From: Cyanobacteria bacterium FACHB-471
GTDB lineage: Bacteria > Cyanobacteriota > Cyanobacteriia > Elainellales > Elainellaceae
Length of the DNA stretch: 36,826 nucleotides
Direction: 5' to 3'
Assembly (NCBI GenBank): GCA_014695345.1
Contig: JACJOC010000100.1
Span: forward strand, 1-36,826
In this document: piece after piece, positions 1 to 36,826 of the stretch
Position numbering within the stretch: position 1 is the first letter of the stretch
Layout: every line of letters begins with the position of its first letter
The notes under the pieces: generated by a model
The model's input: only the letters and a program-made list of their open reading frames with translations
Told to the model about the DNA's origin: nothing
Databases searched by the model: none
Made by a program: the position numbers and the translations under genes

Positions 1-195
1 TCCAGCTTAGTAAATGTCATCGCAATCGCTGTTTGATGCACTCATACTGGAACTGTAGCGAGCATAGCTCAACTTAACCACCCCCTATCCCTAGTGCCGC
101 TGCGTAAGTCCTGAAGTTATAAAGTTTTTGAGGGAATGAAGTGGGCGATCGCCTTTCACACCAGATATTTCTTCTGAAAAATGTAAACAAAAACA

Positions 196-428
196 GGTTT
201 GCGAGTTTTAAATCAAGTTTTTGAGTTTTAGACCTGGTTTCCGAGTTTTGAATTAGGTTTTTGAGTTTTACAGCCATTCTCCAATAGGTAAGCCATAGCG
301 TAAGGGCAGTTCGCAAACTGCCCTTACAGGGGTTTGTGGTTTATCCAAGTGAAAATGTCTGTAAATCAGGTTTTCAACTTCAGAATTAGGTTTTTGAGTT
401 TTGAATCAAGTTTTTAAACTCAAAAAGC
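196..428. repeat. 20-bp tandem repeat in two blocks
   Basis: Seven units of 20 bp, each built around the core GGTTTTTGAGTTTT, lie in two blocks: 196-275 (four units) and 369-428 (three units). The blocks stay close to strict 20-bp spacing and are separated by 93 bp that contain a palindrome of a dispersed family. The final unit is the most diverged. The period is close to two helical turns. No protein frame is evident. The function is unknown; it may be a regulatory array or simply a microsatellite-like repeat upstream of prmA. Confidence 0.75.
300..327. repeat. Palindromic dispersed repeat, TAAGGGC family
   Basis: A perfect inverted repeat with 12-bp arms (GTAAGGGCAGTT and its complement) and a 4-base loop. 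A sister copy with the same outer arm sequence lies at 2294-2321. It sits inside the segment that interrupts the 20-bp tandem array, which suggests insertion. It could also fold as an RNA hairpin. Confidence 0.75.
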
Positions 429-494
429 TTTAAGAGCAGTGCAAGGACAGGGCTGAAATACAATGGGTAAGTAACTCAGTTTAAGGCAGCAACC

Positions 495-1382
495 TTGGCA
501 AGTAGCTGGTGGGAAATTCAGATTCTCTGCGATCCGGTTTTGGAAGATTTGGTGTTTTGGCGGCTGGAGGTGTTTGGCTGTCGGGGTACCTCCAGCGAGA
601 TTAAGGGGCATTCCTGCCTAATCAAGGCTTATCTGCCGCAAATGCAGGCGCAGTTGCTAGATTTGGCGGCTTTGTCGCTGCTGTTGCGACAGGATGCGCT
701 GTGTGCCGAGTTGCCGATTCCTGCAATGCAGTGGCATTTGATTGAGGAGGAAGATTGGTCTAGCAGTTGGAAGGATCATTGGCAGCCTCAAGAGGTAGGC
801 GATCGCCTGCTGATCAATCCTGCTTGGTTGCCCAATCCTGAGGCGAGCGATCGTAAAATTTTGCGGCTCGATCCGGGGGTTGCCTTCGGCACTGGGGCAC
901 ACGCCACTACGCAGCTTTGCCTTGAGTCTTTGGAGATGCGTTTGGGTGAGCCAGGTAATGCCGTGATTGCAGACATTGGCTGCGGCTCTGGCATTCTCTC
1001 AATTGGCGCACTGTTGCTCGGTGCAAAACAAATTTATGCGGTTGACAATGACCCATTGGCGGTGATGTCTACCGAAAGCAACCGAGAACTAAATCAAGTT
1101 GAGCCACACCGTTTAATTGTCGCCGAGGGCAGCATTGAGCGACTGCCGGAGCTTACGTCTGAGCCAGTTGATGGAATTCTCTGCAACATTCTGGCGGAAG
1201 TGATCATTGATTTAATTCCGCAAATGGAAGCGATCGTCCAACCCACCACCTGGGGAATTTTCAGCGGCATTTTGCTTGACCAGGTGAAACCCGTCGCTGA
1301 CACGCTAGAGCAAAGCGGCTGGATTGTTGCAACGCTCTGGCGCAGAAAGGATTGGTGCTGTTTGAATGTACGGCGTTCCTAA
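495..1382 (+). CDS. prmA: Ribosomal protein L11 methyltransferase
   Basis: This is a 295-residue SAM-dependent methyltransferase that trimethylates ribosomal protein L11 in the cytosol. The N-terminal region (about residues 1-110) matches the substrate-recognition part of PrmA and begins with the SWWEIQ stretch seen in cyanobacterial members. The catalytic domain has GTGAHATT near residue 132, the SAM motif [10 protein letters not shown] near 159 and the acidic strand AVDNDP near 182. NILAE near 231 fits the NxxA motif of the family. The start is TTG: no upstream ATG is in frame, and the TTG start gives the usual family length. The ribosome binding site is weak (AAGG at 484-487). A hairpin with a T run follows the stop. 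Confidence 0.95.
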
Positions 1383-1393
1383 CGCTATGGAGT

Positions 1394-1432
1394 GTGTGAA
1401 TGCAGCCGCTTAGAGGTACATTCACACTTTTT
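1394..1432 (+). terminator. Intrinsic terminator after prmA
   Basis: A 9-bp perfect stem, GTGTGAATG (1394-1402) with CATTCACAC (1419-1427), is followed by five T. It sits just after the prmA stop and before the 3' end of the convergent S4-domain gene. Confidence 0.85.
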
Positions 1433-1436
1433 AGAT

Positions 1437-2216
1437 TTAGACAAAACGAGTCAACTGCACCCGATAGCGTTCCTTTTTGGTTACGGCGACTTCACCAATT
1501 TCCAAGCGCCCTTTGCCCCGAATCGCGACCAGGTCGCCCGATTTAAGCTGATGGCTGGGCTGGGTAACGTCCTTCCAATTGACCCGCACGTCTCCGCCGC
1601 TAATCATCTCCGCCATTTTGCTGCGCGACATGCCAAACCCAGCAGAGGCAACCGCATCTAGTCGCAAAGAAGCTTCTACGGTCGTCAGTTCTTTCTTTTT
1701 GGGTTCCCGAATTTTCAGCTCGCTCAGGTCAATCTGCCGCGTTTTGACGGGAACTGAGCGTACCTGCGTCAGACTCATTTCCAGAAATTCGACCAGTTCG
1801 GGAACGACGATCGCCTGTCCACCCCGCTCTCCCAAAACAATGATGTCGCCCACCTTGTCGCGCACCAGTCCCGTGCCTAACAGTGACCCCAAAAAGTCGC
1901 GATGAGTCGCTGAGTCAAACAGAAAGTTTCCGGCAATGTCTAGCGCGGCGATCGCCACCTGAGACTGATCTAAAGGAATTTCAGGACGAGCAATCGCCAC
2001 ACGCTGACGTTCGGCTTGCGGATAGCCTCCCCAAGCCAGCAGTTGCACCTCGGTCAGCCGTGCAAACATTTGCTGCACTTCAGCTAACTCAGGCGGCGAA
2101 AGAAAATCGGTACAGACCACCTCCCAGGTTTTAATAGCCTGATCAGCCTGGTCAATGACCCGTGCAGCGCTGTCTCGATTTTCGATTCCCTGAAGCAGTT
2201 CTTCTCTAGGCAGCAT
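1437..2216 (-). CDS. Photosystem II S4 domain protein (YlmH-type RNA-binding)
   Basis: A 259-residue protein with the layout of the cyanobacterial and plant photosystem II S4 domain family, related to YlmH of Gram-positive bacteria. The N-terminal two thirds form a YlmH-like part. The S4 RNA-binding domain lies at about residues 185-245 and includes LRLDAVASAGFGMSRSKM, followed by GGDVRVNW and LKSGDLVAIRGKGR. The family is linked to photosystem II or ribosome-associated functions, and the precise substrate is not established. The gene is monocistronic and convergent with prmA. Upstream lie a palindrome and a minus-strand terminator belonging to a riboswitch-led transcript. Confidence 0.9.
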   Translation of the reverse strand: MLPREELLQGIENRDSAARVIDQADQAIKTWEVVCTDFLSPPELAEVQQMFARLTEVQLLAWGGYPQAERQRVAIARPEIPLDQSQVAIAALDIAGNFLFDSATHRDFLGSLLGTGLVRDKVGDIIVLGERGGQAIVVPELVEFLEMSLTQVRSVPVKTRQIDLSELKIREPKKKELTTVEASLRLDAVASAGFGMSRSKMAEMISGGDVRVNWKDVTQPSHQLKSGDLVAIRGKGRLEIGEVAVTKKERYRVQLTRFV

Positions 2217-2293
2217 AATTGAGCGATCGCCTTAAAACTCTAATTTTAATACTGTTACAGCTACAGCGTTTTTCTAGATGAATGACACACAGT

Positions 2294-2321
2294 TAAGGGC
2301 GAACGGCCGCGTTCGCCCTTA
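2294..2321. repeat. Palindromic dispersed repeat, TAAGGGC family
   Basis: Perfect 11-bp arms TAAGGGCGAAC/GTTCGCCCTTA flank a 6-base centre. It is the same family as the element at 300-327 (shared TAAGGGC ends and GTTCGC core). It lies between the S4-domain gene and the minus-strand terminator. Confidence 0.75.
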
Positions 2322-2351
2322 CAGCGATTTGTTCTAAGAATTGCATCTTCC

Positions 2352-2386
2352 AAAGAAAAAGGGGCGCATCGCAAAGCGATCGCCCC
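2352..2386 (-). terminator. Minus-strand intrinsic terminator of the riboswitch-led transcript
   Basis: Read on the minus strand, an 11-bp GC-rich stem with one bulge (arms GGGGCGAT CGC / GCG ATGCGCCCC) closes on a TTT loop and is followed by TTTTTCTTT. It ends any transcript starting from the aptamer at 2583-2735 before it reaches the S4-domain gene, unless read-through is regulated. Confidence 0.75.
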
Positions 2387-2449
2387 TCACGCTGGTCAAA
2401 CTTGACTTGAGCAACAGACTTGGTCAGGCAGCAGCTTATAGACTACTGC

Positions 2450-2566
2450 TCAGTTCTCTACCTGACTCAGCCCGACAGACGCAGGAAAAACCCCGCTGCT
2501 CAAACGTTTGAACAGACACAGCAATGGTGCTGAAGCCTGTTCAGGATCATGATTAGATCGGTGCAT
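2450..2566 (-). CDS. Possible 38-residue small ORF downstream of riboswitch
   Basis: An ATG at 2566 opens a 38-codon frame (MHRSNHDPEQ... to QVEN) lying between the minus-strand aptamer and its terminator. No Shine-Dalgarno sequence is visible and I recognise no family. It is the only start-to-stop frame on this short transcript that could be the riboswitch target. The alternative is that the transcript is noncoding. Treat it as a candidate only. Confidence 0.2.
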   Translation of the reverse strand: MHRSNHDPEQASAPLLCLFKRLSSGVFPASVGLSQVEN

Positions 2567-2582
2567 TATGAAAAAATGCTGA

Positions 2583-2735
2583 CCTTTCAATCTCCCCTCA
2601 ATGCCGACGAAGTTAGCTGACGGGCTAGGACTGAGAGATGTCCTTCTCAATTAACCTCAGAGATAAGCCCCAAATTTGGTTCCTCCGTTCCAGGAAGTGC
2701 GTTAAAGAAAATTGCAAGACCCGGATTAAGCTGAC
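2583..2735 (-). ncRNA. Probable ydaO/yuaA (cyclic-di-AMP) riboswitch aptamer
   Basis: Reading the minus strand, the conserved blocks of the ydaO aptamer appear in order: GCTTAATCC, CGGAGGAACC, GGGGCTTATCT, then AGCCCGTCAGCTAACTTCGT followed by CGGC, and a closing GGGGAGA. A second copy on the plus strand at 3055-3201 shares these blocks, which supports a conserved RNA rather than chance. I could not find a convincing long P1 stem for this copy. No gene start follows closely: a terminator lies about 200 nt downstream and the next gene, the S4-domain protein, about 370 nt downstream. Confidence 0.75.
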
Positions 2736-3054
2736 CTATTCAGTTTGATGACAGGATAGCCTCTAGTTAGATACTTCGTCAACCCAATGTGTTGAATATG
2801 TATTGAATAGCCCGAATATGTAATCTAAAAGACAATTGCAGATCGAGATAGATTGGCGATCGCTAATTGGCTCAAACGCCTCAGCCATAAAGCATCTACC
2901 GCAAGATAGTTAGAAGCTCACCCGGAACATGTTAATTTATCAAACGTTGTATGAGTTGCCATGGGCATTTGCCCAAAAATCTCGTACTCTAAATGAGTGG
3001 TGAATGCTTCTGTAGATTCACTCACGTTTGGTTCTATTTCAGTTCTGTTTTAGT

Positions 3055-3201
3055 AGTTGAGTGGGAGCCTAATCCAAACCTATTGGTAGGTTTGAAGCGG
3101 AGGAACCAATTGTTTATCGGGGCTAATCTCAATATGAGAGAGACACCTTCCAGTCTTAGCCCGTCAGCTAACTCCGTCGGCCTTGGAAGGAGAACTCAAG
3201 G
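3055..3201 (+). ncRNA. Probable ydaO/yuaA (cyclic-di-AMP) riboswitch upstream of USP gene
   Basis: The aptamer contains GCCTAATCC, GCGGAGGAACCAA, GGGGCTAATCT, and AGCCCGTCAGCTAACTCCGT followed by CGGC. These match the conserved joints of the ydaO class. The P1 helix can form between TTGAGT (3057-3062) and ACTCAA (3194-3199). The aptamer ends about 210 nt before the likely GTG start of the universal-stress-protein gene. In that interval a hairpin (CCTCTC 3371-3376 with GAGAGG 3396-3401) would mask the Shine-Dalgarno sequence, and a nested hairpin (GTTTAGG 3231-3237 with CCTAAAC 3266-3272) could serve as the switch. Confidence 0.82.
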
Positions 3202-3394
3202 ATTTGACTAAGCTATCTGTAGAAGCGGTCGTTTAGGCTTACAAGGTTGTAAAACCGGGAGTATTCCTAAACTTGCTAATGCAGCTAGAGTCGCTGGAGT
3301 CTCCTCAAGTAGGGTGTTTCTGTTTGGATCAAGTCTATCCAGATGGGTACAGTCCTTCTTTCCTGACCCACCTCTCATTTCTAGTTCACTTCGT

Positions 3395-3401
3395 GGAGAG
3401 G
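3395..3401 (+). promoter_or_regulatory. Masked Shine-Dalgarno of the USP gene
   Basis: GGAGAGG lies 8 nt before GTG at 3410 and decides that start. Its GAGAGG part can pair with CCTCTC at 3371-3376, so access of the ribosome may depend on the folding of the leader. Confidence 0.5.
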
Positions 3402-3409
3402 TCAAAGCT

Positions 3410-4048
3410 GTGAAAATCAAACCGATGTTAGCTCGTCTGCAAGGTACGCTAGGTCAACGCAACCTGGCCGAGCAAATGCTGCTGTTACCAGAGCCAGAAG
3501 TGTCTGCGGCAGCTAATTTTCAGTCGCAGGAGCTAGCTCAAGAGTCGATTAATCTGATGGTTGGCTATACGGGTTCTCCTTGCAGCCAAACGGCTCTAGA
3601 TCTGACTTTTTGGATGGCGCACCAAACTCGTTTAGCAACTCAAAAGCAAGTAACGGTGCATGTGGTTTATGTAGTCGATGAGGTTGCAACCCTAACCAAA
3701 ACAACTCGATCGAACTCTAAAGGAAATGGTGGGAGACAATTGCTGCATGCTTCCAAGACAGAGCGTTCTAGTACCGCAACGTTGACCCGTCCTGAAACTC
3801 CCTTTGAGCAGGCAGACCGGATTCTTTGGCAGGCTCGGTGCCTAGCTGAGGAATGGCGCGGATCACTAAATACTCACTTGCGGATTGGGAATTGCGCCGA
3901 GGAGTTAAAGCAGGTGGCGATCGCCGAATCTGCTGATGTCCTTGTTTTGGGTTGCCGTTCTGTTCGCCATCCTCTAATTTCGCAATGGTCCAAAGGGTTT
4001 CCCTGCGCGGTTTTAGGAATTCCGGCGATCGCCAATCTAGATTTGTAG
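3410..4048 (+). CDS. Universal stress protein-like protein
   Basis: About 212 residues from the GTG at 3410, chosen because GGAGAGG lies 8 nt upstream; ATG at 3425 (MLARLQ...) is the alternative. The body has the USP alpha/beta fold pattern: a first strand INLMVGYTGSPCSQTALDLTFWMA, a strand with VTVHVVYVVDE, and a terminal IAESADVLVLGCRS strand. The usual ATP loop (GxxGxxG then GS) is not preserved; LGCRSVRHPLISQWSKG stands in its place, so nucleotide binding is doubtful. The central segment (about 95-135) is a variable Ser/Thr-rich insert. The upstream ydaO-type riboswitch suggests control by cyclic-di-AMP. The next gene starts 28 nt after the stop, so the two are probably cotranscribed. Confidence 0.8.
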   Translation: MKIKPMLARLQGTLGQRNLAEQMLLLPEPEVSAAANFQSQELAQESINLMVGYTGSPCSQTALDLTFWMAHQTRLATQKQVTVHVVYVVDEVATLTKTTRSNSKGNGGRQLLHASKTERSSTATLTRPETPFEQADRILWQARCLAEEWRGSLNTHLRIGNCAEELKQVAIAESADVLVLGCRSVRHPLISQWSKGFPCAVLGIPAIANLDL

Positions 4049-4076
4049 CTACACCTCTTCCTGCATTGCAAGAAGT

Positions 4077-4706
4077 ATGGCGAAGGAAACAGCGATAGAC
4101 GAAATTGCTAAACAAGTCATAGATCTGTACGAACAGATTGATCAGCAGACCGGCGCATTTCAGGCAGCTACTCAGCTTCACTGTCCCGCGGGCTGTGGTC
4201 GCTGCTGCGAAAATCCTCATGTAGAAGCTACCCCTCTAGAGATGGTACCACTGGCAGTGGAGCTATTTCGGCAAGGTGAAGCAGCGAAATGGCTGGAGAA
4301 GTCGGCTGAAGTGAATGAAACGAATGCCTGCCTCTTTTACGAGCCTGATTTGGACGTACCCGGAAATGGGCGCTGTCAAGTTTATCTCTGGCGACCGTCC
4401 ATTTGCAGGTTATTTGGTTATGCAACGGTGGCAGATCGAGAGGGTCAGCCCAGGTTTGCTGCCTGTATGCGCCACAAAGCAGATATTCCAGAAGTCGTGG
4501 CAACGGTTCAAGAGGCGATCGCCAATGGTTTACCTGCTCCCAGTTTTGCAATGTCCCAGCAAATTGCTCACCTGGCTCCCCATTTGAGTGGTGAGCGAAT
4601 GCCGCTCAATCAAGCGCTCACCATAGCTTTAAGGTGGGTTGGGCTGCGTTTGCAGATGGAACAAGTTGAGCGATCGGATATCAATTCGGTTCAGCGAAGC
4701 AGTTAG
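4077..4706 (+). CDS. YkgJ family cysteine cluster protein
   Basis: A 209-residue protein of the zinc/iron-chelating cysteine-cluster family (YkgJ, formerly UPF0153). The cysteine pattern is CPAGCGRCCENPHVEATPLE near residues 36-55, then ACLFYEPD near 83 and GRCQVYLWRPSICRLFGY near 97-115, and ACMRHK near 129. Family members are thought to bind a metal or Fe-S cluster, but the reaction is unknown. It follows the USP gene by 28 nt and so may share the riboswitch-controlled transcript. It is soluble, with no signal peptide. Confidence 0.85.
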   Translation: MAKETAIDEIAKQVIDLYEQIDQQTGAFQAATQLHCPAGCGRCCENPHVEATPLEMVPLAVELFRQGEAAKWLEKSAEVNETNACLFYEPDLDVPGNGRCQVYLWRPSICRLFGYATVADREGQPRFAACMRHKADIPEVVATVQEAIANGLPAPSFAMSQQIAHLAPHLSGERMPLNQALTIALRWVGLRLQMEQVERSDINSVQRSS

Positions 4707-4771
4707 TCCTGCTTCAATTCCACGTCCCTGCTAGGATCAAGAAGGATGAGTATGTTTCTTGATGAATAGCT

Positions 4772-5242
4772 ATGTCATTGGACAATCTGCGCGATCTTTA
4801 TCAGCAGGTCATTCTAGAGCGCTACAAAAAGCCTCGCAACCGGGGCAAAACTGATCCAGTCGATCGCTACCAGAAAGGACACAACCCTTCCTGTGGCGAC
4901 ACGATTGAGTTAACCCTGCAACTGAATGACGCAGAAGACCAGATTCAAGACGTAAAGTTTGAGGGAGAAGGCTGTGCGATCGCGATGGCATCGGTTGATC
5001 TGATGGCTGATGCATTGCGGGGCAAAACTACTGCCGAAGCTCTGGAAATGGTGCAAAAGTTTCAGGCAATGATGAAGGGCGAGGCAGAATTTCCTTCGGA
5101 GTTGCGAAAGCTTAACGTGATGCAGGGCGTTGCTCAGTTTCCAGTGCGAATCAAGTGTGCCAACCTGTCTTGGCATACGGTCAAGGCAGCTTTGGAACTA
5201 GCGAAGGACGTTCAGCCTGCTGGGTTTATCAGCAACGAGTAA
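4772..5242 (+). CDS. sufU: SUF Fe-S cluster assembly scaffold SufU/NifU-like
   Basis: A 156-residue IscU-fold protein. The three cluster-binding cysteines are C41 (NPSCGD), C68 (GEGCAI) and C129 (IKCANLSW), and the conserved D43 is present. An insertion relative to IscU between the second and third Cys, together with the KPRNRG N-terminal motif, is typical of SufU. It acts as a scaffold or sulfur-transfer partner of the SufS cysteine desulfurase in the cytosol. No suf partner gene lies beside it here. Confidence 0.9.
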   Translation: MSLDNLRDLYQQVILERYKKPRNRGKTDPVDRYQKGHNPSCGDTIELTLQLNDAEDQIQDVKFEGEGCAIAMASVDLMADALRGKTTAEALEMVQKFQAMMKGEAEFPSELRKLNVMQGVAQFPVRIKCANLSWHTVKAALELAKDVQPAGFISNE

Positions 5243-5330
5243 GATTAAAATTCTGTTTTGAAGGTTGGGTGCCATTGTTCCATAATCTTCAAGATATTAA
5301 GTTGAAGTGCCATCAAGAATTACAGAAAAC

Positions 5331-5885
5331 ATGCCAACCAACGTTGACTTTTTTCAATTTGCTCAATGGGCGGGGATCGCAACCCTGGTATTTGGAGCGA
5401 TCGCCCTGCTTGGCTTTTTATTCAAATGGGGCATCCGGTTTCGGCTGGTTGGTGCGACAGGTTTGCTGGTGGTGCTGACAGTAGGGCTGTTTGGGCTGGG
5501 ATTATTTCCCTTTACCCGCACGGTGATTCCAGGTGCGGTGCGGTACTCCACCATTTATGACTCTGGCGCTGATCGGGTGGTGATCGTGGTGCCTCAAACC
5601 ATTACAGAAACAGAACTAACTGCCACTTTGCAGCAAGCAGCCAGCAATCTGTTTTCTCCCGGTCGTCTCAGTCGAGGCGATGACAAGCTAACCATTCGGG
5701 CGCGGACAGTACTACATCCCCAACCAGGAATTTCCCAACCGTTGTACTTAGGGCAAATTAGGCGATCGCTCTTTATCCGCGACGATGAGCAAATGGAAAT
5801 CAAACTCTACCCCGAAAACTTCGCCCAGCTTCCCCCGCCCGAAGTACCTTCTGAAGTGGAGCCAGCCAGTATGTCCAATATGTAA
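5331..5885 (+). CDS. ycf51: Ycf51 family protein
   Basis: About 184 residues from ATG 5331; a GTG at 5307 would add eight residues. It matches the Ycf51/DUF2518 family conserved in cyanobacteria and algal plastids. There are two N-terminal membrane segments (about 12-31 and 36-62 of the protein). A soluble domain follows with strands around YDSGADRVVIVVP, LTIRARTVLHPQPG and PLYLGQIRRSLFIRDD, and a short proline-rich tail. No function is established. No clear Shine-Dalgarno precedes either start. Confidence 0.85.
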   Translation: MPTNVDFFQFAQWAGIATLVFGAIALLGFLFKWGIRFRLVGATGLLVVLTVGLFGLGLFPFTRTVIPGAVRYSTIYDSGADRVVIVVPQTITETELTATLQQAASNLFSPGRLSRGDDKLTIRARTVLHPQPGISQPLYLGQIRRSLFIRDDEQMEIKLYPENFAQLPPPEVPSEVEPASMSNM

Positions 5886-6064
5886 GGACTTCCTGATGCA
5901 AGTGGGAGTAAGGGGAGCGAGGGAACTAGGAGTGAACAACAGCAAACTCCTCTACCCCCAACCCCTAATCCCCACTGTTCTATACAGCTTTATGAAAATT
6001 GGTATAAAGTGATTCTTACTAAATTTTTGCCTTTCGCCGCTGATGGTGATGGTTGCTTTGCCTT

Positions 6065-7282
6065 ATGACCCATTCATCCTTGTCTCAAAGTTCGGATGTT
6101 GCGAGTTCTGCTCCGCTGTTTACGCTAAATTTGGCTCCTGCTACGGTAATCCGAGGGCAGGACGCACTGGCCCAATCGGGAGAAGCGATCGCCCGTTTGG
6201 GGAAAAGACCGCTTTTAGTGGGGGGCGATCGCACCCTAGCCGCCGTACAGCCCTTTCTTCAACCTGTTCTAGAGCAGCGGCTAGCAGCAGCTCAAGCCTC
6301 TTACGGAGCAGATTGCAGCGAGGCAAGCTTAGCGGCATTGCGGCAGGCAGCAACCAACCATGAAGCAGATTTGATTATTGGTTTAGGCGGCGGCAAGGCG
6401 CTGGATGCAGCCAAGCTGCTAGCCTATCAGCTCGATCTGCCGATTGTAACGATCCCTACTTCTGCGGCGACTTGTGCTGCCTGGACTGCGCTGTCAAACG
6501 TCTACTCTGCCGAGGGTGCGTTTCTTTATGATGTCAGTCTGGCTCGCTGCCCTGATCTGCTGCTGCTGGACTATGGGCTACTCCAGACTGCCTCCAACCG
6601 CACCCTAATTGCTGGGATTGGGGATGCCCTGGCGAAATGGTACGAGGCATCGGTGAGCAGCGGACACTCTGACCAAACTTTAGTGATTGGGGCAGTGCAG
6701 CAGGCGCGTGTTTTGCGCGACATTCTATTTCAAAAATCGGCGGTGGCACTTCAAGCTCCGGGCAGCGCGGCTTGGCGAGAAGTGGTGGATGCAACGGTGC
6801 TGCTGGCTGGGGTAATTGGCGGATTGGGTGGTGCTCAATGTCGCACGGTAGCGGCTCATGCCGTTCATAACGGTCTAACCCATCTGCTTGAAAGCCACGG
6901 TACGCTGCACGGCGAGAAGGTTGCTTACGGCATTTTGGTGCAGCTTCGCCTGGAGGAAATGGTGCAGGGCAATCAGCTAGCCGCAACGGCGCGCCAACAG
7001 TTGCTCAAGTTTTATGCAGAAATTGGTTTGCCTCAGAGCTTGTCTGATTTAGGCTTAGCGGAGGTGACGCTGGCAAATCTGCAACGCGCCGCAGAAGTTG
7101 CCTGTTCAGTCGGGTCTGATATTCATCGGTTGCCCTTTGAGGTTACGCCTGCTCACCTGATGGCAGCAATGGTATCTACAACAGCGCCCTGTCAGGGATT
7201 CAGAATTTCAGAGCCAGATGGAACTTCGGCTCGGCAAGCGCTGTCCAATATAGCTCATTCTTCTAACGAGGTGCAGGCATGA
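6065..7282 (+). CDS. Iron-containing alcohol / glycerol dehydrogenase family protein
   Basis: About 405 residues from ATG 6065; a TTG at 6053 is the longer alternative. It has the two-domain layout of the family: an N-terminal dinucleotide-binding part with GLGGGKALDAAK near 107-117 and PTSAATCAAWT near 132, then a helical metal-binding domain. The likely metal ligands are D187 (GIGDALAKWYE), H265 (AAHAVHNG) and H282 (HGEKVAYG), arranged as in glycerol dehydrogenase. It should oxidise or reduce an alcohol/ketone with NAD(P); the substrate cannot be read. Its stop overlaps the start of the aminotransferase by 4 nt (ATGA), so they are co-translated and may work in one pathway. Confidence 0.85.
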   Translation: MTHSSLSQSSDVASSAPLFTLNLAPATVIRGQDALAQSGEAIARLGKRPLLVGGDRTLAAVQPFLQPVLEQRLAAAQASYGADCSEASLAALRQAATNHEADLIIGLGGGKALDAAKLLAYQLDLPIVTIPTSAATCAAWTALSNVYSAEGAFLYDVSLARCPDLLLLDYGLLQTASNRTLIAGIGDALAKWYEASVSSGHSDQTLVIGAVQQARVLRDILFQKSAVALQAPGSAAWREVVDATVLLAGVIGGLGGAQCRTVAAHAVHNGLTHLLESHGTLHGEKVAYGILVQLRLEEMVQGNQLAATARQQLLKFYAEIGLPQSLSDLGLAEVTLANLQRAAEVACSVGSDIHRLPFEVTPAHLMAAMVSTTAPCQGFRISEPDGTSARQALSNIAHSSNEVQA

Positions 7283-8481
7283 GCTTAGACTGGATTACCC
7301 CCGCTGATCGCCTCAGTGCTCTGCCGCCCTATGTCTTTGCGCGGTTAGATGAACTGAAAGCCCGTGCCCGTGAGCAGGGGCTAGATTTGATTGACCTGGG
7401 AATGGGCAACCCAGATGGACCAACGCCGCAACCCGTCGTGGATGCCGCGATCGCCGCTCTGCAAAATCCGGCAAACCACGGTTATCCGCCCTTTGAGGGA
7501 ACTGCCAGCTTCCGTCGCGCCATTACCGACTGGTATGGTCGCCGCTACGGAGTTGAGCTTGATCCCGATGGTGAAGCGTTGCCGCTGCTGGGTTCTAAAG
7601 AAGGACTGACGCATTTGGCGATCGCCTATGTCAATCCGGGCGACCTGGTTTTAGTACCCAGTCCTTCCTATCCGGCTCACTTTCGCGGTCCGCTAATTGC
7701 GGGAGGCAAAATTCACAGCATCATTCTGAAGCCAGAACAGGATTGGCTGATTGACCTGGGATCGATTCCAGACTCGGTAGCAGAACAGGCGAAAATCCTG
7801 TATTTTAACTATCCCAGCAACCCAACCGCCGCAACCGCTCCCCGTGAATTTTTCCAGGACATCGTCAAGTTTGCCCGCAAGCACGAAATTCTGCTAGTTC
7901 ACGACCTGTGCTACGCAGAACTGGCGTTTGATGGCTTCCACCCTACCAGTCTGCTGGAAATTCCCGGTGCCAAAGAAATTGGCGTAGAGTTTCACACGCT
8001 CTCCAAAACCTACAACATGGCAGGTTGGCGGGTCGGCTTTGTCGTCGGCAATCGCCATGTGATTCAGGGTTTGCGAACCTTAAAAACCAACCTGGATTAC
8101 GGCATTTTTGCAGCGCTCCAGTCGGCTGCTGAAACTGCGCTGCAACTACCAGATGTTTACCTGCATGAAGTGCAGGCCCGCTACCGCACCCGTCGCGACT
8201 TTTTGATTGACGGTTTAGCAAAGCTGGGCTGGACAGTGCCCAAAACCAGAGCCACGATGTATCTCTGGGTGCCCTGCCCACCGGGAGTTGGCTCTACTGA
8301 CTTTGCCCTCTCGGTGCTACAGCAAACTGGAGTTGTAGTTACTCCCGGCAATGCGTTCGGCGCAGGCGGCGAAGGCTATGTGCGAGTTAGCTTGATTGCA
8401 GAGTGCGATCGCCTCCAGGACGCACTCCAGCGATTCCACCAGGCAAACATCCGCTATCAGCCTGAAGCTGTAATTTCGTAA
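7279..8481 (+). CDS. Class I/II pyridoxal-phosphate aminotransferase
   Basis: A 400-residue fold-type I aminotransferase of the aspartate / LL-diaminopimelate aminotransferase-like group. Landmarks are DLGMGNPDGPTP near 39-50, YFNYPSNPT near 175-183, HDLCYAE near 208-214, and the Schiff-base lysine K243 in HTLSKTYNMAGWRVGF. An arginine near 375 (GEGYVRVSL) binds the substrate carboxylate. Family naming is uncertain: alanine, aspartate or diaminopimelate specificity is not readable. It overlaps the upstream dehydrogenase by ATGA, which indicates a two-gene operon ended by the hairpin at 8508-8544. Confidence 0.88.
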   Translation: MSLDWITPADRLSALPPYVFARLDELKARAREQGLDLIDLGMGNPDGPTPQPVVDAAIAALQNPANHGYPPFEGTASFRRAITDWYGRRYGVELDPDGEALPLLGSKEGLTHLAIAYVNPGDLVLVPSPSYPAHFRGPLIAGGKIHSIILKPEQDWLIDLGSIPDSVAEQAKILYFNYPSNPTAATAPREFFQDIVKFARKHEILLVHDLCYAELAFDGFHPTSLLEIPGAKEIGVEFHTLSKTYNMAGWRVGFVVGNRHVIQGLRTLKTNLDYGIFAALQSAAETALQLPDVYLHEVQARYRTRRDFLIDGLAKLGWTVPKTRATMYLWVPCPPGVGSTDFALSVLQQTGVVVTPGNAFGAGGEGYVRVSLIAECDRLQDALQRFHQANIRYQPEAVIS

Positions 8482-8507
8482 AATCTTTGATTCAAGATTT
8501 GATTTCA

Positions 8508-8544
8508 GGGGTGGTAGGTTGAGCTTGCCACCCCCGAAATTTTA
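8508..8544 (+). terminator. Terminator after the aminotransferase
   Basis: The stem GGGGTGG (8508-8514) / CCACCCC (8528-8534) is followed by GAAATTTTA. The T run is short and interrupted, so this is a moderate call. Confidence 0.55.
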
Positions 8545-8566
8545 TCTATAACGTTCCTCTAAATGA

Positions 8567-8595
8567 AAGGGCACCCCGTTCTGCGGGTGCCCCTT
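8567..8595 (-). terminator. Hairpin at the 3' end of the deacetylase gene
   Basis: AAGGGCACCCC pairs with GGGTGCCCCTT across a short loop, 12 nt beyond the stop of the minus-strand gene. On the minus strand it is followed by TTTCATTT. It probably terminates that transcript. Confidence 0.7.
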
Positions 8596-8606
8596 CATCT
8601 GTAGCC

Positions 8607-10487
8607 CTAATCTTGAGAATTGGTATTAGACGCAACCGTACAGCCCGCATTCGCTTGAGAATCAGACTCAGGTGGCACTAACCCAACCACATGAGGTACA
8701 GGGCGGGGCGTATAGCCCACTAATGACTCGCCCCGATAAGCCAGAGAAGTGCTTGCTCCAGAGTCGAGCATGACCGCATCCTGAAGCCCTGACTGGTACA
8801 GCATTTCGCCCAGCGAGATGGAATCGACGTAAGAAGTGGACACCCCAATTACAGGTTGTCCATCCTGGCTGATTCCCCAAAAAGCTCGGTGTCGTCTGGC
8901 ATCAAAATCAAACAGGCTACCAAAAGTACTGGCAGGCTGAGGCTCACCGTCTTTGACCAACCACGCCGCTGCCACAAAGGCATCGGTGACATCCGCCATT
9001 TCAGCCTGAATGCCTTCCAGAGTGTTATGTTTGTCCGCGTCAAAGGGAACGAAACGCACCTGAGTTGAACTGATTAGCACGAGCGGTCGTCCGTTTAGCA
9101 GCGGATTCTCACTCGCGTTTCCAGGAACGAAAACGCCTACGCTCTGGCTCAGGACGGGACCGACCATCACGTTTGAGTCGAGATATTTGAGTGAGAAGAA
9201 GCCTCCATCTACAGCAGCGGCAACTTCGCTGTCGGCAATAATTTCCTCAACCTGATAGCGGCTATCAGCATGAATCGTGACAGGCTTGCCGCCAGAAATG
9301 AGAATCAACGGCACATCGTCGTAGGTGACTTCGTTCACCTGGATGGGAGCATCAAAGTCAAACGCGGTTCCCCATCTTCGAGGTGAAGGTCCGCCCCACG
9401 CATCAGCAATCACCTCTTCGATTTGCGATTGCCCAATTCGGTCGATGGTCAGCAGATTGGTGGACTCTCCTGCCATCAAATTTTCTTCATCGTTCATGGT
9501 CAAAGCCGCTTCGAATCCGGCTTTGCGAACTTCCCCAGCAACTCGCGCATCGTACTTGCCTTCGGGGTAAGTGAAATAGCGGATCGGGATGCCCAACTGT
9601 TCCTGTAGAATCCGGCGAGACTCGACAACTTCCTGGGTCAACGTCTCATCTGACAGGTCGCGCAGGTCGGGTGGGTGCATAACGCTATGGGCGGAGATCG
9701 TCACTAGCGGATCTGCTGCCATTTCCTTTAGCTGCTCCCAGGTTAGTCCGGGTCTGCCGTAGTCGCGGCTAACTTTATGCGTATAGACGGAAAATAAACC
9801 GGGATAGCCGTATTCTCTCAGCAGCGGCAGAACGTAGTCGTAGTGACCCTTGTAGCCGTCATCAAAGGTCAGCAAAACGGGCTTTTCGGGCAACGGCAAA
9901 CCCGTTCGCAGATGTGCCACCAGTTGATCCATACTGACAGGCGTTAGCCCATTCTCTTTGATTAATTCCAGATGTTCTCGAAATTCCTCTGGGGTGACAT
10001 CAAAAAATACCTCTTTTTCAGGCAGAATGTCGTGATACATCAGGATCGGCACTCTGGCTAACCGGGCACGCTGATGAATTTCAGGCCAAGCCGCAGGGGT
10101 CAGTTGTGCGGCTAACTGAGGTCCAAAGCTCTGTAAGATTGCGCCCAAACCGCTTTCTGGCTCCTCCATCCAGGTTGCAGCCTGCATTAGGTTTTGAGTC
10201 AGGTCACTAATTTGCAGGGCAGAGCGGTTAGGTTGCAGGGAACAAGCTTGCTCAGGCAATAGTTTGGTTTCATCTTCAAGGGCTTCGTCATCCAGGCTTG
10301 TACTGGGGAGTTGAGCAGTACGAAGCAGTTCCCCCTTTGGGGTAATCGCCCCCTGCGAAAGAGTAGCAGCATTAGACGAAAACCCCAGAGGAGTCAAAAT
10401 GACTGCAAGGCTAAGGATCAGGCTGCGGTTCAGGAACTTAATCGTTTTGCAGCGGCGCAACAGAGAATCCCGATCAATCGGCATCAT
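8607..10487 (-). CDS. Exported polysaccharide deacetylase fused to phosphodiester glycosidase (NAGPA-like) domain
   Basis: A 626-residue protein. Residues about 18-41 look like a signal peptide or anchor (LILSLAVILTPLGFSSNA). A NodB-type deacetylase domain spans about 145-330: ILMYHDIL at 148, TFDDGY at 207-212, metal-binding histidines H267 and H271 (HSVMH), and YPEGKYD near 308. The C-terminal part (about 375-615) resembles the phosphodiester glycosidase / DUF2233 domain: AAAVDGGFF, then MLDSGASTSL and PVPHVVGLVP near the end. It probably remodels a cell-surface or extracellular glycan, removing N-acetyl groups and perhaps cleaving sugar phosphodiesters. No neighbouring glycan genes specify the substrate. 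Confidence 0.85.
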   Translation of the reverse strand: MMPIDRDSLLRRCKTIKFLNRSLILSLAVILTPLGFSSNAATLSQGAITPKGELLRTAQLPSTSLDDEALEDETKLLPEQACSLQPNRSALQISDLTQNLMQAATWMEEPESGLGAILQSFGPQLAAQLTPAAWPEIHQRARLARVPILMYHDILPEKEVFFDVTPEEFREHLELIKENGLTPVSMDQLVAHLRTGLPLPEKPVLLTFDDGYKGHYDYVLPLLREYGYPGLFSVYTHKVSRDYGRPGLTWEQLKEMAADPLVTISAHSVMHPPDLRDLSDETLTQEVVESRRILQEQLGIPIRYFTYPEGKYDARVAGEVRKAGFEAALTMNDEENLMAGESTNLLTIDRIGQSQIEEVIADAWGGPSPRRWGTAFDFDAPIQVNEVTYDDVPLILISGGKPVTIHADSRYQVEEIIADSEVAAAVDGGFFSLKYLDSNVMVGPVLSQSVGVFVPGNASENPLLNGRPLVLISSTQVRFVPFDADKHNTLEGIQAEMADVTDAFVAAAWLVKDGEPQPASTFGSLFDFDARRHRAFWGISQDGQPVIGVSTSYVDSISLGEMLYQSGLQDAVMLDSGASTSLAYRGESLVGYTPRPVPHVVGLVPPESDSQANAGCTVASNTNSQD

Positions 10488-10650
10488 ACGAGTCTTAAAG
10501 ATCTACGGGTATCGTTGTTAGGTTTAACCGATTTTCTCAACTTTCTCAGGTTTTGTAGGTGACACTGACCCAAGAAATTAGAAACTTTATAGAACTTACG
10601 TCAGAATACAGCAGATTCGGGATAGGAATTATGGTCTTTCAAGGTACACC

Positions 10651-11244
10651 CTAATTCTCAACTTCCAGCAAAAAATTCTTCAATAACTGTTTCCCAGAAT
10701 CCGTAAGAATGCTCTCTGGATGAAACTGTACGCCTTGAATGTGGGGATAGTCTCGGTGACGTACGCCCATAATTGTGCCGTCCTCTACCCAGGCTGTCAC
10801 CTCCAACTCATCAGGACAGGTTTGGGCATCAATCACTAAACTGTGATAGCGAGTTGCCGTAAATGGATTGGCTAACCCTTTGAACACCCCCACACCTTTG
10901 TGCTGCACAGGGGAGGTTTTGCCGTGCATAAGTTCTGGAGCGGAGGTAATCTTGCCGCCAAACACTTGACCGATTCCTTGATGCCCCAGACATACGCCCA
11001 GAATGGGGGTTTCAGTTCCCAATTCTTTAATTAAGGCGGGAGAAATTCCGGCATCTTCGGGGCGACCTGGACCAGGGGAAATCACGATCGCGTCAGGCTG
11101 CAATTGCCGGATCTGCTCCAGGCTAATTTGGTCGTTGCGATAAACCTGAATATCCGCTGCGACGGGCAACTCAGCTCCCAATTCACCCAGGTATTGCACC
11201 AGGTTGTATGTAAAACTGTCGTAATTATCGATAACGAGAATCAT
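10651..11244 (-). CDS. trpG: Anthranilate/aminodeoxychorismate synthase glutamine amidotransferase subunit
   Basis: A 197-residue class I glutamine amidotransferase. The catalytic triad is C85 (GVCLGHQ), H175 and E177 (QFHPES). The start [20 protein letters not shown] is the classic TrpG/PabA beginning. It supplies ammonia to the TrpE or PabB subunit for tryptophan or folate synthesis. Many bacteria use one subunit for both, so the assignment between trpG and pabA is open. It is last in the minus-strand run prfB-DUF3285-ybeY-dgkA, though a 281-bp gap with a palindromic repeat lies before it. Confidence 0.93.
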
Positions 11245-11362
11245 AGTGAGTCGATGATGAATAATTTAAACAGGATTAAAAATTTCTGCTGATATCTGCT
11301 TTAGAGAAATTTACAGCACCGTAGTAGCGAAGTGAGTCTGCAAGCAAGTTTAAAGTGTTGGG

Positions 11363-11433
11363 TTGCGCTCTGCTCCACCCAACCTGCGGGGCTACTGCCT
11401 GTAGTTGGGTGGGTTGGGTGAAGCGCAGCGCAA
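11363..11433. repeat. Imperfect palindromic dispersed repeat (CACCCAACC family)
   Basis: The left arm TTGCGCTCTGCTCCACCCAA (11363-11382, continuing two bases) is inverted at 11412-11433 as GGTTGGGTGAAGCGCAGCGC followed by AA. The arms are about 20 bp with a few mismatches and enclose 27 bp. Such CCACCCAACC palindromes are scattered in many cyanobacterial genomes. It lies in the dgkA-trpG gap, where I see no gene. Confidence 0.7.
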
Positions 11434-11525
11434 TCTACGTTCTAATCTTGACGTGCTGTTACCAAGAATAGACTAGTCGTATTTAGGGTGAGTATTGCTA
11501 CTCCTCCTAAATACAACAGTGTTAC

Positions 11526-11984
11526 CTATCGTGCCAAAGTGGTTTGAATTAACGCTATCAGAGGCGGCAGCAACAAAGAACCTGCAACCAGCAGCGATGC
11601 CATTGCAGAAACCAGAACAGCTCCGGCAGCGCAGTCTTTGGCGATTCTGGCTAGATCGTGATAGTTTTGCTTGACGGTCAGGTCAACCACAGATTCGATC
11701 GCCGTATTGAGCAATTCCATCGTCAGGACAGCCCCAGTCGTTAGCCCAATAATGGCGATTTCAACGGCGCTGAGATCGAGGAAGATGCTGAGGGCGATCG
11801 CCACTAGCCCCACGACGAGGTGAATCCGAAAATTGCGCTGCGTTTGAAACGCATAGCTTAGCCCTGCCCAAGCATACTTAAAGCTGACCACCAGGCTAGA
11901 CGCAATCCGCCAAGAGAGTTCGCGATTTGGCTTAACCAGCTTAGGAGCATGAGGTGGTGTCTCTGTCGATAATTCTTGGGACAT
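11526..11984 (-). CDS. dgkA: Diacylglycerol/undecaprenol kinase family protein
   Basis: About 152 residues from ATG 11984; a longer frame begins at 12089 but adds an atypical N-terminus. It is a small integral membrane lipid kinase with three membrane helices in the second half. The family signature ELLNTAIESVVDL lies near residue 90, and RNFRIHLVVG precedes the first helix. It phosphorylates diacylglycerol or undecaprenol in the inner membrane. It follows ybeY, as is common in cyanobacteria. Confidence 0.88.
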   Translation of the reverse strand: MSQELSTETPPHAPKLVKPNRELSWRIASSLVVSFKYAWAGLSYAFQTQRNFRIHLVVGLVAIALSIFLDLSAVEIAIIGLTTGAVLTMELLNTAIESVVDLTVKQNYHDLARIAKDCAAGAVLVSAMASLLVAGSLLLPPLIALIQTTLAR

Positions 11985-12155
11985 AGGCAGAAAAATTAAG
12001 GGAACGAGAGCGGCCAGGGCAGATCTGTAATCAAAGCAGATCTGCTCAATTTTAGACCCTATGCAAGACTGCGCTGTAAGATTCTGCACTGTCCTGTGCC
12101 AATTGGTTCCAAACAGACCCCGAGTGACCTTATGTTACAGCTTACTCAGTCTAGG

Positions 12156-12692
12156 TCAAGATTTTTCTGCTAGATATTGAGTACTCAGCCCCACCGATTG
12201 CAGCAAGGTTTCTTGCTGAACCAGCATGTCCCTTAAGCTGTCATCGTCTGGGTGATCCCAACCGAGCAGGTGAAGCAGCCCGTGCGCTGACAGCCAGGCT
12301 AACTCTTGCTGCAAGGAATGTCCCTCTTGTTGAGCTTGCGATCGCGCCGTCTCAACCGAGATTACAATATCTCCCAAATACAGCGGCATTTCTGCCTGGT
12401 GTTCAAACTGGGGAGTTTCTACTTCCAATGCTGCAAACGCCAGCACGTCTGTCGGCTGATCTTTCTGGCGATATTGGGCATTGAGGGACTGAATTTCGGC
12501 ATCGTCGGTCAGCCGCAGACACAGTTCGTAAACGCCTGTAGCTGCCAGATCTGGCTGCAAATGCTCTAGCCAGCGACTAAACCAGTCCTGCCAAGTTTCA
12601 TCCGAGATCGGCGATTCTGAAGCTGGCTCAGGTTCAAAAAAAACATCCTGGATGCTGATTTCTACCTGCACAGGTTGATTGGCTAATTTCAC
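12156..12692 (-). CDS. ybeY: Endoribonuclease YbeY (rRNA maturation)
   Basis: A 178-residue UPF0054 protein. The zinc site [11 protein letters not shown] (three histidines) lies near residues 136-146, and PTDVLAFAA near 80 is the second family motif. It takes part in 16S rRNA 3'-end maturation and ribosome quality control. The start is GTG at 12692. An AGGAGG lies 12 nt upstream and overlaps the TAG stop of the DUF3285 gene, which points to coupled translation. Confidence 0.93.
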
Positions 12693-12708
12693 GATGAAAT
12701 CAAGCCTC

Positions 12709-12966
12709 CTAGCGAGTCAGGTAGGACAAACCCACCAGCACAACTATCAACCCCACTGTCGTCAAGGCAAAGTGAAACAGAGATGTGCCCCGCTTCCTAA
12801 CCATGTTTCGCATGGCTAGCTTGACGTAGCTAGGTTTGGGTTCGGTAGGCTGGACTGCGGGTTCGGTAGGCTGGGTTGCAGCTTCAGCAGGCTGCACAGT
12901 GGGCGTTTCTGCCTCTGCTGGGGCTGAAGCAACCTGAGATTCTGGAATGGAAGGGGAATCGCTCAT
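12709..12966 (-). CDS. DUF3285 family single-pass membrane protein
   Basis: 85 residues from ATG 12966. An acidic, proline-rich N-terminal region contains two QPTEP units. It is followed by the conserved [20 protein letters not shown] and a single membrane segment ending in LVGLSYLTR. This matches the small cyanobacterial DUF3285 family, whose function is unknown. The gene starts 1 nt after the prfB stop and its own stop overlaps the ybeY Shine-Dalgarno, so it is embedded in that operon. Confidence 0.85.
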
Positions 12967-12967
12967 A

Positions 12968-14093
12968 TTACACCGTACTTTCCTGCAACATTTGATTTTC
13001 CTGACGCAAACAGGCTTCGATGAATGGGTCAAGGTCGCCGTCCATGACATCGGCGATCGCTGCCGTCTCAGTGCCCGTCCGCAAGTCTTTCACCATCTGG
13101 TAGGGATGGAAGACATAGTTGCGAATCTGGTTACCCCAGGCAGCTTCGACCATATCTCCGCGAATGTCGGCAATTTCCTTAGCGCGTTGCTCCTGAGCAA
13201 TAATCAGCAGCTTGGCTTTGAGAATAGCCATTGCCTTTTCTTTATTTTGAAGCTGCGATCGCTCCTGGGTACAGCGCACCGCAATTCCGGTCGGTAGGTG
13301 AACGATTCGCACTGCCGTTTCTACCTTGTTGACGTTCTGACCACCTTTGCCGCCCGCCCGGGAAGTTGTAATCTCCAGATCCTTCTCAGGAATATCCAGA
13401 TGTACAGAACTGTCGATAATTGGCATCACCTCTACCCCTGCAAAGCTGGTTTGCCGCTTGTCGTTGGCATTGAATGGCGAAATCCTCACCAGACGGTGAG
13501 TTCCCTTTTCCACCTTCAGGTAGCCGTAGGCATATCGCCCCTCGACTTCCAGCGTCACAGACTTGATCCCCGCTTCGTCTCCCTCCGACAGTTCAGCCAG
13601 ATGAGCCTTATAGCCATGCTTCTCAGCCCAGCGGGTGTACATTCGCAGCAGCATCTCAGCCCAATCTTGAGCGTCGGTACCGCCTGCACCCGCATTGATC
13701 GTTAAGACCGCGCCTCGCTGATCATAGGGTCCAGCTAGCAATTGCTGAAGCTCCCACTGGTCTAGCTCCTGGCTCAAATGCGTCACGTTGTGCTGAGCCT
13801 CTTGCAGCAAAGCTTCGTCTGCCTCTAGCTCTAGCAATTCCAAAACAGCTTTTGTGTCGTCCAGGGCGGATTGCCAGTCCTGTAGCTGCTGGAGATGCGA
13901 TTTAAGGTCGTTTAATTCCTGTAGAGTCTTTTGCGCCTGCGTCTGGTCATCCCAAAACTCGGGTTGGGCAGCAACTTGCTCTAAGTCCTGAATCTTTGCA
14001 GTCAGAGCCGGAACGTCAAAGATAGTCCTGGGTTTTACCCAGGCGCTCAGATAACACTTCTACGTTCCGCTTAATATCTAAAGCCTCTATCAT
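12968..14093 (-). CDS. prfB: Peptide chain release factor 2, programmed +1 frameshift
   Basis: The gene is read in two frames. ATG at 14093 opens 25 codons ([10 protein letters not shown]... to DYL) that end at an in-frame UGA (14016-14018). A +1 shift at CTT-TGA-C (slip codon 14019-14021) joins the frame that runs from GAC at 14017 to the TAA at 12968, giving 374 residues, the normal RF2 length. The GGQ peptidyl-hydrolysis motif is in [14 protein letters not shown], and SPF in [11 protein letters not shown] is the RF2 anticodon-like tripeptide for UGA/UAA. Low RF2 lets the UGA wait and shift, so the gene is autoregulated. The upstream internal Shine-Dalgarno is weaker than in E. coli (AGGAC). 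Confidence 0.95.
14015..14031 (-). promoter_or_regulatory. prfB: prfB programmed frameshift site
   Basis: On the minus strand AGGACTATCTTTGAC: an AGGA stimulator, the CTT slippery codon, the UGA stop and the following C (the weakest UGA context). It is the same arrangement as the known RF2 site. Confidence 0.9.
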
Positions 14094-14272
14094 AAGATCC
14101 CTAGGAAATAGCGAAATCCTTTCGCTGTGTGGTTTAGAGACTATTTTATCACAGACGCATAAGTTGTCTCTTGTCCCTAAGTTCCTGGTCGCCGAAGGCT
14201 AATTGAAGTGCTTTTCAGCCAGGAACTATAGAATCAGATCAGACTCACCGCCAAAATGTAAGCGATTCTGCG

Positions 14273-14815
14273 ATGAAAACATTAGCTAAGTGGTCTATTG
14301 ATGACTATCACCGCATGGTCGAAGCGGGTATTTTGCAAGGTCGCCATGTGGAATTGTTAGCAGGCGAAATCGTTGAGATGAGTCCAGAAACTCCGATTCA
14401 CTACACCACAGCCAAACGAGGCGCAAAATATTTAGAGGAATTGCTCTCAGGCAAAGCGGATGTTCGCTTCAATGGCCCAATTACCTTGGCTGACTCAGAA
14501 CCCGAACCAGACATTGCAATTGTTCAGCTTCCAGAATCAACCTACAGCAATCGCCACCCTACTCCTCCAGATATCTTTTGGGTTGTAGAAGTTGCTCAGA
14601 CGAGTTTGAAGAAGGATTTAGAGATCAAGTCTGCGATTTATGCAATGGCTGGGATTTTAGAATACTGGGTTTTAGATTTATCCACTAAGCAGGTAATTGT
14701 ATTCAGGAATCCTCAAGCGGGTCGTTATGTTGAAGTATTCGCTATGGGTGAAGGAGTAATTGCACCACGAGCTTTTGAGAACGTTTTAGTGTCTGTCAAA
14801 AGGTTAGTGTCATGA
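14273..14815 (+). CDS. Uma2 family endonuclease-like protein
   Basis: A 180-residue protein of the Uma2 (DUF820) family, very abundant in cyanobacteria, with a PD-(D/E)XK nuclease fold. The N-terminal SIDDYHRMVEAGIL and HVELLAGEIVEMSPE are diagnostic. The catalytic core reads EPEPDIAIV near 77-86 and WVVEVAQTSLKKDLEIK near 101-118, with D, E and K in the expected positions. No biological role is settled. It stands alone between prfB and the MFS gene. Confidence 0.9.
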   Translation: MKTLAKWSIDDYHRMVEAGILQGRHVELLAGEIVEMSPETPIHYTTAKRGAKYLEELLSGKADVRFNGPITLADSEPEPDIAIVQLPESTYSNRHPTPPDIFWVVEVAQTSLKKDLEIKSAIYAMAGILEYWVLDLSTKQVIVFRNPQAGRYVEVFAMGEGVIAPRAFENVLVSVKRLVS

Positions 14816-14943
14816 GATAAACCTCCTCAGATAAACAGGCAAACACCAGTGAAATTTTTGTTCACGGGCGCACGATTATTTCAAATGCGATCGCCCTTTT
14901 GTAGAACGGTATTATCCTGCTAGATATCGTATTCGTGGAATAG

Positions 14944-16236
14944 ATGAAGCTACTTCACCCAGTTAAGACCCTGTTGGACTGGCTACCAGACCTAAAGCGG
15001 GAAGTTTGGCTTTTGGCAGCAGGTCAACTGCTGCTGTTCATTGGGCATGGCTTTACCCTGGTCTACACCTCCATCTATTTCGTCAACACGTTAGGCTTCT
15101 CCCCCACCCAGGTTGGACTGGCGCTAGGAAGCGGAGGTATTTCCGGTACTTTAGGGCGATTTTGGGCGGGTAATGCAATTGATTCTGAGGGATTGGGGCG
15201 GCGAGGCACTTTGCTGATTGCAGCGGTCATTGCTGCACTAGGTAGCTTTTCTTTAGCCTTTGCCAGTACCTTCCCTCTGCTGGTCGTAGGGAACCTGCTG
15301 CTGGGCTTAGGCATTAGCCTCTACTGGCCTGCGACTCTGTCCATCACAACAGACCTTACTCCAACGGAACATCGCACTGAAGCGATCGCCCTCACTCGGC
15401 TAGCAGACAATCTTGGGTTGGGATTGGGGGCATTGTTGGCAGGACAATACTTGGCAATGGAAGGGAGTTATGGAGCACTCTTCATCTGCAAAGGATTAGC
15501 CTACCTGGTGTTTGGCGGAGTAGTCGCCTGGGCGATCGCTGAAACTCGTCAGCCTCACACAGATTCTCTCAATGTGCTGCAAAGCTGGGGTCAGGCGTTG
15601 CGCGATCGCCGCTTGCTCACCTATCTTGCTGCCAATGTGTTCTTCACCACCTATGCGGCTCAACTGAGCAGCACGCTGCCTTTGTATCTGGCAAACTTTG
15701 TGCCCTGGGGCAATACCGAGACGGGCTTTTCTGAAGCATTCATCAGCTATTTCTTTGTTTGGCACGCCCTGCTGAAAATTGTGCTGCAATTACCGGTGAC
15801 CCGCTGGCTGTGGTCAGTTCCTTATGTCCCAATTTTGTTCGGGTCGCTCGTGTTGTGGGCTGCCGGATTTTTCTTGATATGGCTGGTGGGGCTAGGAAGC
15901 ATCAATCCACTGATACTGATCTTGCTGTCCTTTGCCTGCATTGCGATCGCAGAGGTACTCTATGCACCTTCAGCATCGGCTTTGGTAGGAGAATTGGCTC
16001 CTGTGACACTACGGGGTATCTACTTTGCTCTGGAGTCTCAGTGCTGGGCGATCGGTTATTTGGTAGGTCCTATCTTGGGTGGATGGGCTTTGGATCATCC
16101 TGTTTGGTTAGGCACTAACTTTTGGTTAGCTCTAGTTCTCACTTCTGCCATTTCGGGTTTGTTCTTGTTGCTATTGCGATCGCAGTTAACCAGCAGTGAG
16201 CCTGCTCAGGAAGCTACACCCTCTAGCAGTTCCTAG
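14944..16236 (+). CDS. MFS transporter
   Basis: A 430-residue protein with about 12 hydrophobic segments and the layout of the major facilitator superfamily. Loop 2-3 has GRFWAGNAIDSEGLGRRG, which corresponds to motif A (GxLaDrxGrr). The helix 4-5 region has GLGISLYWPATLSITTDLTP, as in drug/efflux-type MFS proteins, and a long central loop lies near residue 205. The substrate cannot be read. The start is ATG 14944. It is convergent with the DUF4278 gene. Confidence 0.88.
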   Translation: MKLLHPVKTLLDWLPDLKREVWLLAAGQLLLFIGHGFTLVYTSIYFVNTLGFSPTQVGLALGSGGISGTLGRFWAGNAIDSEGLGRRGTLLIAAVIAALGSFSLAFASTFPLLVVGNLLLGLGISLYWPATLSITTDLTPTEHRTEAIALTRLADNLGLGLGALLAGQYLAMEGSYGALFICKGLAYLVFGGVVAWAIAETRQPHTDSLNVLQSWGQALRDRRLLTYLAANVFFTTYAAQLSSTLPLYLANFVPWGNTETGFSEAFISYFFVWHALLKIVLQLPVTRWLWSVPYVPILFGSLVLWAAGFFLIWLVGLGSINPLILILLSFACIAIAEVLYAPSASALVGELAPVTLRGIYFALESQCWAIGYLVGPILGGWALDHPVWLGTNFWLALVLTSAISGLFLLLLRSQLTSSEPAQEATPSSSS

Positions 16237-16239
16237 GAA

Positions 16240-16271
16240 ACTATAAAAAGACCTAGCGCTATGGCTAGGTC
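16240..16271 (-). terminator. Terminator of the DUF4278 gene, between convergent genes
   Basis: A perfect 8-bp stem GACCTAGC (16250-16257) / GCTAGGTC (16264-16271) with a 6-base loop. On the minus strand it is followed by TTTTTATAG, so it works best for the minus-strand gene. Confidence 0.8.
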
Positions 16272-16324
16272 AGAACGTCATTAATCCCTCAATAATCGCT
16301 TGATTTCTCAAACTTGAACTTGTT

Positions 16325-16525
16325 TTACGCGGTTGGAGTTGTAATCACCTCATCAAAGGCAACGCCCCGATAGATGAGATGCAGTATTTGCTTAACAGCA
16401 GGTAGTTTTGCCGGATAATGAAACTTGATGACTGAACCTCTATATTGTCCAGTGACAGGTACATCAACAACATCAACGTGTGTAGAAGCTGCGTTGTAAC
16501 GAACGCCACGATAAACTAGTTGCAT
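16325..16525 (-). CDS. DUF4278 family small protein
   Basis: 66 residues from ATG 16525, chosen because AGAGG lies 8 nt upstream and MQLVYRGVRYN is the normal beginning of this family. The frame continues upstream to 16672, giving a 115-residue alternative. It has two YRG(V) hairpins: LVYRGVRYN near the start and HLIYRGVAFD near the end, with GQYRGSVIKFHYP between. Such proteins are common stress-related or unknown proteins in cyanobacteria. The function is unknown. Confidence 0.8.
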   Translation of the reverse strand: MQLVYRGVRYNAASTHVDVVDVPVTGQYRGSVIKFHYPAKLPAVKQILHLIYRGVAFDEVITTPTA

Positions 16526-16702
16526 GTGTTTCGCCTCTTTTGTGTAGCGGTGGGTGGAGGCGCGTTCCTTCAGGAGTAAACCCTTACTTCCGTCTTCAAA
16601 CTCGAATGAAGTGATTTGAAGATGAACGATTTCTATACCTATTAATGTATCGGAGCTGTCCATCTTATTCATCCTCCAACCGGGTGATCTACTGGAGTTC
16701 GC

Positions 16703-17407
16703 TTATGCAGAAGTGGAAGCTACTGGCTGAGAAGACTGCTGCAAAAGGGTAACTATCGCTTCAGCGACTCCTGCTGCTGAAGCTGGATTTTGCCCTGTTA
16801 CGAGGCGACCACTGACTACCGTTTTTGCTTGGAAATTTGGTGCTTTCTCAACTGTTGCACCCCGCTCGGTTAGCTTTTCTTCTAATAGAAATGGCACCAC
16901 TTCAGTTAAACCAACGGCTTCTTCTTCTTCATTGGTGAAGCCTGATACAACTTTTCCATTCACTAAATAGCTGCCGTCTGAGAGTTGAATATTGACCAGT
17001 CCGGCGGGACCGTGGCAAACCGCACCCACTACACCACCCTGCTCATAGATGCTTGTCGCAATTTGAGCGAGTTTGGCATCTTCAGGGAAATCCCACATGG
17101 TTCCGTGGCCACCTGCGTAGAAGATAGCAGCATACTCTGATGGATTCACCTGAGTGGGATTCAGAGTGTTCTCCACTTGCGCCATTTTTTCAGGACTGTC
17201 GAGAAATGCAGCGTTGAGTGGGTCATTGAGATCAATGCCAGTCATTGGGGCTTTTCCACCTTTGGGGCTGACATACTCAACCGTCAAACCTTCCCGATCG
17301 AATACATCTACGGGATGGCTAACCTCTGGTAAATAAAACCCAGTTTCTTGACCTGTGTTACCGAGGGTGTCGTGGCTAGTCAGAACAATTAGAACTTTCT
17401 GAGACAT
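16703..17407 (-). CDS. DJ-1/PfpI family protein (Hsp31-like)
   Basis: 234 residues from ATG 17407, with GGAG 9 nt upstream; a longer frame to 17476 has no support. It has the type 1 glutamine amidotransferase-like fold. The nucleophile elbow is GAVCHGPAGL, with C followed by the partner H, and YAGGHGTMWDFPED supplies the acidic residue region. The family includes glyoxalase III, chaperone and protease-like enzymes that handle carbonyl damage; which one applies is open. It is divergent from a LysR regulator that probably controls it. Confidence 0.88.
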   Translation of the reverse strand: MSQKVLIVLTSHDTLGNTGQETGFYLPEVSHPVDVFDREGLTVEYVSPKGGKAPMTGIDLNDPLNAAFLDSPEKMAQVENTLNPTQVNPSEYAAIFYAGGHGTMWDFPEDAKLAQIATSIYEQGGVVGAVCHGPAGLVNIQLSDGSYLVNGKVVSGFTNEEEEAVGLTEVVPFLLEEKLTERGATVEKAPNFQAKTVVSGRLVTGQNPASAAGVAEAIVTLLQQSSQPVASTSA

Positions 17408-17502
17408 GGTGTGGACTCCAATGAAATAGGGATGGTCAGCAACTCTTTGAATGTTTCTTTGCCTGACAATTTCCATCCTAAAAGCAACCTATCTAAAATA
17501 CA

Positions 17503-17535
17503 AATAATGATTATTGGGCATATCTATAATTAGAT
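17503..17535. promoter_or_regulatory. Candidate LysR operator between PfpI and LysR genes
   Basis: Two dyads lie side by side: AATAATGATTATT (17503-17515, perfect 6-1-6) and ATCTATAATTAGAT (17522-17535, perfect 5-bp arms around 4 bases). The second ends 2 nt before the LysR ATG. LysR proteins usually bind T-N11-A dyads in such divergent gaps, so autoregulation is plausible. Confidence 0.45.
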
Positions 17536-17537
17536 TT

Positions 17538-18425
17538 ATGGTTAACCTGGAGTGGTATCGCAGCTTTGTAGCAGTGTATCGGGTAGGAACGGTATCGGGT
17601 GCAGCTGAAGTTTTACACCTGACGCAGCCAGCAGTGAGTCAACATGTGGCAGCCCTGGAGTCAACTTTAGGTACACCGTTATTTCAACGAATGCCGCGAC
17701 GTATGTTGCCGACTGAGTCAGGAAAGCGACTGTATACTCGTGTCGTTACCGCGATCGAAACGTTAGAAGCAATTCCAACCAAGACAGCTTCGGCCGATGC
17801 GCCGCTGTTGATTCGCCTAGGAACGCCGATGGAGTTTTTTAGTGAGTATGTGTTGTCTCGTTTGCCAAAACAGAATGAGACTCTATTTGCTATTCAATTT
17901 GGATTGGTGCAAGACCTAATTGAGCAACTGTTGGCGAATCAAATTGACTGTGCGATCGCCACTCAAAAAGCTCCAAAACCAGAATTGGAATATCAGCTTT
18001 TGTTTGAAGAGAACTTTTGGTTAGTCGGACCACCGGGTATGACGATTCCGCTGTCTCAGGATGTGATACAGGCAGATTTAATGGCTCTGGAACAATGGCT
18101 CAGGACGCAATTCTGGATTGCATACAGTGAAGAGCTGCCCATTATTCGGCGGTTTTGGCGGGTCATTTTTGGTCGGCGGCTGGATGTGAACCCGCAGTTA
18201 GTGATTCCTGATTTACGCAGCATTCGAGGGGCGATCGCTCAGGGACTTGGCTGCAGCGTGTTACCTGATTATTTATGTGCAGATTGGATTGATAACCAGC
18301 ATTTAACCCTGATCCTCAAACCCGTCAAAGCAGTGACAAACTCAATCTGGCTAGCCTATCGCAAGTCAGAGCGACAATCACAACAGGTGACGTTACTTCT
18401 AGATTTGATGGGAGTGCAGCGTTGA
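17538..18425 (+). CDS. LysR family transcriptional regulator
   Basis: 295 residues from ATG 17538; a TTG at 17514 is less likely. The N-terminal winged helix (residues 1-60) reads WYRSFVAVYRVGTVSGAAEV, with the recognition helix in LTQPAVSQHVAALESTLGTPLFQR. The rest is a periplasmic-binding-like effector domain (about 85-290). The effector is unknown. It is transcribed away from the PfpI-family gene, its likely target. Confidence 0.9.
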   Translation: MVNLEWYRSFVAVYRVGTVSGAAEVLHLTQPAVSQHVAALESTLGTPLFQRMPRRMLPTESGKRLYTRVVTAIETLEAIPTKTASADAPLLIRLGTPMEFFSEYVLSRLPKQNETLFAIQFGLVQDLIEQLLANQIDCAIATQKAPKPELEYQLLFEENFWLVGPPGMTIPLSQDVIQADLMALEQWLRTQFWIAYSEELPIIRRFWRVIFGRRLDVNPQLVIPDLRSIRGAIAQGLGCSVLPDYLCADWIDNQHLTLILKPVKAVTNSIWLAYRKSERQSQQVTLLLDLMGVQR

Positions 18426-18452
18426 AGTGGAGTGCTATTCCCTTCAAGAAAG

Positions 18453-19304
18453 TTATTTTCTGCCAATTGAAGCGCGTGCTTTTCGGCTCACAGGTACACA
18501 CATTGGTGTCCCGGTCATAGGATCAGGCACAATTTGACTCTCTATGCCAAAAACCTCTGCGACCATTGTTTCGGTCATCACTAGATTGGGAGTTCCTTGG
18601 GCGTAAAGGTGTCCCTGTCGCATCACGATCAGCTCATCCGCATAACGGCAGGCTTGATTTAAGTCATGCAATACCATGACGATGGTGCGTCCCTGTGTCT
18701 GGTTCAAGTCATACAACAAATCCAACACCTCGATTTGATGCGCTAGATCCAGAAATGTTGTGGGTTCATCTAATAACAAGATTTCTGTGTTTTGGGCTAA
18801 CGCCATTGCAATCCAGGCACGTTGCCGCTGCCCACCCGAAAGGCTATCCAAAGGGCGATCGCCCAGTTCTGCAATTCCCGTAATTGCCAATGCCTGTTCT
18901 GTGAACTGCTCATCCTCCCGTGACCACTGCTGCAACCAACTCTGATGAGGATAGCGTCCCTGTGCCACCAGTTCTCGCACCGTCAGCCCTTCGGGAGCGA
19001 CTGGACTTTGAGGCAGCATTCCTAATCGTTTTGCAATTTCTTTGGTGGAATATTTAGCGACCCCTTGCGGGCATCTCTTCGAGATCGCGACTCCATCTAG
19101 ATACACCGTTCCACTCTGAGGCTTAAGCAATCGGGCTAAACCCTTGAGTAAAGTTGATTTACCACAACCATTGGGACCAACCAGAGCCGTGATTTTACCT
19201 GCGGAAATTGCCAGGTTTAAATGATTGACAATTAGGGTTTTGTCGTAAGCCAACGACAGTTTACGGGCTGATAGGGCAGGTTCAAGAGATAGATTGGAGT
19301 TCAT
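18453..19304 (-). CDS. Iron-siderophore-type ABC transporter ATP-binding protein (FecE/FepC-like)
   Basis: 283 residues from ATG 19304; the frame extends to 19394 but would overlap the permease gene. It has Walker [10 protein letters not shown], the Q-loop near LGMLPQSP, signature [10 protein letters not shown], Walker [14 protein letters not shown] and the H-loop VLHDLNQA. Wording such as [12 protein letters not shown] and [12 protein letters not shown] is typical of the ferric-siderophore/cobalamin importer group. It energises import with the FecCD permease encoded immediately upstream, whose stop lies 43 nt before this start. Confidence 0.92.
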
Positions 19305-19347
19305 GCGTTGCAGTTTTAAGGGTGAGAGAAATACTGAATTTATGGCA

Positions 19348-20394
19348 CTATTGATTGCGATCGCGATAGAGCAAATACAAAAAGTAGGGCGCACCTACGG
19401 CAGCCGTAATCACACCACAGGGGATCTCAATTGGGGCAAACAGCGATCGCCCCAGCAAATCTGCCAGTGCCACAATCAAACCACCCACTAAAGCCGCCGT
19501 TGGCAGCAGTCCTTCATGAGATGTACCAACTAGCTGACGGGCTAGATGGGGGGATATAAGTCCGACAAAGCCGATGGTGCCTGCTGTCGCAACACTGGCT
19601 CCGGCTAAAGCAACACTAGCGATTAATAAAAAAACGCGCTGCCATTCCACACGACTGCCTAAGCCTCGGGCCACATCATCTCCTAAATTCAGTGTGTTTA
19701 ACTCACGGGCACTTAGAAATGACAGAGGAACAAATATGAGTAACCAAGGCAGAAATGCCTGAATGTGTTCCCAGGTGCGGCCATACACACTTCCGGCTAA
19801 CCACACTAACGCTTGACTGACATCATAAATATTGCCAAAGGTAATCATCAAACTGGTAAGCGCAGAAGCGATCGCCCCGATTCCGACACCAACTAAAATC
19901 AATCGAATTGGTGAACTTCCACCATTCCAGGACAGCCAATACACCAGTAAGGCAGCGATTAATGCTCCTGTAAAGGCAGCAATTGGTAAGAAGAGGGTTG
20001 GAATTGATGGAAATAGCACAATCAGGGAAACGGCTGCTAGCCCTGCCCCAGCTTCCACGCCCACAATCTCAGGAGCCGCTAAGGGATTGCGCGTCAGTCC
20101 TTGCAGGATAGTTCCAGCGATCGCCAGTCCCATTCCGACCAAAAATGCAGCCACGATTCGCGGTAATCGGAGCGTGTTGATCACAAAACCATAGTCAGAA
20201 TTATCTGTCTGCCATCCCAATATGGTTCTGATCACATCAATTGGCGAAATAGGATACTCTCCATAGCCGACGCTAACGACCAGCACAGCCAAAGCTGCGA
20301 TCGCCAGAGCCACCAAGAGCCAGGGCACCCGCCGATCGAGCTGAAAAGAGAGAGGAAAGTGGTAGAGACGAATAGTCAACCAGTTTCTAGTCAC
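19348..20394 (-). CDS. FecCD family iron-siderophore ABC permease (second subunit)
   Basis: A 348-residue protein with about 9-10 membrane helices and the FecCD signatures: [58 protein letters not shown] (coupling region), and [19 protein letters not shown]. An N-terminal cytoplasmic stretch of about 25 residues precedes the first helix. It forms the channel for a ferric-siderophore importer, with the ATPase gene next on the same strand. A Fur-box-like dyad lies 50 nt upstream. Its usual partner permease is 2.4 kb away. Confidence 0.92.
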
Positions 20395-20444
20395 AAATCA
20401 ATGTTTAGAAAGGCTTTCCTATCGTACTACTGCATGGAAGCTGT

Positions 20445-20465
20445 TGCAAATGATTCTCAGATGCA
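20445..20465. promoter_or_regulatory. Fur-box-like dyad upstream of the permease operon
   Basis: A dyad TGCAnnTGA-TTC-TCAnnTGCA is centred 60 nt upstream of the fecCD start. It contains AATGATTCTCA, one half of a classical Fur site. A second partial match, AATCATTCTCAATT, lies at 20674-20687. Iron control of this operon would fit its function. Confidence 0.45.
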
Positions 20466-20618
20466 TTGCTTTTCAACCAAGTTGAATGTTTTAGTCAGTT
20501 TTAACTGTCTTTAGCGATTAGCCCGGAATTGATTCCAGGGCGGGTGATCGGGTAATAGATGAGACTGATGTAAGATTTTAGTCTTTGGCGCTGCAGATTT
20601 GACGAACGATTTTCGTGA

Positions 20619-20639
20619 GGGCACGGCAATGCCGTGCCC
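20619..20639. repeat. Palindromic dispersed repeat (GGGCACGGC family)
   Basis: Perfect 9-bp arms GGGCACGGC/GCCGTGCCC enclose AAT and are followed by CCTAC. It resembles the element at 34466-34490 in centre and layout, and is a common cyanobacterial palindrome. Confidence 0.7.
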
Positions 20640-20837
20640 CTACAGGAGGCGACCCGGATGTTAGAAATTTCCCAATCATTCTCAATTTGTGCAATGCTCG
20701 GTCTTTAGTTATCTGCACAAGTATCGGGCAGAGCGATTTCTGGATCTATTAAGAATGAGTTTCAATTAAGTTCAACTAGAAACTTATGTGAGCGATCGCT
20801 ATCGTCGTTAATTTCTGAAGTAATCAAGAATAACGAT

Positions 20838-20955
20838 TAGTCTGGTCAATGCGTCGATTAAAACCATCGGCAAGAGCATGGGGTTAGATGAAGCGAGGGA
20901 ATATCTGGTGCAACAGTTTCGCAAGCAGCGCAAAACACCGCCTGCTCAAAGCTAG
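20838..20955 (+). pseudogene. C-terminal gene remnant, unrecognised
   Basis: An open stretch of about 39 codons ends at a TAG (20953-20955) and reads SLVNASIKTIGKSMGLDEAR... to TPPAQS. It has no start codon with a ribosome binding site, a stop lies just upstream in frame, and a strong terminator follows 27 nt later. This looks like the surviving tail of a deleted gene. I do not recognise the family. Confidence 0.35.
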
Positions 20956-20981
20956 CGACCGCCGCTCAACATAATGCACAG

Positions 20982-21024
20982 ATACAAAAGGAGCATTATT
21001 AGCTGGTGCTCCTTTTGTATTTCC
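20982..21024 (+). terminator. Strong terminator after gene remnant
   Basis: A perfect 14-bp stem ATACAAAAGGAGCA (20982-20995) / TGCTCCTTTTGTAT (21007-21020) with an 11-base loop, then TTCC. Stability is high. No intact gene precedes it, only the remnant. Confidence 0.75.
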
Positions 21025-21026
21025 TC

Positions 21027-21138
21027 TCGTTCCTAGCTTTTAGCCAGGAATGCAGCCTAGAGGCTCTGCCTCCATTTGTAGCTAGAGGAGGCAGAGCCTC
21101 TGAAGCAGCATTTCTAGGCAAAGCCTGGAAACGAGACA
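21027..21138. repeat. Long imperfect palindrome, AGAGGCTCTGCCTCC core
   Basis: The inner arms AGAGGCTCTGCCTCC (21059-21073) and GGAGGCAGAGCCTCT (21087-21101) are perfect. Outer arms (CTCGTTCCTAGCTTTTAGCC versus GGCAAAGCCTGGAAACGAG) pair with mismatches. The whole is about 110 bp and foldable, as in the MITE-like GTTCCCAGGC repeats of cyanobacteria. Confidence 0.75.
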
Positions 21139-21223
21139 CTCATAGGATTTTTACTGCGATCGCCCCATCCGCTTACAGCTCATACAGAACCCGCTTTATA
21201 AAGAGACACTATCTTGGTGTGCG

Positions 21224-21288
21224 GGCGAAGCATTCGGGCACAAACTCTGCAACTTGATCACAACCTATCTGCCGAACGCTTCGCCCCT
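21224..21288. repeat. Inverted repeat GGGCGAAGCATTCGGGCA
   Basis: The left arm GGGCGAAGCATTCGGGCA (21224-21241) is inverted as TGCCGAACGCTTCGCCC (21271-21287) with a one-base difference in length, around about 30 bp. It is a further dispersed palindromic element in the gene-poor gap between the two siderophore permeases. Confidence 0.65.
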
Positions 21289-21368
21289 ATCGATACTGCT
21301 ACTCCATAAACGGGTTTGGTATTACTTTGCAGAGGCTATTGATTAGATCTAAGGTCTTTCAGATCTTC

Positions 21369-21515
21369 CTACAGTAAAGTGACTTGAATACTAGACTGCA
21401 CCCGCCAAAGTCTTGCATAGAGTTCCTCATGCGTCCCCTGCTCAACAATATGCCCCTGCTTCATCACATAAATGCAGTTAGCCTGACGAACCGTAGAGGT
21501 CCGATGGGCAATCGC
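21369..21515 (-). pseudogene. Remnant: C-terminus of an ABC exporter ATPase
   Basis: About 48 codons read [20 protein letters not shown], then [20 protein letters not shown], to a TAG at 21369. This contains the H-loop (IAHR.ST), the [16 protein letters not shown] strand pair and the C-terminal tail of a type 1 exporter ABC protein. All upstream parts (Walker A, signature, Walker B, membrane domain) are missing. It is evidence of a deleted exporter gene in this gap, possibly of a siderophore exporter or synthetase-linked transporter. It differs clearly from the intact exporter at 26972-29926, so it is not a recent copy of it. Confidence 0.8.
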
Positions 21516-21630
21516 ACTCCAGATTTAAGCCTGGTAAGGTTTGCCATAGTGCAATAAACACAAAAGCGGATAGTCATGTGTTGAGAGAACTATTATAAAG
21601 AGCAGCTACAAGAAATAAGGCTAAACAGTA

Positions 21631-22059
21631 ATGGGGAGTGAAACGGCGTGGTGGGTTTTTGCTTTACTTTCCGCCTTTTTTGCAGCACTAACTACAATTT
21701 TCGCCAAAATTGGAGTTGAAAACATTAACTCCAACTTAGCAACTGCAATCCGCACAGTTGTGATTTTGGCGATCGCTTGGGGAATTGTCTGGGCAAATGG
21801 TCAGTTCCAAGGGTTGTTCAGCATCTCATCCAAAACTTTGCTGTTTCTGGTGTTATCTGGAGCAGCAACCGGGTTATCGTGGCTCTGCTACTTCAGAGCG
21901 CTGCAACTTGGAAATGCTTCCTTAGTCGCGCCAGTGGATAAGTCTGGATTAATTTTGGTGCTATTGCTGTCTGTTCTATTTTTGGGTGAGCCAGTGACAC
22001 TGAAGATCATTGTCGGAACCCTGTTGGTACTGGTAGGAACATTAGTGCTGATTGTGTAA
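21631..22059 (+). CDS. Single-EamA-domain DMT transporter
   Basis: A 142-residue membrane protein with about five hydrophobic helices and one EamA domain: AKIGVENINSNLATAIRT, WLCYFRALQLGNASLVAPVDKSG and LFLGEPVTL. Half-size proteins of this sort usually dimerise. The substrate is unknown. The last codons including the stop are tandemly duplicated just downstream (22062-22077). Confidence 0.88.
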   Translation: MGSETAWWVFALLSAFFAALTTIFAKIGVENINSNLATAIRTVVILAIAWGIVWANGQFQGLFSISSKTLLFLVLSGAATGLSWLCYFRALQLGNASLVAPVDKSGLILVLLLSVLFLGEPVTLKIIVGTLLVLVGTLVLIV

Positions 22060-22077
22060 TGAGTGCTGATTGTGTAA
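22044..22077. repeat. 18-bp tandem duplication at the end of the EamA gene
   Basis: AGTGCTGATTGTGTAA occurs at 22044-22059, the final codons and stop of the EamA gene, and again at 22062-22077. The second copy is outside the reading frame's end, so the protein is unaffected. Confidence 0.85.
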
Positions 22078-22183
22078 CGGGTCAGCGCTATATCTCATCC
22101 ACTGGCTGGAACTTTTACAATACTGGCTGACTGCAATACCTCTGGAAATTGCGGCATTGCTGATTTGATATATAAATTGCGGA

Positions 22184-22205
22184 GGGGCATTTCGCGAAAC
22201 GCCCC
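22184..22205. repeat. Palindrome GGGGC-TTTCGCGAAA-GCCCC
   Basis: GGGGCATTTCG is inverted as CGAAACGCCCC with one mismatch. It lies in the 318-bp gap between the two DMT-type genes, where I see no other gene. Confidence 0.65.
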
Positions 22206-22377
22206 CACAAATGGAATCGATACCCGTGAATCATACCTGGATTCAGCAACGCCGAAATTGCTTCCAGGAAATATCTCTTATGGTGCTATTGAGATAGGAC
22301 TTGCCATTCCTAGCAGGTTGCTAAGTATCAGGGGGAAATGCGAATCTCTAGAATGCTGTTCTTATCAGAATCTCTCT

Positions 22378-22722
22378 ATGCTTAAGCCTGTGATTTTTTT
22401 GCTCATCTCCAATGTTTTTATGACATTTGCCTGGTACGGTCACTTAAAGGAGCTGAAAGCGGCTCCCTTATGGATTGCGATCGCTTCAAGCTGGGCGATC
22501 GCCTTTTTTGAATACTGCTTTCAGGTACCTGCTAACCGTGCAGGCATTCAATACTTCAGCCTGCCTCAGCTTAAAGTATTGCAGGAAGTGATTACGATGC
22601 TTGTGTTTGCCGGGTTTAGCGTGAGTTATATGAAAGTACCCGTAACCCGCAACTATTTTTTGGCAGCAATGCTGCTTGCAGGTGCCGCCTATTTGATTTT
22701 TAGTGAAAAGCCACAGAACTAG
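22378..22722 (+). CDS. DMT family protein, DUF486
   Basis: 114 residues from ATG 22378; the frame opens at 22165 but the extra N-terminus is not family-like. It has four hydrophobic helices and the DUF486 features: FMTFAWYGHLKEL, SSWAIAFFEYCFQVPANR and LKVLQEVITMLVFAGFSVSYM. Members are small membrane proteins of the drug/metabolite transporter superfamily without known substrate. It is convergent with the FecCD gene. Confidence 0.88.
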   Translation: MLKPVIFLLISNVFMTFAWYGHLKELKAAPLWIAIASSWAIAFFEYCFQVPANRAGIQYFSLPQLKVLQEVITMLVFAGFSVSYMKVPVTRNYFLAAMLLAGAAYLIFSEKPQN

Positions 22723-22785
22723 TGAGTTGGGGACAAATCCGCTGCTGAAGTTCTGTGTGTTCGATTTTGAAGAGAGTCATTTGGC

Positions 22786-23850
22786 TTATCGCTTTGCTTG
22801 CGATCGCGCTAAATAGATAAAAAATGGTGCACCGAGGAGAGCCATCATAATTCCTACTGGCAATTCTTGAGGCTTAATGATGAGACGAGCCGCTAGATCT
22901 GCGATTAACAATAAAACAGCGCCCCATACTGCTGCATACGGTAATATCCAACGGTAATCGACACCGACCCAAAAGCGAACGATATGAGGAATCACTAAAC
23001 CTACGAACCCGATTGGCCCTGCTAAAGCAACCGCGCTACCAGCCAGCAAAACAACCGTGATGATGGCGATCGCCGTTACCCATGCTGTGTTAAGCCCTAA
23101 CCCTCTAGCAACATCCTCGCCTAACGTCAGAGTAGTAATTTGTTTACCCAAACTAAAGGCAATGATTAAACCGATTGAAACATAGGGGAGAACTTGCAGC
23201 AGGATATTGAAGTCACGTCCAGCGACCGATCCGGCTAGCCAAAAGCGCACTTCATCCAAAGTGCGTCGATCGAGGATCAGAATTCCAGTCATTAAAGCAG
23301 ATAAAAGATGGTCGAGCACTGCGCCTGCTAGAACAAGTTTGAGGGGAGACAGTCCGCCCCTCCCTGCCGACCCTAAGCTGTAAACTGCGACTGCGGCGAT
23401 CGCTGCTCCCGCAAAAGCAAACCAGGTATAGGTCTGAATGGATGTAGTCCCGATAAGAAAAGTCGCTGCAACAACTGCAAGAGCTGCCCCAGCACTGATT
23501 CCTAAAATTCTTGGTTCTGCTAGTGGGTTTCGCGTCAAACCCTGCATGAGCGCTCCGGCTACTGCCAGTGCTGCGCCAACCAGCAGTGCAATTAGAGCGC
23601 GTGGCAATCTCAGTGTTGTGATAATGAGATGATTGGTTGAACCATCAAATGCAGTCAAGGCTTGCCAAACGGTGCTCAGATTAATATCTGCTGCTCCAAA
23701 CGTGATGCTTAAAAGGAGACAAACAAACAGTAATAGAATACTTACACCCAAACCTACGACTTGTAGAATAGGCGATCGCTTTTTGGAGACAGTTGCTAAA
23801 GGTGCTGAAGCCACGTCAAGTAATAGATAAGAGTGATGAGTTTGGTGCAA
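22786..23850 (-). CDS. FecCD family iron-siderophore ABC permease (first subunit)
   Basis: 354 residues from a TTG at 23850; GTG at 23814 is an alternative, and neither has a clear ribosome binding site. It has the same family landmarks as the other permease: [54 protein letters not shown] and [19 protein letters not shown]. It starts 22 nt after the exbD stop, so it forms an exbB-exbD-fecCD operon. The two permeases of an importer are usually adjacent, and here they are separated by two DMT genes and remnants. Confidence 0.9.
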
Positions 23851-23871
23851 CCAGTTCAGTCATGATGTTTA

Positions 23872-24270
23872 TCAAGGACGACGAGTCGAGATCCCTAATT
23901 GCACACCTTCTACCGATCGCAATTGATCCATCACAGCAATCACCTGACCATGCTCAACCTTTGCGTCAGCGTTGATCACGACTAACCGCTCTTGGTTGCC
24001 AACTAGCGTTTCGACTTGCTCTGCTAACTCTTCAACTTGGATAGGTTGGCGATCAAGAAACACATCTCCCTTATCATCAACCGTTACCGTAATCTTGCTC
24101 TCTTGTTGAGATTCGGCTGTTTGCGCTTGCGGCAAATTAACCGGCAGACCTTCAGACTTCGTTAGGAACAACGACGACATGATAAAAAATGTCAGGATGG
24201 CAAAAACCACATCAATCATCGGCACAATGTTGATGATAGGAAGATCATCGGGCTCTTCAGGAATATTCAT
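23872..24270 (-). CDS. exbD: ExbD/TolR biopolymer transport protein
   Basis: 132 residues from ATG 24270; a TTG at 24279 overlapping the exbB stop is the alternative. A single N-terminal membrane helix contains the proton-path aspartate: INIVPMIDVVFAILTFFIMSSLFL (D in MID). A periplasmic domain follows with ITVTVDDKGDVFLD and LVVINADAKVEHGQV. With ExbB it converts the proton gradient into TonB movement at the inner membrane. Neighbouring exbB, fecCD and tonB fit siderophore uptake. Confidence 0.93.
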   Translation of the reverse strand: MNIPEEPDDLPIINIVPMIDVVFAILTFFIMSSLFLTKSEGLPVNLPQAQTAESQQESKITVTVDDKGDVFLDRQPIQVEELAEQVETLVGNQERLVVINADAKVEHGQVIAVMDQLRSVEGVQLGISTRRP

Positions 24271-24275
24271 GGCAA

Positions 24276-24926
24276 TCAATTCATCACTTTCGACACAGCG
24301 CTAAATCCTTCATGGCGGCTTAGATGCAAAACTTCAAGCTGGCTGCCAAACTCTTGAATCGCAGCAACCTGCCGCCGATAGAATCCTCGAAACAAACTGG
24401 CAAAGAACAAGGCAAATAAAGCCACAATTAACCCTGATGCCGTGGACACTAATGCCTCACTAATGCCTCCCGTTACTTGTAGGGCGCTCTCACTACCTCC
24501 ACCCCCGAGATCCAAAGCAGCAAAAGATTGAATTAACCCTAGAACGGTGCCTAACAGCCCTAATAGAGGGGCTGCAGTAATAATCATGTCAAAAATAGAG
24601 TTGAATCGCCGTAGCATCGGCAGTTCAGCTTGCGTTGCCCCTTCTAGGGTGAGACGAAAAGCATGGGGAGGAAAGTGATCGACTTCTAAAGCTTCCAGAA
24701 AAATTCTGGCAATGGGCAAATCGGAATTGTGCTTAAGTTTTAACAGTGCTGCATCAAAATCATGCTGGTAAGTTCGCAGCACGTCCCGCGCTATTCGTCG
24801 TTGGCGACGATTTACTCGAAACCAGAAAACAAGACGTTCTAGGATGAGGGCGACCGCCACAATCGAGAATCCCAGCAAGGGATACATGACGATGCCACCT
24901 GCAATAAACAGTTCAACAATTAGCAT
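24276..24926 (-). CDS. exbB: ExbB/TolQ/MotA proton channel family protein
   Basis: 216 residues from ATG 24926; TTG 24953 is the longer option. Three membrane helices: near the N-terminus (GGIVMYPLLGFSIVAVALIL), and the pair around AAPLLGLLGTVLGLIQSF and EALVSTASGLIVALFALFF, the MotA/TolQ/ExbB signature. It forms the pentameric motor channel around ExbD. Its stop overlaps or abuts the exbD start. It is divergent from the TonB-like gene across a 371-bp regulatory gap. Confidence 0.93.
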   Translation of the reverse strand: MLIVELFIAGGIVMYPLLGFSIVAVALILERLVFWFRVNRRQRRIARDVLRTYQHDFDAALLKLKHNSDLPIARIFLEALEVDHFPPHAFRLTLEGATQAELPMLRRFNSIFDMIITAAPLLGLLGTVLGLIQSFAALDLGGGGSESALQVTGGISEALVSTASGLIVALFALFFASLFRGFYRRQVAAIQEFGSQLEVLHLSRHEGFSAVSKVMN

Positions 24927-25003
24927 TTTGTGTTCACACAGCAATAGAGCCAACTTTGTGAGTTAGCTAATTAACCTAAGAGCAGTTGAAATCGTTATTG
25001 ATA

Positions 25004-25241
25004 ACTCTTCTCAAAAGAAGAGTAAATCCTGCGATACTCAATGTCAAGCACTGGCAATATAGAAATAATTGTTTCGAGATAAACTTCGTTCAATGCCATT
25101 GCTGAATCTGATTGAGAGACCAGGATCTCCCGTTAGAGCGGGGTTTGAAACCTGAAGCGAAAAGTAGGCTAACTCAAATAAACTGATTGACAGCGTTGCA
25201 GTTGAATTTTAGGATGGGCAAATCAGATAGTAATGATTTGC
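25004..25241. promoter_or_regulatory. Divergent exbB/tonB control region with two dyads
   Basis: Two inverted repeats lie here: ACTCTTCT-CAAA-AGAAGAGT (25004-25023), and GCAAATCA (25218-25225) with TGATTTGC (25234-25241). The first could be an operator or a short hairpin; the second is closer to the tonB start. No gene is evident in 24927-25297. Confidence 0.45.
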
Positions 25242-25276
25242 AATAGATTTTGTTTTGCAATCGCTAACTTTGCAAT
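25237..25276 (+). promoter_or_regulatory. Three TTTGCAAT direct repeats before tonB
   Basis: TTTGCAAT occurs at 25237-25244, 25254-25261 and 25269-25276, at 17- and 15-bp spacing, ending 22 nt before the tonB ATG. They may bind a regulator; the regulator is unknown. Confidence 0.45.
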
Positions 25277-25297
25277 CACTATTCGCGGGTAGGATGG

Positions 25298-26803
25298 ATG
25301 GCATCAAATACCGTTGCTCAACAGCGTGAACAACAGGAAAAGACTCTCAAGCGATTCATCGTTTACAGTCTTGCGGGATCACTCACCCTGCATGTGATTG
25401 GACTGTTCTTGAAAGTCGATAATTTCTGGAAGCCAGCTCAGGCAGCACAAGAAGAAATCACTATTGTTGTGACCGAGCCTGCCGAGGAAGAAGTCGTAGA
25501 GACAATTCCGTTAGAAGAGCAGAGTGAAGCGATCGCTGAGTCAGAATTTGCAGCGTCTGGTGGCGGTGGTGGGGGCGGTGGCGCAGGAGCCGCATCGATC
25601 ATAGAAGCCCCTCCAGCCTCTGCAATTCCGCCTGAAGAGCCCACTGCTGAAGAGGAACCAGAACCTACCCCTACGCCAATCGCTGAAGATATTGAAGAAC
25701 CCGTTGAAGAAGAACCCGTTGAAGAGGAACTAGAAGACCCAGTCGCTGAACAGGATGAAACCGAACAGGCTGAGAACGTTGCTGAAGCAACCGAGCCACG
25801 CGACCTGAGTAACCTCCTGGGAGATTTGCGGCAGGCTCGTGAGCAGGCAAGACGAACTGCAAATAGCGGATCTAATACGGGTAACCCGCTTGGAAATATT
25901 TTTGGGGGAGGTGATGGCTCCTCAACTACGGCAGTTGGTCCTGGTCGAGGAACGGGCTCGGGCTCAGGTTCGGGCTCAGGGATAGGTTCGGGAACTGGCT
26001 CAGGAACTGGCTCGGGAACTGGCTCGGGAACTGGTTCGGGAACAGGGATAGGTTCGGGAACAGGTTCTGGAGAGAGCGATCGCTCCCGTCGAAATGGCGG
26101 ATCTCGTGAGGTTAGTTGCCAAGGTTGCGACTTTGACTATCCAGAGAGTGCTGACGGGGCAGAAGGATCGGCTCAGGTAGTGGTTGAAACTGACGACCAA
26201 GGGAGAGTTGTCTCGGTAACACTCTCCCGCTCTAGTGGCAATGCCGAACTTGACCGTGCCGCTATAGAACAAGCACGACGGCGAGTCCGATTGAGCAATA
26301 CCAGAGCGGGAGAAAGCTACCCTCTGGATATTGAATTTGTGCAGCCAAACTCTGAAGCGGCGCAACGGGCAGAAGAAAGGGGCGATCGCCGCAGTATCAC
26401 AATTTCCGACCCAGAGCCAGAGCCTACCGAAGCTGCTGAAACGAGTCCCGCCGAAACCCCTGAATCGGCAAGCAGCCCATCCCCAGAGCCGGAACCTTCT
26501 CCAGGCGAGGAACCTTCTTTAGGCGAGGAACCTTCTACCCCAGAACCGGAATCTTCTAGTAGTCCCGAACCAACACCAAGTCCTGCTGAAACTCCAGAAC
26601 CCGAGACAGTAGATAATTCTGACACGGTAGAACCAATAGAAGAACCAGCAGCAGAACCAGTTGCAGAACCCGCACCAGAACCTGACCCTGCACCTGCTCC
26701 CCCACCCGCACCTGCGCCTGACCCTGCACCTGCTCCCCCGCCAGAACCTGCCCCTGCCCCTGCGCCTGCGCCTGCCCCTGCCCCAGTTCCTTCAGAGCCA
26801 TAG
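25298..26803 (+). CDS. tonB: TonB-like energy transducer with extended C-terminal tail
   Basis: 501 residues. A cytoplasmic N-terminus leads to one membrane anchor (about 19-39). A Glu/Pro-rich periplasmic spacer (110-170) follows, then a Gly-Ser-Thr repeat of SGTG units (about 217-258). A TonB C-terminal domain spans about 270-350: CQGCDFDYPESADG, SAQVVVETDDQGRVVSVTLS, GNAELDRAAIEQARRRV. Unusually, about 150 residues of Pro/Glu/Ala repeats (PAPAPAP) extend beyond that domain. TonB carries energy from ExbB-ExbD to outer-membrane siderophore receptors. The divergent exbB-exbD genes support this; no receptor gene is in the window. Confidence 0.85.
   Translation: MASNTVAQQREQQEKTLKRFIVYSLAGSLTLHVIGLFLKVDNFWKPAQAAQEEITIVVTEPAEEEVVETIPLEEQSEAIAESEFAASGGGGGGGGAGAASIIEAPPASAIPPEEPTAEEEPEPTPTPIAEDIEEPVEEEPVEEELEDPVAEQDETEQAENVAEATEPRDLSNLLGDLRQAREQARRTANSGSNTGNPLGNIFGGGDGSSTTAVGPGRGTGSGSGSGSGIGSGTGSGTGSGTGSGTGSGTGIGSGTGSGESDRSRRNGGSREVSCQGCDFDYPESADGAEGSAQVVVETDDQGRVVSVTLSRSSGNAELDRAAIEQARRRVRLSNTRAGESYPLDIEFVQPNSEAAQRAEERGDRRSITISDPEPEPTEAAETSPAETPESASSPSPEPEPSPGEEPSLGEEPSTPEPESSSSPEPTPSPAETPEPETVDNSDTVEPIEEPAAEPVAEPAPEPDPAPAPPPAPAPDPAPAPPPEPAPAPAPAPAPAPVPSEP
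25950..26070 (+). repeat. 12-bp low-complexity repeat encoding SGTG units
   Basis: GGAACTGGCTCG and close variants recur in tandem inside tonB and encode the Gly-Ser-Thr spacer. The repeat is likely to vary in copy number between strains. Confidence 0.85.
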
Positions 26804-26971
26804 TGGACAGAGAATTAAAGGAAACAGTTTATTTGGGGATTGCTCCAAGTAGACTGCATCGTCACAGGGAATTCTCATGCTGGTCTAATGTAGCGGTTCT
26901 TGCTTGAGTGGAATACAAAGCACGGCATACAGCAATGAAGAGGTGCGTTGCCGTGCAATTGCAATTCTGAT

Positions 26972-29926
26972 TCATTCAGCAGTTTGTCTACGAGCCAACT
27001 GAGCAAACAATCCTGGCTGATTTGCCAGCTCTTCAAATTTCCCCTGTTGCACAACCCGTCCGGCTTGCATGACATAAATGCGATCGGCATAACGAATGGT
27101 GCTGAGACGGTGAGCAATGACAACACGAGTAACTTTGAGTTGATCTAAGCTCTGACTCACGATCGCCTGTGTCTTATTGTCGAGAGCGCTTGTAGCCTCG
27201 TCAAACAGTAGAATTTGAGGCTTTAGAGCTAATGCACGGGCAATCACCAGTCGTTGTCGTTGTCCACCGGAGAGGTTCGTTCCGCCTTCACTGACAAGCG
27301 TATGCATCTGCATGGGCATGGCTCTCACATCCTCTGCAAATCCACTCATTTCCGCCGCAGTCCACGCTTCATCCAAAGTGATTAGGGCACCGCTGGCAAT
27401 GTTTTCAAAAATTGAGCCCGCGTTAATTCGGCTATTTTGCAACACTACACCCAACTGACGGCGCACGGCCATCACATCCAGTCCCATCAAATCTTGTCCG
27501 TCATAGTAGATTGTGCCAGAGATAGGCGTTTCAAAGCCTAGCAACAGTCGCATGACGGTTGATTTGCCGCTGCCTGATGGTCCAACTAGTGCAATAAATT
27601 CACCTGGTTGGGCAGAGATACAAACACTATCAAGGTTGAGGGGTCCATCTTCGCGATAGCGGAAGGATATATGGTCAATTTGAACGCTACCAGATAGCCG
27701 CCCTGGGTTAGCTTTGTTGAGGTCAATTTCGGGTTCAGCAGTTAAGATAGATTGCGATCGCTGCCACAGTGGAATCACATCCAACACTTCAATTAATGTA
27801 TTGCTGAGACTGGTGATTCCTCCAATAAACGTGCCAAACGCAACGCTAAACGCCAGAAAAGATCCGGTTGATAGCCCACTGCCGCTGCCAAAGGACTGAG
27901 TTGGATCAATCAAAGTGCTGGCTAACCCAAATAGCATCACTGTCGTGAGAGTTGGCAGCACCGTGTTGAACAACACAACCATGTCTTCCAAACGCTGTGT
28001 GCTGGCTAAAAGCTGAAGCTGTTTCACATATTTTTGTCCCCAATGGGCAAAAGCGCGTTCTTCAACTCCGGCAATTCGCAGCTTAGGAACCGCACTGATG
28101 AGTTGCACCATCAACCCAAAAAGGTCACCTTCAAGCTCCATTAAAGGGCGATTTTTGCGAATGATCAGGGAACCAGAGATGGTGGTAAAAGTGATAATTA
28201 CTGCGGCTAACACTAGTGCCAGAGTTGCCAGTCTAGAACTGTAGTAAAACAACAGTCCCAAATTCAACAGCGAGAAAAACCCGGCAAAGATACTTTGTAA
28301 GGCAGTACCACTAAGCTTGCGCCGAATCGCACCAATGCCAGACACGCGTGAGTTTAAATCACCGATGGAATATTCTCGAAAAAAGGAGGTTTTTAGCTTG
28401 AGTAAACGATCCCAGACAGCGGCTTGTAGAGATGCATCGGATAGGGTTTCAATTCGCATGGAGGCGATCGCCTGCGCCAGTTGAAAGCTTGCCCCACCAA
28501 AGGCGGCCGCTAGTAGCCCTAACCCAGTCTGCACCAGTAAACCTGAGTTGCCATAGGGAATCGCATTATCAATTAAAACGGCTGTAGCCTGTGGCACCAG
28601 CATTCCTAACAACGTTGCAGCTACGCCCGTCAGCAGAATCGCAATCACATCGGACGTGCGCCCTTGCAACGTGAATTTGAGCAAACTAATGGCATTCAAC
28701 ACGCCATCAGGCAAGGGTCTGTAGAAAACAAACGCAACGGGATCGATAGTCTGTGCAACAGCCTGATCGACTGGAACTCTAGCAGAGGCAGATTTAGAAC
28801 CCTTCGTCGTTGAAACATCGGCTTCAGCTAAACCTGTCCATGCCGGATCAAACAGTTCGTACTGGGCATTTCCAACGGGCAACAGTGCGACAGGTCGTTT
28901 ATCCTCAACGGTGTAAGCCAGAAGTGGTCCGCTATCCATCTTCCACCAGTTGTTTCGCAGCAAAACTCGCCGCAAACGTAAGCGAGAAGAACGGGCGATC
29001 GCCTCCAAAGGTTCCTTTAATCGCTTCAGATCTTCCGATCTAGCAGGTGGCTGAATGGTTACTCCCAGTGCCTTACCCACTGCTCCTGCTGCAATTAACA
29101 AAGAAGTATCTGCCTCAAAAAAACTCTCTGTCCTGGGATGTAACACTGACGCAAGCTGATGGATCGTTTGCTGCGTCAGTTGTCGGTTAAGCTGCTGCCT
29201 TGCCTCAAATCGAGCTAACGTTTGCTGAGTCTCGTGTTCTCCAATCAGTTCAACAGAACAGAGAAAATAGTGATGCAGTTGAGCCAGCCCCTTTAGCAAA
29301 ATATCCCAACTTTCAACCTCGGCTGTGCCTCTAGAAAACAGTTCAAGGTGATCGGCTGCTTCTAACCAGGCTCCATTTCCAATAGGAAAACAGCCTGTTT
29401 CTGGATCTAAAACCAGGTCTGAATGACCCAACCAGAGCATCTTTCCTTGCTGGACTCTCACCCACAGGACCTGGTCGGGAGAAGGCTGAAATATTTGCCC
29501 TTCCATCAGGGAAAGGTATTGCATATCAGGAGTAATTCCAGCGGCCTTTGGCTGAGTTAGCCCCTCCACTTGACCAAGTTTGTGAACCCAGTTGTCGAGG
29601 AGGAAGTGGGGATCGGGGATTGAAGACTGGGAGAGTACGGGAGTGGGAGGGTATGGAATTGGCAGAAGCTCTGTAGGTTCGAGCGGAACTGCGATGATGC
29701 CGAGTGAGTTACAGTCTGGACGAGATGCAATGCCAAAAAGAGCTTCACCGGGGTAAATGTTGAATAGGTAGTGACGATCGCCCTCTGCCTCACCATTTTT
29801 GATTGGCACCGCAAACAGTGCCAAAGAGCCTGACTGAACCAGCCAAACCGTTTGAGGGTCATTTAATAACAGGGGTTGATTGCCTGTAATTTGGTGCAAA
29901 CTTGTGTCAATCTGCTGTAGCTTCAT
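26972..29926 (-). CDS. NHLM-type bacteriocin export ABC transporter, second (permease/ATPase) subunit
   Basis: 984 residues from ATG 29926, preceded by GGAGG and overlapping the peptidase-transporter stop by 4 nt (ATGA). The N-terminal 370 residues are soluble, as in the NHLM ABC2 family (LVQSGSLALFAVP near the start), with no C39 catalytic motif. Then come a six-helix exporter membrane domain (about 400-680) and an ATPase domain with Walker A GPSGSGKST, signature [10 protein letters not shown], Walker B ILLFDEATSALD and H-loop VIAHRLSTIR. It probably pairs with the upstream transporter to export processed peptides. Confidence 0.9.
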   Translation of the reverse strand: MKLQQIDTSLHQITGNQPLLLNDPQTVWLVQSGSLALFAVPIKNGEAEGDRHYLFNIYPGEALFGIASRPDCNSLGIIAVPLEPTELLPIPYPPTPVLSQSSIPDPHFLLDNWVHKLGQVEGLTQPKAAGITPDMQYLSLMEGQIFQPSPDQVLWVRVQQGKMLWLGHSDLVLDPETGCFPIGNGAWLEAADHLELFSRGTAEVESWDILLKGLAQLHHYFLCSVELIGEHETQQTLARFEARQQLNRQLTQQTIHQLASVLHPRTESFFEADTSLLIAAGAVGKALGVTIQPPARSEDLKRLKEPLEAIARSSRLRLRRVLLRNNWWKMDSGPLLAYTVEDKRPVALLPVGNAQYELFDPAWTGLAEADVSTTKGSKSASARVPVDQAVAQTIDPVAFVFYRPLPDGVLNAISLLKFTLQGRTSDVIAILLTGVAATLLGMLVPQATAVLIDNAIPYGNSGLLVQTGLGLLAAAFGGASFQLAQAIASMRIETLSDASLQAAVWDRLLKLKTSFFREYSIGDLNSRVSGIGAIRRKLSGTALQSIFAGFFSLLNLGLLFYYSSRLATLALVLAAVIITFTTISGSLIIRKNRPLMELEGDLFGLMVQLISAVPKLRIAGVEERAFAHWGQKYVKQLQLLASTQRLEDMVVLFNTVLPTLTTVMLFGLASTLIDPTQSFGSGSGLSTGSFLAFSVAFGTFIGGITSLSNTLIEVLDVIPLWQRSQSILTAEPEIDLNKANPGRLSGSVQIDHISFRYREDGPLNLDSVCISAQPGEFIALVGPSGSGKSTVMRLLLGFETPISGTIYYDGQDLMGLDVMAVRRQLGVVLQNSRINAGSIFENIASGALITLDEAWTAAEMSGFAEDVRAMPMQMHTLVSEGGTNLSGGQRQRLVIARALALKPQILLFDEATSALDNKTQAIVSQSLDQLKVTRVVIAHRLSTIRYADRIYVMQAGRVVQQGKFEELANQPGLFAQLARRQTAE

Positions 29927-32154
29927 GAGGCACCCTCCGCGTTGCGAATGAGTTGAGCATAATGTCCAGGTTGTTGCCACAGTTCTTCATGGGTACCCCG
30001 TTGCACAACCTTGCCGCGTTCTAAAACAATAATTTCGTCAGAGTCCCGAATGGTGCTTAACCGATGCGCCACAATCAAACAGGTACAGCCCCGTTGCCGC
30101 AATTTTTGGTCAATCATTTTCTCGGTTTCTGTATCCAGGGCACTGGTGGCTTCATCCATAATCAGAATTGACGGATTGTTGATTAGCGCTCTAGCAATCT
30201 CAAGTCGCTGTCGCTGTCCACCACTTAAATTCACCGCACCCTCTAACAGTTGAGCATCATAGCCACCAGGAATCGAGAGGATCACTTCGTGAATTGCTGC
30301 ATCCTGACAAGCTCGGTGCAAGGCGCGATCGGGAACTGTGGTATCCCACAGGGTTAAGTTCTCGCGAATGGTGCCTGCAAATAGGAGAATATCCTGTTCT
30401 ACAACTGCGATCGAATTGGTGAGTACAGAACGGGAAATATCATTTCTAGCAACTCCGTCAAACCGGATTTCTCCTGACCAGGCATCATAGAGTCCAGCAA
30501 TTACTTTAGCGAGGGTTGACTTACCAGAGCCACTTCCTCCTACGAAAGCAATTCGCTGTCCCGGCTTAATAGAAAGGTTGAAATTTTCAATCAGCGGCGG
30601 TTCAAGCGGACTGTAGCCGAAGGTAAGGTCTTTTAGATCAATGTAACCGTGCAGACGAGGAGAAAAGGGTGAAGGATGAAGGATGAGGGATGAAGGGGGA
30701 GGGGGGGAATCTTGTTCTTGTAACTGGGGATCAACCTCGTTAGTTAATACGTCGTCCAGGCGCTGTAGGTTCCCCTGTAAGGTTTGCAGAGTGCTGCCAA
30801 ATTGGACGAGACGATTGACGGGTTGCTGAAAGCTTTGCATCAGAAGTTGGAAGGCGACTAACATACCAATACTTAAACTGCCGTTGATCACGCGCCATCC
30901 ACCGATCATCAGGAGTGAGGCTGCTGTGAGTGCCGAAAGGAGAGTAGGCAGTAATCCTAAAACGCGGTTGATTAAACCTAACTCTTGCTGAGCGTTGATT
31001 GCCTTAGTGTAATACCCCACCCAACGAGCAAAAAAGTCTGACTCTAAGCCAGAAGCTTTGAGCGTTTCCATACTCTGTAAGCCTGCGATCGCAATTCCCG
31101 ATGCTTTGCCGTATTCCTGCACCAGTCGCAGGTTGGCATCGACGCGCTGACGCGATACCCACTGTAATGTGAGTACATTCACAACGGCAAAGAAAATCAC
31201 AATCAGAGTTAAGACAACGTCGTATTGGAACATGGCGATCGCAAAAAAGACCACCATGAAGGCGCTGATGACGGTAATCGTCAGACGACCCGACATTACA
31301 TCTGCTACATCATCATTGAGTCGAATTCGGTTGCTGATCTCTCCGGCAAACCGCTGTGCATAAAAGCTGACGGGTAAACGTAAAACGTGCCAGACAAATC
31401 GACTGGATAAACTCACCGATAGCTTAATCTTTAAGCCACGCAAATACCGTAGCTGCAACAGAGTAAGCAAGCCCTGAAGACATATCGTGATCATCATGCC
31501 AAACAATAAGTAAGGCAACCACTCGGGTCGGTTGCCCATCAGGACATTGTCCACAAAGATCTGGCTAAAGGCAGGAATCACCAGACTTGGCAGCACCAGT
31601 AAAAAGCTTGCCAGGATGCAGTAGAGCAATGCCCCAACCGAATTGCGGAGACGGCTTCCTAATGCCAAAGTGAGACTGGGTTTTTGTCCCCCTGGCTGAA
31701 ATTCTTCGCTCGGCTCCATCACCAGAACGACCCCGGTGTATCCTTCATCGAATTCCTGATAGGAAACCCTTCTAGGTCCGACAGCTGGATCATTCAGATA
31801 AACTCGGTCTTTGTCAAACCCTTCAACCACTAAAAAGTGATTGAAGTGCCAGAAAACAATAAAAGGAAAACGTAGTTGTGACAGGCTTTCTAGTGACTTC
31901 TTAAAACCTTTGGCAACCATGCCATAGTTTCTGGCCGCCTTAAGGACGTTGGCGGCTGTCACCCCATCTCGCGAAACACCACAGGCTTGTCGTAGCTCTG
32001 CCAACGGCACAATTCGGTTGTAATAGCCTAAGACAATTCCTAAAGCCGCAGCCCCGCACTCAACGGCTTCCATCTGTAAAACTGTGGGTGTTTTGACTCG
32101 GCTCTTTTGCCCCTTTAGTGACTGTTGCAGAGAGGCTAAAGGGTTGATAAACAT
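29923..32154 (-). CDS. NHLM-type bacteriocin export ABC transporter with C39 peptidase domain
   Basis: A 743-residue peptidase-containing exporter. The C39 domain (residues 20-145) has Q27, catalytic C33 (QMEAVECGAAALG), H106 (HFNHFLVVEGF) and D122 (YLNDPAVGPRRV), which cleaves leader peptides after double glycine. Six membrane helices follow, then an ATPase with [24 protein letters not shown] and ILIMDEATSALD. It cleaves and exports a precursor peptide; the divergent two-site peptide at 34115 is the obvious substrate. The start overlaps the HlyD-like gene stop by one base (TGATG). Confidence 0.93.
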   Translation of the reverse strand: MFINPLASLQQSLKGQKSRVKTPTVLQMEAVECGAAALGIVLGYYNRIVPLAELRQACGVSRDGVTAANVLKAARNYGMVAKGFKKSLESLSQLRFPFIVFWHFNHFLVVEGFDKDRVYLNDPAVGPRRVSYQEFDEGYTGVVLVMEPSEEFQPGGQKPSLTLALGSRLRNSVGALLYCILASFLLVLPSLVIPAFSQIFVDNVLMGNRPEWLPYLLFGMMITICLQGLLTLLQLRYLRGLKIKLSVSLSSRFVWHVLRLPVSFYAQRFAGEISNRIRLNDDVADVMSGRLTITVISAFMVVFFAIAMFQYDVVLTLIVIFFAVVNVLTLQWVSRQRVDANLRLVQEYGKASGIAIAGLQSMETLKASGLESDFFARWVGYYTKAINAQQELGLINRVLGLLPTLLSALTAASLLMIGGWRVINGSLSIGMLVAFQLLMQSFQQPVNRLVQFGSTLQTLQGNLQRLDDVLTNEVDPQLQEQDSPPPPSSLILHPSPFSPRLHGYIDLKDLTFGYSPLEPPLIENFNLSIKPGQRIAFVGGSGSGKSTLAKVIAGLYDAWSGEIRFDGVARNDISRSVLTNSIAVVEQDILLFAGTIRENLTLWDTTVPDRALHRACQDAAIHEVILSIPGGYDAQLLEGAVNLSGGQRQRLEIARALINNPSILIMDEATSALDTETEKMIDQKLRQRGCTCLIVAHRLSTIRDSDEIIVLERGKVVQRGTHEELWQQPGHYAQLIRNAEGAS

Positions 32155-32756
32155 CAGTGAGACACCTCAAGAAATGGAAATACAAAGGTGATGGGTGCTT
32201 TTTCTGCTAGGGTGATGCGGGCGATCGCACTCATTCCAGGAGCCAGTGTTAACCGTGTACCTCGTGCAGAAGACCATCGATAGCCGCTTGCAGTGGCAGG
32301 ATCGGGTTCCAGTTCAGCAACGACTTCTACTAAATTTTCTTGATCCGCAATGCCGGATTGACGAGCCGCATCTAAAGTGGTGACAGATGGTTCTGAAACA
32401 GATTTAATCCGGGCAACCAAGCCGTCGGTTTGTTCAGAGCCGATGGTGTCAGGCACCAGCATAATCTCCATTCCAGGTTGAATCTGCTCTGCTTCATCGC
32501 TACCAAAATAGGTTAAACCTACCAGTTCATTAGAGGATTGGGTTGGGTGAACGAGGATTCCTTTACCCACTGCGGTAATTGGAATCCGTCCAAAGAAACC
32601 CCAAACCAGCGCCAACGCCATCAAGGAAGCCAGAGATGCCAGAGGTAGCCAACTCTTAGGGCTAACAACCTGCATCAGTTGATCTAACTGCTCTGGAGAA
32701 GATAATCGCTCCAGGGACTCCTTTCTAAAAATGCTGGTTTTTGACTGCTCACTCAT
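32154..32756 (-). CDS. Short NHLM-type HlyD-like secretion protein, coiled coil missing
   Basis: 200 residues. The N-terminus (FRKESLERLSSPEQLDQLMQ, VVSPKSWLPL) and a membrane segment at about 35-56 are those of the NHLM HlyD-like family. The C-terminus (NELVGLTYFGSDEAEQIQPGME ... GTRLTLAPGMSAIARITLAEKAPITFVFPFL) is also family-like. Usual members are roughly twice as long and carry a lipoyl half-domain and a coiled-coil hairpin between. Here VGKGILVHP joins almost directly to SSNELVGLTYF near residue 72. It is the membrane-fusion-type partner of the two ABC subunits. Confidence 0.85.
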   Translation of the reverse strand: MSEQSKTSIFRKESLERLSSPEQLDQLMQVVSPKSWLPLASLASLMALALVWGFFGRIPITAVGKGILVHPTQSSNELVGLTYFGSDEAEQIQPGMEIMLVPDTIGSEQTDGLVARIKSVSEPSVTTLDAARQSGIADQENLVEVVAELEPDPATASGYRWSSARGTRLTLAPGMSAIARITLAEKAPITFVFPFLEVSH

Positions 32757-32790
32757 GGCTTTATTTGATGGCTCCGTTCTGTGACTCGCT

Positions 32791-33879
32791 TTAAGTTACA
32801 CCCAACCGTTTCAACATCCAATTAAATCGAGCCGCCCCTTGAGAAACCTGTTGCAACGAATCAAGGTCTAGCTCATCCTCATATTCAACGTCTTCATCCA
32901 TCTCCTGATGCTGACTGTAGTTGCTCTTATTGCAGCCCAGACGACTCATCACGGTTTGCAGACTATTAGAAAGTTGAAGGGCAAGGACTCGGTAAAAGCG
33001 AGAAGCAAAACTCATGTCTTGCTGAAGTTTGACAGCAAGTACCTGACGAGGAATAGATAAGACAAGAGAGTGATTGACTGCTCTAACCGTAACCGCTGGG
33101 GGGCGAAAATCTACAAAAGAGCTAGCGCCACTAATTTCACCCCGAGTTAGGTTAGCGATCGCCTTCTCACGAGGAGCCTTCCCCTGACCTTTAAAGCAAA
33201 GGGTGAGAGGGTTATAATCTCCTTCGGGAGAGGAAATCAGTAGAAGACCATCCAGAATGAAATACAGCGCCTCAACGGGTCTACCGGCTTGGAGTAAGAC
33301 TTCATTCGGGGAAAGGCTTTTGATTTCACCCACGGCAACCAACCAGTCTGCATCACTATCCCGAAGCTCTCCAAACACAAAGAGAGCTTCTTTCATCGGT
33401 TGTTCGGTGATGGCTTGCACCTGACCTGGCATCTCGAAGATTTGCCGCAGCCGTTCAGAGAGCATCAGGGCGATCGCCCGATAAAAATGGGTACTAAAGT
33501 TAATGTCCTGTTCTAGTTTGTCTATTAACCGTTGCCGAGGAATTGCCAGTACTAACGAATTCACATCTGCTTTAACAATTGCTGGCATAAAACATAAATC
33601 AAATAAGGATGTTTCACCCACAATCTCGCCGCGTGATAAACGAGTAATTTCTCGATCCTGACAATCACTCTCTGCAACAGTTACAACATGATCGGTAGAA
33701 GTACTTTTAGCGTTGGGAATTACGATCGTTAACGCTCCATCTAACAACAGATAAATCACCTCTGGATCTCTGCAAAGCTGGACAAGCACAGTTCCGGCGT
33801 TGATCTGCTCTTGACGACCCGCAGCGATCATCCAATTAATGTCGGCGTTGCTTAATTCGCTGAGTAAGACTTCTGCCAT
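32791..33879 (-). CDS. Bacteriocin-type transport-associated protein, tandem cNMP-like domains
   Basis: 362 residues with two cyclic-nucleotide-binding-like domains (about 1-150 and 170-315) and a C-terminal acidic linker plus SQGAARFNWMLKRLG motif. The cassette positions read GEIVGETSLFDLCFMPAIVKA and GEISGASSFVDFRPPAVTVRA; the phosphate-binding Arg expected in a PRxA-type segment is not obvious in either, so nucleotide binding may be lost. The architecture matches the cNMP-domain protein that accompanies NHLM export genes. It leads the export operon, 34 nt before the HlyD-like gene. The role is unknown, perhaps sensing or assembling the exporter. Confidence 0.85.
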   Translation of the reverse strand: MAEVLLSELSNADINWMIAAGRQEQINAGTVLVQLCRDPEVIYLLLDGALTIVIPNAKSTSTDHVVTVAESDCQDREITRLSRGEIVGETSLFDLCFMPAIVKADVNSLVLAIPRQRLIDKLEQDINFSTHFYRAIALMLSERLRQIFEMPGQVQAITEQPMKEALFVFGELRDSDADWLVAVGEIKSLSPNEVLLQAGRPVEALYFILDGLLLISSPEGDYNPLTLCFKGQGKAPREKAIANLTRGEISGASSFVDFRPPAVTVRAVNHSLVLSIPRQVLAVKLQQDMSFASRFYRVLALQLSNSLQTVMSRLGCNKSNYSQHQEMDEDVEYEDELDLDSLQQVSQGAARFNWMLKRLGVT

Positions 33880-33953
33880 GAGGTGATTGGTGCGAGTTTG
33901 ATAGCCACATTATTACGGATTAGAAGTGAGGAAACTAGAGGAGATAAAGCTGA

Positions 33954-34005
33954 TCCAACGTTCTGCCAACATTTATCCGACATCTTGCCAACATTTGTCC
34001 AACAC
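33954..34005. promoter_or_regulatory. 22-bp tandem repeats in the divergent precursor/exporter promoter region
   Basis: Two adjacent 22-bp units (33954-33975 and 33976-33997) share TCC(A/G)AC at their starts and TGCCAACATTT in their second half. A partial third unit begins TCCAAC at 33998. The 22-bp period is about two helical turns, as expected for side-by-side operator sites. They lie between the exporter operon and the precursor gene, so one regulator could serve both. Confidence 0.6.
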
Positions 34006-34114
34006 ACAAGCCTTCAGTGTTTGAGGGTTTCGGGCTACTCTAGAGAAGTGATGAGAGAGCTTGAATTGATTGCAGCTCTCACCAGTCATTTCCCTAACTG
34101 GAGGACATATCCTA

Positions 34115-34333
34115 ATGAGTCAGCAAGAACCCAAAAAAGAAGAGCAGCTTTCAGATACAGAACTAGAAGGTGTGTCCGGTGGACTGACACAGCGGTTTGA
34201 AGATGCTCGCCTAGAGAATCTGGACAAAGGACTTCAACCTGAAGGAGAACTGTCCGAAGATCAGTTGAAAACTGTTGCAGGTGGATTGAACGAGCGATTT
34301 GAAGATGCTCGTCAGGAAAACTTGGACAGCTAG
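34115..34333 (+). CDS. Candidate exported peptide precursor with two double-glycine sites and two repeated cores
   Basis: 72 residues from ATG 34115, with GGAGG about 10 nt upstream. The leader ends in LSDTELEGVSGG (GG at 22-23), followed by core 1, LTQRFEDARLENLD. A second leader-like stretch ELSEDQLKTVAGG (GG at 56-57) follows, then core 2, LNERFEDARQENLDS, at the C-terminus. The two units are 34 residues apart. Between the cores there are about six synonymous and four nonsynonymous codon changes, so the protein repeat is older than its DNA repeat. There is no Cys and almost no Ser/Thr in the cores. C39 cleavage by the neighbouring exporter is inferred. I do not recognise the family. Confidence 0.75.
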   Translation: MSQQEPKKEEQLSDTELEGVSGGLTQRFEDARLENLDKGLQPEGELSEDQLKTVAGGLNERFEDARQENLDS

Positions 34334-34346
34334 TTTTGGTTTACTC

Positions 34347-34389
34347 GTAGGTTGAGAAGGTAGTTAGTGCCTAGCCCTTTTTAACCTAC
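34347..34389 (+). terminator. Possible terminator of the precursor gene
   Basis: GTAGGTT (34347-34353) can pair with AACCTAC (34383-34389) around an imperfect inner region that includes a five-T run. The stem is loose, so this is a weak call. Confidence 0.35.
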
Positions 34390-34465
34390 AAATCTTGATT
34401 TCGGCAGTTTGTACTGCTAGTAGACTTCAATTAGTTTCTGATTTCTACGGGTCTGTATGCCTGTC

Positions 34466-34490
34466 GGGGAACGGTGCAATGCCGTTCCCC
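34466..34490. repeat. Palindromic dispersed repeat (GGGGAACGG family)
   Basis: GGGGAACGG (34466-34474) and CCGTTCCCC (34482-34490) are perfect arms around a short centre containing GCAATGC. It resembles the palindrome at 20619-20639. It sits in the 272-bp gap between the precursor and the AAA gene. Confidence 0.65.
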
Positions 34491-34605
34491 ACACTTTAAC
34501 TTGTGTACTTTTTCTTAAGTTAGAGCTTAACTTTACTATCTTTGCTTCTTTTTCCCTCGTACTTGAGGTAGATTCTTGAGCAGTAATAGTCAGAGGTAAA
34601 CCCTG

Positions 34606-35943
34606 ATGACTGCTGAAGAAGCATTGGAGATAATAGAACAAATTTTGCCTCCAGGTAGTTTAACCGCTGCACAGGAGTTAGTATTTCGGCGATCTTGGCT
34701 GGGTGAAGAATATCCTGCGATCGCCCGTGAAGCTGGATATGACTATAGTTATATCCGAGATATTGGCGCACAACTGTGGCGATCGCTCTCCAAAGCCTTG
34801 AAAGAACCCGTTAAGAAGAAAAACTTTCGCGCCTTATTGCAACAGCGGTTCAATCTGCAACCGTTGCATTTGAAGCAGGCGATTGCTCCTAATCTAACTG
34901 TGCTTTCTGATATTCCCGAGTTTCCTGGAGGTGCAGTACGACTTCACTCCCAGTTCTATATTGAACATCCTGCTATTCAAGCAAAAGCTTATGCAGAAAT
35001 CGGCAAATCAGGAAGCTTATTGCGAATCAAAGCCTCCCAAAGAATGGGAAAAAGTTCCCTTTTGCTTCGCATCATTGACCAGGCTAAAACCCTGAATTAC
35101 AATACGGTTAACCTGGACTTTAAGCAAACCGATAGTGATATCTTTTCCAGCCTGGATCGGTTTCTCCGGTGGTTTTGTATCCATGTAAGTCAGCAATTAG
35201 GGATAGAGCCCCGGTTAAATCAATATTGGCAAAAGGAAGCGGGTAGCAAGGCGAGCTGTACGCTTTACTGGACACGATATCTTCTGAGTCAATTAAACGC
35301 CCCTCTACTCCTGAGCTTTAACGACTTTGATTTTATCCTGACAGAGCATCCCAAACTTGCCTGGGAGTTTCTCATGTTGCTCCAGTCCTGGCACGAAGAA
35401 GCCAGACAGTCCAACGTTTTGCAAAAGCTGCGACTGGTGATAGTTCACTCCACTGATATTCACATTTCTCCGCAGCTAAGCGTATCTTCGCTCAACATGA
35501 TCGGGTATCCTATTGAGCTACCAGAGCTTAATTTGTCACAAGTGCAAACCCTGGCTCAAAAATATGGCTTAAACTGGGAAACCCCTAATTCAGCTCAAGA
35601 GTTAATTGATATGGTCGGAGGGCACCCTTACCTGCTGCAACTGGCGCTCTATCACCTCTGGACAGGAAATGTAACCCTTGATCAGCTTTTGCAGGAAGCT
35701 CCTACGCTGACTGGCATATACAGCGATCATCTGCAAAGCCTTTTAGTCACCTTACAGTCTTGTCTGGACTTATCCAAGGGACTTGACCAAATTATCAAGG
35801 ATGGTCAGACTACCCAAGTGAAGGTAGCCGCCAAACTAGAGAAGCTAGGACTGATCAAGCGGCAGGGTAATTTGCTCAAGCTTAGGTGCAAACTCTATCA
35901 CCTTTACTTTAGCGACCATTTGTCTCTCTTTTGCCTTTCTTGA
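34606..35943 (+). CDS. AAA-like domain (AAA_35 type) ATPase with N-terminal HTH-like domain
   Basis: 445 residues. The N-terminal 90 residues (MTAEEALEIIEQILPPGSLT, AAQELVFRRSWLG, YPAIAREAGYDYSYIRDIGA) resemble the helix-turn-helix-like head of such cyanobacterial proteins. The ATPase domain begins at about FPGGAVRLHSQFYIEHPAIQ and has Walker A SQRMGKSS near 145. The Walker B strand reads LLLSFNDFDFIL where AAA_35 proteins usually have an acidic DE-type pair, so hydrolysis may be altered. The C-terminal part holds GGHPYLLQLALY, as in signalling NTPases. The function is unknown. No clear ribosome binding site is visible. Confidence 0.8.
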   Translation: MTAEEALEIIEQILPPGSLTAAQELVFRRSWLGEEYPAIAREAGYDYSYIRDIGAQLWRSLSKALKEPVKKKNFRALLQQRFNLQPLHLKQAIAPNLTVLSDIPEFPGGAVRLHSQFYIEHPAIQAKAYAEIGKSGSLLRIKASQRMGKSSLLLRIIDQAKTLNYNTVNLDFKQTDSDIFSSLDRFLRWFCIHVSQQLGIEPRLNQYWQKEAGSKASCTLYWTRYLLSQLNAPLLLSFNDFDFILTEHPKLAWEFLMLLQSWHEEARQSNVLQKLRLVIVHSTDIHISPQLSVSSLNMIGYPIELPELNLSQVQTLAQKYGLNWETPNSAQELIDMVGGHPYLLQLALYHLWTGNVTLDQLLQEAPTLTGIYSDHLQSLLVTLQSCLDLSKGLDQIIKDGQTTQVKVAAKLEKLGLIKRQGNLLKLRCKLYHLYFSDHLSLFCLS

Positions 35944-36099
35944 TTAACCGCCATCACCCCAAAAATCGAGTTAATTCCAACCCCTTGATCCCTTCCCCTA
36001 TTTCACCCTGCGAACTTGACGATTAAGGTTTAAGCGCATAAGGTAGGTGCGTGCAGCGTTGGAAATCGACGCCCCCTCCCAGAACCTCGAAAACTGCAT

Positions 36100-36256
36100 A
36101 ATCTCGTTGACGTATGTCGATCCCTCTCTCCGTGAGAGTTTCGACAAATTTAAGCAGGCTTGATTCTCAATTAGATCTGCTAACTGACCATCAAGTTGAG
36201 GGTGCGTCGATTCGACCGCTGAAACCCAGTCTGGACAATGTTTCCTGGACGAGGGG
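36100..36256 (+). promoter_or_regulatory. Possible CRISPR leader
   Basis: The stretch before the first repeat lacks a plausible gene and carries GGGTGCGTCGATTCGACCGC and CTGAAACCC just before the array. Leader placement on this side agrees with decay of the last repeat at the other end. Confidence 0.4.
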
Positions 36257-36440
36257 GTTTCAAACCCCATTCCCCGCAAGGGGACGGAAACAAGAACTCA
36301 GGACGCTCTTGAAAGATTGTATAACCTTCAGTTTCAAACCCCATTCCCTGCAAGGGGACGGAAACAGGCAGGAATCCTTTGACGTCTTACCCGGTATGTC
36401 GTAGAGTTTCAAACCCCATTCCCCGCAAGGGGACAGAACT
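36257..36440 (+). CRISPR. Small CRISPR array: three 35-nt repeats, two spacers
   Basis: Repeats begin GTTTCAAACCCCATTCCCCG and end GGGGACGGAAAC. They lie at 36257-36291, 36331-36365 (one change in the loop) and 36406-36440 (3' end degenerate: GGGGACAGAACT). Spacers are 36292-36330 (39 nt) and 36366-36405 (40 nt). Each repeat can fold as CCCC-GCAA-GGGG. Decay of the right-hand repeat suggests that end is leader-distal and transcription is plus-strand. No cas gene is visible, so it depends on a cas locus elsewhere or is relict. The spacers have no match that I can judge. Confidence 0.92.
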
Positions 36441-36510
36441 TTTAGAGATAGTCGATGTAAGAAGGCGATCGCCCCTTCTCGTCTTCTCCCCTTTGTCCTG
36501 GTTCAAACTG

Positions 36511-36593
36511 CGATCGCCCCTGGTCAGGCAGATTTAGCAGAGATTTTTAAAGATGGTGATGTTTTCACCGTGCCAGAGTTACTGCCTGGATAA
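36511..36593 (+). pseudogene. Possible C-terminal fragment of a Uma2-type protein
   Basis: A short frame AIAPGQADLAEIFKDGDVFT, then VPELLPG and a stop, resembles the end of Uma2-family proteins. There is no start or catalytic core. It is a weak call based on a few residues. Confidence 0.2.
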
Positions 36594-36691
36594 GAGATGG
36601 AGATTAGCAGCATTTGGGCACCAGGTTTGATTAGCGCGATAAGCGGGTGAAGTTTTTTATACTTGACTAACCCTGCTGAGATGAAATTTAA

Positions 36692-36705
36692 TCAGGACTT
36701 ACGCA
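36692..36705 (-). repeat. TGCGTAAGTCCTGA element end, inverted copy
   Basis: The reverse complement of TGCGTAAGTCCTGA found at 101-114. It recalls the ends of insertion sequences or MITEs common in cyanobacteria. No complete element is visible. Confidence 0.35.
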
Positions 36706-36724
36706 GATGTACTAAATGTGGTGG

Positions 36725-36826
36725 TCAGCTTAGCCCAACTTCATAGCAAGAGTGGGTGATTTGAGTTGCCCAATCAAATAGTGGGATAACAGTCTGCTCT
36801 TGAGTTGATAGATGCTGGTTGCCGTA
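36725..36826 (-). CDS. Partial open frame at the window edge
   Basis: An uninterrupted minus-strand frame of 33 codons enters from the right edge (STQEQTVIPLFDWATQITHS) and stops at TGA 36725-36727. I do not recognise it. It could be the C-terminus of a gene outside the window or chance. Confidence 0.2.
   Translation of the reverse strand, partial: YGNQHLSTQEQTVIPLFDWATQITHSCYEVGLS

Follow-up and report, generated by a model that had tools for sequence, protein, structure and literature searches.

A two-module double-glycine precursor and apparently Sec-exported repeat proteins with a matching core in a cyanobacterial family

Introduction

Cyanobacterial double-glycine (GG) peptides are numerous, and most are without known roles. 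The stretch of DNA analysed here, 36,826 nucleotides of contig JACJOC010000100.1 from Cyanobacteria bacterium FACHB-471 (hereafter the window), raises the question of what one such peptide might be for. Divergent from an NHLM-type export operon lies an ORF of 72 residues in which a leader ending in GG and a core each appear twice. The first-pass annotation of the window recognised the GG precursor and its NHLM link, both of which are well supported, but missed that the layout varies between genomes and that the core has a twin in a second, Sec-type protein family. Genomes (G), contigs (C) and loci (L) are cited by number where they need to be told apart.

The precursor gene and the adjacent export operon

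The ORF runs from an ATG at 34115 to a stop codon at 34331-34333, and a ribosome-binding-like GGAGG lies ahead of it at 34100-34104. Its product, MSQQEPKKEEQLSDTELEGVSGGLTQRFEDARLENLDKGLQPEGELSEDQLKTVAGGLNERFEDARQENLDS, has GG pairs at residues 22-23 and 56-57, and the cuts predicted after these agree with the 34- and 15-residue products named in the first-pass annotation (Table 1). Among eight aligned precursors, the residues L, S, L, V, G and G of leader 1 and E, L, S, L, V, G and G of leader 2 are invariant. The two cores are identical at 11 of 15 residues, with five of these 11 using the same codon against about 4.4 expected from codon usage. Because six of the 10 codons that differ between the cores are synonymous, the earlier description of the differences as mostly synonymous holds, if narrowly. 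Taken together, sequence comparisons confirm the ORF as a real two-module double-glycine precursor, [leader-core]x2.

The TIGR01847 (bacteriocin_sig) model matches the precursor over two stretches, with 23.2 bits against a cut-off of 15.7. NF038167 ('CTB family bacteriocin') is just reached, at 32.6 bits (32.2 in another scan) against a curated cut-off of 32, and this score is the sum of two stretches, the best of which (residues 45-65, model positions 10-30 of 72) spans leader 2 and the first half of core 2. On this score alone the peptide would pass, narrowly, as a member of the CTB family. The earlier view that it belongs to no described family is correct for Pfam, in which no family scores above its cut-off, and fails by that small margin for NF038167. 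Scores for the NHLP leader (TIGR03793; 19.7 bits against 50.9, from the last 17 model positions alone) and the Nif11-like leader (TIGR03798; 17.6 against 32.3) fall below their cut-offs. A PDB search with an alignment of the GG precursor gave two weak leader matches and nothing more, and the AlphaFold model, two helices predicted with moderate confidence (pLDDT 78, pTM 0.41), does not help in choosing among mechanisms.

A lanthipeptide or other modified product was considered and rejected. The 72 residues include no cysteine, and neither a synthetase nor another modification enzyme was found among the six window proteins scanned, all from about position 25,000 onwards, as had been argued from the sequence at first reading.

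The genes on the opposite strand fit an NHLM export operon, with TIGR03796 and TIGR03797 over their cut-offs and TIGR03794 just under. The best TIGR03794 stretch is the last third of the model. With TIGR03896 also over its cut-off, the C39 exporter, second ABC subunit, HlyD-like protein and cNMP protein named previously are all recovered. The window exporter is the only over-cut-off match to TIGR03796 in the 7.15 Mb genome, and the cNMP and HlyD-like genes are conserved beside the GG genes of other genomes. The domains of the operon agree with the 'group V' arrangement in Wang et al. 2011 (PMC3140520), given in the accessible part of that paper as a short C39 ABC protein, a peptidase-less ABC protein, an HlyD protein and a protein with two CAP_ED (cNMP) domains, with GG precursors nearby. 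The precursors presented there have highly diverse cores, and the same part of the paper describes no repeats, duplications or Sec-exported twin.

An AAA_35 gene adjoins the GG gene in the window and in L009, L070, L071, L072 and, partly, L069. It is not beside the GG gene in L073, L074 or L075, and L010 ends too early to judge.

Several further features of the region were recorded. A 501-residue protein downstream of the exporter (25298-26803) contains long Pro/Glu and Gly/Ser low-complexity stretches. Three direct repeats at 36245-36438, with the core GTTTCAAACCCCATTCCC(C/T)GCAAGGGGAC and a spacing of 74-75 nt, are probably part of a CRISPR array near the window edge. The cNMP gene is intact in the window, but in L009:3104-4185 and L010:8634-9715 it consists of two overlapping ORFs, broken at an identical point.

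Table 1. Locations of features in the window and of related genes at other loci.
Feature	Location	Strand	Description
GG-leader precursor gene	34115..34333	+	72 aa, two leader-core modules; from ORF reading, orthologues at equivalent place, dN/dS
Leader 1	34145..34183	+	residues 11-23; QLSDTELEGVSGG
Core 1	34184..34228	+	residues 24-38; LTQRFEDARLENLDK; matches own-genome Sec repeats
Leader 2	34247..34285	+	residues 45-57; ELSEDQLKTVAGG
Core 2	34286..34330	+	residues 58-72; LNERFEDARQENLDS
cNMP-binding, bacteriocin-type transport-associated protein	32791..33879	-	TIGR03896, 264 bits vs 161; divergent from precursor
HlyD-like adaptor, short (200 aa)	32154..32756	-	TIGR03794-like, 153.8 bits vs cut-off 156.2
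NHLM_micro_ABC1 (C39 peptidase, permease, ATPase)	29923..32154	-	TIGR03796, 1151 bits vs 853
NHLM_micro_ABC2 (permease/ATPase without peptidase)	26972..29980	-	TIGR03797, 968 bits vs 709
AAA_35 (PF14516) NTPase	34606..35943	+	downstream of precursor; link to system uncertain
Sec-linked sensor histidine kinase	L012:5650-9042, L165, L167, L168, L171		
(F/L)AYQ protein	L009:6312-6680, L012:8054-8563, 15777-16184, L163, L171:4314-4703, L182 (G419)		
Second GG family	L249-L258, L263		G417, G413, G392, G393, G402, G401, G390, G399, G395, G411

Orthologues, selection and variable layouts

Close relatives were sought in 84,980 species genomes, and two loci emerged, both in Leptolyngbyaceae MAGs, which by position are the G407 and G406 copies. 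Profile searches extended the orthologues to nine of the 36 family genomes, the window's own included (G000, G406, G407, G412, G402, G394, G397, G388 and G414), and the peptides occur at an equivalent place in other genera. The exporter lies beside the orthologue in eight of these nine genomes; the contig of L071 ends after HlyD. This conserved synteny, together with conservation of both leader segments, bears out the earlier reading of a two-module precursor divergent from an NHLM exporter, and supplies the homologues, with conserved GG and core near exporters, whose absence had been named as grounds for abandoning it. In G414 (L074, G414:C1:1337000-1356500, 9995-10505) the NHLM locus has decayed to cNMP and HlyD fragments, and the GG peptide is reduced to a single core.

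Compared with L009 or with L010, the window gene gives a dN/dS of 0.12, a sign of purifying selection, and in both comparisons leader 2 has a pN of 0.03 and a pS of 0.63. The value between L009 and L010 is 0.49, from 11 changes only. Given the conservation of the leaders, the low dN/dS and the pN and pS of leader 2, both GG sites look to be under selection, as would be expected if the C39 domain reads, and presumably cuts at, both of them.

In a wider sample, the GG profile matched 11 of 386 genomes of the phylum at E<=0.05, and the window's genome and G215 alone at E<=1e-4. The apparent limit of the system to two orders rests on searches of this sample, in which at most 15-17 candidates per genome were scored. 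GG peptides with a window-type core occur in at least seven genomes of the second order, that of G215, with G215 included; the count is a lower bound since these peptides were found with a Sec query. Among the second-order loci bearing a GG gene, four of nine (L075, L216, L221 and L230) show an exporter in the stretch examined.

The two-module layout is one case of a variable design and is not unique to the window. Nine of 10 second-order precursors inspected consist of one leader and two cores, and the precursor of L223 (G466:C334) has two leaders, each with two cores behind it; a further precursor, with a single leader, comes next. In addition, 10 of the 36 family genomes hold a second GG family, whose core is unrelated (mostly GGEDGG...) and whose precursors string together two to four leader-core units. 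Precursors of the beads-on-a-string type, with a C39-type site before each core, are therefore found for at least two core families in the window's order.

A second protein family with the same core

A search of the window's own genome with the GG peptide gave weak matches on two further contigs. The matching sequences are small proteins with an N-terminus like a Sec signal peptide (MKRYILTSLSVLALSAYATPGFA...); Sec signal peptides were judged by eye, with no predictor used, and are described here as apparent. Two of these proteins contain five and three copies of LTDRFDEARRENLDK or a near variant, and two further own-genome Sec proteins contain three copies each of a more divergent unit. The core consensus that recurs in tandem in these small proteins is F-[DE]-x-[AL]-R-x-[ED]-N-L-[DN]-K, with variants, and Sec-type arrays hold two to 12 core copies per protein.

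A profile of the N-terminus and first repeats, followed by reading of the matches, placed Sec-type genes in 18 of the 36 family genomes, G416 among them. Profile matches in G400, G409, G419, G396:C97 and G396:C184 were excluded from the array count; those of G400 cover the signal region only. At L181 (G409:C78, near 59152 and 59470) there are two small proteins with a similar signal peptide and a cysteine-containing mature part (NIDTETCPRNGNFCVGSGGA), possibly another secreted peptide.

At E<=1e-4, the only matches to the Sec profile in the phylum sample of 386 genomes were in the window's genome and G215. When G215-type proteins alone were used to build another profile, the genomes matched at E<=1e-3 were G170, G215 and the window's own (E 3e-11); the idea that G215 alone carries the genes outside the family was dropped because G170, missed by the first profile, has a Sec gene. 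Within the order of G215, the G215 Sec protein matches 38 of 63 genomes at E<=0.05 and 30 at E<=1e-5, and some genomes have dozens of matches; that of G450 is its GG gene only. A phage or plasmid origin was also rejected: no match was found in viral contigs, and one second-order Sec protein had no plasmid match.

The second-order unit reads FD[EQ]LR[RQE]ENL[DE]K. Counted with a pattern in which R and L are fixed and N or R is accepted, eight second-order proteins contain 62 units of the 11-residue core, separated by linkers of 3-16 residues; one further linker, of 18 residues, holds a divergent unit. In these eight proteins no conserved residue pair was found between units that might mark a cut, which makes the release of free peptides from the arrays doubtful. 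The helical moment exceeds that of most shuffles in one of seven units only, and an amphipathic or coiled-coil peptide was accordingly set aside, six of the seven tested units being no more amphipathic than shuffles. A PDB search with one Sec array found no relative at E 0.1.

Correspondence of GG cores and Sec repeats within genomes

The two forms tend to occur together, with Sec genes in eight of nine GG-bearing family genomes versus 10 of the 27 others (Fisher p 0.009, uncorrected for relatedness). In ten of the 36 family genomes there are Sec genes but no GG counterpart. The reverse case, a GG form without a detected Sec form, was seen in G407 (83% complete) and in G450 of the second order (100% complete).

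Each GG core was scored against every 15-residue segment of the Sec proteins of each genome. G406, which belongs to the window's genus, was excluded from the matching, as were G407, which has no Sec gene to pair, and G402:C16, a contig-end fragment like G402:C63. For the eight remaining genomes with both forms, the own-genome pairing is the best of 40320 permutations, and for the seven of these that belong to one order it is the best of 5040. With G406 added, the own pairing ranks first (identity) or second (BLOSUM) of 362880. The permutation was repeated with two added Sec genes; the G406-inclusive run, the controls and the codon comparisons were made without those two.

The leaders, used as a control, do not match the Sec proteins (rank 21455 of 40320), and column-shuffled cores gave p values of 0.06-0.54 in 20 trials. 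When the four longest ORFs at each core's own GG locus took the place of the Sec proteins, the ranks were 764 of 40320 and 137 of 5040, a weak compositional effect, with a statistic of 14 vs 117 for the Sec pairing. When the GG sets were compared with all 18 Sec genomes, the own genome came first for five of eight (one tied) and second or third for three; this ranking omits some genes of Sec-only genomes, for example those of G413 (L163-L165), G411 (L170) and G401 (L172).

Interpretation

It is a little short of an even chance, in our estimate from these sequence patterns, that the system supplies a secreted peptide ligand by two export routes to a common, species-specific partner. In such a mechanism the C39 domain would cut after both GG pairs, freeing a 15-residue peptide (residues 58-72) and a 34-residue peptide (residues 24-57) that still carries leader 2. 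Through the Sec proteins, either intact or cut by proteases, the motif would reach the periplasm or the cell exterior in many copies. Both forms would be read by one species-specific partner, in the simplest case a receptor, and so would have to change together; overall the system would resemble secreted peptide signalling from a multi-copy precursor.

An unlikely alternative is that the products are matrix or surface components, with free GG peptides attaching to Sec arrays, or both to a common scaffold, to build an extracellular layer, own-genome matching then reflecting the assembly of like with like. The arrays, with two to 12 units, are indeed multivalent, the AlphaFold model gives the precursor two helices (pLDDT 78, pTM 0.41), and a mutant of Synechococcus elongatus needs C39-exported GG proteins to form biofilm, according to the accessible part of the report (PMC4997328). 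However, most tested units (six of seven) are no more amphipathic than shuffles, the Sec linkers vary in length, unlike those of a rigid repeat, and the PDB search with an array gave no relative at E 0.1.

It is improbable that the GG peptide is instead a bacteriocin that harms relatives through a surface target, with periplasmic Sec arrays competing for it as decoys and so protecting the producer. A bacteriocin would fit the NHLM-type export and the marginal 'CTB family bacteriocin' match, self-protection would fit the within-genome matching, and the arrays are the commoner form (18 vs 9 of 36 family genomes). Yet the precursor has no cysteine, its cores are charged and hydrophilic, no modification enzyme occurs among the scanned proteins, and ten family genomes have arrays but lack the GG form.

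Another improbable explanation removes any functional link between the two proteins: the matching would be a by-product of old gene conversion, or of the GG gene having taken up Sec repeats time and again. Repeat arrays recombine readily, and codon sharing exceeds expectation. Summed over 18 cores, 94 codons are the same vs 72 expected, in a count that breaks ties toward codon match, takes its expectation from four window genes and lacks one of the four G412 Sec genes (L080). The tie-free rate of same codons at identical residues is 0.449 within the own genome vs 0.390 against other genomes. This excess is modest and partly a product of tie-breaking, and it is nil in G215, where FDQLRRDNLDK is identical in GG and Sec proteins but five of 11 codons are the same against 4.6 expected. 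Since shared codons lie only modestly above background, recent copying explains little, though old copying between GG and Sec genes may be behind part of the sharing. The leaders show no matching, and the GG gene stays by its exporter across genera, keeping a syntenic place, so it has not arisen anew lineage by lineage. It is very improbable that the ORF is an unexported frame, arisen by chance or in decay: decay does occur, as in G414, but the dN/dS of 0.12 against two relatives and the orthologues with intact leaders and exporter argue against it here.

An own-genome excess is not expected from ancient duplication followed by independent drift, and the simplest remaining reason for the matching would be a shared partner or mutual contact.

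Candidate partners

If the two forms are a ligand read by a common partner, its gene might be sought near theirs. Orthologous sensor histidine kinases, 50-84% identical, lie zero to one genes from Sec genes in five genomes, including the window's own. The three Sec-linked kinases that were scanned contain HAMP, HisKA and HATPase domains, and after the kinase of L012 come a response regulator and a pair of RND efflux proteins. The kinase, which adjoins a minority of Sec loci only, is a candidate for the common partner.

A small protein with an (F/L)AYQ motif, often bearing a signal peptide, occurs near the Sec genes of three genomes and near one GG gene; the three examples scanned have no match in Pfam. 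Large WD40-repeat proteins adjoin Sec genes in L154 and L176, the latter locus also holding a weakly STAND-like protein; AAA_35, WD40 and STAND-like proteins lie beside several GG and Sec genes. These proteins are possible sensors. No TPR-type RRNPPA receptor was found among the six window proteins or the ten Sec-locus neighbours scanned.

Relation to known systems and significance

Each half of the system has a precedent in the accessible parts of the literature, in GG/C39 biofilm proteins (PMC4997328) and in Sec-exported pheromones with repeated peptides (PMC11343458). Close to the GG half is EbfG1-4/PteB of Synechococcus elongatus, which shares GG leaders, a C39-type peptidase and small secreted proteins with the window system, and in which the peptidase is needed for efficient secretion (PMC4997328). 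The EbfG proteins differ in being encoded by separate genes with one GG motif each; mature EbfG is said to be without homologues in other cyanobacteria, and the available text mentions no Sec twin (PMC4997328). The Sec arrays resemble the tandem pheromone propeptides of RRNPPA systems, which are small Sec-exported precursors with more than one near-identical copy and less conserved spacers. Those systems, as far as the accessible account goes, belong to Bacillota and have pheromones of 5-10 residues beside an RRNPPA receptor, with no mention of double glycine (PMC11343458).

Precursors with more than one core are also known. Multi-core microviridin precursors carry several cores, but in the part of the source consulted a modifying cyclase acts on these, whereas the window precursor has a leader for each core and no modifying enzyme was seen (PMC5934393). 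The NHLP-Burk fused pairs of some species likewise place two units in one polypeptide; as presented in the available portion of Haft et al. 2010 (PMC2887384), they have a different leader family and are thought to give two-peptide products.

No description of one motif exported by both routes, or of own-genome matching between them, was found in the open-access literature searched. At rather less than even likelihood, it is tentatively proposed that this is an undescribed system in which a C39-processed peptide and Sec arrays with one and the same motif form a co-evolving, species-specific code for a single shared partner, which might be the array-linked kinase.

What the core provides is a handle, in that a second protein family, apparently Sec-exported, changes in step with it between species. 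The matching opens a search for the receptor by co-variation, and the direct question of whether one partner binds both forms. Twin routes that appear to change together among species point to an unstudied secreted peptide system.
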